Shown: one piece after another, positions 1-64,000 of the stretch
How positions within the stretch are numbered: the first letter of the stretch is position 1
Layout of the letters: the number at the start of each line of letters is the position of its first letter
NCBI GenBank assembly: GCA_016207095.1
Contig: JACQQF010000043.1
Coordinates: forward strand, 1-64,000
Direction: 5' to 3'
From: Candidatus Methylomirabilota bacterium
GTDB taxonomy: Bacteria > Methylomirabilota > Methylomirabilia > Methylomirabilales > Methylomirabilaceae
DNA length: 64,000 nt
Translations under genes and position numbers: made by a program
Notes under the pieces: generated by a model
The model's input: the letters and a program-made list of their open reading frames with translations, nothing else
The model's database searches: none
Told to the model about the DNA's origin: nothing

Positions 1-1
1 C

Positions 2-109
2 GAAGGATACTTCGCTCGACTGAAACAAAGGTACCGACAGCACCGAGGTCTGGCGCAACGTCATCGCCAAGCTTACTTTCGATGGTATTTGCATCTGTGC
101 CCGAGATAA
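2..109 (+). CDS. C-terminal fragment of an ORF cut by the window edge, possibly a transposase
   Basis: Thirty-five codons are open from the window edge to a TAA at 107-109. The peptide is very basic and aromatic (many Arg, His, Tyr and Trp) and ends in YLHLCPR, a composition common at the C-terminal ends of DDE transposases. No catalytic motif lies inside the window, so the family cannot be named. The roughly 900 bases that follow hold no clear gene, which fits the edge of an insertion element. It could also be a chance open frame. Confidence 0.3.
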   Translation, partial: EGYFARLKQRYRQHRGLAQRHRQAYFRWYLHLCPR

Positions 110-1006
110 AAATGACCAACACTTTTTGGACATTATTCCCACAATGACACCTCATTTAACGCGTGTGTATTAGGGCGAAGCTATCAGGCTGACATCGAAA
201 CAGCGTCGAAGATGCACAGGACCGTTCGCCCTTTGCAGGCCGGCGGGCGGACCCTCGAAGACCTGCGGGAGCTGGCGCGCGAGGACGAGCGAGTAACAGT
301 CTGTCTCGGCTCGGGTGATCCGGGCTGCGGGCGGCCGCAGGAGCAGGTAAACTCCTGCAAAGACCCTCGCCCCTCGCCGACCCACGCTGGTCACAGATCC
401 TTACAACCGCGGTGACCAGACCATAGCCACGTCTCAGCGGTGTCTATCTCTGTTTTTGGGTGGTCCCGTTCTGCTTGCAACATCGTCGATCGTATGTTAG
501 GTTTCCTCGTCGTAACATCCCCAGGGGGTCGCGGTTAAGCGACCATCATGTGACCTCGTCCAAGCAGTAAAGATCACGACTTTGCCGAAGGAGATTACCG
601 TGGTCGCTATGCACAACACCAACCCCGAGGTCGGCGCGGGCTTTTTCGCCTTGCCGCGCGTGGGCCGCGTCGTCGCCGTGCAGCCTCCCGTGAGCTGAGT
701 CGTCGCGGCAGACCTGGCCTCGGCCAAGTGCATCCCCGACGGGACCGGCGCGGCCTAGGCCGCCGTGCATGCCTGACGACAGCGCAGCACGACATCCAGC
801 ACGCCCTGAGCACGAGTTTAGCATCAGGTGCGGCAAGCGAAGCGTCTCAAGAATGGCTCTGACCAGAACCGGTACGGGATCACGCAGAAGGCACACGCCC
901 TTCCTCTTAGCGGCGGAGGTGCTGATGCCCGACTATCTCACTTGCTACCGTGAAGCCCGCCGACAGCCGGTGGGCCGGGTCTTTCGTTTCGCATACGGAG
1001 AACAGC
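110..1006. other. Gene-poor stretch with no supportable gene
   Basis: Short open frames exist on both strands, but none has a recognisable domain, a convincing ribosome binding site or a sensible composition. An AAGGAG followed by GTG near 600 opens only a frame of about 32 codons. The best reading is degenerate or regulatory DNA upstream of the efflux operon, possibly a remnant of the element whose end is seen at 2-109. Confidence 0.5.
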
Positions 1007-2545
1007 ATGCCGAAATCGCTTGTGGAGCGACAGCACTCGCGTGGCGCTCGAGCACTCCTCCTGCCCTTGGCGGTCGTCGCGACCTGCACCGCATGTCTAC
1101 GAAGTCTGCCCGAATGGAGCCCCATGAATCACGTTTCGACCGCTGCAGGTCACTCCTGGAAACCTCGGCCAGACCAGGTGCCTGCCTGGCTGCCCGCCAA
1201 GCAACTGCCGGGCATCCCGCCCGCGCTCAAACCGTTTGCCAGCGAGCTGACTCTCTCTCAGCTTGTCGATGTCGCCCTCCGCAATAGTCCGACCACGCAG
1301 CAGGCCTGGGAGCAGGCGCGCGCGGCCGCGGCGGCCTGGGCCGAGGCCCGCGGCAGCTACTATCCCGCCATCAGCGGCAGCCTGTCCGGTCAATACGGAA
1401 GGGGTGGGCAGACTCAGGGGGCGTCGTCCTTCACAGAGGGGTTGGCCTCCTCGACGACGACGATCGGCGAGGCGAGTCTGACGCTGAGCTATCTCCTCCT
1501 CGACTTCGGCGGCCGCAATGCCACCGTGGAGCGAGCCCGCCAGGCGCTCTTGGCTGCCAACTGGAACCACAATCAGGCGATCCTTGATCTGCTTCGCAAC
1601 GTGGTGCAGGCCTACCACACGCTCCTGGGCTACAAGGCGCAAACGGAGGCCGCAACGGCAAGCGTCGCCGAGGCTCAGACGAGCCTCCTGGCCGCCGAGG
1701 CAAGGCTACAAGCGGGAGTGACCACGATCGCCGACGTGCTGCAGGCCCGGGCGACCCTGCAGCAGGTGCGGGTCAGTCTCGAAGGCGCCCGAGGCGCCGT
1801 GGAGACCTCCCGAGGGGCTCTGGCCACGGCCGTCGGGTGGCCCGCTAACACCGCCTTCGACGTCGCACAGGAACCCAAGGATCCCCCCCTCGACGCCCTC
1901 GGCCAGAACGTGGAGGCGCTGATCGAGCAGGCACGGCGTAATCGCCCTGATCTCGCAGCCGTCCGGGCCTCGGTGCTCCGGAAAGAAGCCGAATTGCGTC
2001 GAGCTGAGTCCGCCCTCTGGCCCCAGCTCGTCGGGAGCGCCTTCGTGGAGGGGGAGATCGTCTGGGGCAACGGCGCGGGCAGCAACCCCGGTTACGCCGT
2101 AGGGGTCGAGCTCCAGATCCCGATCTTCCAGGGGTTCGCGCTGGAAAACGCGGTGCGTGCGGCCCGCGCCAACCTGGAGGCTGCCCGGTCAGCCCTCCAG
2201 CTCCAGGAGCAAGCAGTCATCGGGGACGTCTGGACGGCATACTTCAACTTCCGCACCGCAGCGCTCCAACTCGAGGCGAGCGAGGCCCTCCTGGCGAGCG
2301 CGGCGCAGGCCCATCAGGCGTCGCTGGCTCGCTACCGCGCGGGAGTTGCGGACCTCGTGGAGCTGCTCAATGCTCAGCGCATGCTCACTGGAGGACGCGC
2401 CCAGCGTATCCAAGCCAGGACGGGCCTCTATACGTCCTACGCGCAGCTCGTCCGCGCCATTGGAGCGGAGCTTCGGGTCGGATCACCTGGCGGTGGCGTC
2501 GCGCCCAGCCGTGAAGGGAGGAACGCGCTACGTGAAAAGAACTGA
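1007..2545 (+). CDS. NodT/TolC-family outer membrane factor lipoprotein of an RND efflux system
   Basis: About 512 residues. The start at 1007 is chosen because GGAG lies about 9 bases upstream and it gives a proper N-terminus: a basic stretch, a hydrophobic segment, then a lipobox-like CTAC with the lipidated Cys near residue 30. Two repeated OEP domains follow (about 100-290 and 310-500), rich in long amphipathic helices with Ala, Gln and Leu, as in TolC/OprM. The protein should form the trimeric outer membrane channel of the pump. The adaptor gene starts inside its 3' end with a 14-base overlap, which indicates translational coupling. Confidence 0.9.
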   Translation: MPKSLVERQHSRGARALLLPLAVVATCTACLRSLPEWSPMNHVSTAAGHSWKPRPDQVPAWLPAKQLPGIPPALKPFASELTLSQLVDVALRNSPTTQQAWEQARAAAAAWAEARGSYYPAISGSLSGQYGRGGQTQGASSFTEGLASSTTTIGEASLTLSYLLLDFGGRNATVERARQALLAANWNHNQAILDLLRNVVQAYHTLLGYKAQTEAATASVAEAQTSLLAAEARLQAGVTTIADVLQARATLQQVRVSLEGARGAVETSRGALATAVGWPANTAFDVAQEPKDPPLDALGQNVEALIEQARRNRPDLAAVRASVLRKEAELRRAESALWPQLVGSAFVEGEIVWGNGAGSNPGYAVGVELQIPIFQGFALENAVRAARANLEAARSALQLQEQAVIGDVWTAYFNFRTAALQLEASEALLASAAQAHQASLARYRAGVADLVELLNAQRMLTGGRAQRIQARTGLYTSYAQLVRAIGAELRVGSPGGGVAPSREGRNALREKN

Positions 2546-3716
2546 GCGACGCGGCCTCTCTGACCATTGGGGAGCCGTTGTGTTGGCCTTTGGGTTCACG
2601 TGTGCCGCGCTGGCAGGCTGCGACCGCAAGCGGGAAGGCCCTCCGCCTGTCCCGGCCGTCACGGTGGCCGAAGTGACCCAACAGACGATCCCGGTATACC
2701 TCGAGTACGTGGGGACGACCGAGGCCGTAAGGTCGGTAGACATCCGCGCACGGGTAGAGGGCTTTCTTCAGCGGCGGGCGTTTACTGAGGGCGCCGACGT
2801 GAAGGAGGGCGATCTGCTCTTCATCATCGATCCCAGCCCGTACCAGGCCCAGCTTGAAAGCGCCCTGGCGCAGCTTGCCAAGGACGAGGCCGCGTTGGCC
2901 TACGCCCAAAAGCAGGTAGAGCGCTACCGGCCTCTCTTGGACAAGGAGTTCGTGACGCGAGAAGCCTTCGAGCAGTTTCGCACCAAGGCGGAGGAGGCGG
3001 CGGCGGCGGTAGCGGGCGATCGCGCGGCCGTCAAACAGGCCGGTCTGAACTTGAGCTACTGCACGATGCGCGCCCCGCTCAACGGGCGCATCGGAGAGGC
3101 GGTCGTAAAGGTCGGTAACCTCGTCGGCCCGGGTCAGAACACGGTGCTGGCCAGGATTGTCCAACTCGATCCGATCTACGTCTATTTCAGCGCCAGCGAG
3201 CGTGAGCTTCCTCAGATGCGGAAGCAGCAGGAGCGGGCAGAGCTCCTGGTAACGGCGGCGCTTCCCGATGAGAGCACACACCCACACCGGGGAAGGGTGG
3301 ACTTCTTCAGTAACACCGTGGATCCTTTGACGGCCACCATTAAGCTGCGCGCCGTAGTCCCGAACCCCGGGAAGACGCTGCTGCCAGGGCAGTACGCCAG
3401 GGTCCGCCTGCTTCTAGGCAACAAACCCGACGCGCTCCTCATTCCAGAGCGGGCGATTCAGCAGGATCAGGGAGGCGCCTCCGTCTTCGTCGTCAGCCAG
3501 GACAACAGGGTTCAAGGTCGGGGCGTGGTCGTGGGCGCCGCACACCAGGGCATGCGAGTCATCGAGAGGGGCGTCACGCTCGGCGAGCGGGTGATCATAG
3601 AGGGTCTGCAGAAGGTTCGGCCGGGTATGGAAGTACAGCCCAAGCTCACCTCCCCGGGGCAGGCCTCGACCCTCACGCCGGCGTCCCCGCGGCTGCCGCC
3701 GGGGTCGTCGAATTAG
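2532..3716 (+). CDS. RND efflux periplasmic adaptor (membrane fusion) lipoprotein
   Basis: 394 residues from a GTG start preceded by AGGGAGG. The N-terminus carries a clear lipobox LAGC with Cys30. The order of domains is that of AcrA/MexA: a biotinyl-lipoyl half, a coiled-coil hairpin (about 100-170, rich in Ala, Glu and Lys), the second lipoyl half with the family hallmark RAPLNGRIG, then beta-barrel and membrane-proximal domains. It bridges the inner membrane RND pump and the outer membrane factor. The gene overlaps the upstream channel gene by 14 bases, and the pump gene follows after 160 bases. Confidence 0.93.
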   Translation: MKRTERRGLSDHWGAVVLAFGFTCAALAGCDRKREGPPPVPAVTVAEVTQQTIPVYLEYVGTTEAVRSVDIRARVEGFLQRRAFTEGADVKEGDLLFIIDPSPYQAQLESALAQLAKDEAALAYAQKQVERYRPLLDKEFVTREAFEQFRTKAEEAAAAVAGDRAAVKQAGLNLSYCTMRAPLNGRIGEAVVKVGNLVGPGQNTVLARIVQLDPIYVYFSASERELPQMRKQQERAELLVTAALPDESTHPHRGRVDFFSNTVDPLTATIKLRAVVPNPGKTLLPGQYARVRLLLGNKPDALLIPERAIQQDQGGASVFVVSQDNRVQGRGVVVGAAHQGMRVIERGVTLGERVIIEGLQKVRPGMEVQPKLTSPGQASTLTPASPRLPPGSSN

Positions 3717-3876
3717 GACGCACCCGGACCGATACTGACGGCCGCGCCGGACGAGGATGGATAGATAGCGCTCGCCCCACCAAGGAGCGCACGGCGATCC
3801 CGGGCAGCCCGATCGACCGAACGCGCCACCGCTGAATTAAGGGAGCGGCACCAGAACGGAGTAGGGGAGAGCCATC

Positions 3877-6800
3877 GTGGTTAACTTCTTCATCCAGCGC
3901 CCCATCTTCGCTTCCGTCATCGCGATCGTCGTCGTGCTGGCCGGTGCCGTCTCGATCCCCACGCTTCCCGTCACGCAATTTCCCCCAATCGCGCCGCCCA
4001 CGGTCCAGGTCAGCGCCACCTATACAGGCGCGAGCGCGGAGGTCGTAGAACGCACCGTTACCACGCCCATCGAGGAGCAGCTCAATGGTGTGAAGGGCAT
4101 GATGTACATGTCCTCCCGGAGCTCCAACGACGGAAGTATGACCCTCACCGTGACCTTCGAGATCGGCTACGACCTGGACATCGCCGCGGTGGACGTGCAG
4201 AACCGCGTCGCGATTGCCCAAGCGCAGCTGCCGGAAGACGTCAGCCGGTATGGCATCACCGTCACGAAGCAGTCCACGGACTTCACCCTGGCGGTGAACC
4301 TGATCTCCCCGGACGGAAGGCATGACGACGTCTTCCTCAGCAACTATGCCGACATCCACGTCAGCGATGTGCTGAAACGGATCCCCGGCGTCGGCCAAGT
4401 GATCATCTACGGGGCGCGCACGTACTCGATGCGTCTTTGGCTTCGCCCTGACAAGCTGGCGAGCATGGGCCTGACGGCGCTGGACGTGGCGCAGGCGGTC
4501 CGTGAGCAGAACGCCCAGGTCGCCGCCGGCCAGATCGGTCAGCCTCCTGTTCCGCCTGGACAGCAGTTTCAGTACTCGATCACTACACTCGGTCGCCTCT
4601 CGGAGGCCTCCGAGTTTGAAAACATCATCATCCGGACCCGCGCCGACGGTTCCATAGTCCGGGTGAAGGACATCGCCCGTGTGGAACTCGGGGCTCAGGA
4701 CTACGGCAGCTACGTCCGGCTGAACGGGACCCCCACCGCCAATATCGGCGTCTTCCAGCTCCCGGGCGGGAACGCCCTCGATGTGGCCCGCCGGGTCAGG
4801 GCCGAGATGGAGCGCCTCGCCCCGCGCTTTCCAGAGGGCGTCAAGTATACGATCATCTACGACACCACGATGTTCTTGACCGAATCGATCAAGGAGGTTC
4901 TGATCACGCTGCTCGAGGCCATCGCGTTGGTGTTCCTGGTGGTCTACGTCTTCCTCCAGAGCTGGCGTGCCACGCTGATCCCAGCTATCACCATCCCGGT
5001 GTCCCTGATCGGGACGTTCGCCTTCCTCAAGGCGCTCGGGTTCTCCGCGAACCTCCTGACCCTTTTTGGCGTGGTCCTGGCCATCGGCCTCGTGGTGGAC
5101 GACGCGATCGTCGTCGTGGAGAACGTCACCCGCTTCATCAAGGAGAAGGGGATGCGACCTAGGGAGGCGGCCAGGGCCGCGATGGGCGAGGTCACCGGCC
5201 CCGTCGTCGCCACGTCCCTTGTGTTGATGGCCGTCTTCGTCCCTGTCGCCTTCATGCCCGGAATCAGCGGTCAGCTTTACAAACAGTTCGCCCTGACCAT
5301 CGCCTGCTCGGTCGGGATCTCCACCCTGAACGCGCTTACCTTGAACCCAGCGCTGTGCGCCGTGTTGTTGCGCGCAGAAGCCGGACGGCAGGGTTGGTTC
5401 TTCACAAGGTTCAACCGGGCCTTCGACCGGACCGGGGTGGCCTACGAACGGTGGGTCAAGCTGCTGACCACGCGATGGAAGGCCGTTGTTGCCGTCTTCG
5501 TCGGACTACTTGGCGTGACCTACGCGTCGTTCAGGGTGGTTCCCACGGCCTTCGTCCCGGACGAGGACCAGGGCTACGTCATTGTCAACATTCAGGGGCC
5601 CGAGGGCTCGTCCCTCGAGCGCACGACCGAGGTGGTCGATCAGGTAGAGACGATCCTCCGCGCCACGCCGGGTGTCGCCAGCCTGCTGACGTTCGGCGGC
5701 GTGAGTTTCGTTACCGGAACCACTGCGTCCAATGAAGCGACGGTCTTGCCGATTTTCGAACCGTGGTCGAGGCGGAGATCGTCCGACCTGAAGCTGGAGG
5801 CCATCCTGGCCAATATACGCCCAAGGCTCGCCGCCATCTCCGGTGCGACCGTGGCGGCCTTTAATCCCCCATCAGTCCAGGGTGTGGGCTCGACCGGTGG
5901 CTTCCAGTTCGAGCTACAAGAGCTTGGCGGTGAGAGTCTCCAGACCCTCGCCAAGCTGACACAGGAAATGGTGGGGAGGGGCAATCAACAACCGGAACTC
6001 TCGGGACTGTTCAGCAGCTTCAGGGCCAGCACCCCGCAACTCTACGTTGAGCTCGACCGCACGAAGGCCAAGACCCTGGGCATCCCGATCACTGACGTGT
6101 TCAGCACCCTGCAAACTTACCTCGGCGCCCTCTACGTCAACGACTTCAATAAGTTCGGGCGGGTCTACCGGGTGTTCCTCCAGGCGGAAGACGCCTCTCG
6201 TGCGCGCCCGGAGGACATCACCCGACTCTACGTTCGGACTGGTGGGGGCGCCATGGTTCCACTCAGCACGCTCGTGAAGGTCCGGCCGGCGGTCGGGCCC
6301 CAGACCATCACGCACTACAACCTCTTCCGCACGGCCGAGATCGATGGGGCCGCCGCCCTTGGTTTCAGCTCCGGGCAGGCGATCGAGGCGATGCAGCGAA
6401 TTGCCAAGGAAGTCCTTCCGGAGGGCATGGGCTACGAGTGGACCGGCCTCGCCTACCAGGAGCTCAAGGCCGGACACCAGGCTCCGATCATCTTCGCGTT
6501 GGCGCTCGCATGCGTCTTCCTATTCCTAGCTGCCCAGTACGAGAGCTGGTTGATGCCGTTGACAGTGATGTTGGCCGTGCCCTTGGCCCTGCTGGGCGCG
6601 CTGGGGGCCCAGTGGCTGCGCGGCCTCGCCAACGATGTCTACTGTCAGATCGGGCTGGTGATGCTGATCGGTCTGGCGAGTAAGAACGCGATCCTCATCG
6701 TGGAGTTCGCGAAGCGTCGCCGCAAGGAAGGCCTCTCCGCTCAAGAGGCAGCGATGGAGGCCGCTCACATCCGCTTGCGGCCCATTCTCATGACGGCGTT

Positions 6801-7035
6801 CGCATTTATTCTGGGCGTGGTCCCGCTGGTGCTGGCCGGTGGCGCGGGCGCCAACAGCCGCCACTCCCTTGGCACCGCCGTGTTCGGCGGCATGATCGTC
6901 TCCACGCTGCTGACTCTGCTGATCGTCCCGGTCTTCTATGTGGTCATCGAGGGCCTGAGGGAGCGCGTGTGGCGCGGTCGAGCCGAGCGTAGCCAGCCAG
7001 CATCCGGGCACCATGAGGGCGCAGACAGTCGCTGA
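3877..7035 (+). CDS. RND multidrug efflux pump, HAE1 family (AcrB/MexB-like)
   Basis: 1052 residues, the usual length of AcrB relatives, from a GTG start with AGGGGAGA upstream. It begins with the typical FFIQRPIFA membrane entry. The proton relay residues are present: Asp408-Asp409 in GLVVDDAIVVVENV, and Lys936 in the SKNAILIVEFAK segment of TM10. The two large periplasmic porter loops and twelve membrane segments are where the family has them. It exports hydrophobic compounds with the channel and adaptor encoded just upstream. The sequence does not reveal the substrate. Confidence 0.96.
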   Translation: MVNFFIQRPIFASVIAIVVVLAGAVSIPTLPVTQFPPIAPPTVQVSATYTGASAEVVERTVTTPIEEQLNGVKGMMYMSSRSSNDGSMTLTVTFEIGYDLDIAAVDVQNRVAIAQAQLPEDVSRYGITVTKQSTDFTLAVNLISPDGRHDDVFLSNYADIHVSDVLKRIPGVGQVIIYGARTYSMRLWLRPDKLASMGLTALDVAQAVREQNAQVAAGQIGQPPVPPGQQFQYSITTLGRLSEASEFENIIIRTRADGSIVRVKDIARVELGAQDYGSYVRLNGTPTANIGVFQLPGGNALDVARRVRAEMERLAPRFPEGVKYTIIYDTTMFLTESIKEVLITLLEAIALVFLVVYVFLQSWRATLIPAITIPVSLIGTFAFLKALGFSANLLTLFGVVLAIGLVVDDAIVVVENVTRFIKEKGMRPREAARAAMGEVTGPVVATSLVLMAVFVPVAFMPGISGQLYKQFALTIACSVGISTLNALTLNPALCAVLLRAEAGRQGWFFTRFNRAFDRTGVAYERWVKLLTTRWKAVVAVFVGLLGVTYASFRVVPTAFVPDEDQGYVIVNIQGPEGSSLERTTEVVDQVETILRATPGVASLLTFGGVSFVTGTTASNEATVLPIFEPWSRRRSSDLKLEAILANIRPRLAAISGATVAAFNPPSVQGVGSTGGFQFELQELGGESLQTLAKLTQEMVGRGNQQPELSGLFSSFRASTPQLYVELDRTKAKTLGIPITDVFSTLQTYLGALYVNDFNKFGRVYRVFLQAEDASRARPEDITRLYVRTGGGAMVPLSTLVKVRPAVGPQTITHYNLFRTAEIDGAAALGFSSGQAIEAMQRIAKEVLPEGMGYEWTGLAYQELKAGHQAPIIFALALACVFLFLAAQYESWLMPLTVMLAVPLALLGALGAQWLRGLANDVYCQIGLVMLIGLASKNAILIVEFAKRRRKEGLSAQEAAMEAAHIRLRPILMTAFAFILGVVPLVLAGGAGANSRHSLGTAVFGGMIVSTLLTLLIVPVFYVVIEGLRERVWRGRAERSQPASGHHEGADSR

Positions 7036-7195
7036 TTGAATCCTTGCCCATCGCCCGCAACCTGCCAGGATCACACTGAGCCCTACGCCATTCTCGTAGG
7101 GGATGTGCAGTTGCTGATGTTCGCCACCACGTCGGTCGCGAACGAGTTTGAGACCTAGCGAGACCAGGTGGCAGTGCACGCGCCCCATAGAAGTC

Positions 7196-7223
7196 TTGAC
7201 ACTAACCCTGGCTCTGCTATTCT
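7196..7223 (+). promoter_or_regulatory. Possible sigma70-type promoter upstream of the multicopper oxidase
   Basis: A perfect TTGACA at 7196-7201 is followed after 16 bases by TATTCT at 7218-7223. It lies about 275 bases before the multicopper oxidase start, so the leader would contain the inverted-repeat element at 7340-7447. It is a motif match only. Confidence 0.35.
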
Positions 7224-7339
7224 TGGTGCGGGGGTGTCCGACACAGGAGTCGGGGACGCGGATGAGTGCCGGCCGGCCTCGCGACGGCCCCCCCCAAGTG
7301 TCCCAGTGCCTGGCCCCAAGACGCCTCCCGAGGGGCGTT

Positions 7340-7447
7340 CTAGTGCCGTTCCAACTATTTGCGCCGAAACACTGAGGCTAGGGCAAGGGATAGTTCTTAG
7401 CGGGACACCTGTCGGCGATTAGCCGCAACAAGTTGGAACGGCACTAG
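7340..7447. mobile_element. MITE-like element with terminal inverted repeats
   Basis: A 17-base perfect inverted repeat (CTAGTGCCGTTCCAACT) occupies 7340-7356 and 7431-7447. The match continues inwards with a few mismatches to about 25 bases. The element is about 108 bp, has no coding capacity, and is bounded by TA/CTAG, which would fit the TA target duplication of IS630/Tc1-type elements. It lies in the 462-base gap between the RND pump and the multicopper oxidase. Nothing else was found in that gap except the promoter-like motif at 7196. Confidence 0.6.
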
Positions 7448-7497
7448 CTCAAAGGGCCTACCCGCCGAATCAAACCCCTTTTTAGGAGGGAATCGCC

Positions 7498-9363
7498 ATG
7501 TTCCAACGCAATTTGGTAATAGCATTCGGCGTTGCAACCATGTTGATTCTGGCTGTCTTAGTCAGTGGCTCCGATGCCAAGAGCCTTGCGGGATTTCCGC
7601 AGCCACAGGTCCACCAGTCGTCGTCAGGAGTCCTGAGTCTCACCCTCCAGGCCACCATCGCTCGCAACCTCGTTCGAGATCCGACTACTGGTGAAACCCG
7701 ACTCATAGAGACCCCGACCTACAACGGTACGATTCCAGGTCCCACCCTTCGTGCCAAACCGGGAGACAGCCTGGAGATTCTTCTTATCAACGACCTCCCC
7801 TCGAACCCCCTCGGGCAGCGCATGGGAGGCTTCCCACACGACCCATACTCAACAAATCTACACACTCATGGATTGACGGTTTCGCCACAAGGCATCTCGG
7901 ATAACGTACTCCGCCTGATGGAGCCGGGGACCAGTAACCCCGTACGGGTCGAGATTCCCCCTGACCATCCGAGCGGCACATTCTGGTACCACCCCCACAA
8001 GCACGGATCGGTGAGCTTTCAGTTGTTCGGTGGCATGGCCGGCTTCCTGATCATAGGCGGCGGGCCCGGAACACTCGACAGCGTCCCTGAGGTGAAGAGC
8101 GCCCGGGAAGTCCTGATGGCCTTTCAGGAGATACGCACGGACAAGAATGGCCGGCTTCCCTTCGTCAATCCCGCGGCCACCCAGTTGGGGACGGATGGCA
8201 ATAATCCTGGACTGTGGACTACGTTAGCGAACGGTAACTTCTATATCACGACAAACGGGATCACAAATCCCACTCTCCGTATGAGTCCTGGCGAGGTGCA
8301 GCGGTGGAGGCTCCTCAACGCCGCCTCGGGCGCCACGCTCGTGGTTGCCCTGGAAGACCACGGCTTGCACATCATCGCCAATGACGGGATCACGGTCCCC
8401 AACATGCAGACCCTGGCGCCGGGGCAGCCGTACGTGTTAGGCACAGGCCAGCGTGCGGACGTGCTCGTGAAGGCCGGAGCACCAGGGGTGTACCGGTTGC
8501 AGGCCCTCGACCCCGCCGCCTCCCCGGGATGGTCGGTTGTTTCGGCCTCAGGCATCGATCCGGCGCCGAGGAACGTCCGTTTCAGCCTCGACCTTCCCAC
8601 TCCCACGTTTCCCGTAACCCTGGCCACCATAGTCGTCTCGGGACGTCCCCGCGACATGCCGCTGCCGGCGGGTCCGTTGCCTGTGCCCACGGCGCTTCCG
8701 AGCATCGAAACCATGCTGAGCACACCCCCGAACGTCGTGCGCAAGATTGCCTTCGAGATCTGTGGGCAAAGAGTTTTCATGCAACCGCTGGCATCTCGAT
8801 TGCCCACCTGCGGCTTCTACTTTGACCGATATGACGTAAACTACTGGGGAGGGACAAACTTCACTTCGCTGAATATGATGAGGGACGGTGATGATGCAGG
8901 TACGCCGTCGCCGGACCCAGCGGAGCCCCTGGTCGACTTCCAGAAGGAAGCCCTATTTACTCACGACAAGCCGCTGTTCGACGACATGTTTGTCGGAAAC
9001 TTCGAGGAGTGGACCGTCGTCAACCGCTCCTTCTCGGATCACACCTTCCACATCCATCAAAACCCCTTTCTGGTCACCCACGTCAACGGAAAGCCTCTCC
9101 CTGTCCCTGAGTGGAACGACACGATGATCGTACCCGCTGCCCAGCCCCAACCGGGAGCGAATCCTGTGAACATCAACGAGGCGATGTTCGGGTCCCTCAC
9201 GTTTCGGACTCACTTCGACCCGGACACCGTCGGGAGCTTCGTGATGCACTGCCACGTCCTCAATCACGAGGACATCGGCATGATGCAGCGGCTCGAGATA
9301 CAGGACCGACATGGTTCGCCGGCCGTAGCTGGTCGCCGCAACCTGGCCCAGCACAAGCACTAG
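7498..9363 (+). CDS. Secreted multicopper oxidase
   Basis: 621 residues, preceded by TTAGGAGGG. The N-terminal 28 residues form a signal peptide, so it acts in the periplasm or outside the cell. All four copper-ligand motifs are visible: H122-x-H124 (LHTHGL), W163-Y-H165-P-H167-K-H169, H515-x-x-H518-x-H520, and H584-C585-H586-x3-H590 with Met595 as the axial type 1 copper ligand. This is a complete laccase-type oxidase with cupredoxin domains, coupling one-electron substrate oxidation to reduction of O2 to water. Copper or manganese oxidation, or use of phenolics, cannot be separated from sequence. It converges on a methyltransferase gene with one base between the stop codons. Confidence 0.93.
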   Translation: MFQRNLVIAFGVATMLILAVLVSGSDAKSLAGFPQPQVHQSSSGVLSLTLQATIARNLVRDPTTGETRLIETPTYNGTIPGPTLRAKPGDSLEILLINDLPSNPLGQRMGGFPHDPYSTNLHTHGLTVSPQGISDNVLRLMEPGTSNPVRVEIPPDHPSGTFWYHPHKHGSVSFQLFGGMAGFLIIGGGPGTLDSVPEVKSAREVLMAFQEIRTDKNGRLPFVNPAATQLGTDGNNPGLWTTLANGNFYITTNGITNPTLRMSPGEVQRWRLLNAASGATLVVALEDHGLHIIANDGITVPNMQTLAPGQPYVLGTGQRADVLVKAGAPGVYRLQALDPAASPGWSVVSASGIDPAPRNVRFSLDLPTPTFPVTLATIVVSGRPRDMPLPAGPLPVPTALPSIETMLSTPPNVVRKIAFEICGQRVFMQPLASRLPTCGFYFDRYDVNYWGGTNFTSLNMMRDGDDAGTPSPDPAEPLVDFQKEALFTHDKPLFDDMFVGNFEEWTVVNRSFSDHTFHIHQNPFLVTHVNGKPLPVPEWNDTMIVPAAQPQPGANPVNINEAMFGSLTFRTHFDPDTVGSFVMHCHVLNHEDIGMMQRLEIQDRHGSPAVAGRRNLAQHKH

Positions 9364-9364
9364 G

Positions 9365-10246
9365 TCAGGAGACTGGCAGTCGCTCTCGTGACGGACTGCG
9401 CGGTGACCCCGGTTGGTCCGATGCCACGCGCCGTGGGCGCCTGGTGAGAACCGCCAGGAAGTGATCTCCGCCGTCGCGCACGAGCGGGAGGCCGCCCAGT
9501 CGATCGTCGAGCCATCCCAGGAGGGCGCACAGCCGGGGGCGTCGTTCGTAGACTCGGATCAGGTAGGGCGGCGGGAGGAAGAGACCGAGCGCACGGTAGG
9601 TCGTCAGTTCGAACTCACCGGCGAACGCGCGAAAGAACTCGCGAGGCGTGTGGTAGGCGGTCCACACCGTGTGGCGGTTCAGATTGACCGGCACGATGCC
9701 GCGCGCACTCCGGATCCGTGCGCGCGCCCACCTACCGCGCAGGGCGTAGTACACGAACTCCCAGGGGCAGATGCGCCCCATGACCGACACCACCAGGTGA
9801 CCTCCCGGCTCGAGCAAGGCGGCGCAGGCGCGGGCGACCGCGGTCAAGTCGGGAGCGCAGTTCATGGGCCCCAGGTTGGAGTAGATGCCGTCGAAGCGCT
9901 CGCCCTCGAGCCGAGCGAGCTCGTGGATGCCCAGCCCCTCGGCTCTGATGTGCAGGCCGGCCGCGGCAGCCCGGGACCGCGCGACTTCTACCATCCGAGG
10001 GGACCAGTCGGTGGCGACGACCTCGTACCCGTTCGCCGCCAGATAGACGGCGTCGAGGCCGGGACCGCAGCCCAGATCGAGGAGTCTGGCCCCGCGCGGA
10101 AAGAGGTCGGTCAGCGTCCGCCACATCTGTTGCCGCATCCGCTGGATGAGGGCGTTGTTGCCTCGGGGGCCATCGTACTCGGCGGCCACGCTGTCGAAGG
10201 CCCGTCGCGTGTCGAGCAGTCGGGAATCGACGCCGGTCAGTTCCAT
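9365..10246 (-). CDS. Class I SAM-dependent methyltransferase
   Basis: 293 residues from the ATG at 10246, which overlaps the stop region of the upstream radical SAM gene (10237) and so suggests coupled translation. Motif I is LLDLGCGPGLD, followed by VVATDWSPRM with an acidic residue at the end of strand 2, which is the normal SAM pocket. The C-terminal half is larger than in minimal methyltransferases and contains Trp- and Arg-rich stretches. The substrate is unknown. Pairing with a B12-type radical SAM gene suggests joint tailoring of a small molecule. Confidence 0.85.
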   Translation of the reverse strand: MELTGVDSRLLDTRRAFDSVAAEYDGPRGNNALIQRMRQQMWRTLTDLFPRGARLLDLGCGPGLDAVYLAANGYEVVATDWSPRMVEVARSRAAAAGLHIRAEGLGIHELARLEGERFDGIYSNLGPMNCAPDLTAVARACAALLEPGGHLVVSVMGRICPWEFVYYALRGRWARARIRSARGIVPVNLNRHTVWTAYHTPREFFRAFAGEFELTTYRALGLFLPPPYLIRVYERRPRLCALLGWLDDRLGGLPLVRDGGDHFLAVLTRRPRRVASDQPGSPRSPSRERLPVS

Positions 10247-11745
10247 TCCCGGCTCAGGTCGGGCGCGGCCGGCATGGGGGTCGCGTGGGGGATAGGAGTG
10301 GGAGCGGCGCTGCGGTATTGGGCTTCGGTGCGAGTGAGTTCCGCCCACTCCTCGTCGAGGCGGTTCAGTGCTGTCCGCGCGGCGAGGTCGGGAGGCGCCT
10401 GGAGGGCCGCCAGCCGCTGGCGGAGATCGAGGTCGGCGTGGAGCAAGCGGTGCAACTGGCGGTAGAACGGCGACTGATACGTGCCCTCAAACATCATCGC
10501 CAAGTCGTTGCTGTCCACCCAGTTGGTCTTGGAGCCAAGCTGGTCCTCCACCATCCGGTAAAACTTGGTGCCGGGCAGCGGATAGCTGACGCTGACGCCG
10601 ATGGTGTCGGGCAGGGTGTCGCGGACCATCCGCACCGTGGCGAGGATGTCCTGGAAACTCTCGCTCGGGTAGCCGAACTGGAGGAAGAAGCCGACCTTGA
10701 TTCCCGCCGCCTTGAGCCGGGCGCGCGCCGTGACGATCTGTTCGACGGTGATGCCCTTGTCCATCGCGTCCAGGATCCTCTGGCTGCCGCTTTCGGCGCC
10801 CACCCACACCTCGACGCATCCGGCCTGGGCCAGGCCCGTGACCGCCTGCTCGGTCATCAGATCGGCGCGCGACTGGATCATGAACGGGACGGCGGCGCCC
10901 CGGGCCGTTACCTCCCGGGCGAACTCGGTCACCCACTGGGGTCTGAGCCCGAAGATGTCGTCGGCGAACCAGATGTGGTCGGGCGCGAGCGTGCGCTTGA
11001 CGAAGGCCAGCTCCTCGGCCACGTTGGCGGCCGAGCGCATGGCGTACCGCTGGCCCCAGATCGGCTTGGCGCACCAGTTACAGTGAAACGGACAGCCGCG
11101 CGTGCTGACCATGTTGAGGCTGAAGTAGCCGTGGACGCGGACCCACGCGGCGCGGTACCGCTCGACCTCCGCCAGGTCCCAGGCGGGGAACGGGAAGACG
11201 TCGGGGTGGCGCTCCAGAGCGCGGGCGCGCGTCCTCCGGACGCCGTGCGGGGCGGCCGGGTCCGGCAGCGCCACGCCGTCCACCTCGTCCACCGGCCCGG
11301 CGATCCGCCCGCTGAGCCTGTCGAGGAGGTCGCGCAGGGTGTGATCGGCCTCGCCGATCAGCGCATACTGCACACCGTGGGGGAAGTAGAGCTCCGGGTG
11401 GTCGGTCACGTCCGGGCCGGCCGCGATCACGAGAGCGTCGGCCCGGCGAGCGGCCTCGCTCATGCGGTGGGCCGCGTCGCGCATCCGGCTCAGGCACATC
11501 TTGACCAAGAAGTTGAAGCTGTCCTCGTAGAGGGCCACGAAGCGCGGCTGGTGGCGGCGCACGGCCTCCTCGAACTCATGCTCGCCGTCGGACAGCATCG
11601 CGTCGAAGAGGGCGACCGAATAGCCGGCCCCCCGCAGGGAGGACGCCGCGTAGAGCGTGGCCAGCGGCGGGTAGGGCCGCATCTTGTCGACCTGCTTCGG
11701 GTCGTGCTTCAAAAAATAGGAGTGCGCCAGCAGAACGTCGATCAT
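10237..11745 (-). CDS. B12-binding-type radical SAM enzyme
   Basis: 502 residues. The first 150 or so resemble the Rossmann-like cobalamin-binding domain of BchE/P-methylase-type enzymes, though without an obvious DxHxxG signature. The radical SAM CxxxCxxC is at Cys218, Cys222 and Cys225, followed by the usual TIM-barrel features, including a GAESGSQRILDAMDKG segment that matches the SAM-binding part of this family. It probably performs a radical methylation or rearrangement. It starts divergently from the methyltransferase at 11833 and is coupled to the methyltransferase downstream. Confidence 0.88.
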   Translation of the reverse strand: MIDVLLAHSYFLKHDPKQVDKMRPYPPLATLYAASSLRGAGYSVALFDAMLSDGEHEFEEAVRRHQPRFVALYEDSFNFLVKMCLSRMRDAAHRMSEAARRADALVIAAGPDVTDHPELYFPHGVQYALIGEADHTLRDLLDRLSGRIAGPVDEVDGVALPDPAAPHGVRRTRARALERHPDVFPFPAWDLAEVERYRAAWVRVHGYFSLNMVSTRGCPFHCNWCAKPIWGQRYAMRSAANVAEELAFVKRTLAPDHIWFADDIFGLRPQWVTEFAREVTARGAAVPFMIQSRADLMTEQAVTGLAQAGCVEVWVGAESGSQRILDAMDKGITVEQIVTARARLKAAGIKVGFFLQFGYPSESFQDILATVRMVRDTLPDTIGVSVSYPLPGTKFYRMVEDQLGSKTNWVDSNDLAMMFEGTYQSPFYRQLHRLLHADLDLRQRLAALQAPPDLAARTALNRLDEEWAELTRTEAQYRSAAPTPIPHATPMPAAPDLSREWN

Positions 11746-11832
11746 CGGCCCTCCCGAATGCGATCCATGTTAGCGTCCGGTCTTGGGGATTGTCAAGCAC
11801 GTATGAGAGAGTGAGCGGACTCTCCTTTGCCC

Positions 11833-12546
11833 ATGAATCGTTTCAGACAGGGACTGGCGCGCCTGTGGTTGAGCCTCCAGCGGCCGATACTGCGCCGCCG
11901 GGTCGGACGGCTCGTCCTCGAGCGCATCGATGGTGTGGGGCTGGTGGTCTTGCCCGAGGTGTTCAACCCGGTGATCTTTCGCTCCAGCGCCCTCCTTGCG
12001 CACACCGTCGCGACATCGCCGCTGGCCGCCCCGACGGACGGCCGGTCTGCTGCACCGGGCGAAGGGGAAGCCCGCGCCCTCGACATGGGCACGGGGACCG
12101 GGGTGGTGGCGATCTTCGCCGCCAGACGGGGATTCCACACCGTCGGCGTGGACATCAACCCCGAGGCCGTGCGCTGCGCCCGCATCAATGCCCTCGTCAA
12201 CCACGTAGAGGACCGCGTCGAGTTCCGGCAGGGAAACCTCTTCGATCCCGTCAAGGGTGAGCATTTTCAGTTGGTCTTGTTCAATCCCCCGTTCTTCCGC
12301 GGCGCTCCCCGGCACGCCCTCGACGCGGCCTGGCGGGGGACGGATGTCATGGAGCGATTCGCCGCCGGCCTGCCCGGCGCGCTCGCGCCGGAAGGCCGTG
12401 CACTGATCGTTCTGTCTACCGACGGGGACGCTGAAGCGATGCTGCGGGCGCTGAGGGAACAGGGTCTTGCCGTGGCGGTCGCCACGCGGCGCGACTACGG
12501 AAACGAGATCATGACCATCTATGCGGTGTCGCGGCGGGAGGAGTAG
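11833..12546 (+). CDS. SAM-dependent methyltransferase with an NPPF motif (PrmC/HemK-like fold)
   Basis: About 237 residues. The ATG at 11833 is preferred over the in-frame TTG six bases upstream. Motif I is LDMGTGTGVVAI, the acidic residue of strand 2 is in VGVDIN, and the catalytic NPPF lies in LVLFNPPFF. NPPF/Y is diagnostic of N-methyltransferases acting on a planar amide or amine, such as PrmC glutamine or DNA adenine methyltransferases. It is shorter than PrmC and sits between two radical SAM genes, so a pathway role is as likely as a translation-factor role. The next gene starts 8 bases after its stop. Confidence 0.85.
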   Translation: MNRFRQGLARLWLSLQRPILRRRVGRLVLERIDGVGLVVLPEVFNPVIFRSSALLAHTVATSPLAAPTDGRSAAPGEGEARALDMGTGTGVVAIFAARRGFHTVGVDINPEAVRCARINALVNHVEDRVEFRQGNLFDPVKGEHFQLVLFNPPFFRGAPRHALDAAWRGTDVMERFAAGLPGALAPEGRALIVLSTDGDAEAMLRALREQGLAVAVATRRDYGNEIMTIYAVSRREE

Positions 12547-12553
12547 GGTGGGG

Positions 12554-14104
12554 ATGACGACGCGGCGGGTCGTCCTCGTCAATCCGCAAATGTGCGCGCG
12601 CCAGAACATCCGGCTGCCGCTGTCGGTGCTGGCGCTCGGGGCCGTGCTGGAGCGCCGCTACGACTATCGGATCGTCGACGGCAACGTGGAGCGGGATGCC
12701 GTGGGCACGGTGCTCGAGGCGGTGGGGAGCGGATCCTGCGCGCTCGTCGGGGTGACCGTCATGCCGGGACCGCAGGTCGCACCGGCGATCGAGATCTCCG
12801 CCGCCGTCCGCGCGGCCTACCCGGAGGTGCCGATCGCGTGGGGAGGCTACTTCCCGACCCTCTACGCGAACGCGGCGATCAATGCGCCTTACGTGGACTA
12901 TGTCGTCCGGGGGCAGGGCGAAGACACGTTGTGCGACCTCCTGGCGAGGCTGCCAGACGCCGGCCCGCCCGGCCCGGCGAGCTCCGCCCGCGACCCGGGC
13001 TCCCTCAAAGGGCTGCCGGGCCTGACGTGGAAGGACGCCGGTCGAATCGTCCACAACCCGGAGCGGCCCTTCCGGCCGCCGGACGAGTTTCCGCCTCTGC
13101 CTTATGACCGCCTCGGCGATGTCCGGCAGTATCTCCGGCCCACGTTCTTGGGGAGCCGCACCGGCGCCCATCAGGCGGCCATCGGCTGTCGCTACCGGTG
13201 CACGTTCTGCGGCGTGGTCTCCATGTTCAACGGCCACACCCAGCTCCAGTCCACAAGCCCCCTGCGGGACGCCCTCACGACGCTCCGCGACCGCCACGGT
13301 GCGACGGCCGTCCAGTTCTTCGATCACAACTTCTTCGATCGGGAAGAGACCAGCGTACCGATCCTCGAGGAGCTGGCTCGGCTGGAATTGCCCTGGTGGT
13401 GCTACGCGCGGGCCGATACGCTGGCGAAGTTTTCCACGACGACCTGGGAGTTGATCCGTCGGAGCCGCCTCCGAATGGCGTACATCGGCGCCGAGGCCGC
13501 CAGCGACGAGGTGCTCCGGCGGATGAAGAAGGGCACCACCGTCGAGCACACCTTGGCGGTCGCCCGCCGGTGCCGGGAGTACGGCGTCATCCCCGAGTTC
13601 TCCTTCATCCTCGGCGGACCCGAGGATCCGGAGGGCGAGATCGAGCGGACGTTCGCGTTCATCAGGCGGCTGAAGCGGCTGCACCCGGAGTGCGAGGTGA
13701 TCCTGTACTTCTACAGCCCGACGCCGCAACGCGACCCGGCGTCGGTGCAGCGGTCGAGGCGTGACGAGGCGCGGCTTCCCGTCCTGGCGACCTACGGACC
13801 GTCGGGCCCCGCCTTGCCCACGACGCCGGACGAATGGACCGAGCCCCGGTGGGTGAGCTACGTCTGCCACCAGGACGCGCCCTGGCTGTCGCCGAAGCTC
13901 CGGCGGCGTGTCGCCGATTTCACCACGGTGCTGGCCTGCCGGTTCCCGACGGTGCAAGATCACCGGACCCCGCGGTGGAGCAAGCTCTTCCTCCGGCAGC
14001 TTGCCGGCTGGCGATACGCGACTGCTCGCTACCGCCACCCATGGGAGCTCCGCCTCGCCCGGCGGCTGATCCCTCTCCGCCAGCCCGAGCGCGACGGCCT
14101 CTGA
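12554..14104 (+). CDS. B12-binding-type radical SAM enzyme
   Basis: 516 residues from the ATG at 12554, which has GGGTGGGG just upstream. An N-terminal cobalamin-type domain (about 1-130; note IAWGGYFPTLY and the following VVRGQGEDTL, both typical) precedes the radical SAM core with CRYRCTFC (Cys212, Cys216, Cys219). A GAEAASDEVLRRMKKG segment follows. It is in an apparent two-gene operon with the NPPF methyltransferase. It is related to the other radical SAM enzyme in this cluster but clearly a different protein. The substrate is unknown. Confidence 0.9.
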   Translation: MTTRRVVLVNPQMCARQNIRLPLSVLALGAVLERRYDYRIVDGNVERDAVGTVLEAVGSGSCALVGVTVMPGPQVAPAIEISAAVRAAYPEVPIAWGGYFPTLYANAAINAPYVDYVVRGQGEDTLCDLLARLPDAGPPGPASSARDPGSLKGLPGLTWKDAGRIVHNPERPFRPPDEFPPLPYDRLGDVRQYLRPTFLGSRTGAHQAAIGCRYRCTFCGVVSMFNGHTQLQSTSPLRDALTTLRDRHGATAVQFFDHNFFDREETSVPILEELARLELPWWCYARADTLAKFSTTTWELIRRSRLRMAYIGAEAASDEVLRRMKKGTTVEHTLAVARRCREYGVIPEFSFILGGPEDPEGEIERTFAFIRRLKRLHPECEVILYFYSPTPQRDPASVQRSRRDEARLPVLATYGPSGPALPTTPDEWTEPRWVSYVCHQDAPWLSPKLRRRVADFTTVLACRFPTVQDHRTPRWSKLFLRQLAGWRYATARYRHPWELRLARRLIPLRQPERDGL

Positions 14105-14248
14105 GCACGTCCCCGAGCCGCCGTCGGTCTCCGAACGGCGCGGGAGCGTTCGCAACGGCGACGTGTTGACAAATGCGCCTCGCGGATGTTCTACGCCAGT
14201 CCGCTCCCAGCGACGGCCATCCGGCGCCGGCTCGACAGGCGCCAGACC

Positions 14249-15493
14249 CTAGCGCGAGCGCGGCTCGAACCGCCGCAGCAGGAACCCGAACGCCAGCCCC
14301 CCCGCCACCAGGAACGCGGCCGCCGCGATCATGACCACCGGATAGCCGAAGCGCGCGATCCCCGTCCCCGCCACCGGCGCCGCGACCGCATTGGCCGAGA
14401 AGATCACCAGATACATCAGCGACGAGGCGCCGCTCCGTTGGGCGAGCGGCACCTGGGTCATCAGAAGGCTCTCCATGGCCGGCTCGTCCATCCACTGGAA
14501 GGCCAGGTAGCCGCCGAAGCCCAGCGCCGCCATCCAGCCCGGCGAGCCGGTGGCGAGGAACGCCAGCGACAGCCCGGTGAACACCTCGACACCCATGATC
14601 CCGCGGACTGCACCGACGCGTCGCACGATGAGCGGAGCGAACAGGATCGCGCACACCTGGGCCAGCTGCCCGGCCGAGAACACGACGCCGATGTCGTGGA
14701 CCGGCATCTTCAGGTACTGGGCGAAGTACGCGTTGGAGAACGGGTTGAAGGCCCCGGTGCCGAGATTCATCAGGGCGAGCGCGGCGAGGAAGCGCGCGAT
14801 AAACGCGCCTCGCGGGTAGGAGACCCGCTCGGGCCGGGGAACGTGGCCGAAGCGCAGGTGCGCGGCCGGCCACAGGGCCAGCGCGGCGATCGCGCAGCCC
14901 ACCAGCAGGGCGGCCCGCTTCGTCTCCACCGAGGCGGTGGTCCGGATGACGGGCGCCAGCCAGCCGGGCAGCCAGCCGCCGACCGCATCGGCGAGAATGC
15001 CGATCCCGATGACCGAGGCCAGGTAGGCGCTGAATCCAACGGGCCGTAGCTCGGCCGAGGTCAGTTGGGCCACGATGACCGGGATGGAGATGGCCCAGAA
15101 CGCGAAGGTGACACCCCAGAGGAAGGCCCAGCCCAGCAGGGCTGCCTGGCCGACCACGAGCGCGCGACCGGCCGACACCGCCGCCATGCCGGCGAAGCAC
15201 AGCAGGAGCAGGCGCTTGAGGCCCAGGCGCCGGGTCGCCGCCACGACGAACAGGGTGCCGACGATGTTGCCGGCGGTCATGGCGCTGGTAACGAGCCCCA
15301 GAAAATCCTCGCGGAAGCCCCGGTCGAGCAGGTAGAGATTGTAGAGCAGCACGAAGACGAACACCCCGAACGTGAAGAGGCAGGACGCGACGAGGAAAAC
15401 CCAAAACGCGCCCGACAGGCCGGAGAACGACCATCCGGACAACCGGGCTCGCATTCGGGAGAAGATCATCAAACCGCTACGGGCGGAGGGCAC
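14249..15493 (-). CDS. MFS transporter
   Basis: 414 residues with about twelve hydrophobic segments and a basic loop between helices 2 and 3 (TRRLGLKR), as in the major facilitator superfamily. It lies tail to tail with the radical SAM gene ending at 14104. It may export the product of the radical SAM/methyltransferase cluster; that role is inferred only from position. No drug-specific motif was seen. Confidence 0.88.
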   Translation of the reverse strand: MPSARSGLMIFSRMRARLSGWSFSGLSGAFWVFLVASCLFTFGVFVFVLLYNLYLLDRGFREDFLGLVTSAMTAGNIVGTLFVVAATRRLGLKRLLLLCFAGMAAVSAGRALVVGQAALLGWAFLWGVTFAFWAISIPVIVAQLTSAELRPVGFSAYLASVIGIGILADAVGGWLPGWLAPVIRTTASVETKRAALLVGCAIAALALWPAAHLRFGHVPRPERVSYPRGAFIARFLAALALMNLGTGAFNPFSNAYFAQYLKMPVHDIGVVFSAGQLAQVCAILFAPLIVRRVGAVRGIMGVEVFTGLSLAFLATGSPGWMAALGFGGYLAFQWMDEPAMESLLMTQVPLAQRSGASSLMYLVIFSANAVAAPVAGTGIARFGYPVVMIAAAAFLVAGGLAFGFLLRRFEPRSR

Positions 15494-15675
15494 TGTAGCG
15501 CTACGTTATCCAGAGAGTCCCGAAAAGTCAACGGGCTCGCAAGGGTGGCTTGTGTTTGACATCCTTTTGAGCCTGTGACACATTGCTGATCGGTTCGGTG
15601 ATCCCGATGGCCCCGAGGTGGCCGTGATCGCGGGGACATGCAACTGACAACTCTCGAAGAGCGGAGGTCCAGGCG

Positions 15676-16659
15676 ATGAAGACCGTCAGACGGTTGGTCC
15701 TGCCCGCAGTCGTGTTCGCGACGCTCTGCGCCCTGTCAACACCGGAGCTGAAGGCGGCTCCGGGGACCGGCACGTTGTTTGGGACTGATGCATTCAATGG
15801 CAATCTCATTACCATTAATCCGTCCACCGGTGTGGGGAGTGTGGTCGGACCCCTGGGGGTGAGCTCTATCCCCTCCCTCGCAGTGGACCCCTTGGGCATA
15901 AGCGGCACCATGTATGCCGGCGGGGGCGGAGGGTTTCCACGCATTTACACCGTGAACCCTACGACGGGGGCCGCGACTCTGCTCGGGGATACCGGTCTCG
16001 GAGTCGCCGCCGTGAGCGGGCTTGACTTCCACAACGCAACGGGCACCCTGTATGCGTCTGTCAACATCGCGGGGGCCGGCGGAACCGGGGCGGATCACCT
16101 CGCAATCATTAACAAGACAACGGGCGCGGCCACGGTCGTCGGGCCCTTCGGATCGTGCACGGGCGTGACCATCCCCAGCACCGGCGGGGGGTCCTGTACC
16201 ATCGAAGGGATGGAGGGCATCGCCTTTGACCCGTTCGGCAAGCTGTGGGGATCGCATCGAGTGGGGGCGGCGGGACTGCCAGGGCTCTATCGGATTGACG
16301 TGGCGACGGGGGCGGCGACCTTCGTGGCACCGTTTCTGGATGCCTCGGGCAGCTCGCCGTCGGGCGGCGTCGTGAGTCTCCAGTTCGCTTGTGATGGGAC
16401 GCTCTATGGAGGGACCGCGTTTGCAGTCCCGCCAGCCACCGATGGCGGGAACCTCATCAAGATCCTCACCACGGGAACCCCGGGATTCTTTTCCACCGTG
16501 GGGAAGGCAGTGCCGGATGCCAGCCTCGGGGCCCTGGCATTCCAGAACGCATGTGAGATTCCGATCATCCCGTCCGTGTCCGAAGGGGGACTCATCCTCC
16601 TGGCGCTCCTGTTCGTCGCGCAGTTGGCCTGGATGATGAGGAGGCGACGAGTCGTCTAG
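15676..16659 (+). CDS. Secreted repeat protein with IPTL-CTERM-like sorting tail
   Basis: 327 residues, start supported by GGAGGT upstream. There is a signal peptide (about 1-28), then a beta-rich body in which blocks of the type INPTTGAATxLG recur. That is typical of propeller-like secreted proteins whose repeats report an association with Thr-Gly-Ala turns. The last 33 residues read IPIIPSVSEGG, a hydrophobic helix, then RRRR. This is the tripartite layout of IPTL-CTERM tails, which exosortase-type enzymes process at the inner membrane. The canonical WG is replaced by GG. No exosortase is in the window. The stop lies 4 bases from that of the convergent G8 protein gene. Confidence 0.8.
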   Translation: MKTVRRLVLPAVVFATLCALSTPELKAAPGTGTLFGTDAFNGNLITINPSTGVGSVVGPLGVSSIPSLAVDPLGISGTMYAGGGGGFPRIYTVNPTTGAATLLGDTGLGVAAVSGLDFHNATGTLYASVNIAGAGGTGADHLAIINKTTGAATVVGPFGSCTGVTIPSTGGGSCTIEGMEGIAFDPFGKLWGSHRVGAAGLPGLYRIDVATGAATFVAPFLDASGSSPSGGVVSLQFACDGTLYGGTAFAVPPATDGGNLIKILTTGTPGFFSTVGKAVPDASLGALAFQNACEIPIIPSVSEGGLILLALLFVAQLAWMMRRRRVV

Positions 16660-16663
16660 GCGT

Positions 16664-19600
16664 CTATGGCGATGTCGTAATCGGGCACACCGGGGTGTCC
16701 TTGGCTGCGTTAGGCGCGTGATGCGGGAACTTGTTATCCTTTCCGAGCTCCTCCTTGGTCAGGATCGGGGTGTTCGTTGTGTCGCCAACGAGCACGAGCA
16801 CGTTCTCGTTGGCGGGAGGATTCTGCGCATAGGTCTCATAGGGTTGGCACGTTGACCGCCCCGGCTGGTAGGTCGGGTCGTTCAAGAGCACCACGTAGTG
16901 AGGACATCCCGCGGCCGGGCAGGCATAGTAGCTCTCGTCGTCCTTGAGCTTCGGACATAAAGCGTCGCCGGTGCCATCTTCATTGCAGCTCCCGAGTGGC
17001 GACGGCCCGAAGGCGTTCGGGAGGTCCTGCACGACGTTGAAGAACAGCATCCCGGTGCTGGAGTCGTAGAAGTACTCGTCGAGCACCGGCTTGCCATCCT
17101 TCGTCAGTTCTCCTATCGAGCTCGCCGAAGTCAGTTTGGTCTTCCCATAGATGCAGGCGTTTGTTCCCGTGTCCTTCGTCGAGGGGAACGCACACCCATC
17201 CGTGGGGATCGCGGTCACGCCGTGTGCCGGACAACCTTTCACGCCTTTGTTTGGCCCGTCCGTGCAACCCGGCGCGTCGTCCGGACAGAGATTTCTTGAG
17301 GTTGGATCCTGCTGATCCAACGCGTCGCAGAATTCGCCGTTGTAACGGTGATCGAGCTTGTTGAAGAACTTCTGCAGTTTGGGATCATCAAATTTGGTCT
17401 CACCCCCGCCGTACGACTTGAAGCCACGGGTGATGCTGAACTTGCTCGCGTCTGAGGGATGCTTGCCATCCTTATCGGTGTAGCAGATTCCAAGGCGAAC
17501 GTGGAACCATGTGTCGGCTTTGGCGGGGTGGGGGTCGATGCCCGGCTTCACTGCGTCGGTGATCCCAACTGACATATAGCTCGGAATACCTGTGTTGTGG
17601 AAGTTCGTGCTCTTGTCATCGTCATTGCATGTCACATCTGTCGGCCGGTTCACCGGATCCTTGGACGCGCACGCGCTGACCGTGTAGCCGTAGCCGCTGG
17701 TGACCTTGGGTTCCCAGACGCCCCGCCGGTCGCGGCTGTGCAGTGCCATGGTCTGGTGCTTGCCGAAGTCCAGCGAGTCTTTGCTGAAGGTCATGATCTG
17801 GGTGTGGTTGCATAGGAATGCCGGGTTTTTGCCGGTGTCCTGGCAGTTTGGCGGGTCGAGGAGATTCGGCAAGAGCGCTCCGAACTCCAGCGTCGCCATG
17901 CTGCCTGGGGAGATCAGGGAGGTCGGCCGTGCTTCGAAGAACGTGTCCTGCGCGCCCTCCGCACGGCACTCGTCCACCGAGTTCGACGAGGCGTTGAAGG
18001 GCAGGTTGTTCAGCGAGATCGGCTCCAGCCCTTTGACCGACTGTTTGCTGCTATTCACGACCCTGAGACCGGTGAGCGAGCCGTCAAGGTCGATGATGGC
18101 GGTGTTCTTGTCGCCGTCGTTGAACTGCGTGGCCGCTTGAGCGCCGGACCCCCCCCGGCTGACATTCTCCGTAAAGACTTGGTGGCGGAGATCCACGTTC
18201 GTCCAAGTGAACCCCTTGCCGACGGTCGAGGTCGGGTAGGCGCTCTGGTTCGAGTCGAACCAGCCCAACGCCGCGTCCCCTTCATAGATGAAGTTCTGTA
18301 GAGGGTCTGTGCCCGTGAACGGGTGCACCTTGGCGTAGGTCTTGAAGAAATTCTGATCGGCGGTCGTCCAGAGCGAACCCCCCGGACCCGCCGAATCCGC
18401 CGGATCCACCCGGAAGTTGACGAAGTGGTTGTTGAAGATCCGGACCGGCCCGTCGTAGATCATATAGCCGAAGAAGTTCCAGTCTGGGGTTGGGTACCCG
18501 CCCCCGCAGCAGTCCTCGATGATGTCCCCGCCGTGAAGCTGCGCCACCGGGAGGGTGTGTTGTGGGCCCGGAGTCTGGTCGATGCAGCCGTATTTACCAC
18601 CGACACCGTTCGTTAAGGGCTGGTCTGACGGCGTCTCCGTCGGACACGGGCCGAAGCGATCGACGTTGTTGGTGCTTTGACCGACGACGACCGAGTCCTG
18701 GAGCAGGTCCCAAACCCCGGGAGAATTGCCATCGAGACCGCCGGAGCTGACGAGCGTGACGTTCAGCCGATTGGTGGCCAGCCGGGCATTCGTGACGGCG
18801 TACCAAGTCGGCCGCAACCAGATGCCGCGGCCCCGGTTGCGCGTCACCGTTATGCCATTGAACTTCACGATGACCGGTGGATTACCGGCGACTCCGCCCT
18901 TAACCGGGAAGAGCGATTGCTGCAGAATGACCTTGCCGTCTGTTTCGCCCAATAGGCCGCCCCAGCAGCCGTGGACCCGGTTGTTGTCGAAATTGCCCAA
19001 TTCCTTTATGTGGAGATCGACGAGAGCGCCGGGAGGGCAGGTCTTGCCTATTGGGCAGATCTGGACCGTGGGCGGCACGTACCAGTAGCCGCGGCCCGTC
19101 CCCTGACAGCCGCCGATCGAGTTGCCGCTGAGCTCGGTCCCCGGATTGATGATCCAGAAGCCGCTGGGGGGCTCGGTGTAAAACTGGTTCGCGGTGCATA
19201 GGGGGTCCTGCTGGACTCTAAGCGAGCCGTCGCCCGACTCCAAAAACACGGTGCACCTCCCATGCGTCGGATTGGTCTGGCCATCGGTGTTCGGGACGCG
19301 GAAGCCGTCGTAGCCGATGAAATTGGGCGAGGTCGAGTCGTTGGTCAGGTAATCGCCGGTCCACCAGAAGTTCTTGATAAGGGTCGTTCGTATCGAGTCG
19401 GTTGGCGCATTGATATCAAAGTAGTGGCTCATCGCGCCGAGGCCGAGGTTATTCAGGTACGACACCTTCTCCTCATCGCCGATCTCCTGGTAGAAGATGT
19501 GCCCGACGATCCGCGCGCAGACCATGTTCTGGATGGTGATGTTCTGGGTCGAGTGAACCGTGACGCACTTGTTGTAGCTGTGATGGATGCTGTTGGCGTT

Positions 19601-20722
19601 GACGAGCGGCTTTGAGCCGCTGACATCTCCATCGAGATGGAAGTGGATCGGATAGCTGCCGAGCTGAGCCTTGCCGAACTTCTCGATCTCGACCCCCTGG
19701 ATCGAGACCTCCTTGAATCCGTTGAGAATCCTGATCTCCCCGCCCCAATGGGCGTTATTATCGCCGGACTCGATCTTCGCGGTCAGCTTGATGTTGCGGC
19801 TGATCAGGCCGACCTCGGCGCGCTCGTCAACGCCGTAGTTTTTGTCCGCGCCGGCCTTGAAGTTCGCAGATGAGGGAGGGCCGGGGTCAGATCCGCCGAA
19901 GTGGTAGTACTTCAGCGACTGCTTTAGGGTGACCGTGCTGCCGGCCGCGCCTTTCGAGACGGGCGCGTTGATCTGGACGAACTCTGTCTCGAAGGGGCTG
20001 AAACTGGTCGTCGCGATCGCGATCCAGTCTCCATCCTGCCACGCGCCTGCCCCCGCCGCGACGTCCTTTGCCAGTTGCAGCGTCGTGGCGCCGTTGGCGG
20101 GCACCGGTCTGCCGATGTTCAGCTTGACCATGTCGGTGTCCGCGCCGTACTTGTCCTGGGGTCCGGCAGCCTCGCTCAGATGGGTCCAGCTTACGCCGTC
20201 CGGCGCGCCTCCTGGCACTCCTCTGGCACCAAAGAGCCTGAGACTGCCGTCCTTCTGGACCACGATTCCCTTTGTGTGGTCCTCCGAGGAGGGACGCGAT
20301 CCGGTAAACGTGATCGTCACCTTGTTCTTGGGTCCGATCGAACACATCGAATCGCCCACCTGGAACAGGCCCTCGACGCTTATCCCGGCGGTCTCGATCT
20401 CGACCGTCTGATCCGGCACGAACAGTTCTCCCCCCTTGTCAATCTGGATCGTCCCGAGAGCATTACCATTCGCCGTCGTGTAGGAGCCATCGACGTAGAC
20501 ACTCTTGCACTCCGCTCCATGGTCCGGTCCGATCAGGAGGTTTTTTGGAGAATTCTGCTTTTTTATGCACGCTGATAGTGGCGTTGCGTCGTCTTCTACG
20601 CAAGGAACCGGGGGAACCGCTTTGGCGAACGCCGTGCCGATCTGAAAGGTTGCGATCGACGCAACGATGAGCGCAATGATTCCGCCCGGGGCGACTCGGT
20701 CCTTGAACGATCTTCGCGTCAT
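16664..20722 (-). CDS. Large secreted G8/CEMIP-like parallel beta-helix protein
   Basis: 1352 residues, start with AAGGAGA upstream. A signal peptide ends near AFA (residue 33). Residues 60-165 look like a G8 domain (GGELFVPDQTVEIETAG and following). A DWIAIATTSFSPFETE segment (232-247) and a block at 357-429, containing YPIHFHLDGDV, IHHSYNKCVTVH and GHIFYQEIGDEE, closely resemble the conserved core of the animal proteins CEMIP/KIAA1199 and TMEM2 and of fibrocystin-like proteins. The C-terminal 400 residues are Cys- and Asp-rich with no sorting tail. CEMIP and TMEM2 act in hyaluronan depolymerisation, so a polysaccharide-binding or cleaving role is possible but inferred. Confidence 0.8.
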   Translation of the reverse strand: MTRRSFKDRVAPGGIIALIVASIATFQIGTAFAKAVPPVPCVEDDATPLSACIKKQNSPKNLLIGPDHGAECKSVYVDGSYTTANGNALGTIQIDKGGELFVPDQTVEIETAGISVEGLFQVGDSMCSIGPKNKVTITFTGSRPSSEDHTKGIVVQKDGSLRLFGARGVPGGAPDGVSWTHLSEAAGPQDKYGADTDMVKLNIGRPVPANGATTLQLAKDVAAGAGAWQDGDWIAIATTSFSPFETEFVQINAPVSKGAAGSTVTLKQSLKYYHFGGSDPGPPSSANFKAGADKNYGVDERAEVGLISRNIKLTAKIESGDNNAHWGGEIRILNGFKEVSIQGVEIEKFGKAQLGSYPIHFHLDGDVSGSKPLVNANSIHHSYNKCVTVHSTQNITIQNMVCARIVGHIFYQEIGDEEKVSYLNNLGLGAMSHYFDINAPTDSIRTTLIKNFWWTGDYLTNDSTSPNFIGYDGFRVPNTDGQTNPTHGRCTVFLESGDGSLRVQQDPLCTANQFYTEPPSGFWIINPGTELSGNSIGGCQGTGRGYWYVPPTVQICPIGKTCPPGALVDLHIKELGNFDNNRVHGCWGGLLGETDGKVILQQSLFPVKGGVAGNPPVIVKFNGITVTRNRGRGIWLRPTWYAVTNARLATNRLNVTLVSSGGLDGNSPGVWDLLQDSVVVGQSTNNVDRFGPCPTETPSDQPLTNGVGGKYGCIDQTPGPQHTLPVAQLHGGDIIEDCCGGGYPTPDWNFFGYMIYDGPVRIFNNHFVNFRVDPADSAGPGGSLWTTADQNFFKTYAKVHPFTGTDPLQNFIYEGDAALGWFDSNQSAYPTSTVGKGFTWTNVDLRHQVFTENVSRGGSGAQAATQFNDGDKNTAIIDLDGSLTGLRVVNSSKQSVKGLEPISLNNLPFNASSNSVDECRAEGAQDTFFEARPTSLISPGSMATLEFGALLPNLLDPPNCQDTGKNPAFLCNHTQIMTFSKDSLDFGKHQTMALHSRDRRGVWEPKVTSGYGYTVSACASKDPVNRPTDVTCNDDDKSTNFHNTGIPSYMSVGITDAVKPGIDPHPAKADTWFHVRLGICYTDKDGKHPSDASKFSITRGFKSYGGGETKFDDPKLQKFFNKLDHRYNGEFCDALDQQDPTSRNLCPDDAPGCTDGPNKGVKGCPAHGVTAIPTDGCAFPSTKDTGTNACIYGKTKLTSASSIGELTKDGKPVLDEYFYDSSTGMLFFNVVQDLPNAFGPSPLGSCNEDGTGDALCPKLKDDESYYACPAAGCPHYVVLLNDPTYQPGRSTCQPYETYAQNPPANENVLVLVGDTTNTPILTKEELGKDNKFPHHAPNAAKDTPVCPITTSP

Positions 20723-20841
20723 GAGAATCTCCTTTTCGTGCCTTGGGAGCGGCCCCGCCGGTGTGCTCCTTTCTCTCGTGTCTCTTGGTAACGATCTACG
20801 TGAGGCGGCAGGCCTTCACCTCGGCGTGGCGTTGCCGCTTT

Positions 20842-20870
20842 TCTGTACCATACTGGGGTGGTCATGTCAA
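20842..20870 (-). promoter_or_regulatory. Possible promoter of the G8-protein gene
   Basis: Read on the minus strand, a perfect TTGACA (20865-20870) and a weak TACAGA (20842-20847) are separated by 17 bases. This would give a leader of about 110 bases before the start at 20722. Confidence 0.35.
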
Positions 20871-21015
20871 GAAGTGGGCAAAGTGTTAGAGTAGAGTTAT
20901 CATACATGGATAACACTCCCTCGAACCGCTCCGTTCCTACTGTCCTGCCCCAAGTCGGCATGTTACAATGCACGCGTCAATTGTGCGGACATCCCGTGCA
21001 AAGCAAGGACACGCC

Positions 21016-21681
21016 ATGGAGCCCTCGCCCCCCATCGATCGTCTGACGACGCAGAACATCGGATTGATCTTCCGGATCATGACGGAATTCATTGATGGGC
21101 TGGACGCGCTCGCCCCGATCGCACCAGCCGTCTCTGTCTTCGGATCGACACGGATCGGGGCCGACGATCCCACCTACGCCGTTGCAGAGCAGATCGGCCG
21201 GATGCTGGCTCAGCATGGGTATGCCGTGCTGACCGGCGCGGGTCCCGGCGTGATGGAGGCGGCGAACAAGGGAGCGTATGAGGCCGGCGGCGTGTCAGTG
21301 GGGCTGAATATCGAGCTTCCCCAGCAGCAACATCCCAACCGATACCTCACCAAGCTCGTCAATTTTCAGCACTTTTTCGTCCGGAAGGTGATGTTCGTCA
21401 AGCACTCCCTCGCCTTCGTGATCCTGCCCGGTGGCTACGGAACCCTCGACGAGTTGTTCGACTCGGTCACCCTCATTCAGACGAAAAAGATCGAACCGTT
21501 TCCGGTGATCCTCGTCGGGAGTGACTATTGGGATGGCTTGGTGGGTTGGCTGCACGATCCGGTCGTGAGACGGGGGAAGATCGGCCCAGAGGACCTCTCC
21601 ATCATAAAGATCGTCCAGAGTCCCGAAGAGGCCATCCAACTCATCAAAGACGCCTCTTTACCCGATCCTCGGACCCCGTAG
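21016..21681 (+). CDS. LOG-family protein (TIGR00730-type, lysine decarboxylase-like fold)
   Basis: 221 residues from the ATG at 21016; an in-frame ATG at 20968 would add 16 residues of poor composition. The Rossmann-type fold shows SVFGSTR, GAGPGVMEAANKGA and the hallmark PGGYGTLDE. LOG proteins are phosphoribohydrolases that release cytokinin-type bases from nucleotide monophosphates; many bacterial relatives act on AMP or related nucleotides. The long relatives with an N-terminal extension often have unknown roles. It is transcribed alone, divergently from the G8 gene. Confidence 0.88.
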   Translation: MEPSPPIDRLTTQNIGLIFRIMTEFIDGLDALAPIAPAVSVFGSTRIGADDPTYAVAEQIGRMLAQHGYAVLTGAGPGVMEAANKGAYEAGGVSVGLNIELPQQQHPNRYLTKLVNFQHFFVRKVMFVKHSLAFVILPGGYGTLDELFDSVTLIQTKKIEPFPVILVGSDYWDGLVGWLHDPVVRRGKIGPEDLSIIKIVQSPEEAIQLIKDASLPDPRTP

Positions 21682-21759
21682 CACATCTCGCTTGCCCCAG
21701 AGGAACGTGCCGAATGCCCTTGGGTCATCGGCGCGGTTAGGGCCAGGTCCCAATCGTGA

Positions 21760-22200
21760 CTATCTTGCTTCCTGGGTTGCGTGCGGCAGGAGTGTGAGAC
21801 GAGGGATGAGGGTTCTGTCGAAGCGCGTAATGCCTGAGGCCCCAAGCTCCGCCAGGCGATGCCGACAGAGGGCAACAGAACCCCTCAGCGTCCAGACGTC
21901 GAACCCAAGGAAATCGACCGCGAAGTCCTCCAGCAACTCGGCGGCCCGCTGTAGCTTTGCGGAGGCTCTGTCGTAGTCTCCGGCGACAAGATAGTGAAAC
22001 CCCATGGCGAGATGGACCAGCCCCTGATAGAAGATCTTTCGCGCCCCTCCTTGCCTCATCCAGATCAGCTCAAAGAGCTCGTGGGCTTCGAGATAGTGGC
22101 CTGCGTTATAGGTCCGAACTGCCTCGAGCGTCTCAACGTCAAGTTCGGGGACCTCTTCGTCCACCCGGCGCTCCTCAAGGACCCGGAAGGGGACCACCAT
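21760..22200 (-). CDS. DUF309 domain protein
   Basis: 146 residues from the ATG at 22200, behind GGAAGAGG; an in-frame GTG at 22221 is the alternative. The helical core has the DUF309 signature: YNAGHYLEAHELFELIW, then FYQGLVHLAMGFHYL. The function of the family is unknown. The gene follows the HtrA-like gene by 32 bases and is probably in one operon with it. A second DUF309 protein is encoded at 37765-38568, also next to an envelope-related gene. Confidence 0.85.
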   Translation of the reverse strand: MVVPFRVLEERRVDEEVPELDVETLEAVRTYNAGHYLEAHELFELIWMRQGGARKIFYQGLVHLAMGFHYLVAGDYDRASAKLQRAAELLEDFAVDFLGFDVWTLRGSVALCRHRLAELGASGITRFDRTLIPRLTLLPHATQEAR

Positions 22201-22232
22201 GACTTCTGCCTCTTCCTTCACTCTGCTACGGC

Positions 22233-23132
22233 CTATTTGTAAAACTCGGCCCGATCGCCACTTGCGACCTCAACGACTTCTTTTTCCGATCCCCGCTTGA
22301 TGGTGAATGCGACCCGCTCGCCCGCCCGCTTCCTCCAGAGGGAGCTGTAGAGGTCCTGTCGAGTGCCAACGCTTTGAAAGTCCACCGCCAGGATCACGTC
22401 CCCCTCCTTGATCCCGCAACTGGCCGCTGGACCCTCGGGGACGAGACCGGAAACGACGACCCCTTCCTCAGTCTGATTGGGGAAGAATCCGACCCATGCC
22501 CTACACCGGCGGCTGACGACCCTGCCATGCTGAAGCAGCTCATCACGGTGGTTCTCAAACATCTCCGCCGGAATGGCCATGGAGAACTTCGCCATCTCGC
22601 TCAGGTTCAGCGACACGACGCCCACCACCTGGCCCTTGAGATCGAGCAGTGGTCCGCCCCCAAAGCCGGGATTGAACGCGGTCGTCTTGATGCAGCGATC
22701 GAGCATATACTCCCAGTAAGCATCAAACTCGCCCAGGTAGGTCACACACCCCCCAGCCACCCGGCGTTCCTTCTCTGAGGTGCTGGCGACGATGAAGACC
22801 GGCTGGCCCAGGCTGAGATGGCGCGATGATCCAACCTGGAGGGCCCGGAGCTTCGAACCGTTGATTCTGACGACGGCGAGGCCCGCATCGAAGTCCTGTG
22901 CGGCGATGGTCCCCCGAAAGGAGCGCCCATCGTGGAGACTCACCCGGATCGATCTGGCGCCCAACACCACATAGTTGACGGTGAGGACATAGCCGCGAGG
23001 ATCGATCAGGCACCCCGACCCCATCCGTTCATCGCCCAGGGCCAGTCGAGACGGATGGTTCGGAGCGACCTGGACGTGGAGGTTGACCGTCGCCGGCAGA
23101 ACACGCTTCACCAGTTCACAGGAGGCGTCCAC
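22233..23132 (-). CDS. HtrA/DegP-like trypsin-fold protein with PDZ domain and no catalytic triad
   Basis: 299 residues from a GTG with AAGGAG 8 bases upstream, so the short N-terminus without a signal peptide looks real. Residues about 10-190 follow the HtrA protease fold and 200-290 are a PDZ domain. All three catalytic positions are changed: His becomes Tyr54 (LTVNYVVLGA), Asp of the DLAV strand becomes Gly84 (DFDAGLAVV), and Ser of GNSGG becomes Gly158 (NPGFGGGPL). The protein should be proteolytically dead and may act as a binding or scaffold protein. A TATAAT (23198-23203) lies about 65 bases upstream on the minus strand. Confidence 0.88.
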   Translation of the reverse strand: MDASCELVKRVLPATVNLHVQVAPNHPSRLALGDERMGSGCLIDPRGYVLTVNYVVLGARSIRVSLHDGRSFRGTIAAQDFDAGLAVVRINGSKLRALQVGSSRHLSLGQPVFIVASTSEKERRVAGGCVTYLGEFDAYWEYMLDRCIKTTAFNPGFGGGPLLDLKGQVVGVVSLNLSEMAKFSMAIPAEMFENHRDELLQHGRVVSRRCRAWVGFFPNQTEEGVVVSGLVPEGPAASCGIKEGDVILAVDFQSVGTRQDLYSSLWRKRAGERVAFTIKRGSEKEVVEVASGDRAEFYK

Positions 23133-23261
23133 TCCCAGCTCCTTCCGCTACTGGATCATTGTCCTCGCGCGATTCACCAGACGATCGGGACGAGATGATT
23201 ATACTCGGTCCGAGCGGTCACAACAACGGATAAGGTAGAAAAACACAGGAGTGAAGTTACC

Positions 23262-23290
23262 TTGAGGGCACGAGTGGTTTCCGATATGAT
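23262..23290 (+). promoter_or_regulatory. Likely promoter of the endonuclease III gene
   Basis: TTGAGG (23262-23267), a 17-base spacer and TATGAT (23285-23290). The predicted transcription start falls within a few bases of the ATG at 23299, which has no Shine-Dalgarno sequence. The transcript may therefore be leaderless. Confidence 0.4.
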
Positions 23291-23298
23291 GGGGCGCC

Positions 23299-23958
23299 AT
23301 GGTCACCAACCGACAGATCGGCAGGGCCCTGCAACTCGTGCGACGTGGCATCAGCGCCTGGGAGCCACCCGCGCTAAACAAGATCGCCGAAGAGTCGCAC
23401 GACCCATTTCGGGTCCTGATCTCTTGCATCCTGAGCCAGCAGACGAAGGATGGCGTCACGGAGGTAGCCTCGATCAGGCTGTACCGGCTCGCCGATCGGC
23501 CTGAGACGATCCTCGCGCTCAGCGAACGGCGGATTGCGCGGGCGATCTATCCGGTGAGCTTCTATCGGACCAAAGCCAAAACCATCCGCGAAGTCTGCCG
23601 GACCCTCCTAACCCGCTTCGCCGGGCGCGTACCCGACAGTCTCGAAGAGCTCCTCGGTCTCAAGGGGGTGGGTCGAAAGACCGCCAACCTTGTCCTCACG
23701 GTCGGCTACCGAAAGTCGGGAATCTGCGTCGATACGCATGTCCACCGGATCTCGAACCGCTGGGGGTACGTCACGACCAAGACACCCGAACAGACCGAGA
23801 TGGCGCTCCGGCGGAAGCTGCCGAAGCGGCACTGGATCTACTACAACGACCTGCTGGTCCCGTTCGGCCAGCACCTCTGCCGGCCGGTCTCACCCTACTG
23901 CAGCCGATGTCCCGTCGCAAGATGGTGCGCCAGGGTCGGCGTCACCATCCACCGATAA
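23299..23958 (+). CDS. nth: Endonuclease III (DNA glycosylase/AP lyase)
   Basis: 219 residues, the usual length. It has the HhH-GPD fold with LKGVGRKTA (helix-hairpin-helix and catalytic Lys following) and VDTHVHR with the catalytic Asp. The C-terminal Cys-x6-Cys-x2-Cys-x5-Cys, starting at CRPVSPYC, binds the 4Fe-4S cluster. It removes oxidised pyrimidines and cuts abasic sites in base excision repair. It is transcribed alone, divergently from the HtrA-like gene. Confidence 0.93.
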   Translation: MVTNRQIGRALQLVRRGISAWEPPALNKIAEESHDPFRVLISCILSQQTKDGVTEVASIRLYRLADRPETILALSERRIARAIYPVSFYRTKAKTIREVCRTLLTRFAGRVPDSLEELLGLKGVGRKTANLVLTVGYRKSGICVDTHVHRISNRWGYVTTKTPEQTEMALRRKLPKRHWIYYNDLLVPFGQHLCRPVSPYCSRCPVARWCARVGVTIHR

Positions 23959-24067
23959 GGGCAGATCACTCTCGCCCCACACGGCCGGTCCTGGTCGGAA
24001 ACCTCCCTGTTCCTAATTTGCTTGCCTGTGGTCCAAGCGATCTCATCTTCATGCTCCAACCTTACAC

Positions 24068-25213
24068 TCACAGCGGTTGGCGGAAGGGCTCGGCGTAGCC
24101 GGTCATCTCCAGATAGCCCACGCCTGAAATCGGCCGGCCGTTTGCGGTCCCGGAGGCCGTTACCGACCCCTCCCAGTAGATGACCTGAGTGCTCCCGCGA
24201 GTATCCAGCTCCTGGTCGGAGAACGCAGCCTGCACGATGAGGTCGATTCGTCGCTCGGGAAGCCAGACCCGCCAACGGATCGGATAGCGTCCGCCGCTCT
24301 TCGGGCTTTGCCACACCTCGTGCGGCTCTAGTCGGAACGCACGAAGCGACAGATGCTCGACCCGCCCGTCGGGATGGATCAGGCTGCCGCTTGAGTGAGG
24401 ATCAGGGCTGCCGTCTGTCTGACGGAGCTGGTAGAGCATCAGCTCAGTACCATCGTCAAGCTGCAGCGCGAACCAGTCCCATCCCACCTGTGACGGGGTC
24501 AGTTGGTTGCTCCCGAACTCGTGATCCATCCAGGTCGATCCGGTCACCCCGTATCGCTTCCCCGCGACCGTCAGCGTGCCCTCGGTGGCCATCCTGGTAA
24601 GCGAATAGTAGTGAGACGCGCGACCCGCCCCCTCCGCCTTCTGGCTGACGCCGCTCAGGCCGTGGATCGAGGGCGGCTTCGTCGCAGTGAGGGTCAGGTC
24701 GATCGCATGCCCCTCGGCGGCAGCCGTCAAGCGATGCGTGTTTCCCTTTCCATCCGCCGTCCACGCGCCGTTCCACATCTTCAGCGTCTCGCTCGAGGCG
24801 CCTGCCGAACCCAGAGCCCCGCGGTCGCGCCGCTCCCAGTAGATGAACCGCCGTTGCTGCAGGTCTGAGACGGCAAAGTGGGCGAGGTGAAGGTCTCGAA
24901 CCGCCCACCGAGAGCGGCTGTCGCCCCGAAGGGAGGGATCGACCCCGACCCGGAAGAATGTAAGCTGGTAGCCGAAGCGCAGCCCATCCTCAGTTCGGAG
25001 ATGACCCGAGTAGTACCACCACTCGGTCTTGAAGTCGGGATGGGAGGCGTGGTCCCGCGGGAACTCGAATCGGTATCCAGGCAACGCCTGCCGGAACGCC
25101 TGGGCTGCCGGCGTCGACGTGGGTACAAGAAGGGACAGCGTGACCGCCATCCCGATCTTCACCCGCTGACCTACAGACGCTCGCCTTGGAGCCCCCAGGT
25201 CCCTACCCCTCAT
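24068..25213 (-). CDS. AttH/CrtC-type lipocalin-like secreted protein
   Basis: 381 residues from the ATG at 25213, which overlaps the stop of the permease gene. A hydrophobic N-terminal segment suggests export. The body shows the AttH/carotenoid 1,2-hydratase-type signature: TEWWYYSGHL near the N-terminus, GSTWMDHEFGSNQL in the middle and GVGYLEMTGY near the end. Family members pair with FtsX-type ABC transporters as in the Agrobacterium att locus. The position directly behind such a permease and ATPase supports AttH rather than carotenoid hydratase, but the ligand is unknown. Confidence 0.85.
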   Translation of the reverse strand: MRGRDLGAPRRASVGQRVKIGMAVTLSLLVPTSTPAAQAFRQALPGYRFEFPRDHASHPDFKTEWWYYSGHLRTEDGLRFGYQLTFFRVGVDPSLRGDSRSRWAVRDLHLAHFAVSDLQQRRFIYWERRDRGALGSAGASSETLKMWNGAWTADGKGNTHRLTAAAEGHAIDLTLTATKPPSIHGLSGVSQKAEGAGRASHYYSLTRMATEGTLTVAGKRYGVTGSTWMDHEFGSNQLTPSQVGWDWFALQLDDGTELMLYQLRQTDGSPDPHSSGSLIHPDGRVEHLSLRAFRLEPHEVWQSPKSGGRYPIRWRVWLPERRIDLIVQAAFSDQELDTRGSTQVIYWEGSVTASGTANGRPISGVGYLEMTGYAEPFRQPL

Positions 25214-27767
25214 ACGCAACCGCCGCAGGGATTTCCATCCGTGCCGCCCGTCTTGCAGGAAGATAGCTGGCCAGGAGCGCTGCGCCGAGCGCGAGGATCG
25301 ACGACTTGATCACCACCCACCAGGAGAACTGAAACTGGATGGTCCAGCCGAATGACTGTTTGTTGATGACGTGGATCAAGATGAGCGACAGGCAGAGACC
25401 GGCCAGCAGGCCCAGCACCTCGACCAATAGCCCGAGGAGGCCGGCTTCTTCGAGGACGATGCGCGCCACCTGCCCCCTCGTCGCCCCGACCGACCGCAGA
25501 ATCCCGATCTCCCGCCGACGACTGAGGACCGAGGCCCAGAGGACATTGAACACTCCGAGGACGGCAACCAGGATCGCGATCAGCTCCAGGGCCCGCGCCA
25601 CGACAAAGGTGCTGTCGAAGATCTCCAGGACCTTAGCCTTCAGCGCCCGGCTTGACGTGAACGAGATCGCTGCATCCTCTCCTGCAAGGGCTTCCAGCCG
25701 CTGCCGCACGGTCGCCTCGTCGGATCCCGGCGCGAGATAGATCGCGAGGACGTCGGCCCCGTCATCACCCCAGACCTGCGCCCAGAGCGTCCGATCCATC
25801 ACGACCTTTCCGCCATCGGTGGCGTAATCGTAGAAGACCCCGGCGATCGGCAGCTCAACCAGGCCTGAGGGCACAGACAGAGGGAGTCTATCGCCCTCGC
25901 TCAACCCTCCGGCAAGCGCCAGACTCTCCGAGATGATCACCCCCCTCTCGACCTTCGCGCGCCGGAGGATCGTGGCCGAGTCCCCCCTCCTGAACAGCAG
26001 GTTGCCATATCGCGCCACCACCTCGAAGTCGCCGCTCGCCAGGAGCGCCTCCTGTCCCAGCAGCTCGACTCGACGCCCGACGAACGGGTCGAGGGCCGCT
26101 ATCCCCCCGATCCCGGATGCGCCCTCGACAAAGGTGTCAGGCAGCCGCGCCCCGCTCCCCTTCATGTACCGGGCCGTCGGGGAAACGATCAGGTCGGCCC
26201 TGATCGTCTGGCCCACCCAGAGCTCCACCGTCCGCCGGAAGCTGCCGATCATCAAGGTGAGACCGACCAGCATCGCGATGGCGGCCATCATTGCGGCGAC
26301 CGCGACGGCATTCCGCCCAACGTGAGCAGAAAGGTTCCCGGTGGCAAGCCGTAGCAGGGGAGCCCGCCAGTTGCCACAAAGGGCCTGCAAGCCGGCTCCC
26401 GCCCAGCGAAGGAGTTGGGGGGTGAAACAGGCGATGCCGAAGATGAGGCAGACGAGAGAGAGATAGCCGAAGAGGGGAGTGCCGCCGACCGGACCGGGGC
26501 GCGTGAACAGGAACGAGGCGACCAGGAGCAGCAGGCCGAGCAGGAGGGCGAGCGGCGAGCGGCGAATCCATGCTCTTTCGAAGGAGCCCAGGTGCATCGC
26601 CTCCTTCGGGCCGATCCTGCTTGCCGAGTAGGCCGGCGCCAGGGAGGCGGCCAACGCGCCCGCAGTCCCCAGGCCCAGCGCGAACCACAGAAGTCCTGGT
26701 GCCACCTCGATCCCCTCTACTCGGAGATAGGCGTAAAGGGCTGAGATCGTTTGCGAGACACTCTGGAGCAGCGCCCGGCCAAGGAGCAGCCCGCCGCCGA
26801 CCCCTAGGAGCGATCCCACGAGCCCAAGCGCCGCCCCTTCGGCGGCGAAGAGAGCCGCCACTCCCGCCCGCGTCAGACCGAGGGAACGGAGGATTCCGAT
26901 CTGACGCCGCCGCTGAAGAACCGAGAGGGAGACGGCGTTGTAGACCAGGAAGAGGGCGACCAGAAGGGCGATCGCGCTCAAGGCCGTCAGGTTCAGCCGA
27001 AACGCCCTCAGCATCTTCTCGACCTGCTGGTTCCGCCGATCGGGCCGCTGGACGGTCAGGTGCGACGGAAGGACCGTCGCAAGGCGAGCCCTGATCTCAT
27101 CCAGTGATCCCTGTTCTCCCGTGACCAGATCGATCCGGTCAAGCCGTCCGACCTTGTCGAAGGCCACCTGGGCAGTCGCGATATCCAGAATCGCCAGGTT
27201 GCCGTCATACGCCCGGGCGAGGCCCTGCGAAGCCAGCAACCCCTTGACGACGAAGCGCTGCCGCTTTGACCCGACGAGGAGCCACAGGCTGGAGCCACGC
27301 TGAAGCCGGTTCTCTCCCGCGAACGCAGAGGTCACAAAGATCGCCTCGGGGCCAAGCAGGTCCTCGAGGCGAGGCGGCCGGTCACCCCCGGCCAATCGGT
27401 ACTCACGAAACGGATCCTCGGCGAACAGATCGACCCCCAGGACGAGGAGAGCCTGTCCGGGCCGACCCGCGATCGGGGCGACAGACTGGATGATCGGCGC
27501 GGCCGCGACGACCCCGTTCACCCGCTGCACCGCAGGCAGGAGCCTCTCGTCGAATCCCAGTTCACCAGCCGAGACCTGGAGGGTGGCCTTGCCCGCCACG
27601 ACATCGATAGCGCGCCCAAACGATCGGAGGACGCTCTCGTTCGCTGCTCGGACTGCGGTAAAAGCAGCCACACCGATGGCGACGCCCGCCACGGTCACCA
27701 GCACTCTGACCGGGTTCACCCGTACGTTGCGAACGAGTGTCAGACGACACACCGTCCAGATTCGCAT
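25203..27767 (-). CDS. FtsX/MacB-type ABC transporter permease
   Basis: 854 residues with two copies of the FtsX permease module. Each has a membrane-anchoring N-terminal helix, a large extracytoplasmic domain and three further helices, the last of which contains RRRQIGILRSLGLTRAG or RRREIGILRSVGATRGQ. The duplicated coupling-helix sequences are easy to see. It probably works with the ATPase encoded 2 bases upstream and the AttH protein overlapping downstream, in lipoprotein or envelope lipid handling (LolCDE/MacB-like mechanotransmission). Confidence 0.9.
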   Translation of the reverse strand: MRIWTVCRLTLVRNVRVNPVRVLVTVAGVAIGVAAFTAVRAANESVLRSFGRAIDVVAGKATLQVSAGELGFDERLLPAVQRVNGVVAAAPIIQSVAPIAGRPGQALLVLGVDLFAEDPFREYRLAGGDRPPRLEDLLGPEAIFVTSAFAGENRLQRGSSLWLLVGSKRQRFVVKGLLASQGLARAYDGNLAILDIATAQVAFDKVGRLDRIDLVTGEQGSLDEIRARLATVLPSHLTVQRPDRRNQQVEKMLRAFRLNLTALSAIALLVALFLVYNAVSLSVLQRRRQIGILRSLGLTRAGVAALFAAEGAALGLVGSLLGVGGGLLLGRALLQSVSQTISALYAYLRVEGIEVAPGLLWFALGLGTAGALAASLAPAYSASRIGPKEAMHLGSFERAWIRRSPLALLLGLLLLVASFLFTRPGPVGGTPLFGYLSLVCLIFGIACFTPQLLRWAGAGLQALCGNWRAPLLRLATGNLSAHVGRNAVAVAAMMAAIAMLVGLTLMIGSFRRTVELWVGQTIRADLIVSPTARYMKGSGARLPDTFVEGASGIGGIAALDPFVGRRVELLGQEALLASGDFEVVARYGNLLFRRGDSATILRRAKVERGVIISESLALAGGLSEGDRLPLSVPSGLVELPIAGVFYDYATDGGKVVMDRTLWAQVWGDDGADVLAIYLAPGSDEATVRQRLEALAGEDAAISFTSSRALKAKVLEIFDSTFVVARALELIAILVAVLGVFNVLWASVLSRRREIGILRSVGATRGQVARIVLEEAGLLGLLVEVLGLLAGLCLSLILIHVINKQSFGWTIQFQFSWWVVIKSSILALGAALLASYLPARRAARMEIPAAVAYEG

Positions 27768-27769
27768 GG

Positions 27770-28447
27770 TCAGGGCCTCTCGACCCCTTCGACCTTCCCG
27801 TCACGGAGGTGGACGATCCGACCGGCCCGCCGGGCTGCCTCCGCGCTGTGTGTCGCCAGGACGATCGTCTGCCGCCCCTCCCGATTGAGCCTTTGGAGCA
27901 GCTCCAGGACCGCACCCCCGGCCACCGAATCGAGATTTCCCGTCGGCTCGTCGGCCAGGACGACCCGTGGCTCGGCCACAATCGCGCGGGCAATGGCCAC
28001 CCGTTGCTGCTCGCCGCCCGACAGCTCATGGGGCCAATGGTGCGCGCGATGGGCCAGGCCGACCTGCTCGAGTTGTCGAGCTACGCGAGCCGCGATCTCG
28101 CGGGCCGGCAGCCCGTACAGGAGAAGCGGCAAGCCGATATTTTCCGAGGCGCTCAAGGTCGGCAACAGATTGAAGAACTGGTAGACGATCCCAATGTTGG
28201 TCCGGCGAAGCCTCGTCAGGCGGTCGTCGGACAGGAGATCCAGGCGCTCTTCATCAAGCCAGACCCCGCCAGAGGTCGGCCGATCAATCGCGCCGATCAA
28301 GTTGATCAGGGTGGTCTTGCCACAGCCGCTCGGTCCCATCAGTGCAACGAACTCGCCCGTGGGGATGGTCAGGCTGATGCCATCGATCGCCCGGACGTCC
28401 GCCCCGCCGAGTGGATAGACCCTTGTAACCTGCTCGAGCCTGATCAT
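27770..28447 (-). CDS. ABC transporter ATP-binding protein (LolD/MacB type)
   Basis: 225 residues. Walker A is GPSGCGKTT (about 38-46), the signature is LSGGEQQRVAIARA, and Walker B is VVLADEPTGNLDS, the form typical of LolD/MacB/FtsE relatives. It is the first gene of the three-gene operon with the FtsX permease and AttH protein. It starts divergently from tldD. Confidence 0.93.
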   Translation of the reverse strand: MIRLEQVTRVYPLGGADVRAIDGISLTIPTGEFVALMGPSGCGKTTLINLIGAIDRPTSGGVWLDEERLDLLSDDRLTRLRRTNIGIVYQFFNLLPTLSASENIGLPLLLYGLPAREIAARVARQLEQVGLAHRAHHWPHELSGGEQQRVAIARAIVAEPRVVLADEPTGNLDSVAGGAVLELLQRLNREGRQTIVLATHSAEAARRAGRIVHLRDGKVEGVERP

Positions 28448-28622
28448 CCACGCTCCTTACACACGATGCGGCACATTATACGTGAGGGGTTCTGTAAGTC
28501 AATGCGCCAGGGTCATGACGAACGCTGAGGAAAAGAGGCTTCCCTCCTCTGAGTCTGCTGGAGTATAATGATGCGCCGTGACCTCTATGACGTGCATCGA
28601 CCTGTGACTCGGAGGCCTGCCC

Positions 28623-30197
28623 ATGCCACGACAGCCAATCACTGTGGAGGTCATCGATCGAATCAAGCCGATGATCTTCGACCTCGCCACCCGGTATCGC
28701 AAGACCCTTCGCGGGTGCCGCTATGCCGACATTCGAGTGGGGGTCGATGAGGCGCAGTCCGCCGCGGCAGAAAACGGGGGGAGCAAGCACAGTAGCAGGG
28801 ACTACGGCTTCGCGGTCGGCATCCGCGCCCTGTCGGGTGACGGCATGGTGGCGCCAGGCTATTTCGGGCGGTCGCTTGGAGCGGCCGATCTGGATCGGCT
28901 GCATCAGGTCGTGAAGGAAGGGCTCCGCCACGCCCACCACCGAGCGCGGGCCAATGCCGAGCGAAAGGCGGCGATGGGGGCGGAGTTCGGATCACTGGCC
29001 GATGCCGTCACCGACTGCAGCCTCGCTCCGATCGACATCCACCAGGACGTCGTCCCTGCCGTCTTCGAGGTCGATCCCCGTTCCGTGCCGCTGGTCGAGC
29101 TGGTCGCTTTCACCACCGAGATCTCCCGGGCCTGCTCGGCGCTGGACCCTCATGTGCAGTACACCTCCATCTCGGCTTTCACGCTTTTGAGCCGGGAACT
29201 ATTCTGCAGCTCCGAGGGCGCCAACATCGATCAGAGCTTTGCCGTGACCCAGGGATCATGCTATCTGGTCGCACATGGCGCATCAGGCGCCCAGGAGCTG
29301 TACAACTATAGTGGACACCAGCGCGGGTGGGAGGTCTTAACGAGGGGGGTGCAGGAGGAGTTCATCCGTTTTCCAGACTTCCCGACCTTTTGCGCGATCC
29401 TGACCAAAGACGCCGTCAACCTGTGCAACGCCCGCCCGCTCCAGGCCACCGAGCAGGAGGTGGTGGTCGTGACCGACCCTCACTATAACACGCTGAAGGC
29501 CCACGAGATCGTCGGCCACCCGACCGAGTTGGATCGCGCCATCAAAATGGAGGCATCGTATGCCGGGCGGAGCTGGCTTCTTCGGAACCTGCAGCACACT
29601 CAGGTCGGCAAGACGATCGCCTCGCCGCTGGTCTCTGCATTCTCCGACCCGTCCCTCCCCGGCTTCGGCCACTACAGATACGACCATGAGGGGACGCCTG
29701 TGAAACGCGTGATGCATATCGACCATGGCGTCTTCACCGGCTTCATGAACAGTCGCCAGACCGCGGCCGTCCTTGGCGTGGAACCGAACGGGTCGTACAA
29801 GGCGACCGACGCCTCGCTGGTTCCGTTGATCAGGATGTCGAACACCGTCTTCGGTCCTGGCGATCGAGATCCCCAGGAGATCATCCGGGAGGTGACACAG
29901 GGCTATTACCTCGTCGGGCACCGGACCCCATCGATCGCCGAGTCACGCGAAAACTTCAGGATCTCCGCCATGAAGGTCTATGAGATCAAGCAGGGCCAGA
30001 TCGGGGAGTTGTTCTGCAATGGCGGGATCGTGGCCGACACGAAAGATTACCTGATGAAGGTGGACGCGGTGGGCAATGATTTCCGCCTGTACCCCATCCC
30101 CAATTGCGGCAAGGGGCAGCCGATGCAGACCAAGCGGGTCGGCAACGGCGGGCCGACCATGCGCAGCCGAGCCCGCCTCACGGGAGTCCGCAAGTAA
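28623..30197 (+). CDS. tldD: TldD-family metalloprotease
   Basis: 524 residues. The zinc motif HExxxH is present as His294-Glu295-x3-His299 (AHEIVGHPTELDR), the marker of the catalytic TldD partner. TldD and TldE form a heterodimer that degrades unfolded peptides and matures peptides such as microcin B17 and PQQ precursors in different hosts. The partner gene lies at 31017, after an intervening hicAB module. A TATAAT at 28564 might serve as its -10 element, but no good -35 was seen. Confidence 0.9.
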   Translation: MPRQPITVEVIDRIKPMIFDLATRYRKTLRGCRYADIRVGVDEAQSAAAENGGSKHSSRDYGFAVGIRALSGDGMVAPGYFGRSLGAADLDRLHQVVKEGLRHAHHRARANAERKAAMGAEFGSLADAVTDCSLAPIDIHQDVVPAVFEVDPRSVPLVELVAFTTEISRACSALDPHVQYTSISAFTLLSRELFCSSEGANIDQSFAVTQGSCYLVAHGASGAQELYNYSGHQRGWEVLTRGVQEEFIRFPDFPTFCAILTKDAVNLCNARPLQATEQEVVVVTDPHYNTLKAHEIVGHPTELDRAIKMEASYAGRSWLLRNLQHTQVGKTIASPLVSAFSDPSLPGFGHYRYDHEGTPVKRVMHIDHGVFTGFMNSRQTAAVLGVEPNGSYKATDASLVPLIRMSNTVFGPGDRDPQEIIREVTQGYYLVGHRTPSIAESRENFRISAMKVYEIKQGQIGELFCNGGIVADTKDYLMKVDAVGNDFRLYPIPNCGKGQPMQTKRVGNGGPTMRSRARLTGVRK

Positions 30198-30236
30198 ATC
30201 GCAATGGTGCGAGGGTAGTTCGGGGAAGAGTGCTGA

Positions 30237-30446
30237 ATGACCTTCAGCGAGCTTGTGAGGGTCCTGGAGAGAAATGGCTTCGAGATCGTCAAGGAAAAAG
30301 GCTCCATCCGATACTATGCGAAACCGGGTGTAGATAAGTTGATTCGAATTGACTTTCACGGATCCAAGGAAGTTCCAACAGGGACCTGCAGCGCCGTCCT
30401 GAAAGCGGCGGGCTTGAAGAGAATGAGGAAGCAAAAGCATGATTGA
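30237..30446 (+). CDS. hicA: HicA-type toxin (mRNA interferase)
   Basis: 69 residues with the double-stranded-RNA-binding-like fold. ELVRVLERNGFEIV, the basic loop and the His of DFHGSKEVPTGT match the HicA family, where this His is catalytic. The product should cut mRNA when free of its antitoxin. It overlaps the antitoxin gene by 8 bases, the standard hicAB order. It lies between tldD and tldE. Confidence 0.88.
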   Translation: MTFSELVRVLERNGFEIVKEKGSIRYYAKPGVDKLIRIDFHGSKEVPTGTCSAVLKAAGLKRMRKQKHD

Positions 30447-30729
30447 TTTGAAGTATTCTTTGATCATCGAGGCAACAAAAGATCCTGGCTTTTTCGGGTT
30501 CTATTCGCCGGACCTCGAAGGGTTTACTGGCGTTGGGCACTCGATTGAGGACTGCCTATACAAAGCAAGGTGGGGAATGGTCGAGCATGTTCGCCTTTTG
30601 AAAGAGAGAGGACTGCCGGTCCCCAAACCCAGCCCCAACCCGACAGTCGTGATCCAAAACGAGCCGCATCTGAAAAAAGCCACAACTCTCAGCTCCGAAA
30701 AACGGCGAGTGAGAATCGCCGTCAACTAA
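30439..30729 (+). CDS. hicB: HicB-type antitoxin
   Basis: 96 residues with the partial RNase H-like fold of HicB: YSLIIEATKDPGFFGFYSPDLEG, then GHSIEDCLYKAR. The C-terminus is a basic tail rather than a clear helix-turn-helix, so it may repress its promoter weakly or through the tail. It neutralises the HicA product encoded just upstream. Confidence 0.87.
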   Translation: MIDLKYSLIIEATKDPGFFGFYSPDLEGFTGVGHSIEDCLYKARWGMVEHVRLLKERGLPVPKPSPNPTVVIQNEPHLKKATTLSSEKRRVRIAVN

Positions 30730-30749
30730 TACAAACACATTAAGTGAGG

Positions 30750-30843
30750 TGTCATTCTGAGCACATTCGCTTCGCTCAGTGTAGACTCCGCGAAGAATCT
30801 GAGTATCGGAAGAGCCAGACCCTTCGCTTCGCTCAGGGTGACA
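30750..30843. repeat. Interspersed repeat with inverted ends
   Basis: The ends read TGTCATTCTGAGC and GCTCAGGGTGACA, an imperfect inverted repeat. TTCGCTTCGCTCAG occurs twice inside. A related stretch lies at 32574-32634. It looks like a REP-type intergenic repeat, here directly behind hicB. Confidence 0.55.
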
Positions 30844-31016
30844 AGTCGTGGAAAACTCGCCCCACTGTGAGAGGGACCTTCTAAGCAACGACGGTGATGC
30901 TACGCTGCTTCCTTGCGCAGAGAGAAGATGGTAGGCCTGGTGGAAACGGTGCAGGTCAGCGAGATGATCAGGAATGGCCTGTGTCTCATCAGTATGACGT
31001 GTCGTGAGGGACAGAC

Positions 31017-32570
31017 ATGATTGCGACCTCAGAACTGGCCAAGGCGGTGGAGCAGGCCTTGGGATATCTGAACTCAACGGGGGAGGTGGCCGAGGCGGAG
31101 GTGTTCGCGTCGAGCAACCGTAACCTGATCAGCCGGCTGAACTACACGTCCCACATTCCGTGTAATGGTGTCGAGGAGGCGAAATCGACCGAGTCGAATG
31201 GCATAGGAATTCAGGCGGTCTTCAGGACCGACGCCGGGATCAAGATCGGTTTCGGCAGCGAGCCGAGCGATCTGAGCTTGGACGGAGTCAAGCGAGCCCT
31301 GGAGAAGGCCAGGCGTGGCGCTGTCGCCGACCCCGAGTTCTCTTCACTCCCTCAACCCTCAAGTGAGCGGCGGAGGCTCCGCCGCTACCACGACCCGAAG
31401 CTAATGCGGATTGGGGACGCGGAGCTGGTTGAGGCGGGGTGGAGGGTTTTGCGGGGCGGACTGAACACCTTCATGACCTCGGCCAGGCTGAGGGATCTGG
31501 CCGGCGGCCCGGAACGAATCAGGGATCTGGGCCTGGTCCTTGGCGGCGACGTGACCATGTTGCAGGAGCGGATCGCCATCGCCTCGAGCGCGATGCCGGC
31601 GGCCCAGACCGACGAATCCACCCTCATCATGGTCTTCATCACCGCCATGGTCGAGGCCAAGACCTCCAAAGGGACCGGTTCCTCCACCGGCACCCACCTG
31701 GAGAGTTTCACTGACGAGGCCGGCGTCGAGGCGGCGCAGAATGCCATTGCGGCGATCGGGGGGGAGCGGATCAAGAGCGGCGAGCATACCGTCATCTTCG
31801 GGCGCCAGCCGGTGGCCGACCTGCTGAACAACCTGATCCTTCCCTCCCTCAGTCTTAGCGCCTTCTACAGCGACAGTTCGACATTCATGGGAAAGCTTGG
31901 AAAGCGCGTCGCCTCTAAGCAGCTCACGCTTCTCGACCACGGGGCCCAGCGCGGAATGATGGGCAGCAAAGGGATCACCTGCGAGGGGCTTCCGACCGGG
32001 AAAACGCGGCTGATCCAGCGGGGGAAGCTGGTCGGGCTGCTCAGCAACCACTACGAGCAGCGGCGGCTCCTGAAAGACCCCAAGGGCGCAGAGAAGCTGG
32101 GGGCGGACCCGAATCAGCAGACAAAGGCGATCGTTCCTCGCAACGGGTTCCGGTTCGGGGCCGGCGGAGGCCGACAGTTCAACGCCCAACCCGGAATCGC
32201 CCCAACCAACGCCATCGTGGAAGGAGGCGATCGAGGGCTCGATGAGATCATCGCGGAGGTCAAGGACGGCTTGTTGATCGGTCGGATCTGGTACACCTAT
32301 CCGATCAACGGGTTGCGGGCCGGCGACTTCACCTGCACAGTGGTTGGCGACTCGTATATCATCAAGGACGGGCGGATCGTCGCGCCGCTCAAACCGAACA
32401 CCGTCCGGATCAGCGACAACATCCACAATATCCTGGCCAATATCATTGCAATCGGCAACGATGCGAAGGGAACGCTGGTCTGGGCCGCGGATGAGGTGAT
32501 CTACACCCCAGAGATAGCCGTGCGCGGAGTGAAGATCGACGAGATCGCGGGCTTCATGGAGCGACTGTGA
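31017..32570 (+). CDS. tldE: TldE/PmbA-family protein
   Basis: 517 residues with the TldE/PmbA layout: an N-terminal helical and beta region, a middle with GTHLESFTDEAGVEAA, and a C-terminal half with LDHGAQRGMMGSKG, GLLIGRIWYTYPINGLRAGDFTC and IIKDGRIVAP. The HExxxH motif is absent, as in the non-catalytic partner of TldD. Start supported by GAGGGAC. It is separated from tldD by hicAB and a repeat. Confidence 0.87.
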   Translation: MIATSELAKAVEQALGYLNSTGEVAEAEVFASSNRNLISRLNYTSHIPCNGVEEAKSTESNGIGIQAVFRTDAGIKIGFGSEPSDLSLDGVKRALEKARRGAVADPEFSSLPQPSSERRRLRRYHDPKLMRIGDAELVEAGWRVLRGGLNTFMTSARLRDLAGGPERIRDLGLVLGGDVTMLQERIAIASSAMPAAQTDESTLIMVFITAMVEAKTSKGTGSSTGTHLESFTDEAGVEAAQNAIAAIGGERIKSGEHTVIFGRQPVADLLNNLILPSLSLSAFYSDSSTFMGKLGKRVASKQLTLLDHGAQRGMMGSKGITCEGLPTGKTRLIQRGKLVGLLSNHYEQRRLLKDPKGAEKLGADPNQQTKAIVPRNGFRFGAGGGRQFNAQPGIAPTNAIVEGGDRGLDEIIAEVKDGLLIGRIWYTYPINGLRAGDFTCTVVGDSYIIKDGRIVAPLKPNTVRISDNIHNILANIIAIGNDAKGTLVWAADEVIYTPEIAVRGVKIDEIAGFMERL

Positions 32571-32573
32571 CAC

Positions 32574-32634
32574 TCTTCGACCCTTCGACTCCGCTCAGGA
32601 CAGGCCCTTCGACATGCTCAGGGCTCAGGGTGAA
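32574..32634. repeat. Interspersed repeat fragment
   Basis: Two units of the type CCCTTCGA plus GCTCAGG in tandem just behind the tldE stop. They are related in sequence to the repeat at 30750-30843, so tldE is flanked by two members of one repeat family. Confidence 0.45.
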
Positions 32635-32672
32635 CGGAATCTGTATAGAATCTTTTGCCGTATGCCACTCGC

Positions 32673-32843
32673 TAGTGTCCTGAATCAGAAGTTCGCTTCA
32701 GAAATCCCCCCTCCCTCGACGGGAGGGGGCGTGGGGGAGGGTGACTAAGTATCAGGCATCTGTCTCTTCACCCCCACCCAAGCCCTCCCCCATCCAAGGG
32801 GGAGGGGAAACATTATGGTCCGAATTTCTGACTCAGGACGCTA
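32673..32843. mobile_element. MITE-like hairpin element with TA-flanked inverted ends
   Basis: The ends at 32673-32695 and 32821-32843 are inverted copies differing at about three of 23 positions (core GTCCTGARTCAGAARTTCG). Each begins and ends with TA, which fits a TA duplication. Inside, GGAGGGGG-type tracts at about 32705-32745 pair with CCCTCCCC tracts at about 32770-32812, so the whole element can fold into a long hairpin. It has no coding capacity and ends about 50 bases before the methanethiol oxidase start. Confidence 0.6.
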
Positions 32844-32893
32844 ATATGAGAATGAAACGGAAGGCTCAATGCAATGAGAGGAGAGGATGTGCC

Positions 32894-34123
32894 ATGACGC
32901 GATACACGAGAACAGACTTGCTGTTGCAGGCGATGCTCTGCGGAATTCTCCTGTTGGGGGGCGCCGCCCTGGCGTTCGCGGAGGTTTGTCTGTCGCCTTA
33001 CGTCAAGCAGCGGACCGGACAGGAGAAGTACATGTATGTCTGGTCGATTGACGCCGATGCCAAAGACAACGATTTCCTGGCGGTCATCGACGTGAACCTG
33101 GCCTCGCCGACGTACGGCAAGATCCTGACCACCATCGATGTGGGCTCGAAGGGAAACGAGCCGCACCATTTCGGCTTCACTGACGATCGCACCAGGATTT
33201 GGGCCGGCACCCTGTTTAGCAACAAGATCTTCATCTTCGACGTGGCGAGCGATCCGGCACGACCCAAGATCGTCAAGGTCTTGGATGACCTGGGCAAGAC
33301 GACCGGCATGATGAGCCCCCACACCCACTACGCGCTGCCCGGCCGGATGTTGATCAGCTTCCTTTCCAAGGCCGACGGAGGTCTGCCGGGGGGAATGGCG
33401 GAGTTCACGAACGACGGGCAACTCATCCGGACCATCCCGAACCCCAGCTCGGCTCCCTACGCGTACGATTTGGCGGTCAAGCCGGACCTGAACCTGATGA
33501 TCACGTCAAGCTTTGTCCCCTACAGGAACTACTCGAAGCCGCTTAGCCAATGGGACATGAAGGACGGCGGCAACACGCTGCTGGTCTGGGACTTCAAGGA
33601 GCGAAGGCTGCTCCAGACGCTCCAGACGGGCCCGGTCCCGTTGGAGGTCCGGTGGTCGCTGAAGCCCAAGGCGGCCTACGGCTTCACCAATGTGGCCCTG
33701 GATGACAGCCTCTGGCTATTCAAGCGGACCAACGGGAAGTTTACTACTAAGAAGGCAGCGGACCTGGGAAAGGGGTGTTTGCCGGCCGACCTTCGGCAGT
33801 CGCCCGACGACAAGTACCTATACGTGAGCTGCTTCTTAAAGAACGAGATCCAGGTCTGGGATGTGAGCACGCCGGAAAAGATCAAGCTGCACGACACCAT
33901 CGTGCCCGGCGTTCAGCCTAACATGATGCACGTGACCGGCGACGGCAAGCGGATGTATATCACCAACTCGCTGCTCAGCACCATGGACCAGGTCGATCGG
34001 TTCTGGGTTCGCCTCGCACACATCGGGCCTGACGGTAAGGTCAAGATGGACCCCTTCTTCAATGTCAGCTTCATGGACTTTCCGAGCGGCCCCGCCCGCG
34101 CCCACGACATGCTGCTGTATTAG
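32894..34123 (+). CDS. SBP56-family protein, probable periplasmic methanethiol oxidase
   Basis: 409 residues from the ATG at 32894, behind GGAGAGGA. A longer in-frame opening reaches into the MITE-like element and is not credible as coding. A signal peptide (about 1-29) sends it to the periplasm. The body has the SBP56/SELENBP1 beta-propeller blocks, including EPHHFGFTDDRTRIWAGTLF, MMSPHTHYALPG, GCLPADLRQSPDDKYLYVSC and the C-terminal RAHDMLLY. Bacterial members oxidise methanethiol to formaldehyde, H2S and H2O2 with copper. The activity is inferred from family membership. Confidence 0.85.
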   Translation: MTRYTRTDLLLQAMLCGILLLGGAALAFAEVCLSPYVKQRTGQEKYMYVWSIDADAKDNDFLAVIDVNLASPTYGKILTTIDVGSKGNEPHHFGFTDDRTRIWAGTLFSNKIFIFDVASDPARPKIVKVLDDLGKTTGMMSPHTHYALPGRMLISFLSKADGGLPGGMAEFTNDGQLIRTIPNPSSAPYAYDLAVKPDLNLMITSSFVPYRNYSKPLSQWDMKDGGNTLLVWDFKERRLLQTLQTGPVPLEVRWSLKPKAAYGFTNVALDDSLWLFKRTNGKFTTKKAADLGKGCLPADLRQSPDDKYLYVSCFLKNEIQVWDVSTPEKIKLHDTIVPGVQPNMMHVTGDGKRMYITNSLLSTMDQVDRFWVRLAHIGPDGKVKMDPFFNVSFMDFPSGPARAHDMLLY

Positions 34124-34163
34124 TGAGGGGAAGGAGACGGCGAACGGCTCGAAGGCTGTTGCA

Positions 34164-34334
34164 TCAGGCCGGCTTACCGAACTGACGGTACAGAAACTCC
34201 TCTTGCAGCGGAGTCAGTCCAAACTCCCGGCTGGCTTGATCGATCAGCTCTCCTCGGTTCGCATTCGGCTCCTCCTTGAGCCGATCGCTCATCCATTCGA
34301 CCGCACGATGTAACGCCGCATCCTGTATCGTCAT
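34164..34334 (-). CDS. Small conserved-looking hypothetical protein
   Basis: 56 residues from the ATG at 34334, with GGAGGG about 11 bases upstream. The composition is that of a soluble helical protein (IQDAALHRAVEWMSDRLKEE and following) with an acidic first half. No family was recognised. It is on the same strand as the MlaC gene, 37 bases behind it, and may be the last gene of the operon. Confidence 0.6.
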   Translation of the reverse strand: MTIQDAALHRAVEWMSDRLKEEPNANRGELIDQASREFGLTPLQEEFLYRQFGKPA

Positions 34335-34371
34335 CTCCGTCGTATCCCTCCGTGAGGTCAAAGCCGCCCCA

Positions 34372-35025
34372 CTACCGGGAGCCTTTCGGTGCCGCTCCCA
34401 ACCCCTCCGACTCCTGCTTGAGCCGCATCTTCTTGACGAGGGCTTCGTACGACTGCGTCTGAATGATCTTGTTGAACTGCGTTCGATAGGTCTTCACGAT
34501 GCTTACTTCATCGATCACCACGTCATGGGCGGCCCAGATGCCGTCTCGACGAAACATGGCGAAGTCAACGAAACTCGGCTCGTCCCGCTTGGAGAGGAAC
34601 TTGGTCTGGACCGTGGCGACCCCTCCGTCGGCCGACTCCGGCAGATAGATCACTCGCTGATCGCCCAGGTGATCGACCACCAGCCGTGTGTAGGATTCCA
34701 CGAACAGATCGCCGAATAGCTCGGCAAAATCCTTGCGCTCATCTTCCGCCCGCTTCGCCCAATGGCCGGCCAGCGATCGTCGCGCCATCTCCTGGACATC
34801 GAACAACTGCAGGATCAGCTTCTTGATTCGCGCTTTCCGTTCGGCCTCCTTGGCGGGCCCCTGCTGCGCAGGGTCTTTCACAATGGCAGTAATCCGATTC
34901 AGCTCGTCTCTTACTCGATCGGTCGCCTCTCCCGCCAGCACCGAGACCGGGAGAGCCAACCACAGTGCGGCAATCGCCCCGGCCATCAATCTTCTTCGCC
35001 CGGACAGCTTCTCTCGACCCATCAT
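34372..35025 (-). CDS. MlaC/Ttg2D-family periplasmic lipid-binding protein
   Basis: 217 residues with a signal peptide ending near VLA (residue 31). The middle shows FAELFGDLFVESYTRLV and AAHDVVIDEVSIVKTYRTQFNKII, both typical of MlaC and of the hopanoid-associated HpnM. MlaC carries phospholipid between membranes; HpnM is the partner commonly found beside HpnN. Since the HpnN-like exporter gene ends 1 base upstream, an HpnM role is the better guess. Confidence 0.88.
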   Translation of the reverse strand: MMGREKLSGRRRLMAGAIAALWLALPVSVLAGEATDRVRDELNRITAIVKDPAQQGPAKEAERKARIKKLILQLFDVQEMARRSLAGHWAKRAEDERKDFAELFGDLFVESYTRLVVDHLGDQRVIYLPESADGGVATVQTKFLSKRDEPSFVDFAMFRRDGIWAAHDVVIDEVSIVKTYRTQFNKIIQTQSYEALVKKMRLKQESEGLGAAPKGSR

Positions 35026-35026
35026 G

Positions 35027-37768
35027 TCATAATTCTCCCTCGGATACGATGTTGCGCTTCTCCCCCATGACTAGGGAACGCCTGGCCGCAACCGTGAGGA
35101 GGACCGGCAAGAGGGTCAAGGAAACAACAAGGATGCTCCCCACCCCCAGCGTCACCAGGAGGCCGATGCTGAATGCCCCACGGTGATGAGCGATCATGAG
35201 GCTCCCGAACCCAATCATTGTCGTGAGGGAAGAGAGGGCCACGCTCTTTCCGATGCTTCGTGGCAGCACGGCGGACTCATCCTCCTCGCGGTAGCGATTG
35301 ACGATCAACAGGCCGTTCTCCACCCCGGGTGCGACGATCAGCGGTACGATGATCAGGTTCGCCAGGTTGAATTTCAGGCTAAAGACTTGCATCAGACCGG
35401 CGGTCCAGACGGCGCCGACAAGCAGCGGGACTTTTGCCAGGAGGAAGTAGCGCAGGTCCCGGAAGTTCAGGAGCATCAGGATGGCGACCCCGACCAAGGC
35501 GTATATCGCCACTTGCTGGTAGCCCCGTCTCATCGCAGTGATCACCTCATGCGCTTCAACCGGGTCCCCTATGGCGTCCGGATCAGCCCTCCTCAAGTCG
35601 GCGACGAATGCGGCCTGGGATTTGAGCTCCCAGGGGTTCTGGCTCGGGAAGACCCGAAGCAGGTACGAGCCGTCCCGCCCCACGAATTGCTTTCGCAGAT
35701 CGACCGGCAGGTCGTTGACTCGGACCGGCCCGGACGCCACCGCCCGGGAGAGGAGCGCGATCTTGTCACGGAAGTCACGAAACAGTTCGTCTTGATAGCT
35801 GGAGAGCCGCTGTCGGATCTCTTCAGGGTCGCCTCTCGCGAGGAGCGCCTCGAAGCTCTCGATGAGTCGCCTGACCTGCCCCATCATCTCCAAGGGTGGC
35901 TTGTCTTTCCGCTCCCACTTCTCCACGTCATCGGGCGTGAGCATCTTGGACTTGATCCGATCCAGAGAGTTCACCAGTCCATTCAGATCGACCGGCGCCA
36001 GGGCGGCCCCCTCCAGCTTGACGCCTTCCAGCAAGGGTTTGAGTTCGCGGAGCAAAGGAAGTTTGCGTTCCTGATCGTCAGGCATGACCGTGGCGATGCT
36101 CTCCACCTTGCTGATGGAGGGCAGGGCCTCTAGCGCGCGGCTCTTCTCTCTCACCTCTTCCAGGCTCTTGGCCAAGATCACCCCGTAGGAGGTCGAGCGC
36201 TCGGAGTTCTTAATGATCTTCAGCTCCCAGGTCACCGACTCGGTCCCCTCCGCCTGCAGGCGCAGGACGTTGCCGTCGAACTGCACCCCGCTCATCGCAT
36301 ACAGGGCAATAGCCGTGGCGAGCGCGGAGAGCGCCAGGACGGCACGGGGTCGGCGGTACCAGGCTTCCAGAAAGGCCGGAGGGCGGAGCGATAGCGACCG
36401 TGATATAACAGGCGCTTTAATCTGTCGCTCGTCCCACAATAGGAGCAGCGGCGGCAGAACCATGAAGGTCGAGACCAGCGTCAACAACAGCCCACTGCCG
36501 GTGACGAACCCGAGTTCCTGCAAAGCACTGACCTTGGTCAGTAGAAGGGTAAAGAGGGCCACGGCGGTCGTGAGGGCGGCATGCAGAATGCCCGGGCCCG
36601 CGCCCTCGAAAGCCCGCTCCAGCGCCTCACGGATGGGATGGCCGGCGCCCCGCTCTTCCTCGTACCGCGCCAAGAGATGGATCCCGTAGTCCATTCCGAT
36701 CCCGATCAACATCGGCGCCAGGACCACCGACAGCATATTCAGATGGCCGACAGTAACGGCGGCAAATCCGAAGGCCCAGCAGACCCCCACGACCAGAGCG
36801 ATGGCCCCCATCAGGGGCCTGACCACACCGCGGAAGACCACCACCACAAGCAGGACGACGCCGACAAGTGAAATGATGGTGGCGAGGCCGCTGTCCTGCT
36901 GAGCGGCGGTGACCTCGTCATACTCCAGGGCCGGATCTCCCGTCACGCCGGCCGTGACTCCGGGAAACTGCCGTCGCAGTGTCAGGATCTCTTTGCGGAT
37001 CCCCTCGATCGGCTTCCGGAACCTGATGAAGCTGTCGGGGTCCCCCTTCACGCTGGCCAACACAAAGAGCAGCCGCTTATCTTCGGACCACAGGTACCCC
37101 TCCCGATCTTCCGCATCCTCGTCCTGGACGAAGAACCGGCTCCACGGGGAGACGTAGGTCCGCGGGCCTTCTGCCCGTTCATTGAGCTGTTTCAGCAGCG
37201 CCGTGAGCGGAGAAAGGTCCACGGGTTGCTCCGGTTTTCCCTCGTCCTCTTCCAGAAATCCGGTAAAGAGGTGGCCCACCAGCGCTGAGCTGATCTCCCG
37301 CTGGATCAGTTGAAACATCCGGTTCAATCCGGGAGCTCCAGAGAGCTCCTCCAATAATGTCCGATGCTCCTGGAGCTTGCTCTTCAGATCAGCCAACTCC
37401 TGAGGCGAGAGGTATAGGAGGAAACGATCCTCGAGCGAGGTCAAGTCGAACCGGTACAGCACCTCCTCGATCTGGGGCACGTTGGTCTTGACGCGCTTCA
37501 CCAGAGCCGACGCGAAGCGCTTGGCTTGCTCTCGTTCGTTGGACTGGACCACAATGACCACTCGGCTCGGGTCGCCGAAGGCCCGGTGGTACTCTTCCTG
37601 AAGCTGGGCGAGCCTTCCCCGGAGCGGCGCCAGTGCGGCACGCGTAGAGGTGAAGCTCAGCCGCTGAATCGTCACCTGGACCGATAGGAGGGTCAGAACA
37701 ACCGCCAAGACCAGCGTGATCCGCGGGTAGGCGAGGACCGTGCAGGCCAGAAGCTTCCTCAGTCTCAT
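35027..37768 (-). CDS. hpnN: MMPL-family RND transporter, HpnN-like
   Basis: 913 residues with two MMPL halves, each a single helix, a large periplasmic loop and five further helices. GIGMDYGIHLLARYEEERG in the first half and APGVENGLLIVNRYREED in the second match HpnN (hopanoid transport to the outer membrane) and related lipid exporters. The adjacent MlaC-type gene is the usual HpnM neighbour. Without hopanoid biosynthesis genes in the window, another lipid remains possible. The start overlaps the stop of the upstream DUF309 gene by 4 bases (ATGA). Confidence 0.82.
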   Translation of the reverse strand: MRLRKLLACTVLAYPRITLVLAVVLTLLSVQVTIQRLSFTSTRAALAPLRGRLAQLQEEYHRAFGDPSRVVIVVQSNEREQAKRFASALVKRVKTNVPQIEEVLYRFDLTSLEDRFLLYLSPQELADLKSKLQEHRTLLEELSGAPGLNRMFQLIQREISSALVGHLFTGFLEEDEGKPEQPVDLSPLTALLKQLNERAEGPRTYVSPWSRFFVQDEDAEDREGYLWSEDKRLLFVLASVKGDPDSFIRFRKPIEGIRKEILTLRRQFPGVTAGVTGDPALEYDEVTAAQQDSGLATIISLVGVVLLVVVVFRGVVRPLMGAIALVVGVCWAFGFAAVTVGHLNMLSVVLAPMLIGIGMDYGIHLLARYEEERGAGHPIREALERAFEGAGPGILHAALTTAVALFTLLLTKVSALQELGFVTGSGLLLTLVSTFMVLPPLLLLWDERQIKAPVISRSLSLRPPAFLEAWYRRPRAVLALSALATAIALYAMSGVQFDGNVLRLQAEGTESVTWELKIIKNSERSTSYGVILAKSLEEVREKSRALEALPSISKVESIATVMPDDQERKLPLLRELKPLLEGVKLEGAALAPVDLNGLVNSLDRIKSKMLTPDDVEKWERKDKPPLEMMGQVRRLIESFEALLARGDPEEIRQRLSSYQDELFRDFRDKIALLSRAVASGPVRVNDLPVDLRKQFVGRDGSYLLRVFPSQNPWELKSQAAFVADLRRADPDAIGDPVEAHEVITAMRRGYQQVAIYALVGVAILMLLNFRDLRYFLLAKVPLLVGAVWTAGLMQVFSLKFNLANLIIVPLIVAPGVENGLLIVNRYREEDESAVLPRSIGKSVALSSLTTMIGFGSLMIAHHRGAFSIGLLVTLGVGSILVVSLTLLPVLLTVAARRSLVMGEKRNIVSEGEL

Positions 37769-38568
37769 CGATCAGGCCTCGCTGGGATGGCTCCCGGATC
37801 GAGCAGTCGCATTTGTGGGATCATGCGACGATCGAATCGGTCGAACGCGTCTCTCCCGAGAGCTTCAATCGAATCGTAACAAGCCTTCACCTTCTCAAGA
37901 AACCGATCCATCTCCAATCCAAAGCAGACCGCGCCGAACTCCCCGGCCTTCTCGCGGCCTTCTTTCAGGAGGCTAAGGGCGCCCTTGAAGTTGTTGTTCT
38001 CCAGATGATGAAAGCCGGCCGCGATCTGGATCAGCCCTTGCAACAACAGACGCACCTGACCCTCCTCCTTCAGCCAGACTGCTTCAAGGACTTCGTGGAC
38101 CTCGAAGAAGAGCCCTTCATTGAAGAGGCAGACGGCCTCCTCCATCGCCCGCTCCAGCACGCCCTCCGACCGGATCGGGCGCCGCCAGAGCGTTTCCAAC
38201 GCCCGGCAGTAGGCCTCCACCCTGGAGATCGCGGGCCTCAGTTCACTTCGGAGCCTCTCACCCGGGGCAACCCAGGGTTCCCCGCCAACCTCTCCCGGAT
38301 GGCGCAACAGCCCCGTGTTGATCAGATCATCGGTGACTTCCTTCGCGGACACCAGTGGCACGACCTCGCGCACGGCCGCCTCGACGGCCTCAATCAGGGC
38401 GCCATACTGGATCGCGGCTCGCTGCTGCCCCTCGACGAGGCGCCCAAATGAGCGGAGCGCATACAACGGCACAGCCCGCTCTGACTTGGAGAAGGCCTCA
38501 TCCAACAGCTCGCTGAGGCGGTTGCGAAGCTCGAGGTTGCGGATCGGCGGCGGGACGCTTCGCATCAC
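37765..38568 (-). CDS. DUF309 domain protein with N-terminal extension
   Basis: 267 residues from a GTG, with ATG as the next codon but one base frame apart in context. The C-terminal half has the DUF309 core LFNEGLFFEVHEVLEAVW and LLLQGLIQIAAGFHHLE. The N-terminal 140 residues are helical and not assigned. The gene is translationally coupled (4-base overlap) to the HpnN-like exporter, so a role in envelope or lipid metabolism is plausible. Confidence 0.82.
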   Translation of the reverse strand: MMRSVPPPIRNLELRNRLSELLDEAFSKSERAVPLYALRSFGRLVEGQQRAAIQYGALIEAVEAAVREVVPLVSAKEVTDDLINTGLLRHPGEVGGEPWVAPGERLRSELRPAISRVEAYCRALETLWRRPIRSEGVLERAMEEAVCLFNEGLFFEVHEVLEAVWLKEEGQVRLLLQGLIQIAAGFHHLENNNFKGALSLLKEGREKAGEFGAVCFGLEMDRFLEKVKACYDSIEALGRDAFDRFDRRMIPQMRLLDPGAIPARPDR

Positions 38569-38762
38569 CTACCCGGCTCGTTCCCGGGGCGAGCCCCGAC
38601 GGCGCGAAGCGGCTCCGCAAGCAAAGGGCGTCCCAAGCGTACGTTCACGAGCTGTTGCATCAGCTCAGGATAATGACCCCCTGCTTCCTGTAGATGCTCC
38701 TCACCGCCATTCCGTCTAGGAGGGGCACTACCGAGAGGCTTCTGAGGATTATACCAGGGCAT
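38565..38762 (-). CDS. Possible small hypothetical protein
   Basis: 65 codons from an ATG at 38762 to a stop that overlaps the DUF309 start by 4 bases, a coupling pattern that supports translation. The peptide is Pro- and Arg-rich with a more ordered centre (EEHLQEAGGHYPELMQQLV). No homology was recognised. It could be a chance frame in GC-rich DNA. Confidence 0.35.
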   Translation of the reverse strand: MPWYNPQKPLGSAPPRRNGGEEHLQEAGGHYPELMQQLVNVRLGRPLLAEPLRAVGARPGNEPGR

Positions 38763-39068
38763 TGGCCTTGGGCGTAGCGTTTTGTCTCCACGACATTCTT
38801 CTATAGCCCCCCACGAAGAGCGCACCACCCTTATTAATCCCACGAAGTCACATGCATCGGGGCATGATCTGCCGACAAACCGGATCACCACAAGACTGGG
38901 GCCTCACAGACGGGCGCTGAACTTTCAACAGCCCGCCGCGGGGCCCCTGAATCGTCACCCCGACCGCAGACCGCTCAATGATTACACGAGTCGCCTGTCC
39001 ATCGGGCTAAGCGGGATGATCTGCCAGCCGTGTTGAAGAGACCATACAGACCACGAGTCGGCAGGCTT
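38763..39068. other. Intergenic region, nothing seen
   Basis: About 300 bases between the start of the DUF309/hpnN operon and the end of fadD. No repeat, RNA gene or clear promoter was recognised. Confidence 0.4.
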
Positions 39069-40778
39069 TCATTGCTTTCTTTTGGCCAGTTCCTCTTCAC
39101 GCAGGGTCCGCCGGAGGACCTTGCCAACGAGCGTCTTTGGCAGCGCCGTTCGGAACTCCACAAGGGTGGGGACTCTGTATCTTGCCATCTTCTCCCTGCA
39201 GTAGTCGATGATCTCCTGTTCGGTGGCCGACTGCCCTTCTTTCAGGACGATGTAGACCTTCACCGTTTCCCCCCGGTAGGGGTCCGGCAGGCCCACCGCC
39301 ACCGCTTCTTGCACCTTCGGATGCTCATAGAGCGGCTCCTCGACGTCCCGCGGGTAAATCTTGTAGCCACCGGCGATGATCATGTCTTTCTTTCGGTCCA
39401 CGATGGAGAAGTAGCCCTGCTCATCCATGTAGCCGATATCTCCAGTGTGCAGCCATCCATCCTTCAACACCCTCGCGGTTTCCTCCGGCCGGTTCCAGTA
39501 GCCTTTCATCACCTGGGGACCCTTGACTGCCAACTCGCCGGTCTCTCTGGGTGGCAGCCTCCGCTCGCCGGTCTCCAGATCGACGATCTTGGCGTCGGTA
39601 TCCGGAAGCGGAAGGCCGATCGTCCCGATCTTCCTTGCGCCATAGAGCGGGTTGACGTGCGTGGCCGGAGAGGCCTCGGTCAGGCCATAGGCCTCAACGA
39701 GTCGGGCGCCGGTTAACGCCTCGAACCTCGTCTGCACCTCGACCGGCAATGGCGCGGCCCCGCTCAAGCAGGCCTTGATCGAGCGAAGGTTGTACTTGCC
39801 AACCTCCGGGAAATTATTGATGGCGATATACATCGTCGGGACGCCGGGGAAGATTGTCGGATGATACTTGTCGATCGTTTCGAGGACTTCCTTCACCTTG
39901 AAGTGGGGCAAGAGGATCATCGTGTGACCCAACGAAATGCAGAGGTTCATCACGGCCGTCATCCCGTAGACATGAAAGAACGGGATGGCACCGAGAGAAA
40001 TCTCGCTCCCGCCCTTGGCCGTCACCAGCCACGCGCCGGCCTGCAGCGTGTTGGCCACCAGATTCCGATGGGTCAGGACCGCCCCTTTGGCCAGACCAGT
40101 GGTCCCCCCTGTGTACTGGAGGAGGGCCGGGGTATCCGGGCTGAATGCGACAACCGGGGGCTTCGCGGCGGCGGAACGCATTACTTCCTTGAACAGCTCG
40201 GTTCCCGCGACCCGGTCAACCTCAACGCGATGCCCTTCTGACTGCTCTTTCAGCAGGGTAAAGAGCAGCCGAAGCAGTCTCGGAAAATACTCCTTGATAT
40301 TGGTGACGATGATCCGCTTGAGGCCTGTCCTCGGCGCGACCTCCTTGACCAGCGGATAGAACTTGGTGAGGGTCACAATGCCCCAGGACCCTGAGTCGTT
40401 CAGTTGATGCTCCAGCTCCTTCGCGGAGTAGAGCGGGCTGGTCGAGACGGCGACGCCCCCGGCGCGAAGCGTGCCATAATAGGCGATGACCATCTGGGGA
40501 CAGTTGGGAAGGAACAGGGAGACCCGATCGCCTGCGGTGAGGCCTCGGGCTGAGAGGGCCGCGGCGAAGCGGTCCGCGGCCTCGTTCAGCGCCCGGTAGG
40601 TCAGCCTGGCGCCATAGAAGATGATCGCGTCGCGATCCGGGTGCTTCCTGGCGGACTCCGAGAGGAAGTGCTGCAGCGGGGCGTCTGGGTACTCGATGTG
40701 TTTCGGAACTCCCTCGTCGTAGAAGGCGAACCAGGGCCGATCCAACTTTTCCCTCATGGTGGCGGGCTCGTCCTTCAT
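39069..40778 (-). CDS. fadD: Long-chain fatty acid-CoA ligase
   Basis: 569 residues from the ATG at 40778 (AAGGAG upstream); an upstream in-frame extension is rejected. AMP-binding enzyme with the P-loop-like YTGGTTGLAKGA, the adenine motif EAYGLTEAS, the hinge region GWLHTGDIGYMDEQGYFSIVDRKKDMI, and the C-terminal catalytic Lys in GKVLRR. It activates fatty acids to CoA thioesters for beta-oxidation or lipid building. It is the last gene of a minus-strand series beginning at the TPR lipoprotein. Confidence 0.92.
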   Translation of the reverse strand: MKDEPATMREKLDRPWFAFYDEGVPKHIEYPDAPLQHFLSESARKHPDRDAIIFYGARLTYRALNEAADRFAAALSARGLTAGDRVSLFLPNCPQMVIAYYGTLRAGGVAVSTSPLYSAKELEHQLNDSGSWGIVTLTKFYPLVKEVAPRTGLKRIIVTNIKEYFPRLLRLLFTLLKEQSEGHRVEVDRVAGTELFKEVMRSAAAKPPVVAFSPDTPALLQYTGGTTGLAKGAVLTHRNLVANTLQAGAWLVTAKGGSEISLGAIPFFHVYGMTAVMNLCISLGHTMILLPHFKVKEVLETIDKYHPTIFPGVPTMYIAINNFPEVGKYNLRSIKACLSGAAPLPVEVQTRFEALTGARLVEAYGLTEASPATHVNPLYGARKIGTIGLPLPDTDAKIVDLETGERRLPPRETGELAVKGPQVMKGYWNRPEETARVLKDGWLHTGDIGYMDEQGYFSIVDRKKDMIIAGGYKIYPRDVEEPLYEHPKVQEAVAVGLPDPYRGETVKVYIVLKEGQSATEQEIIDYCREKMARYRVPTLVEFRTALPKTLVGKVLRRTLREEELAKRKQ

Positions 40779-41093
40779 GGCAGACTCCTTCACGCTGAAA
40801 CTGCGTCTTCCCGTGCTCTCGATTGCGATCTCAACCGGGGTGCCCGGGACACCGGCGCCTCGATAGCCACGCAGCCATCTGATTGCCTTCGATAGGCACA
40901 CGGAACCTGGAATGGTGCGGCTTCAACGCAGACCAGGTGCAGGAAAGCATATCGTAAAGGCACCAGGGTTCCAACAAGAAAAACAGGGCCAAGAGCCCAC
41001 CCGTTTGACCATCAATAGGAATGCAAGAGCTGACAGCGATGTCAGCCGAACCCGACTCCGGAAAGACAATTGGGGCCGGGCTGATTACCCGAA
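40779..41093. other. Intergenic region upstream of fadD, nothing seen
   Basis: About 315 bases between the small membrane peptide and the fadD start. Only frames in the shadow of the fadD extension are open. No clear promoter was found. Confidence 0.4.
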
Positions 41094-41207
41094 TCAACCA
41101 AAAAATACAAACAGCGCGCTGACCATCACGGTCACAATGGCGGCGATCGCGAGAATGAAGGGCCAGTAGGTACGTTCCGGATCGATGGGGGCCGGGCCAA
41201 AGGCCAT
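41094..41207 (-). CDS. 37-residue single-pass membrane peptide
   Basis: An ATG at 41207, with AGGGG about 11 bases upstream, opens 37 codons ending in TGA. The soluble start has PERTYW and is followed by one hydrophobic helix (about 16-36). The layout resembles small subunits of respiratory oxidases and other membrane microproteins. No family can be named. The same-strand neighbours are marC upstream and fadD downstream. Confidence 0.55.
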   Translation of the reverse strand: MAFGPAPIDPERTYWPFILAIAAIVTVMVSALFVFFG

Positions 41208-41340
41208 TGCTCGCTATCCCCTCTCCCGCGATGGCCGTCTTGAAGAGGCCGACTTACGCATACCGGCGCCGATCATCGCACCGAATAATCTCAATGGCGC
41301 TGCGCGCACGGGAAGACCATTCAGGACGGGCGGCGAGCCG

Positions 41341-41931
41341 TCATGACGTCCCGAGGAGCACCTGGAGCCCGAGCCGGATCATCATGACGCCGATCGCCGC
41401 CAGGAGGAGGTTGACGACCTTGGCGAGCACGTTGAGGGTTCCCCCGCCGACGACGGCCATGATCCGATCAGAGCCCCATAGGGTCACCCCGACGATCCCA
41501 AGATTGACCAGGAAGGCCGCAAGGGTGAGCCAGAAGCCCTGACTGCTCAAGAGGACCATGGAAGTGGTCAGGACGGCAGGCCCGACCATTAACGGCATCG
41601 CCAAGGGGACCACACCCATCGTCTCAGAAGGAACTCGCCGGGTCCGCTCCTCAAAGAGGAGATCGGTGAGGGAGAGACAGAACAGCAGGGTGCCACCGGC
41701 GATCTGGAAGTCTGCCTCTGTGATCCCAAGATAGACGAAGAGAGCTTTGCCGAGCAACATGAATCCGACGCCGATGCAGCCAGCGGCCAGGATCGCCTGC
41801 CGGAAGGTTCGAATCCGCTCCTGCTCCGACAGATTCGCGGTCATGGAGAGGAAGATCGGAAGGACGCCGAAGGCATCGATCGCCACAAAAAGGGGAATGA
41901 AGGCGAGGAGGAAGGGCCGGATGAGGTCCAC
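41341..41931 (-). CDS. MarC-family integral membrane protein
   Basis: 196 residues with about six membrane segments. The entry FIPLFVAIDAFGVLPIFL and the VVPLAMPLMVGPAVLTT block are the conserved parts of the MarC/UPF0056 family. The function of the family is not established; the earlier link to multiple antibiotic resistance was not upheld. It lies 15 bases behind the glycerophosphodiesterase gene in the same direction. Confidence 0.9.
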   Translation of the reverse strand: MDLIRPFLLAFIPLFVAIDAFGVLPIFLSMTANLSEQERIRTFRQAILAAGCIGVGFMLLGKALFVYLGITEADFQIAGGTLLFCLSLTDLLFEERTRRVPSETMGVVPLAMPLMVGPAVLTTSMVLLSSQGFWLTLAAFLVNLGIVGVTLWGSDRIMAVVGGGTLNVLAKVVNLLLAAIGVMMIRLGLQVLLGTS

Positions 41932-41946
41932 GCGAGAGAGCCCTGG

Positions 41947-42687
41947 CTACCGATGCTCGCTCAGGGCAAGGCGCAAGAGGTCAGGTCGGTCCGTGATGAT
42001 CCCATCGACCCCTAACTTGATGAAGTGGCGCATCTGAGCCGGGTCGTTGACCACCCAGACGACGAGCTGGAGCCCCGAGGCCCGACAGGCCTCGACCTCA
42101 GTCTTCGTGACGAACGAGGCTTCGAGCGCCAAGCCATCTGCCTTGGCGGGGCCGGCGAGTGCCGACAACGACACAGGCCTTCCGACCAGAAGGGCCGCTG
42201 TGCGGATGGTCGGCTCAATCTCCTTCAGCCGTCGCAGCGCATAATGGTCGAAGGACGCTACGGCCCCTTGGGCGATGGCTCCGTGCTGACGCAGGGCCGA
42301 GACGACCTTCTCCTCGATCCCAGGAAAGAAGGTCGAACCGGCCTTGATCTCAAGAGCCAGCGGGACCCTCCCGGCGAAGCGATCAAGCACCTCGGCAAGT
42401 CTTGGGATTCGCTGGCCGGCAAAGCCTTCTCCGAACCATCGGCCGGCATCCAACCTCATGAGCTCCCCAAGGCTCCGCTGGTGTACCGGGCCAGAGCCAT
42501 CCGTCGTCCGATCGAGTGTGTCATCGTGAATCACGATCAGCTCGTTATCCCGCGTGAGGTGAAGGTCCAGTTCCAGGGCGTCTGCGCCCAACTCGACCGC
42601 CCGTTCGAAGGCCGCCATGGTATTCTCAGGCGCCAAGGCTGACGCCCCGCGGTGAGCGACATTTAGTGTCACCTGGAGCTCCGGCAA
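41947..42687 (-). CDS. Glycerophosphodiester phosphodiesterase
   Basis: 246 residues of the GDPD TIM barrel. AHRGASALAPENTMAAF holds the catalytic His and the metal-binding Glu, and ELDLHLTRDNELIVIHDD the second His; a VVWVVND strand and DGIITDRPD end the fold. It lacks a signal peptide, so it is UgpQ-like and cytoplasmic. It hydrolyses glycerophosphodiesters from phospholipid turnover to glycerol-3-phosphate. Confidence 0.92.
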   Translation of the reverse strand: MPELQVTLNVAHRGASALAPENTMAAFERAVELGADALELDLHLTRDNELIVIHDDTLDRTTDGSGPVHQRSLGELMRLDAGRWFGEGFAGQRIPRLAEVLDRFAGRVPLALEIKAGSTFFPGIEEKVVSALRQHGAIAQGAVASFDHYALRRLKEIEPTIRTAALLVGRPVSLSALAGPAKADGLALEASFVTKTEVEACRASGLQLVVWVVNDPAQMRHFIKLGVDGIITDRPDLLRLALSEHR

Positions 42688-42702
42688 TGAAGATGCGGCT
42701 TT

Positions 42703-43167
42703 TTATGGACGATTCCCTGCATCCCCGTCATCCGACCACTTGCCGTTGATACGCTTCAGGAGACGCCCGGCAAGCCCATGAGCCCGATCTTTGAGCCATT
42801 TGTACTCCTCCCACGCCGCGCCCCGGTCACCCTTGCGAACGTAGGCGGCCCCAAGACCGTAATGCGGCTGGGGCAACTCCGGCTCGAGCCGAACCGCTTC
42901 TTTGAATTCGATCAGCGCTTTGTCCCAAAAGCCCTTCCGCGCAAGGGCCACGCCAAGACTATGATGTGCCCTGGCATCCCCGGGCTCGAGCCGAACCGCT
43001 TCCATGAACTCGAAAACCGCCTCGTCCCACAGGCCCCCTTCCGCATAGACCCAGCCTTGCTCGAAGTGTTCCTTTGCGGTCTTTTGCCTCGACTCGCAGC
43101 CCAATCCGAACACAAAGAGGGTAGCCAAGGCGATCCCGCACCACCCCAACCAACGTCCCTGCTTCAT
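42703..43167 (-). CDS. TPR lipoprotein
   Basis: 154 residues from the ATG at 43167. A signal peptide ends in a lipobox-like GLGC. Three tetratricopeptide units follow, with blocks such as AEGGLWDEAVFEFMEAVRLE and RKGFWDKALIEFKEAVRLEP. It probably serves as a scaffold at the membrane. It heads the minus-strand series GDPD - marC - small membrane peptide - fadD. Confidence 0.82.
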   Translation of the reverse strand: MKQGRWLGWCGIALATLFVFGLGCESRQKTAKEHFEQGWVYAEGGLWDEAVFEFMEAVRLEPGDARAHHSLGVALARKGFWDKALIEFKEAVRLEPELPQPHYGLGAAYVRKGDRGAAWEEYKWLKDRAHGLAGRLLKRINGKWSDDGDAGNRP

Positions 43168-43725
43168 TGTGGATTCTAGCCCCCAGCCGGACGACATCTG
43201 ATGAACAGGCTAGCGAGCCCAGGCCTCCCGGCAAAACCTCAGGCTTCGAACTACTCTTGTTTTTCACACATCCTGTTAGGCTTTAGATTGCGTTCCATGT
43301 GTGAACGATCCTTCGAGGACAGATACTGTACTGGGGTGGCGCTAACGGCCAATCCCTCAACTCGCTTGCATCAGCCCTGACGGGTAAGGCTACCGCTGCA
43401 ATCGACCCAGTGACGGCTCCATCTGTGGCACGGTCATCATACTACTATAGGCACAGAGCACTGTAAAGGCGGAGTGGCCCAGAAACTCCAGCGGAGAGGA
43501 GATCACAGAGAATCAGCGACGCCAATAAACACTTGACAGCATAGATAGGGCTATGGTACAGGTAACTGGCTGTTTACGGCACTTGAGGGTGCAATGTACG
43601 TTGGGATTCTTGACGGTTTCTTGTACGGACGAGGGGGGGCGATCCGAAGCGAAGTGAATGAGAAATTACATTAGGTGGGGGGGTTACGTCGCAAGACATC
43701 TAGCAGGGGAATCAAGGAGGACGGC
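43168..43725. other. Intergenic region with an inverted repeat and an isolated TTGACA
   Basis: About 560 bases between divergent genes. TTCACACAT (43263-43271) and ATGTGTGAA (43297-43305) form a perfect 9-base inverted repeat. TTGACA at 43533-43538 may be part of a promoter for the IPTL-CTERM gene, but the matching -10 is poor. No gene was recognised. Confidence 0.4.
43263..43305. repeat. Inverted repeat, possible operator or hairpin
   Basis: Two perfect 9-base arms (TTCACACAT and ATGTGTGAA) are separated by 25 bases. This could be a hairpin or a regulator site. It is located close to the start of the TPR lipoprotein gene on its upstream side. Confidence 0.35.
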
Positions 43726-44607
43726 ATGAAATTCCTCGGCAGAATCGCCTGTGGTAGCAAATACAAACTTTTGCCTCTCTTGCTGTTACCGATGATCCTT
43801 GTGTGGGGACATGCTCTAGCAACAACGCTCAACCTATCCAACACTTCGTCTCGGACCGCCTACGCTCCCACTGTGAACACCTTCTCAAACGGCTTCGATC
43901 TCGCCTCCGCCTCGATTGTTCTTGACGATGTTGCGAACACGGCGGTCGTCACCGTCACGACCTTTGGCAGAAACGGATCTGGTGATCCCGACCCCGACGT
44001 TATTCCCGGAGCAGGTTGTGCCGCGGGAGCCGCGTTCTGTGTAACATCGATCGCTGGGTGCCCTCAGCTGGTCCAGCTCGTTGCGGATTCGGATCCGGCG
44101 ACCGACCAGAACGGGGTCTGCGCCAACTTTCCGCACGAGGGCGCAGGCAACGACGAGAACTACGCCATACGGATTGAACAGCCCTCAGGGACTATACGGA
44201 TTAGGGTTGACATTGCGGCAGGGGGCGCTTCGGGCACCGGATCGGTAACGACCTGCGCAGGGTGCGCGATCACATCGCCGAACCCCATTGCCTGGACAGG
44301 AAAGACCTTCAACGTTACCATTAGTGGGATCAACAGCAGCGGGCTGAGCCTTGCACCTGGTGAAACCGTCTTCGGGAATATCGGGGCCGGCTCGACCGCT
44401 GACGGTCCGCCGGAAGACCAGATCGTCTTGAGTGCTACCGTCCCGACCACGACGACGACGACCACCACTACGACGACGACGACTACGACTACGACGACGA
44501 CAATTCCGGTAGTGCCAACGGCCGGGAACTGGGGGATGATGATGCTCGGGCTGGCCTTCTTGGGAGCAATGGCCTGGCTTCTGCGAGCCCGCAGGTCCCT
44601 TCGGTAG
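43726..44607 (+). CDS. Secreted protein with poly-Thr linker and IPTL-CTERM tail
   Basis: 293 residues from the ATG at 43726, behind AAGGAGG. There is a signal peptide (about 1-33), an immunoglobulin-like beta-rich body, a run of 19 threonines (likely flexible and open to O-glycosylation), then IPVVPTAGNWG, a hydrophobic helix and RARRSLR. The tail has the IPTL-type motif with WG, helix and basic end processed by exosortase systems (XrtH is the usual partner for IPTLxxWG). It is followed by a strong terminator. Confidence 0.82.
   Translation: MKFLGRIACGSKYKLLPLLLLPMILVWGHALATTLNLSNTSSRTAYAPTVNTFSNGFDLASASIVLDDVANTAVVTVTTFGRNGSGDPDPDVIPGAGCAAGAAFCVTSIAGCPQLVQLVADSDPATDQNGVCANFPHEGAGNDENYAIRIEQPSGTIRIRVDIAAGGASGTGSVTTCAGCAITSPNPIAWTGKTFNVTISGINSSGLSLAPGETVFGNIGAGSTADGPPEDQIVLSATVPTTTTTTTTTTTTTTTTTTTIPVVPTAGNWGMMMLGLAFLGAMAWLLRARRSLR
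44446..44502 (+). repeat. ACN trinucleotide tract encoding 19 threonines
   Basis: Nineteen consecutive ACN codons, mostly ACG with ACC, ACT and one ACA. The near-repetitive DNA may expand or contract by slippage in units of three, changing linker length without a frameshift. Confidence 0.85.
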
Positions 44608-44643
44608 TCGGCAGTCCGCGATTACTCAAATTTCGCGATCAAG

Positions 44644-44676
44644 AAAAAACGGGGCTTGGCCTTAGCCCCGTTTTTT
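44644..44676 (+). terminator. Rho-independent terminator
   Basis: A 13-base stem, AAAAAACGGGGCT with AGCCCCGTTTTTT, has a 7-base loop and runs into T-rich sequence. It closes the IPTL-CTERM gene and separates it from the membrane protein gene at 44756. Confidence 0.9.
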
Positions 44677-44755
44677 CTTTTTGGAGAACGAGGTTTTCCC
44701 CCTTCGAGCAATCTCACGAGCGATTTTGAGCAAGGTCGGAGACTGCTCCACTACA

Positions 44756-46843
44756 ATGCGGCTGGCATGGCTCGAGGGAGCAAGCACGCTGGCCGCATTC
44801 GTGCTGACCTACGGACTGCTTCTCTGGTACCTCAAGCCCTCCCTTCTGCTGAGTCCGACGATCACGGCTGGCGGAGATACGCTCTCCCACTATGTGACGG
44901 CGAGATATCTGCGGGATTACCTCCTCCCAAATGGAAGGATCATCGGATGGATGCCCGGCAACCTTGCCGGCTTTCCGATTTTCCTCTTCTATTTCCCCCT
45001 GGCCTTCCTGGTGATCGCCGGGCTGAGCCTTCTTCTCTCATTCCCTGTCGCGTTTAAGCTGGGAACCGTCGCCGGGACCTTCGCCCTCCCGCTGGCCACC
45101 CTGGTCAGCCTGCGGTGGATCGGATGCCGGTTTCCCATCCCGGCCCTTGGCGCCATCCTGACGCTCCCGTTTCTGCTGAACACGGGTAACACCATGTGGG
45201 GCGGCAACATCCCCAGCACCCTGGCCGGGGAGTTCTCTCACAGTCTCTCTTTTGCGCTTCTGATGCTCTTTCAGGGCGCCCTTTACAAGGGAGTGCGCAC
45301 GCGCCGACGCGCCGGGTGGTGCGCGGTGCTCTTCGCTCTGGTCGGTTTCGCCCATGGCTACGGGTTGGTGGCTGCGGCTGGCCTTGGGGTGTACTTTCTC
45401 GCGGTGGAGTCGGATTTCCTGGCGACGCTTGTCTACCTGGTCCGCGTCTATGCCACCGGAGGGCTCCTTCTGGGATTCTGGCTGGTGCCGCTCGTTGCCT
45501 ACCTCCACTATACGACCGGGTTCGCCATAAGCTGGAAGTTCGCGTCGCTGCGTGAGATCTTCCCGACCGTGATGTGGCCGACCGTGGCGATAGCGGCGGC
45601 TACGATCGCCTGGGCATCGTGGCACAAGCAGGCCGATAGGGAGTGGCGCCGCTGGGTCCACTACCTGACCTACCCTGTGGTCCTGTCCGTCCTCCTCTAT
45701 TTCATCACCCCGAGGTTGAACCTTGTGGATGTGAGGTTCCTGGCCTTAGCCCAGTTCTTCCTCACACCGCTAGCCGCAGTCGGCCTCGGCCGACTCATCA
45801 CCCGGGTTCAATTCGCGTCGGGTCTCTGGGCGCCTCTTCTGATCGGGACACTGATGATCATCTGGATCGTGCCTCAGGTGTCGTTTATCCCCGACTGGAT
45901 CCGCTGGAACTACGAGGGGATGGAGCGGAAACCTTGGTGGCGATACTATCTTGTCGTAAACACGGTCGGCCTGGCTGGGGGCCCCCACAGCCCGCGAGTC
46001 GTGTACGAACATTCGGTTTTGCACGATAAGGCCGGCACGGTCCGGGCATTCGAGGCGCTGCCGCTCTTCTCGGGTCGTCCTACTCTCGAGGGGGCTTACA
46101 TGCAGTCCTCCCCGAGCTCCCCGTTCGTCTTTTATATCCAGTCTGAGTTGACCGAGATTCCCTCCTGCCCCTTCCTTCCGTACCACTGTACGACGTTTAA
46201 CCCAACGCAGGCACTGGCTCACCTCGAACTCTTCAATGTGAAGGAGGTGATCGCAGTCACCGGTAAGGCCAAGGTTGCCCTAGCGTCGAATCCTGGTTAC
46301 CGGGAGGAGGTCGAGATCGGGCCATACAAGATCTTTCACGTACGCCAAGGGAATGGGCAGTACGTGACACCTCTTCCTTATGCGCCGGCACTAGCCACCC
46401 AAGGGGACTGGAAGCGCCTGGCCTATGACTGGTTCCGGAAGCCGGAATGGCTGGAGGTCCCGCTCCTCTTCCTGCGACCCGGCGAGCCATCGCCCCCGGT
46501 TACCGTGCCGTTCCGCGGCCTCGGAGAGGGGCCTGTTCGACAAGCCCTTTCGCCAGGATGCCAGGTCAAGGACGCTGTGGGGAATGAGGAGGTTCGGTTC
46601 GAGACCGACTGTCCAGGGCGACCGCACCTGATCAAGATCTCTTATCACCCGAAATGGCGGGTCGAGGGCGCTGATCGCATCTACCTGGTCTCCCCGTCCT
46701 TCATGGCGGTCTACCCTACTGCGCGACATGTTCGCCTCTTCTTCGGCGATCGCTGGCCCGACTATGTCGGGAGGTCGGCGAGCGGCTTGGGATTGATGCT
46801 GCTGGTAGTAGCATGGGTAGCAGAGCGACGGCGGCCGGGATGA
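44756..46843 (+). CDS. Polytopic membrane protein, PTPS-related type
   Basis: 695 residues from the ATG at 44756; no good ribosome site was seen, and a longer frame to 44681 overlaps the terminator. About ten hydrophobic segments fill the first 420 residues, with ITAGGDTLSHY near the start and GNIPSTLAGEFSHSLSFAL after them. That pattern belongs to the large membrane proteins called 6-pyruvoyl-tetrahydropterin synthase-related, which resemble GT-C type glycosyltransferases. The C-terminal 270 residues lie outside the membrane. It probably acts in envelope glycan building. The GT2 gene overlaps its stop (ATGA). Confidence 0.75.
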   Translation: MRLAWLEGASTLAAFVLTYGLLLWYLKPSLLLSPTITAGGDTLSHYVTARYLRDYLLPNGRIIGWMPGNLAGFPIFLFYFPLAFLVIAGLSLLLSFPVAFKLGTVAGTFALPLATLVSLRWIGCRFPIPALGAILTLPFLLNTGNTMWGGNIPSTLAGEFSHSLSFALLMLFQGALYKGVRTRRRAGWCAVLFALVGFAHGYGLVAAAGLGVYFLAVESDFLATLVYLVRVYATGGLLLGFWLVPLVAYLHYTTGFAISWKFASLREIFPTVMWPTVAIAAATIAWASWHKQADREWRRWVHYLTYPVVLSVLLYFITPRLNLVDVRFLALAQFFLTPLAAVGLGRLITRVQFASGLWAPLLIGTLMIIWIVPQVSFIPDWIRWNYEGMERKPWWRYYLVVNTVGLAGGPHSPRVVYEHSVLHDKAGTVRAFEALPLFSGRPTLEGAYMQSSPSSPFVFYIQSELTEIPSCPFLPYHCTTFNPTQALAHLELFNVKEVIAVTGKAKVALASNPGYREEVEIGPYKIFHVRQGNGQYVTPLPYAPALATQGDWKRLAYDWFRKPEWLEVPLLFLRPGEPSPPVTVPFRGLGEGPVRQALSPGCQVKDAVGNEEVRFETDCPGRPHLIKISYHPKWRVEGADRIYLVSPSFMAVYPTARHVRLFFGDRWPDYVGRSASGLGLMLLVVAWVAERRRPG

Positions 46844-47562
46844 CTGCTGCCCCTGCCGAAGGCTCGCTCACCATCATCATCCCGGTATACAACGAGGAGG
46901 TGATCCTGTCGGCGAACCTCGGTCGCCTGATCATGTACCTGAACGGCATCGGAGGCCCCTTCGAGATCATTCTCGTCAGCAACGGGTCGACCGACATGAC
47001 GCTCGAGTTGGCGCAGCAGGCGCAGTCCTCAGATCCCCGCGTGCAGGCGATTGCCCTCGAGCGGCGAGGCGTCGGACGGGCCTTCAAGGCGGCTGCCAGG
47101 CGCGCCCACTACGAGCATCTCGTCTCGGTGGACATGGACCTCTCGGTAGACCTGACGTTCATCGAAAAGGCCCGCGGGTTACTGGCCGGATGTGACCTGG
47201 TCGTCGGGTCGAAACAGACCGGTTCACAGCGGCGATCGTGGCTGCGTTGGTTGGCCAGCGCGACCTTCATCTCGTGTGCGCGCCTGCTCCTCGGAACGAC
47301 GGTGACCGACTATTCCATTGGGGCGAAGGGGTATCGACGCTCGTGGATCATGCCCTACCTCGATCGACTGGATGACGACACCGCCTACGTCCTCCAGTTG
47401 GTCGCATGGGGACGACGCGACGGGGCGCGGATCACGGAGATCCCTGTCTCGTGCGAAGACCTTCGGCGCAGCAAGTTCAACCTCTTGCACGAAGGCATAC
47501 ACAAATTCTCTTCCCTATTCCTTATCTGGTTGATCCACCACCGGCGCCACAGTCGCCCCTGA
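46840..47562 (+). CDS. Family 2 glycosyltransferase (polyprenyl-phosphate sugar synthase-like)
   Basis: 240 residues from the ATG overlapping the previous stop; an in-frame start at 46813 is possible. GT-A fold with IIIPVYNEEVIL, VSNGSTD and the metal-binding DMD in VSVDMDLSVD, as in dolichyl-phosphate mannose synthase-type enzymes. No C-terminal membrane domain is present, so it is of the soluble DPM1 type. It may supply a lipid-linked sugar to the membrane protein encoded upstream. Confidence 0.88.
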   Translation: MTAAPAEGSLTIIIPVYNEEVILSANLGRLIMYLNGIGGPFEIILVSNGSTDMTLELAQQAQSSDPRVQAIALERRGVGRAFKAAARRAHYEHLVSVDMDLSVDLTFIEKARGLLAGCDLVVGSKQTGSQRRSWLRWLASATFISCARLLLGTTVTDYSIGAKGYRRSWIMPYLDRLDDDTAYVLQLVAWGRRDGARITEIPVSCEDLRRSKFNLLHEGIHKFSSLFLIWLIHHRRHSRP

Positions 47563-47602
47563 CGCTGACAGCTTGCGTGTCGAGGCTCGGCAGGAACGGC
47601 TG

Positions 47603-48514
47603 ATGAACGTCATCTTCAATGCCGATGATTTTGGTTTGACGCGAGCAGTGAACGCGGGCATCATGGAGGCGTACGAGCACGGCTTGCTCAAGAGCGCCTC
47701 CCTGATGGTGACGGCCGAGGCGGCCGATGATGCCGTTGCATGGGCCAAGGCGCGACCCGGTCTTGACGTCGGACTGCACATCGCGCTGATCGAGGAGCGC
47801 CCCACGCTCCCTCCCGAACAGATACCCAGCCTGGTTACCGACGGCCGCTTCTATCCGAGGCGCGGCACCGTCTTTTTCCGCTACGCGATCGGCCGTTGGG
47901 ACGTCGCCGAGGCGGAGGCCGAGATCGCGGCTCAATGGAACCGGCTGCTGGGATCCGGGCTGGAACCGTCTCACCTCGACGGGCATCAGCACCTTCACCT
48001 GCTCCCCCGGCTCTTTCCGTCGGTGATCGCCCTGGCGCAGGGTCATGGGATCCGGTTCGTGCGCACCCGACTCGGCGATCCGGTCGCCGGAGCAGGCTCT
48101 CTGGCCAGAAAGATGTCCGTCCTTGCCATCAACAAGATCTCTAGGTTAAACTGGGCCAAGATTTCTGACCCGGATGGGCTGGTCATGATCCCGTTCACGA
48201 CGGTTGGATTCTTGCAGTCCGGCGGCGCACTGACAGTGTCCAGCCTGTTGGCAACCCTCGACCAGCTTCGAGGGGACCGGGGGCAGAGCATCGTGGAGGT
48301 CATGATCCACCCGGGGCGCTGCGACGCCGAAACCGAGCGGAAGTACGGCCACTGGCGTTACCGGTGGGAGAGTGACCTTGAGCTCCTGCTTGATCCGACC
48401 TTGCCTGAGGCGCTGGCGCAGCGGCGGATCGTGGTCACCTCATTCCGGGATCTAGCGGTGAGAACAAATGCGGCATCGACAGGGAGATCGCGGGAGGCCG
48501 ACAGCGCCCCCTAA
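47603..48514 (+). CDS. YdjC/ChbG-family deacetylase, HpnK-like
   Basis: 303 residues from the ATG at 47603 (AGGAAC upstream). NADDFGLTRAVNAGI at the start holds the metal-binding Asp pair, LDVGLHIALIEERP the first His, and HLDGHQHLHLLP the catalytic His region; VMIHPG closes the site. The family removes acetyl groups from acetylated amino sugars; the HpnK branch is found in hopanoid gene clusters. With the GT2 and membrane protein upstream, it probably tailors an amino-sugar-bearing lipid. Confidence 0.88.
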   Translation: MNVIFNADDFGLTRAVNAGIMEAYEHGLLKSASLMVTAEAADDAVAWAKARPGLDVGLHIALIEERPTLPPEQIPSLVTDGRFYPRRGTVFFRYAIGRWDVAEAEAEIAAQWNRLLGSGLEPSHLDGHQHLHLLPRLFPSVIALAQGHGIRFVRTRLGDPVAGAGSLARKMSVLAINKISRLNWAKISDPDGLVMIPFTTVGFLQSGGALTVSSLLATLDQLRGDRGQSIVEVMIHPGRCDAETERKYGHWRYRWESDLELLLDPTLPEALAQRRIVVTSFRDLAVRTNAASTGRSREADSAP

Positions 48515-48586
48515 ACAGGTTTGCTCTCGCTGCCCCTGCCTGCCTCTGATTTGACGGGGTTAGCTGCTCGCAGAAGAGCCGAGACG

Positions 48587-49948
48587 GTGAATCGCATCCT
48601 GCTCATCAATCCGAACTGGACTGGGATCCAGAAACAAAAGCAAGGTCAGTTTAAGCGGGCCTGGCCGCCGCTTGACCTAGCCCAGGCTGCCGCCTTGCTC
48701 GAGCGGGGGGGCTTCGTCGTTCGCCTGCTGGACAATAATGTCGAGCGGGTGTCCCATGAGGCGCTCGGCGCGCTGGCGCGCGAACACGACCGCGTCTTCG
48801 TGACCTCCACGCCCTACGACCGCTGGCAGTGTCCCGCGCTCGACATTAGCTTCTTCTATGACACCATCCGCCACATCCCCAGGGAGAAGCTCTATATCAT
48901 GGGCGCTCACGTTAGCGAGCGTCCCGAGACCTCGTTGAAGGCAACGGGCGCAAGGGCGGCCATCATCCATGAGCCCGAATATACGATCCTGGATATTTGC
49001 CAGCGCGACCTCTACCCCGACCAGAAGGGCGTCGCCACGCTTGAGGACAGCAAGCTCGTCAGGGGGCCCGAGGTGGAGTTCTTGGACGACATGGACACCA
49101 TGCCGTATCCGGCGTTTCACCACCTCCCGATGCAGCGGTACTACTACGAGGTGATGGGACGTGATTTCGCTCTCCTCGAGTCTTCCCGAGGCTGTCCCTA
49201 CCGCTGCACCTTCTGCTACCTGGGGATGTACGGTCCCCAATTCCGGCAGAAGGGCGTCGAGCGCTTTGTTGATGAGGTCGAGTGGGCGGTCCGCACCCAC
49301 GGCCTGCGCAACATCTACTTCATGGACCTTGAGTTCGCTCTGAACAAGAAGTTCGTCATCCCGTTCTGTGAGGCGCTCATCAAACGGGATCTCGGTCTGC
49401 AGTGGTGCTGCCAGACCCGCGTCAACGATGTGAACGATGAGGTTCTGTCCCTGATGAAGCGAGCCGGCTGCAAGTTGATCCACTTCGGCGTCGAGGCGGG
49501 CACGGAGCACATCCTGGCAGCCACCAACAAGAAGATCACTATGGCCGACGCCGAGCGCGCCATGCGGTTGATGAAGAAATACGAGATGCAATCGGTCCTC
49601 TTCATGAACCTCGGCTTCCCCGGCGAGACGATAGAGGACATGGACGCCACGATCGACTTTGCCATTCGACTCAGCCCGACGTTCGTTTCGTTCCACCTGA
49701 TCGTTCCGTTCCCGGGGACGAAGTTGGCCGAGATGGTCGGGATCGATGAGAAGGAATTGCCGCCAGAGCGCTATCCACAGTTCAACGACAAGGCGACGGT
49801 TGATTTGCCGACGCTGAAGCGACAATTGCGCAAGGCCTACCGTCGATTCTACCTCCGACCCGGTTACATCTGGCATTCCCTGGTCGGAAGCGAGCGCCAG
49901 TTTCTGTGGGACAAGTGCAAGATCCTGTACAACCTGGTCGGTACATAA
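48587..49948 (+). CDS. B12-binding-type radical SAM enzyme
   Basis: About 453 residues if started at the GTG at 48587; an in-frame TTG at 48521 is the alternative. The N-terminal cobalamin-type domain (LLINPN, then WPPLDLAQAAALLERGGF) precedes CPYRCTFC (Cys203, Cys207, Cys210). GVEAGTEHILAATNKKI and FLNLGFPGE-like segments follow. It is the third such enzyme in the window, but not close to the other two. In this operon-like series it may modify a lipid or sugar. Confidence 0.85.
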   Translation: MNRILLINPNWTGIQKQKQGQFKRAWPPLDLAQAAALLERGGFVVRLLDNNVERVSHEALGALAREHDRVFVTSTPYDRWQCPALDISFFYDTIRHIPREKLYIMGAHVSERPETSLKATGARAAIIHEPEYTILDICQRDLYPDQKGVATLEDSKLVRGPEVEFLDDMDTMPYPAFHHLPMQRYYYEVMGRDFALLESSRGCPYRCTFCYLGMYGPQFRQKGVERFVDEVEWAVRTHGLRNIYFMDLEFALNKKFVIPFCEALIKRDLGLQWCCQTRVNDVNDEVLSLMKRAGCKLIHFGVEAGTEHILAATNKKITMADAERAMRLMKKYEMQSVLFMNLGFPGETIEDMDATIDFAIRLSPTFVSFHLIVPFPGTKLAEMVGIDEKELPPERYPQFNDKATVDLPTLKRQLRKAYRRFYLRPGYIWHSLVGSERQFLWDKCKILYNLVGT

Positions 49949-50005
49949 CGATCGACCATTCTTCCGCTACCGGCGTCATTCACCTCCACTCCCCCAAGCC
50001 TTGCC

Positions 50006-51097
50006 ATGCCTGATCGACTATGGACCAGCCGTGGATACCAGCCCGGGGATCTCGCGGGCATCCTCGCACTTCGCCACATAACATTCGGTGAGGTGGATAA
50101 ACACCGGCTGCTGCCAGAGGTCTGGAAATGGCAGTTTCTCGACAATCCGGCAGGCCCTGGCTACCAGCGGTTGGCTGACCATGCCGGGACCATCGTAGGC
50201 CAGTATGTGGCCATCCCCACCCGCTTCCATCTGGCGACGCGCCCCGGGATCGAGACCATCCTAGCCATGTCATGCGACACCATGACCCACCCAGCGTATC
50301 GGAAGCAGGGGATGTTCGTCACCCTGGCGCAAGAGCTCAACACCGAGCTGGCCGAGCGGTTCGGCGTCACCACTGTCTGGGGATTTCCCAACGCGAACTC
50401 CCATCCGGGCTTCGTAGGGAAACTAGGCTGGTTTGATGTTCATGAATTCCGAACCTGGGTGAAACCAATCCAGAGCCGCCACGTCCTCCAACGTTATGTC
50501 AGGTCCAGCGCTCTTGCCGACGTCCTCGGGGTTGTCGCCGACACCCTCTACCATATTGTTGCCCCCAGGCCGACTGGACCCCGCCGGTGCACCATCAAAG
50601 AGATTCCCGCGTTCGACATTCGGTTCGATGGCCTTTGGACCCGCCACTGCTCGCTAACAAGGATCGTGCAGATCCGCGACGCAAAATATCTGCAGTGGCG
50701 CTACTTGGGCGCGCAAGTCTTTGAGTACCACCCATTCGAAGTGACGGTGGCTGGCTCCCTAGAAGGGTATTTTGTGCTCCGCGTGCTGACCCTCTTCGAT
50801 CTGACCTTCACCGCAGTGGTCGATCTCTTTCCCTGCCCGATCGTGGATGCTGAGATCACCCGTGAAATCCTGAGCTTCGCTCAAGTCTATGCGTCAGAGC
50901 GCAACTGTGCCTTCCTTACCGCCTTGCTTCCCCCCGCTTACCTTGTCCACCTCACCCAATTCGGGTTTCTCAAAGTCCCACAGGCTCTCACCATGCGAAG
51001 ATGGTATCTCGGCGCCCGCTGCCCTTCTGCCGAGGAGTCATTCTTCCGCGACATAAACAACTGGTACATTACCTATGGCGACACCGACATCATCTGA
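50006..51097 (+). CDS. GNAT-type N-acyltransferase
   Basis: 363 residues. A GNAT core is visible in the first 140: SCDTMTHPAYRKQGMFVTLAQELN is the acetyl-CoA pyrophosphate loop with the Q/RxxGx(G/A) pattern, and TVWGFPNANSHPGFVGKLGW follows. The C-terminal half, ending in WYITYGDTDI, is characteristic of a group of long GNAT proteins found in polysaccharide loci. It probably acylates an amino sugar, possibly the one exposed by the deacetylase encoded upstream. Confidence 0.78.
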   Translation: MPDRLWTSRGYQPGDLAGILALRHITFGEVDKHRLLPEVWKWQFLDNPAGPGYQRLADHAGTIVGQYVAIPTRFHLATRPGIETILAMSCDTMTHPAYRKQGMFVTLAQELNTELAERFGVTTVWGFPNANSHPGFVGKLGWFDVHEFRTWVKPIQSRHVLQRYVRSSALADVLGVVADTLYHIVAPRPTGPRRCTIKEIPAFDIRFDGLWTRHCSLTRIVQIRDAKYLQWRYLGAQVFEYHPFEVTVAGSLEGYFVLRVLTLFDLTFTAVVDLFPCPIVDAEITREILSFAQVYASERNCAFLTALLPPAYLVHLTQFGFLKVPQALTMRRWYLGARCPSAEESFFRDINNWYITYGDTDII

Positions 51098-51136
51098 TGT
51101 CTCTCAACGCTCTTGCTCCGGGTTGGAGGAAAGACG

Positions 51137-51517
51137 GTGACCGGCCTGTCGAGTGCCTTCCTGCTCGTCAGCAACCTTGCGCGCTCCGTTCACTTCTACC
51201 GGGAGCTTCTGGGACGATCGCCGGCGTCCGAGGATATGAGGCACGCACGTTTCGAGCTCGGCCCGATCTCCCTGACCATCCATGAGGATCTGACACCGGC
51301 CGAGGTGTCAGTTTGGAAGATCGATCCAGAGCCGGAGCGACGGGGCTGGGGCGCCTATCTCACCTTTCTGACCGATGATCTGGAAGAGACTTACAGAAGG
51401 CTGGTGGGAATTGGAGCCGAGATTCTGACCACCCCGAATGTAACGCCGTGGGGTACCCGGACGTTTACGACGAAGGATCCGGACGGATATCTCCTCGAGC
51501 TTTGCCAGCGGGGATAG
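51137..51517 (+). CDS. VOC-superfamily protein (glyoxalase/bleomycin-resistance type)
   Basis: 126 residues from a GTG with GGAGGAAA upstream. The paired beta-alpha-beta-beta-beta units are visible, with FLLVSNLARSVHFYRELLG at the start and TTKDPDGYLLELCQ at the end, where the Glu is a usual metal ligand. The substrate cannot be told: lactoylglutathione lyase, dioxygenase and resistance proteins share the fold. Confidence 0.85.
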   Translation: MTGLSSAFLLVSNLARSVHFYRELLGRSPASEDMRHARFELGPISLTIHEDLTPAEVSVWKIDPEPERRGWGAYLTFLTDDLEETYRRLVGIGAEILTTPNVTPWGTRTFTTKDPDGYLLELCQRG

Positions 51518-51564
51518 AAGGGCGAGGGCGGAGCCGAAAGAGGGACGGGGTCAGGGCCCTGTTT

Positions 51565-52041
51565 TTACGGCTCAGATGCCGGCAGAGGAATCCGTTGGGA
51601 TCCGATCTGCAGGAGATGGCGGCCGGTGTCGGCCTCTTCGGTGATAAAGGCGGAGAGTTGTCGGTACGACTCGGCGGTGTATCGCACCTTGTGGGCCCGG
51701 TTTCTGACGAGACAGTACGGAACCCCGTCGTCGGCTATCCAGAAGGTAGCCGGATCGAATGGTTCAAGGGTCCCATCGTTGAGGCGGACGAGGAGGCCTC
51801 CGGAACTCGCGCAGGTCCCGGCGACCTCGATGCCGAGCGCCCGATACGGGGCGTCCTCCACATCGACATACCGCTTGTCGCGGCCGACCACCACCAGGTA
51901 GCGTCCGTCCTCGTCCTTGCTCAGGTGGGTCAACAGAAACTCCGCAAGGCGAGGGTTCGTGACCCGCGCCCCCTGGTCATACCACCGCCCCTCTCGATCC
52001 AGCCTCAAGGGCGGAACTTGCTGCCACCACTCCTGCTCCAC
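51565..52041 (-). CDS. DUF1285 family protein
   Basis: 158 residues. VPPLRLDREGRWYDQGARVTN and LLTHLSKDEDGRYLVVVGRD followed by VDVEDAPY match the DUF1285 pattern, a small beta-rich cytoplasmic protein of unknown function. It follows the MDR gene on the minus strand by 15 bases, so the two are probably co-transcribed. Confidence 0.78.
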   Translation of the reverse strand: MEQEWWQQVPPLRLDREGRWYDQGARVTNPRLAEFLLTHLSKDEDGRYLVVVGRDKRYVDVEDAPYRALGIEVAGTCASSGGLLVRLNDGTLEPFDPATFWIADDGVPYCLVRNRAHKVRYTAESYRQLSAFITEEADTGRHLLQIGSQRIPLPASEP

Positions 52042-52056
52042 TCGCCCACCCCAGCC

Positions 52057-53088
52057 CTAGGTCACCAGCACCAGCTTGCCGAAAACCTTGCGGTCCTCCA
52101 TCACCCGTTGCGCTTCCGAGGCTTCTTTGAGCGGAAAGACGCGGTCCACCACCGGCCGAAGCCTTCCGCGCTCCACCTCCCTCAGGATCTCGAAGAGGTC
52201 CGCCTTGGAGCCCATGTGGGCACCCATAATCGCCACCTGCCGCATGAAAAGGTAACGAAGATCGGTCTGGACAAGGTAGCCGGCGGTGGCCCCACAGGTG
52301 ACCAGTCGGCCGCCCGCTGCCAGGGCGGGGATTAACTTCTCGAACACGGGCCCGCCCACATGCTCGAAGATGACATCCACGCCCCGCCTCGCCGTCAGGC
52401 GCCGTACCTCGGCGACGAGGTCCTGAGTTGTGTAGTCGATCCCCTCATCGGCACCGAGCCCCTTGGCCTTTCCGAGCTTGTCCCCGGTGCTGGCGGTGGC
52501 GATGACGCGGGCGCCACACAGCTTGGCGATCTGTACTGCAGCGCTTCCAACCCCGCTTCCGGCACCCATCACGAGCACGTCTTCGCCGGTCCTCACCCTG
52601 GCAAGCGTCACCAGCATGTTCCACGCTGTCAGGAACGTGAGTGGAATCGCGGCTGCGGCCTCGAAGGTCATCCCCTCCGGCAGTGGCAGGATATTCACCT
52701 CCGGCACTTTGACGTACTCCGCGTACCCGCCGTCGATCCGGTACCCGCCGACGATCTCGTAAGAGCGGCAGAGGTTATCGCGACCCGAGAGGCAGTGAGC
52801 ACACTGCCCGCAGCTAATCCCCGGTGAGACGACCACGGGTTGACCGGTCTTGATCCTGGTCACGATGCTTCCCAGCCCCGCCACTTCACCGGCGATGTCG
52901 CACCCGGAGATGTGGGGCAGCGGGACCTTGACCCCCGGCATCCCCTTTCGGGTCCAGACATCCAAATGATTCAGGGCACAGGCCTTCACCCGCACCAGTA
53001 CCTCATGCGGGGCGATCACCGGATCCGGGGCGTCCTCATACCTCAGGACCTCGGGCCCTCCATGCTCGTGAAATCGGACCGCTTTCAT
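52057..53088 (-). CDS. Zinc-type MDR dehydrogenase/quinone oxidoreductase
   Basis: 343 residues from the ATG at 53088 (AGAGGA upstream). GroES-like N-terminal domain with the catalytic-zinc region ISGCDIAGEV and the structural-zinc cysteines of CGQCAHCLSGRDNLC. The NAD(P) Rossmann motif is GAGSGVGSAAVQIAK. It oxidises or reduces an alcohol, aldehyde or enone with NAD(P). The gene is in line with the SDR gene upstream, possibly for one catabolic route. Confidence 0.9.
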   Translation of the reverse strand: MKAVRFHEHGGPEVLRYEDAPDPVIAPHEVLVRVKACALNHLDVWTRKGMPGVKVPLPHISGCDIAGEVAGLGSIVTRIKTGQPVVVSPGISCGQCAHCLSGRDNLCRSYEIVGGYRIDGGYAEYVKVPEVNILPLPEGMTFEAAAAIPLTFLTAWNMLVTLARVRTGEDVLVMGAGSGVGSAAVQIAKLCGARVIATASTGDKLGKAKGLGADEGIDYTTQDLVAEVRRLTARRGVDVIFEHVGGPVFEKLIPALAAGGRLVTCGATAGYLVQTDLRYLFMRQVAIMGAHMGSKADLFEILREVERGRLRPVVDRVFPLKEASEAQRVMEDRKVFGKLVLVT

Positions 53089-53156
53089 GATTTGTCCTCT
53101 CACAGATCCTTAGAAGGTCGTGACATGGTCACGCGTGGGACCCGGAACGCTCTCGT

Positions 53157-53948
53157 TCAGATCACTCGATTTGCCAGGCCGCCATCGACATGGATGGTGG
53201 TGCCAGTAATGTAACTGGCTGCCTCAGAGGCGAGGAAGACGACGAGGCTCGCCACTTCCTCCGGCCTCCCGTAGCGACGGAGCGGGATCTCACGCTCAGC
53301 CGCCTTCAGGCATTCATCCAGCGAATTACCCTCTCTGACAGCCTGATCGTCCGCCACCTCCCTGAACCCGTCAGCCAGGATCCGCCCGGGGCAGACGGTG
53401 TTCACGGTGATCCCATCCCGGCCCAACTCATTCGCCATGGTCTTGGCCAGCCCTACCACCGCGCCCCGGACCGCGTCGGACAGTATGGGCCCATCGATCG
53501 GCTGCTGTATCGAGGTGGACATCACATGAATGATGCGTCCGCCACGCACCCGCCGCATATGCGGGATCACCTCTCGTGAGAGGCGAATCGTGCTCAGCAG
53601 GTCCTGTTCGAATGCCGCTTCCCACTGCGTGTCGGTCGTCTCCTCGACACCTCCAGGCGGGGACCCTCCGGCGTTGTTCACGAGAATCCGGAGTTCTCCA
53701 AAGGCCATAGCGGCCAGCTCGACCAGACGGCGAACATCGTCAGGGCGGCTGACATCCGCCGGTATGGCCAGGACCTCGCTGCGCGTAAGGGCACAGATCT
53801 CCTCGGCCGTCTTCTCCAGTGGCACGGGCTCCCTGCCGCAAATGACAACCCTTGCGCCTCCGACTGCCAACCCAAAGGCTATGGCTCGGCCGATTCCCTC
53901 GCTCGCCGCCGCGACGATTGCCGTCTTCCCCTTCACGCCGAGGTCCAT
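53157..53948 (-). CDS. SDR-family protein lacking the Tyr-x3-Lys active site
   Basis: 263 residues with an SDR Rossmann fold: AAASEGIGRAIA for NAD(P) binding, NNAGG, and the C-terminal GTTIHVDGG. At the YxxxK position the sequence is SDAVRGAVVG, so Tyr is replaced by Ser157 and Lys by Arg161, while an active-site Ser (about 144-146) is kept. A known branch of FabG-like SDRs has this change; its chemistry is unclear. The gene lies 68 bases upstream of the MDR gene. Confidence 0.87.
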   Translation of the reverse strand: MDLGVKGKTAIVAAASEGIGRAIAFGLAVGGARVVICGREPVPLEKTAEEICALTRSEVLAIPADVSRPDDVRRLVELAAMAFGELRILVNNAGGSPPGGVEETTDTQWEAAFEQDLLSTIRLSREVIPHMRRVRGGRIIHVMSTSIQQPIDGPILSDAVRGAVVGLAKTMANELGRDGITVNTVCPGRILADGFREVADDQAVREGNSLDECLKAAEREIPLRRYGRPEEVASLVVFLASEAASYITGTTIHVDGGLANRVI

Positions 53949-54063
53949 TTGCTGCTCCCGGCAATGGTGCTCAACACCATTCGGCGTCCGGGCGATGCCG
54001 TCGCCAGGAGTGTGTACCCGACCTCACTCACCCTCGCTGCACACCTCAGGGTCAAGAAAAGAC

Positions 54064-55617
54064 TCAGTCTATGCGGTAGTGAGAACCTCGGCTCTGCCGA
54101 CATTCCACCGCAGCAAGCAGGATGGTAAGCGCAGTTTGAATGCCGTTTCGGAGGCCGATCATGGCATCACTGATCTCGGCTCTTTCATAGAATCGTGAGA
54201 TCTCAAGATCCAGCTCCCGCAAGATCTCATGGGCACGGTTGAGCCGTTTCGTGCTGCGGATGAGGCCCACGTAATTCCACATGGTCTGCTGAATGCTCAG
54301 CCAATCCTGCGCGATTAGCGCTGGATCGACGGGCTCACGCTCATATCGCCACTCAGCGATGCGGGGAAAATAGAAATCGCCACCTTGCGCGATGAGCTCT
54401 GCAGCATCGGCGCCTGCCCGAGTTCCCCAGACCAAGCATTCCAACAGCGAGGTGCTCGCCAGCCGGTTGGCCCCATGTAACCCAGAACAGGAGACCTCTC
54501 CGACGGCGCGCAGGCGATACAGGCTCGATCGTCCCCACTCGTCAACGGCGATTCCGCCGCAACTGTAGTGCGCGGCCGGGACAACCGGAATCGGGTCTCT
54601 TGTAATATCAACACCATAATTCAAACAGTGGGCATAGATCCCCGGGAATCGTTCACGGATCTGATCGGCTGGTTTATGGGAGATGTCGAGATGCGCGCAG
54701 GGCTCACCGGATTCCAGCATCATCTGATGAATCCCGCGCGCCACAATGTCTCGTGGCGCAAGCGACCCATCGGGGTGAAAGTCTGACAGAAACTCCCGCC
54801 CACGGCTATTCACCAGGCGCGCCCCTTCACCCCGCATCGCTTCAGAGATAAGGAAGCGGCCGCTAGGGTGGAAGAATGTTGTGGGGTGGAACTGCACATA
54901 TTGCATGTTGATGCAACGGGTACCGGCCCGGTACGCCATCGCAATGCCATCGCCTCGGGCGCCCGGGGGATTCGTGGTATGCAAAAAGACGCGTCCAAGC
55001 CCACCCGTCGCCAGGATGGTCTCTTTCGCAAAGATGGGAAAGATCTCACCGCTTGCCTGATCAAGCACATATGCCCCAAAGCACGTAGGAGGGCGATAGA
55101 CATCAAGCGGCTCGACCGAATGGTGAGGCATGGTGAGGAGATCGACCGCGGTGGCAGCGGATACCAGCTTAACCCTTGGATGAGAGGATACCTTTTCGAC
55201 AAACACTCGCTCGATCGCCGAGCCCGTCTGATCCTTATGATGAAGGATGCGCGGAAGCGAATGCGCTGCCTCAGAGGCAAGATCCCATCGTGTCGAATCC
55301 CCTGAGGTCTCATCGAACTGGACGCCAAGCTCATCGATAAGGATGTCTTTGACGAGTCTTGGGCCCTCGCGGCTGAGCAGCAAAGCGGCCTCCGGGTGGC
55401 TTAAGCCCGCGCCAGCAGCCAGAATATCGGCCACCAGCCTTTGGGGGGAATCGTTCTCCCCCTGATAAATGATACCGCCCTGTGCCCAAAACGTATTGCT
55501 CTCTTCCGGCCGTGACGATCTCGTCAGCAGTGTCACCTCGACGTTGCGTTTAGCAGCAGCCCAGGCCGCAGCGCACCCAGCGAGTCCGCTTCCGATGATC
55601 AGGATATCGGTCTTCAT
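54064..55617 (-). CDS. nadB: L-aspartate oxidase
   Basis: 517 residues. The FAD-binding N-terminus is IIGSGLAGCAAAWAAAKR; SNTFWAQGGIIYQG, HTTNPPGARGDGIAMAYRAG and HYSCGGIAVDEWGRSS are the conserved flavin and substrate blocks of NadB. It oxidises L-aspartate to iminoaspartate for the quinolinate synthase encoded two genes upstream. It is the last gene of nadA-nadC-nadB, with a 103-base gap to nadC. Confidence 0.94.
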   Translation of the reverse strand: MKTDILIIGSGLAGCAAAWAAAKRNVEVTLLTRSSRPEESNTFWAQGGIIYQGENDSPQRLVADILAAGAGLSHPEAALLLSREGPRLVKDILIDELGVQFDETSGDSTRWDLASEAAHSLPRILHHKDQTGSAIERVFVEKVSSHPRVKLVSAATAVDLLTMPHHSVEPLDVYRPPTCFGAYVLDQASGEIFPIFAKETILATGGLGRVFLHTTNPPGARGDGIAMAYRAGTRCINMQYVQFHPTTFFHPSGRFLISEAMRGEGARLVNSRGREFLSDFHPDGSLAPRDIVARGIHQMMLESGEPCAHLDISHKPADQIRERFPGIYAHCLNYGVDITRDPIPVVPAAHYSCGGIAVDEWGRSSLYRLRAVGEVSCSGLHGANRLASTSLLECLVWGTRAGADAAELIAQGGDFYFPRIAEWRYEREPVDPALIAQDWLSIQQTMWNYVGLIRSTKRLNRAHEILRELDLEISRFYERAEISDAMIGLRNGIQTALTILLAAVECRQSRGSHYRID

Positions 55618-55720
55618 GCCCGGGCCCTTCTATCGATACGTTGCCCCCACCAACGGGCAGGGCGAACCAGCCCCCTGTCGCGTGACCGGGTTGACATCTT
55701 GCCCGATGGCAGGCGGATCG

Positions 55721-56584
55721 TCACGCCGGCTCAATCTCGAAACCGATGTCAACAGCCGGAGCGGAATGCGTCAATGCGCCGACGGAGATCCAGTCCACGC
55801 CAGCCTCTGCAAATCGTCGAACATTGTCAAGCGCGATCCCGCCTGACGCCTCCACCAATGGCTTCCCGGTGGTGCGGTGAGCATGCACCATCTCCACCGC
55901 TTGTCGCACCATCCCAGGATTCATATTATCGAGAAGAATCGCGTCAACCTCCCACTTCAACGCCTCCTGCAATTCTTCAATCGTGGTCACCTCCACTTCA
56001 AGCCAAGCGACGCGGTCCCTGAAGGATCGAGCAGCCTCGATCGCGGGGTGGATGCCGCCCGCAATCTTGATATGGTTCTCCTTGATCAAGATCGCGTCGT
56101 CAAGCCCAAGACGGTGATTGAAGCCACCCCCCACAGTGACAGCGTACTTGTCGAAGGCCCGAAGTCCCGGCGCGGTCTTTCGAGTGTCCAGGATCCTGGC
56201 ATGCGTCCCATGGACAGCATCGACAAACTGTTTCGTGAGGGTTGCGATTCCGCTCAATCGCTGGAGGAGATTGGTCGCCACGCGTTCCCCGGTCAGCAGC
56301 GCCCGGGCTTGCCCCCGCACTTGCGCAGGTCGCTCGTCCTTGCCGAGACGATCGCCATCACGATGCGAACGCTCAACGGCCAACCCCTCATCCAGGAGCG
56401 TGAGCACTTCGATCGCGACATCGATGCCCGCCAGCACCAGAGGGGTCTTGGCCACAAAGTATCCAACACCTTTCCGCTCGACTGGAACAATGGCGAGGGT
56501 GGTAACGTCACCCCGACCGATATCTTCTTCTAGAAACGTTCTAAGGATTTCACGGCGGGCGGCGCGATCGATCGGTTGCAACAT
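55721..56584 (-). CDS. nadC: Nicotinate-nucleotide pyrophosphorylase (carboxylating)
   Basis: 287 residues. LLQRLSGIATLT, ILDTRKTAPGLRAFDKYAV and GGGFNHRLGLDDAILIKENH are the strongly conserved parts around the quinolinate and PRPP sites. It converts quinolinate to nicotinate mononucleotide. It sits between nadA (23 bases upstream) and nadB. Confidence 0.95.
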   Translation of the reverse strand: MLQPIDRAARREILRTFLEEDIGRGDVTTLAIVPVERKGVGYFVAKTPLVLAGIDVAIEVLTLLDEGLAVERSHRDGDRLGKDERPAQVRGQARALLTGERVATNLLQRLSGIATLTKQFVDAVHGTHARILDTRKTAPGLRAFDKYAVTVGGGFNHRLGLDDAILIKENHIKIAGGIHPAIEAARSFRDRVAWLEVEVTTIEELQEALKWEVDAILLDNMNPGMVRQAVEMVHAHRTTGKPLVEASGGIALDNVRRFAEAGVDWISVGALTHSAPAVDIGFEIEPA

Positions 56585-56607
56585 GAGGGGGTGGGTGGGA
56601 GAAAGGG

Positions 56608-57570
56608 TCAGCTCATTTCCAGCATACGCTGGATCGGCTTAAATGCGCGCAGCCGAAGCCCTTCATCCAATGTAATCTCGGGTGTACGGTTTTTCATACA
56701 CAGGTAGAGCTTCTCAAGGGTGTTGAGTTTCATATAGGGACACTCGTTGCAGGCGCAGTCGCCTTCGGGTGGGGCCGGAATGAATGTCTTGTTCGGACAG
56801 GCCTTCTCCATCTGATGGATGATCCCTGACTCGGTAGCGATGATGAACTCGCCGTCCGAACTCTGCTTGACATAATTCAATATCCCGCTCGTTGAGCCAA
56901 CGTAATCAGCATGCTGAAGCACGCGCTGTTCGCACTCGGGATGCGCAAGGACCTTTGCGCCCGGATGGCGTACTTTGAGGTGGATGAGTTTTCTCTCGGA
57001 GAACATCTCGTGAACGACGCAAACGCCAGACCACAGAACCAGCTCGCGACCGGTCTTTTTGATGAGGTAACGGCCTAGATTCTGATCCGGCGCAAAAATA
57101 ATGGGCTGGTCCATGGGGATACGGCTGAGGATCTTTACTGCATTGCTCGAGGTGCAAATGATATCACTCATCGCCTTGATTTCAGCGCTGCAATTGATAT
57201 AGCTCATGACGATGTGATCCGGGTACTTCTCCCTAAAACGCTTGAACTGATGCGGTGGGCAGCCCTCCGCCAGTGAGCACCCGGCCTTCAAGTCCGGGAT
57301 CAAGACCTGCTTTGATGGGTTGAGAATCTTCGCCGTCTCAGCCATAAAGTGCACGCCCGCAAAGACGATGACGTCAGCGTTGGTCTTGGCCGCATGCTGA
57401 GAGAGTTGCAAGCTGTCGCCGATGAGATCGGCCACGTCTTGAATCTCCGACTCTTGATAGTAATGCGCCAAGATCACAGCGTGCAGATCTTTCTTGAGGC
57501 GCTGAATCTCTTCCTCGAGATCCATCAGGGCAGTGAGCCCATATTCTTTGACCGCGCCGTCGGCTTTCAT
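56608..57570 (-). CDS. nadA: Quinolinate synthase
   Basis: 320 residues with the triplicated fold of NadA. The three cysteines that bind the oxygen-sensitive 4Fe-4S cluster are in [19 protein letters not shown] and [32 protein letters not shown] holds substrate-binding His and Tyr residues. It condenses iminoaspartate with dihydroxyacetone phosphate. It is the first gene of the NAD operon; an extended -10 promoter lies about 40 bases upstream. Confidence 0.95.
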
Positions 57571-57609
57571 TGTTCTTCCTCTCCAGGATTACACGTTCTG
57601 ACAGAAGAG

Positions 57610-57618
57610 ATTATACCA
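57610..57618 (-). promoter_or_regulatory. Extended -10 promoter of the nad operon
   Basis: On the minus strand TGGTATAAT provides an extended -10 element 40 bases before the nadA start. No good -35 is present, which suits an extended -10 promoter. The leader would be about 33 bases, with GGAGAGG before the ATG. Confidence 0.45.
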
Positions 57619-57853
57619 CAAAATTGCGTAGGGCGCAGGGGGTTGCCGCGACGTCGGTCCCCGAGTTGACGTGGGAACCCTCAGAAGTAGTCGCGTCCGC
57701 GTGTCATCAGGAATGATTCTTGTTCCTGGGCCCACCAGAGTCTGCTCTCTTGCCAAGTGGGCCGCCTCCGCACGAAAGGCCCATCGCCGAATCTGGGCCA
57801 CCGGAAGAGGAGCCAAGAGCAGGGCTAGCGCCACGTTCCAGCCGCACTGACTC

Positions 57854-58108
57854 TCAGTTGAGGACCCTCAGGATGTCGCCTCGCATCTTGCGGAGTGCCT
57901 TGGGGCTCATCATGAGAAAATGACGGACAGTATACCCGCAGACTCGACAGCGCTTGTAGATATAGAGCCAGTTTCCGTCCTCCTCGACGTCCCCCACCTG
58001 TTCCATGCCCGAGGGACAGCAATCATTGGGCTGCGGTGGAGAGACAATCCGTTCAGGGTAGGCGTTGATCGCCGATTTTCGTTCATCATATTCCACGATG
58101 CTTGCCAT
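57854..58108 (-). CDS. Small CC/CxxC zinc-ribbon-like protein, paralogue 1
   Basis: 84 residues. Cys30-Cys31 and Cys54-x2-Cys57 probably bind zinc in a ribbon. The N-terminus MASIVEYDE and the middle IYKRCRVCGYTVR are nearly shared with the protein encoded at 58465-58734: by hand I count 34 identities in the first 62 aligned positions without a gap. The C-terminal tail is helical and differs. The function is unknown. The gene has its own TATAAT with an operator-like site in the promoter spacer and a leader of about 130 bases. Confidence 0.78.
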   Translation of the reverse strand: MASIVEYDERKSAINAYPERIVSPPQPNDCCPSGMEQVGDVEEDGNWLYIYKRCRVCGYTVRHFLMMSPKALRKMRGDILRVLN

Positions 58109-58245
58109 CGATCTTTCTCCTTCTCCTTTCGTCGTGCCGCCCAGACGAACACCTTCCTGATGCTCTGACTCGATTATTCAAAGCTCATCTCCATCGTCTC
58201 AGCTCTCGAAGCGTTCGGGGATACCGCACTGCATGATTAGACTTG

Positions 58246-58268
58246 ATTATACTAACCAGTTGGTACAA
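58246..58268 (-). promoter_or_regulatory. Promoter and operator-like site of paralogue 1
   Basis: A perfect TATAAT on the minus strand (58246-58251) is preceded by a 17-base spacer that contains AACCAGTTGGTACA (58254-58267, as read on the plus strand). A repressor bound there would block RNA polymerase directly. The same 14-base pattern recurs at 58353, 58858 and 59501. Confidence 0.6.
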
Positions 58269-58278
58269 TTCACATTTC

Positions 58279-58332
58279 AAAAAAAAGCGGGAATATAACT
58301 ACTAGTTGATAACCTCCAGGCCCGCTTTTTTT
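58279..58332 (-). terminator. Terminator-like hairpin with long loop
   Basis: AAAAAAAAGCGGG and CCCGCTTTTTTT form a strong stem with A and T runs on both sides, so it could stop transcription in either direction. The loop of about 30 bases contains GGAGG on the minus strand. It lies directly downstream of the promoter-like site at 58345. Confidence 0.7.
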
Positions 58333-58344
58333 CTAATGCCTTCT

Positions 58345-58366
58345 TGTATACCAACCAATTGGTACA
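58345..58366 (-). promoter_or_regulatory. Second operator-like site with TATACA, no gene behind it
   Basis: TATACA on the minus strand (58345-58350) sits next to AACCAATTGGTACA (58353-58366), whose core ACCAATTGGT is a perfect palindrome. The layout copies that at 58246-58268, but the transcript would run straight into the hairpin at 58279-58332 after about 10-60 bases, without an ORF. Confidence 0.5.
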
Positions 58367-58464
58367 TGCTTCCCCGAAGAGCTAATTCTGTCAAGCGAGA
58401 ATGTGCTGGAGGGTCTCATTTCGTTTCAACCCTTCAGACCGCATCCTTGCCCACCAAGATAGGG

Positions 58465-58734
58465 TCAATTCTGGCCCCCAACCATCTCCTGGTAGTCGAA
58501 GCGAGATCCTTTCTTAATGATCACTCGTGGATCGCGTGCGACGACTTGGCGTACTGTAAAGCCGCACTTCTTGCAGCGCTTGTAAATGAAGCTCCATCCC
58601 TCTTCACGCTGTTCACTCCCAATCTGCTCCATCTTTGAGTAGCAGCAGAGGCCTGGTGCCCGCGGTGAGATTATACGATCAGGATAGGCATTGGTTGGCT
58701 TCTTCGCATCAGTGTATTCAACAATGGTCGCCAT
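58465..58734 (-). CDS. Small CC/CxxC zinc-ribbon-like protein, paralogue 2
   Basis: 89 residues from the ATG at 58734; an upstream extension of the frame has no credible start. Cys30-Cys31 and Cys54-x2-Cys57 lie at the same positions as in paralogue 1. MATIVEYTD and YKRCKKCGFTVR match that protein, and the basic tail ending in GGQN differs. It lies between the TetR gene and paralogue 1, all on the minus strand, with an operator-like site about 125 bases upstream of its start. Confidence 0.78.
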   Translation of the reverse strand: MATIVEYTDAKKPTNAYPDRIISPRAPGLCCYSKMEQIGSEQREEGWSFIYKRCKKCGFTVRQVVARDPRVIIKKGSRFDYQEMVGGQN

Positions 58735-58857
58735 GTTGTGTCTCGCCCCCGTAAAATCTACATCTGCCGGTGTAAGATACAACCATCCACGCTCTCCATC
58801 CCCCACCCTGCTTTGGCAACTTCGACTCCCTTCCATACATCTGTATACGATATGACC

Positions 58858-58871
58858 GTACTATTGGTACA
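58858..58871 (-). promoter_or_regulatory. Third operator-like site, upstream of paralogue 2
   Basis: GTACTATTGGTACA on the plus strand agrees with the other sites in the TTGGTACA half and less in the left half. It lies between the TetR stop and paralogue 2, where the promoter of the latter is expected. Confidence 0.5.
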
Positions 58872-58890
58872 ATAGTTTAATCGGGAAAAT

Positions 58891-59484
58891 CTATGTATGG
58901 CTGATATACAGTCTGATGTGTGTTTTCAGCTCTTTAAAGCAGTTTTCTAGGACCTTGATGTCTTTTTTTACTTTCGAGAGAAGGATGCCACCTTCGACGC
59001 CAGCAATGACGAACTGGGCAAGCCGAGTTGGGTCCATATGGTCATTGAACTGGCCGGAGATCTTTGCTTGTTGCAAAACGCCTGCCACTCTAATCCGCCA
59101 ATCTTCAAATACCTCCTGAAACTTCCTCCGGAACCCCTCATGAATATCACTCATCTCCATTGCCATATTGCCCATCAGGCAGCCGCCTGAACAGTTTCGT
59201 TGCCGATGCAGCTCTAGGATGATATCGAGGAAGTCCTCCAACTCTATCAAGGCATTCTTTGTGTTTGAGAAGGCCTTTCCCAGAACATGGTCTGAGAATC
59301 GCCTCAAGTGGCTTTCTATAATTGCATAGCCCAAATCTTCCTTGCTTTTGAAATAATAGTAGAAGCTGCCTTTCTTGACTCCGCTTGCCTGGAGAACCGC
59401 ATCTACGCTGGTATTATTGAAACCGCGAAGGCTGATCAGACCTGAGGCGACTTCTACGATGTGGTCTTTGGTGTTGGCCATCAT
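58891..59484 (-). CDS. TetR/AcrR-family transcriptional regulator
   Basis: 197 residues (ATG at 59484, or the next ATG at 59481 with better spacing from GGAG). The helix-turn-helix runs through ISLRGFNNTSVDAVLQASGVKKGSFYYYF. The ligand domain has NCSGGCLMGNMAMEMSD, a motif common in TetR proteins that sense small electrophiles or hydrophobic compounds; the two cysteines could be redox or thiol sensors. A promoter and an operator-like site lie just upstream, so it probably represses itself and the two small zinc-ribbon genes. Confidence 0.9.
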   Translation of the reverse strand: MMANTKDHIVEVASGLISLRGFNNTSVDAVLQASGVKKGSFYYYFKSKEDLGYAIIESHLRRFSDHVLGKAFSNTKNALIELEDFLDIILELHRQRNCSGGCLMGNMAMEMSDIHEGFRRKFQEVFEDWRIRVAGVLQQAKISGQFNDHMDPTRLAQFVIAGVEGGILLSKVKKDIKVLENCFKELKTHIRLYISHT

Positions 59485-59500
59485 TACTCCACAGAAAACT

Positions 59501-59549
59501 GACTGGTTGGTACAAATTCAATTTATCTTAGAGTAGATTCATATGTCAA
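59501..59549 (-). promoter_or_regulatory. TetR gene promoter with operator-like site
   Basis: On the minus strand a perfect TTGACA (59544-59549) and ATAAAT (59521-59526) are 17 bases apart. The site GACTGGTTGGTACA (59501-59514, plus strand) follows the -10 and covers the expected transcription start. This is the classical arrangement for autorepression. Confidence 0.7.
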
Positions 59550-59762
59550 GGAAAAACGGCGCTATTGAAGCTCAGATTCGATCAGGGGGGTGTCCCAGTG
59601 TATTAGGCGAGAAAACGGTAGCTCGATCAGTCAGGATGCGGGTAGTCGCATTTGTTTAACACTAGTCCATTGCTGTCACTCTAAACCTGGCGGGTGACCA
59701 AATCCCTGTACCTCTCTCCTGGTCCTGGCTTCTTCTAGTGGCGAGGTCTCTGATCCTGCTGG

Positions 59763-60692
59763 TCACTTGATTTCCTCAAGGCGCTTCAGAAGCTTTCTCG
59801 CTTGCTCCTGGTGCCGCTTTGCGCTCTCCAATCTCGGGTTCAGGGCCAAAGCCTGGTTCCACTCTTCAATCGCCTCCCGTAGCCTCTGCTCCTTATAGTG
59901 ACGAATGCCGGCGAGGTAGTGCTGATCGGCCAATTTCTCCCGCACAACTTGCATATAGTGGCCCAGCCGCTTGAAATCAGGCTGGATCCTCCTCAACCGC
60001 TCAAACATCTTCATGGCCTCGGCATAGTTTCCCTTCCCAACATAGGCAACCCCCTGGTTGTAGTAGGCTAATTTCTGGTATTCAACCGCCTCGCGCAGGC
60101 CGGGCTGCTGAGCGAGAACCCTGCTGAAGGCATCGATGGCTGCCAGGTAATCACCCCTCCGGAAAACTTCGGCGGCCTCTGCAAAGCTCACCTCCTCCCC
60201 AGTTTCCTCCTCCTCGGCTTCTTCAGCGGGCGATGGTTTTGCATCCACGCTCTTGGGCTCAATCCCGCCCTTTCGAAGAGGTCGTGCGAAGGCCGTCTGC
60301 TCTCCGAGTTGCTGCTCGCTCTGGTAGAGGAGTTCGAGCGCCTCACGGTTCATTGGGTCGAGACGGAGGGCGGCAAGTAGTTCCCGCTGGGCCCCCTGTT
60401 TCTCTCTCCGTTGCAAGAGTTCCTTCCCGGCGGCGACATGCCGAGGGGACTGTTCCTTGATTTTCGCCTCGATCTCCGTCTTTTTCTGGCTGGCGCCAGG
60501 ATACTGGGGGTCTATTGTCATAATGATCTTCCAGCGTTCCAGGGCATCCCGAAGGTGGCCTGCTCTCTCGAGGCGTGAAGCCTCATCTTGATTCATTTGG
60601 GCTACCTGCTGTAGAGACTGGGTCGTGGCGCAGGCGGACAGAACACCTACCATGATCAAAAGGATACCCCAACCGTTCCTGAGAGTGTGCAT
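59763..60692 (-). CDS. TPR lipoprotein
   Basis: 309 residues with a lipobox LSAC (Cys21). TPR-like units occupy about 40-125 and 165-305, split by an acidic, Glu-rich linker (about 150-170). Blocks such as FRRGDYLAAIDAFSRVLAQQPG and GKGNYAEAMKMFERLRRIQPD are clear repeats. It probably anchors to a membrane as a scaffold. The gene starts 3 bases after the deacetylase stop. Confidence 0.85.
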   Translation of the reverse strand: MHTLRNGWGILLIMVGVLSACATTQSLQQVAQMNQDEASRLERAGHLRDALERWKIIMTIDPQYPGASQKKTEIEAKIKEQSPRHVAAGKELLQRREKQGAQRELLAALRLDPMNREALELLYQSEQQLGEQTAFARPLRKGGIEPKSVDAKPSPAEEAEEEETGEEVSFAEAAEVFRRGDYLAAIDAFSRVLAQQPGLREAVEYQKLAYYNQGVAYVGKGNYAEAMKMFERLRRIQPDFKRLGHYMQVVREKLADQHYLAGIRHYKEQRLREAIEEWNQALALNPRLESAKRHQEQARKLLKRLEEIK

Positions 60693-60695
60693 CCC

Positions 60696-61673
60696 TCAGT
60701 CCTTCTCGAAGGTCTGCAGCATCTTGACGAACTTGGTCAGATCCTTCTCCATGAACACATTATACCGCTTGAGGCGATACCGACCGATAAAGAAGGGGTT
60801 GGATCCCTTCTTCGCCCCAAAGCCTACTTTGTAGCCGGCGCTCTTCACCTTGGCCACCACCTCGGAATCAAAACCCCCATACGGGTACGCGAAATAATCC
60901 ACTTTGCCACCGACCCGACTCTCCATCAACTGCTTTGTCGCGACGATCTCCGCGTCCAGACGAGCAGCGCGATCTGCAGATCTTTCATTGGGAGGTGGCA
61001 CCGCGAGGTTGCTGTGGGTCTTCGAATGTCCTTGCACATCAAAGCCCTGGGCCTTCAGCTCCCGCAGCTCGTCCCAGGAGAGGGAATGCTTCCCTCCTCC
61101 GATGAAGTCGGTGTAGATGAAAAAGGTGGCAGTGAACCCATACTTCTTCAGCAGCGGCGCGGCGAATGTCTTTGCCGACTTGTACCCATCGTCGATCGTA
61201 ATGACCACCGCCTTCTTCGGCAGCGGCTGTTCATATCGAAGGAAGCGGTCCAGATCGTCCGGGGTGATGCCGACGTATCCGTTCTCCTTGAGATAGCGAA
61301 GTTGCTGCTCAAACAAATCTGCGGTGATGGCGAACCGGTTCTTGCTGACCTCCTCGATGTCATGGTACGTCAAGATCGGCACCACCTGATGACCATCGGC
61401 TTCAATTCCGCCAAGCCTCCTGGGGCGGATTGGGATCACAACGACATCACCCGGCTTGATCGGCGCGGCGTCTCTAAGCTCGGTGATCATCCAGGCTCGA
61501 CCGGCCCCTTTCAGGTATCTGGCAGCCAGCGTCTCAGCCGTGTCGCCCTCACGAGCCACGACGACCATAAAATCCTCGGAGGTTCTCGCATCCTCCCTGA
61601 CCTCCTGCAGGCCTGGGGCGCAGGCCCCGAGCAACAGCACCAATCCGAGTAAGAGTAGCAATCTATGCCCCAT
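60696..61673 (-). CDS. Polysaccharide deacetylase lipoprotein with LysM-like domain
   Basis: 325 residues. The lipobox is LGAC (Cys18); a LysM-like domain (about 36-82, VAREGDTAETLAARYL and PGDVVVIP) suggests peptidoglycan or glycan binding. The NodB catalytic domain follows with Asp161-Asp162 in TIDDGYKS, His216 and His220 in HSKTH, and the YPYGGFD motif. It should remove N-acetyl groups from a surface glycan. The start overlaps the cyclase gene by 11 bases. Confidence 0.92.
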   Translation of the reverse strand: MGHRLLLLLGLVLLLGACAPGLQEVREDARTSEDFMVVVAREGDTAETLAARYLKGAGRAWMITELRDAAPIKPGDVVVIPIRPRRLGGIEADGHQVVPILTYHDIEEVSKNRFAITADLFEQQLRYLKENGYVGITPDDLDRFLRYEQPLPKKAVVITIDDGYKSAKTFAAPLLKKYGFTATFFIYTDFIGGGKHSLSWDELRELKAQGFDVQGHSKTHSNLAVPPPNERSADRAARLDAEIVATKQLMESRVGGKVDYFAYPYGGFDSEVVAKVKSAGYKVGFGAKKGSNPFFIGRYRLKRYNVFMEKDLTKFVKMLQTFEKD

Positions 61674-63069
61674 GGGATCCCTCCTGAGTTCCGGTCTCCT
61701 TTCTTCCGACGAGACAAAAGACCTCTAACGGCTCGGTCTTTCCCTTCACGTGCAAGGGAGGCAGAGACTTTACCTCTAGCCGCTCTGCGGCGGGCTCCAG
61801 AGCCATTCGGGTGAGCAGGATCTCTCCGGCCTTGGCGGCACTCGTCAGGCGGGAGGCTACGTTGACTGCGTCGCCTACGACGGTGTACTCCATCCTCGCG
61901 GCCGACCCCACGCTTCCAGCAACCACGTCGCCTCGATTGATTCCGATCCCTATCACAATGGGGTCTTTCCCTTCCGCCGACCGCGCCTCGTTGAACTTCT
62001 CAACGCCCGACTGAATCTCCAGGGCCGCCAGGGCGGCGCGATGGGCCTGGTCGGGCTGGAGAGCCAGCGCCCCGAAGAGCGCCATGATTGCGTCACCGAG
62101 GAATTTATTGATGAAGCCGCCGTTCCGAATAATCGCCTCTGTTGCCAACCCGAAGAATTGGTTCAGCATCTCAATGACGACCCCCGGCGGCGTATGCTCT
62201 GCGTAGTGAGTGTACCCACGGATGTCCACGAAAAGGACCGTCACCTCGCGACGCGTCGCTTCGAGCCAAGGACCGGCGGAGCTCTGAAAGATCATCTCGG
62301 CGATCTCGGGGCTGACATACCGCCCGAAGGAGTCCTGCAGCAGCTCTTTGCGCCGTAGCCCCTCGGCCATCTCGTTGAAGGCCGCGCCGAGGTCAGTCAG
62401 CTCATCCTGGCCCCGTCCCACACTCAGAGGGGGGAGACGGTGCTGGAAGTCCCCCTGTCCCAGCGCCTTGGTCCCGTCCACCATCAGACGGATCGGCCGG
62501 GAGAAGATGTTGCTGAGATACAGCGAGGCGCCGATCCCCAATCCGATGATTCCAGTCATCAGGGCGAAGATGAAAATCCTGCCGTCGCGCAGGCTGCGTC
62601 GCATCCCATCCTCGCTTATCGCGAGCCGAACCAAACCAAGTTCCTTTTTCTGGTATCGGACCGGGGCGACGAATTCCAGGAGCTTTCCCCTCTCGCCAGG
62701 GCCGGATGGTTCAAGGGCCTTCCCGATCTGGAGGAGATCGTTGTGTGCCAGGATGACCTGCCGAGGATCGACGACCGCTGCGTACGCGACGTCCTTGCTA
62801 TTTTTCGCCTCCTCCACCAGCACGTTCAAGGCCAGTTCGTCCCGCTCCAACAGCGGCGTGGAGGCGCCTTCCGCCAAGTGCTGGATTAAGGCCTGACCCC
62901 TCGCGGTTAACTCCTCTCGAAGGAGCCGAGTCTGCCGCCCAAGCATCACATAACCGATTACCGCCGTCGTCAGGCAGATGGCCAGAGTGATCAGAGCGGC
63001 GAGCTTCACCAGCAGAGGAAGCCGCTTATTCTGAAGGGACGAAATCCACGACATCACCTGCAACTTCAT
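61663..63069 (-). CDS. Membrane adenylate/guanylate cyclase with HAMP domain
   Basis: 468 residues. TM helices at about 21-43 and 165-187 enclose a periplasmic sensor of about 120 residues; a HAMP domain follows, then the class III cyclase domain. The metal-binding Asp282 (FVDIRG) and Asp326 (GDAIM) are intact, as are Lys322 and the EYTVVGDAVNVASRL block. The enzyme should make cyclic nucleotide in response to an envelope signal. It heads an operon with the deacetylase and TPR lipoprotein, so cyclic-nucleotide signalling and cell-surface remodelling are linked here. Confidence 0.92.
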   Translation of the reverse strand: MKLQVMSWISSLQNKRLPLLVKLAALITLAICLTTAVIGYVMLGRQTRLLREELTARGQALIQHLAEGASTPLLERDELALNVLVEEAKNSKDVAYAAVVDPRQVILAHNDLLQIGKALEPSGPGERGKLLEFVAPVRYQKKELGLVRLAISEDGMRRSLRDGRIFIFALMTGIIGLGIGASLYLSNIFSRPIRLMVDGTKALGQGDFQHRLPPLSVGRGQDELTDLGAAFNEMAEGLRRKELLQDSFGRYVSPEIAEMIFQSSAGPWLEATRREVTVLFVDIRGYTHYAEHTPPGVVIEMLNQFFGLATEAIIRNGGFINKFLGDAIMALFGALALQPDQAHRAALAALEIQSGVEKFNEARSAEGKDPIVIGIGINRGDVVAGSVGSAARMEYTVVGDAVNVASRLTSAAKAGEILLTRMALEPAAERLEVKSLPPLHVKGKTEPLEVFCLVGRKETGTQEGSHGA

Positions 63070-63849
63070 CGCTCTGCGCCTTATTCCTCTGATCCCTCGC
63101 CATCCCAGGTTACGGCCTGTCCCGGCCCCAACGGGGAGGCATATAATAGCAGTTTTTGCCGGAATCGGCTACACAATCTGCACGCTTGGCGAAAAGTGCT
63201 CTCCCCTGAGCGCGAATGAATGTCGGACATACAGCTTCAGCGAAGCGGGCAGACGAGACGCTCTGGCGGACAAACTCTCTCATCGGGGATAGCCGCGGTA
63301 GGGGGTCAGCGGTTTGGCTGGGCTGAGACTGGTTTCGATCTCGGGATGGAGACCTGCGTGGACAGATCCTCTGAAATCCTGGAGAACAAAACCACGGGAG
63401 AAGTTATGGGCTACGAGGGGACCTCCGGGGGGTAACGGAGGTCCCCTCCTTAACCCGTTGGACGCGACGAGCGTGTTGGGGAAAGGGTCGCTGGTTGAGC
63501 GACCCTGCGACCACTCGGTTGTTTGCTCACCGACCGCAGAGCCTGCCACCAACGACCAGTGCAAGAGCATCAGAACCGTTGTGCGAAAGACCCTAGATAC
63601 GGCTCAGTAGCAACAGGTCTAGCAACTGGCGTGCCAGGCTATCTTCCAGTCTCGTGAACTTCTATGGAAATGAAAAAACTGGCAATTCCCTAATTCTATT
63701 TGCTTGACAGAGGATCGAGTAGATGGAGGAATGGAGAGCCCTTCATGTCCAGATCAGCACGTAGTACCCAATAAGGTACATCTAAGGATCAAAATTGGTA
63801 CGCAGCCAGCCAGGACAGTCGTCGGCTACGAGTCCTCCCTACCAGCGGG
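63070..63849. other. Intergenic region with a strong hairpin and no assigned gene
   Basis: About 780 bases. GGGGACCTCCG (63417-63427) and CGGAGGTCCCC (63436-63446) form an 11-base perfect stem. GGGTCGCTGGTTGAGCGACCC near 63486 makes a second one. A 71-codon frame at 63220-63435 ends within the first hairpin, but its peptide shows no known features. A structured RNA is possible; I recognised no tRNA or riboswitch family. Confidence 0.4.
63417..63446 (+). terminator. Strong GC hairpin, possible terminator
   Basis: An 11-base perfect stem with an 8-base loop. It is followed by CTCCTTAA rather than a T run, so intrinsic termination is uncertain and it may instead be part of a structured RNA. Confidence 0.35.
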
Positions 63850-64000
63850 TCAGAGGTCTTGCTTGATCTCCAGCAACCGGAGGAGTTTGGCCAGATAGGT
63901 TCGCTGCAAACCAAGAAGTTCCGCCGCTCTGGTTTGATTGCTTTGCGACTGCTTGAGAGCGTCGGAGATAATCCAGCGCTTGAACTCCCTGACCGCTTCG
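63850..64000 (-). CDS. C-terminal Fis-type DNA-binding domain of an NtrC-like regulator (partial)
   Basis: The last 49 codons of a gene that continues beyond the right edge. The helix-turn-helix AVREFKRWII, then NQTRAAELLGLQRTYLAKLL, is the Fis-type domain found at the end of sigma54-dependent enhancer-binding proteins. The ATPase and receiver parts would lie outside the window. Trp in place of the more usual Arg or His in the first helix is unremarkable. Confidence 0.85.
   Translation of the reverse strand, partial: EAVREFKRWIISDALKQSQSNQTRAAELLGLQRTYLAKLLRLLEIKQDL

Follow-up and report, generated by a model that had tools for sequence, protein, structure and literature searches.

The window analysed here is a stretch of 64,000 nucleotides from a Candidatus Methylomirabilota bacterium. 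Positions 16664-20722 carry one intact minus-strand ORF of 1352 aa, whose product we refer to as P0001; read on the plus strand, the same interval contains many stops (Table 1). The 1352-residue protein of the original prediction is therefore real and intact, with the strand now assigned. The gene starts with ATG and has a ribosome-binding site close upstream. Inspection of the N-terminus suggests an export signal, in keeping with the secretion first proposed for this protein, and it includes TRRSFK, a possible twin-arginine motif. The neighbouring gene at 15676-16659 is convergent with the CEMIP-like gene, the two stop codons lying 4 bases apart, and encodes a DUF4394-type protein with a sorting tail of the IPTL-CTERM class, which is an exosortase-type signal. 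Farther off, positions 9365-15493 of the window hold two radical-SAM/B12-binding proteins, two methyltransferases and an MFS transporter, with a GC content of 0.70, above that of the flanks; this block was not found beside the LOG gene in four congeners.

Table 1. Features of the CEMIP-like gene, with positions in the window and residues of P0001
Feature	Position	Strand	Basis
CDS, 1352-aa CEMIP-like G8/beta-helix protein (P0001)	16664..20722	-	ORF, Pfam, PDB match
AAGGAG ribosome-binding site	20729..20734	-	sequence upstream of ATG
N-terminal export signal, residues 1-33	20624..20722	-	by inspection, predicted
G8 domain, residues 84-167, opening beta-helix turns	20222..20473	-	Pfam PF10162, E 1.9e-9
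CEMIP beta-helix PF24606, two stretches	18962..19747	-	profile matches
Invariant candidate active/metal site, residues 357-417	19472..19654	-	YPIHFH, VHST, GH....E...E; alignments
Enlarged subfamily-specific loop following the motif, residues 426-522	19157..19447	-	alignment
Probable domain X, about residues 1060-1232	17027..17545	-	family profile, hhalign
Cys-rich C-terminal region, residues 919-1346	16685..17968	-	alignment; 11 Cys in all three subfamily members

On profile evidence, P0001 is a new, real and well-supported member of the G8/CEMIP family. The G8-like N-terminal domain seen in the original prediction is recognized by Pfam with 37.9 bits (curated cut-off 22.9), and the block at residues 357-429, likened there to the core of CEMIP and TMEM2, lies inside the CEMIP_beta-hel match (residues 326-442, E 9e-40, 137.1 bits against a curated cut-off of 27.3) and is among the most conserved parts of the protein. 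The likeness is thus more than that of a generic beta-helix lacking G8, since the Pfam Beta_helix profile matches far more weakly (E 0.026). No NCBIfam family was found for P0001, and a sequence search of the PDB returned a single match, the human TMEM2 ectodomain (8c6i, E 1.7e-30).

The fold points the same way. The AlphaFold model, from whose input alignment three rows originating in plasmid records were left out, has a mean pLDDT of 59.7, with values of 85-93 over much of the helix and under 50 over much of the length of the C-terminal half. In a Foldseek search with this model, the top PDB match was again TMEM2 8c6i (E 3.6e-30, probability 1.0), with a TM-score of 0.46-0.49 when the entire model, parts of which are of low confidence, is counted. 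The next matches at E < 0.001 were K1 capsule lyase, phage tailspike depolymerases, GH110 and XylC, with GH87 and AlgG just above that value; all of these act on carbohydrates. The streptococcal adhesin PfbA was among the weaker matches. Taken together, the sequence and fold comparisons show that P0001 is a right-handed beta-helix protein, a CEMIP/TMEM2 body (G8 turns, helix and probably domain X) without either lectin-like domain.

The Cys-rich C-terminal region, left unassigned in the original prediction, can probably be assigned in part. It contains WFHVRLGICYTD and YFYDSSTGMLFFNV, which resemble the stretches WIRVGLCYP and FYFDSSTGLLFLYL of TMEM2 domain X, the beta-sandwich that comes next after the TMEM2 beta-helix. 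A profile of 19 family members aligns through domain X, up to TMEM2 chain residue 1055; using hhalign, the C-terminus of the subfamily matched only the end of domain X, at the second stretch (probability 54%, E 1.3e-4), and a PDB search with the C-terminal alignment alone gave no match. These alignments indicate that the C-terminus of P0001 probably contains domain X with Cys-rich insertions. The 11 C-terminal cysteines are common to P0001 and its nearest homologues, L012 and L147, the region being 55% identical. Both homologues end in a GGGCS-TM-Arg tail, before which P0001 stops. A common GG(G)C-TM-Arg tail closes the secreted proteins L012, L147, L148 and L149, all of one 'Deltaproteobacteria' MAG lineage; it has no NCBIfam match and may be a Myxo-CTERM-like sorting signal.

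The same genome encodes a second, divergent copy of 1239 aa on another contig (C70, L007:13750-17466), with matches to G8 (E 2e-12) and CEMIP_beta-hel (E 4e-45). It lies in an apparent operon (L007:12510-19422), between the genes for a BBP7 porin and an NHL/thrombospondin-3 (TSP3) protein. Only this genome, 1 of the 95 examined in the phylum, carries the family; neither copy occurs in the 94 others, and the P0001 gene is absent from all 14 congeners examined. Among the genomes sampled, the family genes are confined to the host species. Such an isolated occurrence might suggest that the P0001 gene is a binning or assembly artefact foreign to the host genome, but we consider this extremely improbable. 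A LOG gene that shares 67-84% identity with the congeneric copies is 245 bp away from it, an nth gene with 79% identity is close by, and the second copy, on its own contig, adjoins a uvrC 80-95% identical to its counterparts in congeners; given these genus-type neighbours, both contigs belong to the genus. In addition, at 0.80 the GC3 of the P0001 gene agrees with the values of local core genes (0.76-0.83), unlike that of the L012 gene (0.53). Genomes of the host's genus measure 1.7-3.0 Mb and mostly encode pmoA (PF02461), which is present in 8 congeners and was not found in the host genome; the latter is possibly a non-methanotrophic Methylomirabilis, or the gene may fall in an assembly gap.

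Bacterial G8/CEMIP proteins are widespread and not rare: a single peptide pattern, scanned once against GTDB species genomes, returned 277 relatives, with hosts including Erythrobacteraceae, Gammaproteobacteria, Bryobacterales, Thermaceae and Armatimonadota. The sole close relative of P0001 in that scan was L012, from the 'Deltaproteobacteria' MAG OFTM172 (55% identity over residues 46-1350). Six of 99 genomes of OFTM172 kin gave matches; G095 and G105 carry the P0001 subfamily, and G101, G104 and G106 that of the second copy. The nearest kin, 55-61% identical for P0001 and 64% for the second copy, are in both cases found in relatives of G095. In a tree built by a quick method and containing long branches elsewhere, 100% SH-aLRT was obtained both for the clade of P0001, L012 and L147 and for that of the second copy, L148, L149 and L150. 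Transfer, for which the original prediction had called for a phylogeny, thus finds support in the grouping of both copies with 'Deltaproteobacteria' MAG proteins. The tree and distribution suggest that both copies were acquired horizontally, most simply from the lineage of these MAGs, the direction being deduced from the sparse distribution in the host's phylum. As a transfer signal, GC3 was uninformative, as it matches the host genome. Transfer from an animal to a bacterium was rejected, given that P0001 falls among bacterial proteins, has no counterpart of the animal insert and is less similar to TMEM2 (36%) than are other bacterial members (48%). A phage origin was likewise rejected, there being no phage match and only three distant relatives on viral contigs, and so was plasmid carriage, the homologues found on plasmids being distant only.

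Within the helix, H360, H362, H390, E413 and E417 are invariant in all 99 bacterial sequences of the family set, although this set is biased because Y357, H360 and H362 formed part of the search pattern and the extraction filter also loosely required the downstream His, H390. The same five residues occur in human TMEM2 as H550, H552, H585, E608 and E612. Here, TMEM2 numbering is the deposited-chain index plus 82, since 23 vector residues precede residue 106 in the deposited chain (PMC10206443). In a further 54 sequences, from genes found by Pfam HMM independently of the motif pattern, no substitution was observed at the five positions, gaps from fragments apart. R301 and R309 are likewise invariant in the 99 sequences and in TMEM2, and H408 is present in 98 of 99. 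The 54 sequences include eight very distant acidobacterial proteins (L165-L172, 720-780 aa, E about 1e-25) that keep the five residues and carry Ala in place of H408 and Leu in place of R301; because of these changes, both were dropped as core site residues. Judged by the strand register of the model, HFH, VHST and GH....E...E occupy one turn after another, and H390 points in the same direction as H360/H362; from this we infer that the five residues may cluster in space. We propose, from their conservation, that P0001 is a carbohydrate-active beta-helix enzyme in which they serve as the active site or bind a metal. The loop that follows the motif has 98 residues in the P0001 subfamily against a family median of 52 and, lying beside the candidate site, would shape the choice of substrate.

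The profile of the 19 bacterial members aligns with human TMEM2 nearly end to end (E 7.8e-166). The alignment has two blocks, which cover residues 46-167 and 339-1055 of the chain, or 128-249 and 421-1137 in TMEM2 numbering. It skips 171 residues (chain 168-338, TMEM2 about 250-420), where TMEM2 has a small beta-sandwich and its lectin-like domain 1, both described as inserts in the helix (PMC10206443). Past TMEM2 1137, the bacterial profile contains nothing equivalent to lectin-like domain 2, and no ILEI/GG domain was found by profile search in the 19 members at E <= 0.1. In P0001, 63 residues separate the end of G8 from the conserved W228, too few to leave room for a lectin domain. Changes at R265, D273 and D286, all in lectin-like domain 1, are reported to abolish hyaluronan degradation by TMEM2 (PMC10206443), and A303 has been added to these changes in the lectin insert (PMC10276149). 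The relevance to hyaluronan implied in the original prediction is therefore not supported, as the insert bearing the residues that TMEM2 needs is absent, and the name hyaluronidase is not justified for P0001. A bacterial hyaluronidase acting as CEMIP and TMEM2 are said to would agree with the shared family and fold (E 8e-166); we regard it as very unlikely, given the absence of the 171-residue insert with R265, D273, D286 and A303 (PMC10206443, PMC10276149) and of a glycosaminoglycan pathway among the commonest families of neighbouring genes.

Our best explanation, held tentatively and at a little short of an even chance, is that P0001 is an exported beta-helix protein, likely carbohydrate-active on a polysaccharide other than hyaluronan, with its site at the five residues, and that both copies were acquired horizontally. 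A carbohydrate-active role is the best guess since the fold matches that follow TMEM2, from K1 capsule lyase to AlgG, all act on carbohydrates. The enzyme would act on an extracellular or periplasmic polysaccharide, with catalysis centred on H360, H362 and H390, on consecutive turns, together with E413 and E417, in a site that would be metal-bound or of the general acid/base type; the disulfide-rich C-terminus would stabilize the protein outside the cell. Several points count against this proposal, among them the modest confidence of the model. No CAZyme family was among the 25 commonest families of the 94 genes neighbouring family members, which argues against a dedicated polysaccharide pathway; neighbouring genes were also rejected as a guide to the substrate, as no polysaccharide genes recurred among the 94. 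Human TMEM2 keeps all five residues, yet studies of the purified protein disagree, one finding it inactive (PMC10206443) and the other active (PMC10474455). The original prediction considered long bacterial members little studied; we found no paper on bacterial members, and no activity of any of them was reported in the literature searched. We know of no bacterial member of known activity.

It is less likely, though a possibility to be taken seriously, that P0001 is a non-catalytic surface or matrix protein, either an adhesin or a structural beta-helix, with a glycan or another cell as its binding partner. Its richness in disulfides, the resemblance of the GGGCS-TM-Arg tail of L012 and L147 to a surface-anchoring signal and the weaker fold match to PfbA would all fit such a role; however, P0001 itself has no anchoring tail, and His and Glu residues kept so strictly, across phyla and as far as animals, are more usual in a catalytic or metal site than in an adhesin. 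Rather unlikely, in our judgement, is a redox or metal-dependent enzyme with Fe, Cu or Zn at its His/Glu site, exchanging electrons with small cytochromes c, although a set of three His plus Glu would suit a transition metal and TRRSFK resembles a Tat signal. At eight or more loci from several proteobacterial clades (L027, L028, L033, L039, L040, L042, L051 and L060, in Gammaproteobacteria, Caulobacterales and other Proteobacteria), a gene for a small class I cytochrome c is found within about 60-400 bp of the family gene, head-to-head or tail-to-tail. This is an enrichment of about fivefold over farther flanks (P 0.003, or 0.02 when doubtful far cases are counted). No cytochrome c gene is found beside the P0001 gene, none was seen beside those of close kin and most loci have none, so we treat this adjacency as a lead only. 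A long shot that would extend it is that the five residues are a transition-metal site common to bacterial G8 proteins and animal CEMIP/TMEM2, which would carry out metal-dependent, possibly oxidative depolymerization (with cytochrome c partners in some bacteria) and not classical hydrolysis, the animal lectin insert being a later addition that aims the enzyme at hyaluronan.

The value of the analysis lies in a testable active-site proposal for the G8/CEMIP family. The enzyme status of human TMEM2 is disputed (PMC10276149, PMC10474455). The structure paper on TMEM2 assigns no active site, and where it lies in TMEM2/CEMIP is an open question (PMC10206443). The bacterial members offer a naturally stripped-down version for finding it, as they keep the helix core and the five residues and lack the insert that bears the inactivating changes; H550, H552, H585, E608 and E612 of TMEM2 become direct targets for mutagenesis.

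Compared with the known animal proteins, the TMEM2 (CEMIP2) ectodomain 8C6I and CEMIP/KIAA1199/HYBID, P0001 has in common the G8 turns and the beta-helix core, which is 36% identical to that of TMEM2 over 183 columns; the five invariant His/Glu residues are present in both P0001 and TMEM2, and domain X is probably shared as well. TMEM2 has the lectin-like domain 1 insert, lectin-like domain 2 and a membrane anchor, whereas P0001 has none of the three and instead shows a longer 426-522 loop and extra Cys-rich stretches. The common bacterial G8 proteins of 850-900 aa (Erythrobacteraceae, Bryobacterales, Thermaceae and others) resemble P0001 in having G8 and the CEMIP beta-helix without the lectin insert, but they are 25-36% identical to it, have a shorter C-terminus and often occur in several copies per genome. 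L012 and L147 (the latter from the relative G105) belong to the subfamily of P0001, with the same loop and 11 C-terminal Cys in common, and differ in their GGGCS-TM-Arg tail. The second copy, about 25% identical to P0001, belongs to the other clade, with the proteins of G101, G104 and G106, and combines, as P0001 does, G8, the CEMIP beta-helix and a Cys-rich C-terminus.

Follow-up and report, generated by a model that had tools for sequence, protein, structure and literature searches.

NemR, a TetR family repressor of Escherichia coli, is released by oxidation, and a review (PMC7464077) assigns it a bond between Cys106 and Lys175 as a hypochlorite switch and the residues Cys21 and Cys116 as an electrophile site. 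AcuR is encoded by the autoregulated first gene of an acuR-acuI-dddL operon whose promoter is covered by an inverted repeat, and its co-inducer is acrylate (PMC3017554). A group of ECF sigma factors, ECF203, is thought to be controlled by a neighbouring TetR.

The locus considered here lies in the window, by which we mean the whole 64,000-nucleotide stretch of DNA from a Candidatus Methylomirabilota bacterium that was analyzed. It consists of a TetR gene, an adjoining gene for a small protein with CC and CxxC motifs (sp2), a paralog of the latter (sp1) and nadA, all on the same strand (Table 1). The TetR itself is a known kind of repressor; its combination with an orphan family of four-cysteine proteins (sp) and with a changed cargo in f7, a large sister family in the same class as the window's own family f1, is new. 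The order in which sp is common holds Candidatus Methylomirabilis, and the window's lineage is a methane-oxidising one; f7 is presumably the Rokubacteria group. In two large groups of this phylum, which is represented largely by metagenome assemblies, an uncharacterised TetR is almost certainly paired with its operator.

Table 1. Features of the TetR locus, with coordinates in the window.
Feature	Position	Strand	Remarks
TetR promoter, sigma-70 type (TTGACA-18-TAAATT)	59520..59549	-	10/12 matches; from the promoter scan
TetR-promoter operator TACCAACCAGTCAGTT	59497..59512	-	1 mismatch to TACYRACYRGTYRGTA; kept in ortholog upstreams
TetR repressor (TetR_N + TetR_C_13)	58891..59484	-	C98-S-G-G-C102 pair, K171
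Fourth site of the first-pass annotation	58858..58871	+	half-site only; no operator by the tests run
sp2, 89-aa CC/CxxC protein	58465..58734	-	same strand as TetR, adjoining
First operator upstream of sp1	58349..58364	-	1 mismatch to TACYRACYRGTYRGTA
Hairpin with U run, candidate terminator after sp2	58279..58333	-	flanked by the operators of sp1
Second operator upstream of sp1	58250..58265	-	exact palindrome; TATAAT directly after
sp1, 84-aa paralog of sp2	57854..58108	-	between sp2 and nadA; two operators upstream
nadA (quinolinate synthase)	56608..57570	-	next gene, same strand; 535-bit tblastn match to representative
nadC	55721..56584		after nadA; named from sequence only
nadB	54064..55617		after nadC; named from sequence only

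The TetR protein matches the Pfam profiles TetR_C_13 (5.1e-20, 72.3 bits, cut-off 27) and TetR_N (4.1e-13, 49.3 bits, cut-off 24), both above the curated cut-offs, which places it in the TetR/AcrR group with TetR_C_13; its predicted model has a pLDDT of 82.1, and translation probably begins at the second ATG (59481), the start that is conserved. The best-scoring named NCBIfam model is that of AcuR (122.1 bits, 1.8e-35, under its cut-off of 247), and the CurR and ScbR-type models also match, all under their cut-offs. Identity with AcuR was rejected on this score and on the operator, which for AcuR is TAATAGAC-n6-GTCTATTA (PMC3017554) and is unlike TACYRACYRGTYRGTA of the window. The gene behind the window's TetR encodes sp2, whereas the AcuR operon has acuI and dddL in that place. 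The sequence ACCGACCGGTCGGT presumably resembles the butyrolactone-receptor sites of Streptomyces.

A solved NemR chain (4yze) matches the window's TetR at 2.5e-15, and C102 and K171 of the latter align with Cys106 and Lys175 of NemR, respectively. The CSGGC motif, to which the first-pass annotation had ascribed a possible sensing of electrophiles, is present, and its two cysteines, C98 and C102, are invariant in 25/25 orthologs; position 171 is lysine in 22 of the 25, the window's protein among them, and arginine in three (G012, G020, G029). C98 is an extra cysteine compared with NemR, which has a threonine there, while NemR Cys21 and Cys116 lack counterparts in the orthologs, the corresponding residues being I, M or V (24/24 with that column) and S (25/25). 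The cargo differs as well, being nemA and gloA in nemR-nemA-gloA and sp or, in f7, an ECF sigma factor behind the TetR studied here, and the operator of NemR is presumably also different from the palindrome TACYRACYRGTYRGTA. The TetR was not filed as NemR, as the Cys21/Cys116 equivalents are missing. The alignment with Cys106 and Lys175 makes oxidant or electrophile sensing by the TetR more plausible, and a NemR-like mechanism through the Cys106 equivalent is possible. GC-L-x-G-N-like motifs also occur in other family members (3bru and 3qbm), so that the presence of C102 is not diagnostic by itself. The pair that TetR and NemR have in common is only the hypochlorite-type one, which counts against the scheme set out below.

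The operator is a 16-bp palindrome, TACYRACYRGTYRGTA, of which the 14-base motif noted earlier forms part. A motif scan of the window found RACYRRTTGGTACA exactly at 58254, 58353, and 59501, and nine matches at up to two mismatches, against a shuffle mean of 1.5; none of the 100 shuffles reached nine. Of the 13-base core ACYRRTTGGTACA the whole 2.9-Mb genome contains only three exact copies, at these same sites. The promoter of TetR, with the motif behind its TTGACA as originally described, was recovered in a promoter scan whose yield was near background (four promoter-like sites versus 2.2 expected in shuffles), and the −35 box is kept in orthologs. In 24/24 ortholog upstreams the palindrome starts 22 to 33 bp after a TTGAC-type −35, and it therefore lies at or just past the −10 region.

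Loss of the motif upstream of orthologous TetR genes had been set beforehand as the finding that would count against the proposed regulation. Among the 25 TetR loci examined, one of which lies at a contig end, the palindrome was found in all 24 with upstream DNA at up to two mismatches (shuffle mean, 0.03), in 23 at up to one mismatch (0.0), and in exact form in 10 (0.0). With an operator at its own promoter that is kept in orthologs, the locus is, to judge from the sequence, an autoregulated TetR operon, and we regard this regulatory anatomy as very probable.

A search of the genome for the motif had been proposed as a means of defining a regulon, and it yielded no more than the locus itself. 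Besides the three exact copies of the core, the 18-base palindrome pattern gave 14 matches in this genome at up to two mismatches, six of which come from the three sites, each counted once per strand; the remaining eight are comparable in number to the reversed control, which gave 10 matches. One pair of matches, at 49926-49945, falls where an open reading frame ends and was dismissed as chance. Across the phylum the exact palindrome occurs in 51 of 95 genomes, once in each when both strands are read, and the reversed pattern in none. By coordinates, 46 copies lie directly upstream of a TetR match and two (G000 and G011) upstream of sp1; in the remaining three genomes (G045, G047, and G067) the TetR is below the cut-off, yet TetR sequence adjoins the site, split into two parts in different frames in two cases and truncated by a contig end in the other. 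All 51 copies thus belong to one type of locus, TetR/sp1, which speaks for one autoregulated locus, and a wider regulon was rejected.

Of the 19 genomes of the order in which TetR was matched, 18 have sp behind it on the same strand; in the 19th (G001) the match covers only the initial ~25 residues of sp, after which the contig apparently ends. These 18 loci, from families f1, f3, f4, and f5, keep both order and strand, with gaps of 57 to 64 bp in f3 and 159 to 193 bp in f1 and f5; the gaps in f4 are longer (299 and 329 bp), and the start codon there is uncertain. The first-pass annotation had counted four copies of its motif and placed one of them, at 58858, before sp2. The other three are exact, as described above, while this one has three mismatches to the consensus, is at chance level, and contains the half TTGGTACA. 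In the TetR-sp intervals of the 18 loci the palindrome was found in none at up to three mismatches (shuffle mean, 0.14), in one at up to four (1.02), and in three at up to five (5.0). Because these intervals are at the shuffle level, the half-site at 58858 was rejected as an operator, and a private operator for sp2 is not supported. Since sp2 has no operator of its own and sp lies behind TetR on the same strand in 18/18 loci, co-transcription is the simpler account, and sp2 is probably transcribed together with TetR from the TetR promoter.

The paralogy of sp1 and sp2 that had been recognized on first inspection holds (36/74 identical residues, E = 9e-28), as does the identical spacing of their cysteines (Cys 30, 31, 54, and 57). 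Among the loci read, only G000 and G011 contain a second paralog that lies between sp2 and nadA and is preceded by an operator; in G011 as well the operator upstream of the sp1 counterpart is exact. The sp1 gene is an added copy, present in the window's species and one close relative. The operator nearer to sp1 had been described as filling a 17-base spacer before TATAAT. The hexamer does abut the operator; the −35 at 17 bp is poor (TGTGAA), and the promoter scan of the window does not list a promoter there. The hairpin between the two operators could end the sp2 transcript: the RNA fold of 58265-58345 has −21.2 kcal/mol (z −2.72, with 2 of 200 shuffles as good), and a terminator scan restricted to loops of at most 8 did not list it. 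The TetR transcript may read on toward nadA in much of the genus. In the window the hairpin separates sp2 from sp1, which is against assuming read-through into nadA there.

TetR relatives at E ≤ 1e-40 are found in 68 of the 95 genomes, and 49 f7 genomes have a TetR match. At the f7 loci examined, an ECF sigma-factor gene follows TetR on the same strand in 24/24, with the nearest start codon −4 to +58 bp from the TetR stop (23 loci; an overlap of −4 in 11), and sigma-70 regions 2 and 4 were found in one representative. The palindrome lies upstream of the f7 TetR in all 23 with upstream DNA, exact in 20 and with one mismatch in three. The layout of these loci is the same as that described for ECF203, to which the f7 sigma factors may be likened; unlike ECF203, the window's locus has no sigma gene. 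Of the 35 genomes of the order, 28 have ECF relatives at other places; by inspection, none of the contigs listed with them is a TetR-sp contig. Because the f7 TetR precedes an ECF sigma gene, the regulator is not tied to a metal protein. A single conserved switch that stands before a sigma-factor gene in f7 and before the gene of a small protein in the order clearly exemplifies operon rewiring.

The sp family was detected in 34 of the 95 genomes: 32 of the 35 of the order, the single genomes of f8 and f10, and none of the 57 of f7 or the one of f9. The search in f7 scored the best ≤52 candidates in most genomes, and in six f7 genomes for which all candidates of a single-sequence search were scored no sp match appeared. 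CC and CxxC, i.e. four cysteines, are present in 55/55 domains, and nine further positions are likewise invariant in all 55; the set comprises 59 rows minus four partial ones (L134, two of L139, and L140). A genome-contig scan with sp2, which reaches close relatives only, found five of them, all from Methylomirabilis or Methylomirabilota. No relative was found among viral contigs with a 32-row alignment or among plasmids with sp2 alone as the query. The small proteins tried had no PHROGs family (best E, 0.038) and no NCBIfam match. The RNHCP domain (PF12647) gave weak matches in 17 of 32 family members (best E, 7.8e-05). In sp2 it scores 22.9 bits, under the gathering cut-off of 24, over profile positions 45-83 of 90, which cover the Cys-pair half, and sp2 was not assigned to the family on account of that score and the partial profile. 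A literature search for "RNHCP domain" returned no paper, and searches of the open-licence literature found none naming the locus or the small-protein family. The predicted model of sp is weak (mean pLDDT, 59.1) and has three strands, one pair of cysteines preceding strand 1 and the other lying between strands 2 and 3; Foldseek with this model gave nothing significant (best E, 0.69), NrdR chains being among the top rows at E ≥ 0.69, and solved-structure searches with the small family gave chance-level matches only (best E, 0.32 and 0.2). We take sp1 and sp2 to be putative metal-binding proteins, either zinc-ribbon-like or Fe-S.

The neighbors of sp offer a lead to the function of the orphan family, toward Fe-S biogenesis or repair or toward stress transcription. 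Their identities were obtained via scanned representatives; that of sufC matches a general ABC model only and was named by context, and the nadA representative matches Pfam NadA at 3e-121. In 14 genomes (10 of f1, three of f3, and one of f6) sp has mrp and/or suf genes as same-strand neighbors; in one of these, G002, sp is in two partial pieces. A ferredoxin gene alone is the same-strand neighbor in one f3 genome. The order in f1 is receiver-domain protein-sp-mrp-sufB-sufC, and that in f3 is sp-ferredoxin-mrp-iscA-sufB-sufC. Downstream of sp and on the same strand, nadA is found in 13 of the 15 genus genomes, 12 from their own loci and G001 through record L096 with the same match position; of the other two, G009 has only a C-terminal remnant left, and the locus of G010 was not covered. 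The htrA gene is just upstream of sp in five f5 genomes, and dsbD is beside it in three f3 genomes, in both cases on the same strand. Frames resembling htrA are found as well after the TetR-sp pair of G017 and, with weak scores, before the pairs of G018 and G022. A tree of the 55 domains separates a suf/htrA side of 25 rows from a TetR/nadA/dsbD side of 30 rows (97/95), both sides being partly open, and in this tree of short domains 15 of 50 inner branches are open; 15 of the 55 rows have none of the listed neighbors. Many sp loci were inherited together, and the neighbor counts are not independent events. Gene neighborhood is not function.

Sequence comparison establishes the operator and its pairing with TetR, the linkage of TetR to sp, the conserved cysteines of both proteins and, for part of the sp family, the Fe-S neighbors; repression, thiol sensing, metal binding and a protective role are inferred. 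These features can be combined into the following scheme. TetR would bind the palindrome TACYRACYRGTYRGTA, over 16 to 20 bp that begin close to the −10 box of the TetR promoter, and so repress the transcript encoding itself and sp2. An oxidant or electrophile would modify the thiols of C98 and C102, with C102 and K171 acting like Cys106 and Lys175 of NemR, and the operator would then be released and sp2 switched on. The extra paralog sp1, present in this species and a single close relative, has its own operators and would also come under TetR. The two small proteins, as metal-binding proteins, would protect the cell when stress damages thiols and Fe-S clusters, presumably with a part in keeping Fe-S or thiol proteins working. 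Organisms of the Methylomirabilis order live with nitrite and NO, which attack both Fe-S clusters and thiols. The scheme as a whole, an autoregulated and thiol-switched TetR with metal-binding sp proteins, and short of the exact role of the latter, seems to us somewhat better than an even guess. A further step seems to us rather less likely than not: that the TetR forms a conserved thiol-sensing module with interchangeable output, an ECF sigma factor in f7 and the orphan four-cysteine protein in the sister order, and that the orphan family acts at the suf/mrp, nadA, htrA, and dsbD loci as a new accessory to, or regulator of, Fe-S cluster supply.

The sensing step could be of a different nature, the TetR responding to a small-molecule ligand in the manner of AcuR or ScbR while its cysteines merely line the pocket without thiol chemistry. 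The best named profiles, AcuR, CurR, and ScbR-type, point in that direction, all of them under their cut-offs, and acrylate, the co-inducer of AcuR, exemplifies such a ligand. In most genus loci read, the genes beyond nadB include one that from its sequence resembles zinc-type oxidoreductases, and AcuI belongs to that broad superfamily. Against this stand the two cysteines four residues apart, invariant in 25/25 orthologs, and the gene directly behind TetR, which encodes sp or an ECF sigma factor and no reductase; we consider ligand sensing possible, though on the unlikely side. It might also be supposed that TetR is an autorepressor only and sp2 a passenger, expressed from another promoter such as one shared with nadA. 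The absence of an operator between TetR and sp2 would suit this, as would the genomes in which sp2 and nadA stand together with no full TetR detected: G003, G006, G008, and G013 have no TetR match, and G004 has TetR fragments only, with glycosyltransferase and methyltransferase genes between while sp2-nadA is kept. Because sp2 stays beside nadA in these five genomes, control by TetR is evidently dispensable. Against a passenger role, the order and strand of TetR and sp are kept in the 18 loci of four families, with gaps as short as those of f3, and operators precede sp1 in two genomes; we think it quite improbable.

In preferring a thiol-switched TetR with metal-binding sp proteins, a different function of sp1 and sp2 has also to be weighed, namely that they are zinc ribbons that bind nucleic acid or RNA polymerase and do the job of the f7 ECF sigma factor, the Fe-S, HtrA, and DsbD neighbors then being target or partner operons. 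The position of the sigma factor in the f7 operon, the same in 24/24 loci, agrees with such an effector, as does the basic character of most of the family (median domain pI, 9.04; 44 of 55 above 8). The weak model puts the Cys pairs around a three-strand sheet, and in several genomes the gene immediately before the suf-linked sp encodes a receiver-domain protein. On the other hand, the fold search gave no significant match, the profile searches run gave no transcription-factor match for the family, the model is of low confidence, and sp1 is near neutral (pI 7.65). A different gene at the same operon position need not share its function either, and we judge this role rather unlikely. It is compatible with the TetR part of the preferred explanation, and TetR would then control a transcription response in both lineages.

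In f7, the large sister family of the same class in which an ECF sigma-factor gene lies behind the TetR gene in place of the small four-cysteine protein gene, the operator of the TetR-ECF sigma operon is the same as that of the window (loci L090-L094, L036, L038, L039, L041, L045, and L194-L211), and the operon is apparently autoregulated. In L090 and L092-L094, ribosomal protein L27 and an Obg-like GTPase (both named from sequence) are encoded nearby. In the window, the operator-like palindrome with two mismatches, which lies where an open frame ends, is probably a product of chance.

Apparent disruption of the TetR gene was also observed. In genome G004, only fragments of it remain, separated by one glycosyltransferase and one methyltransferase gene, but sp2, the small protein gene beside TetR, and nadA are apparently intact. 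In L212 and L214 (genomes G045 and G067, respectively), the TetR homology directly below the exact operator is split in two in different frames, which represents either a pseudogene or an assembly error.

Further paralogs of the small protein exist in the window's own genome. The gene 13 bp downstream of one of them, on contig C99 and in the same orientation, encodes an 80-aa RiPP precursor-like protein that scored 80.5 bits against NF038399 (cut-off 40). Another, on contig C25, is situated 37 bp upstream of a TetR gene other than that of the locus, whose PsrA-like product scored 136 bits, below the cut-off of 300. Directly upstream of the suf-linked paralogs in genomes of the genus, a lone receiver-domain protein is encoded (L110, L111, L112, L115, L119, L122, L126, L128, and L130). 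Beyond nadB and in the orientation of the nad genes, counterparts of the window's zinc-type oxidoreductase-like gene (cluster c7) occur in most of the genus loci read.

Coordinates of the additional features
Location	Coordinates	Feature
Window	49926-49945	Operator-like palindrome
Window	52057-53103	Zinc-type oxidoreductase-like gene (named from sequence), same strand as nad genes
Own genome, contig C25	L002:693-1424	PsrA-like TetR, distinct from that of the locus
Own genome, contig C99	L003:1787-2026	RiPP precursor-like protein, Os1348-family, NHLP-clan
G004	L081:2652-6400	Fragmented TetR
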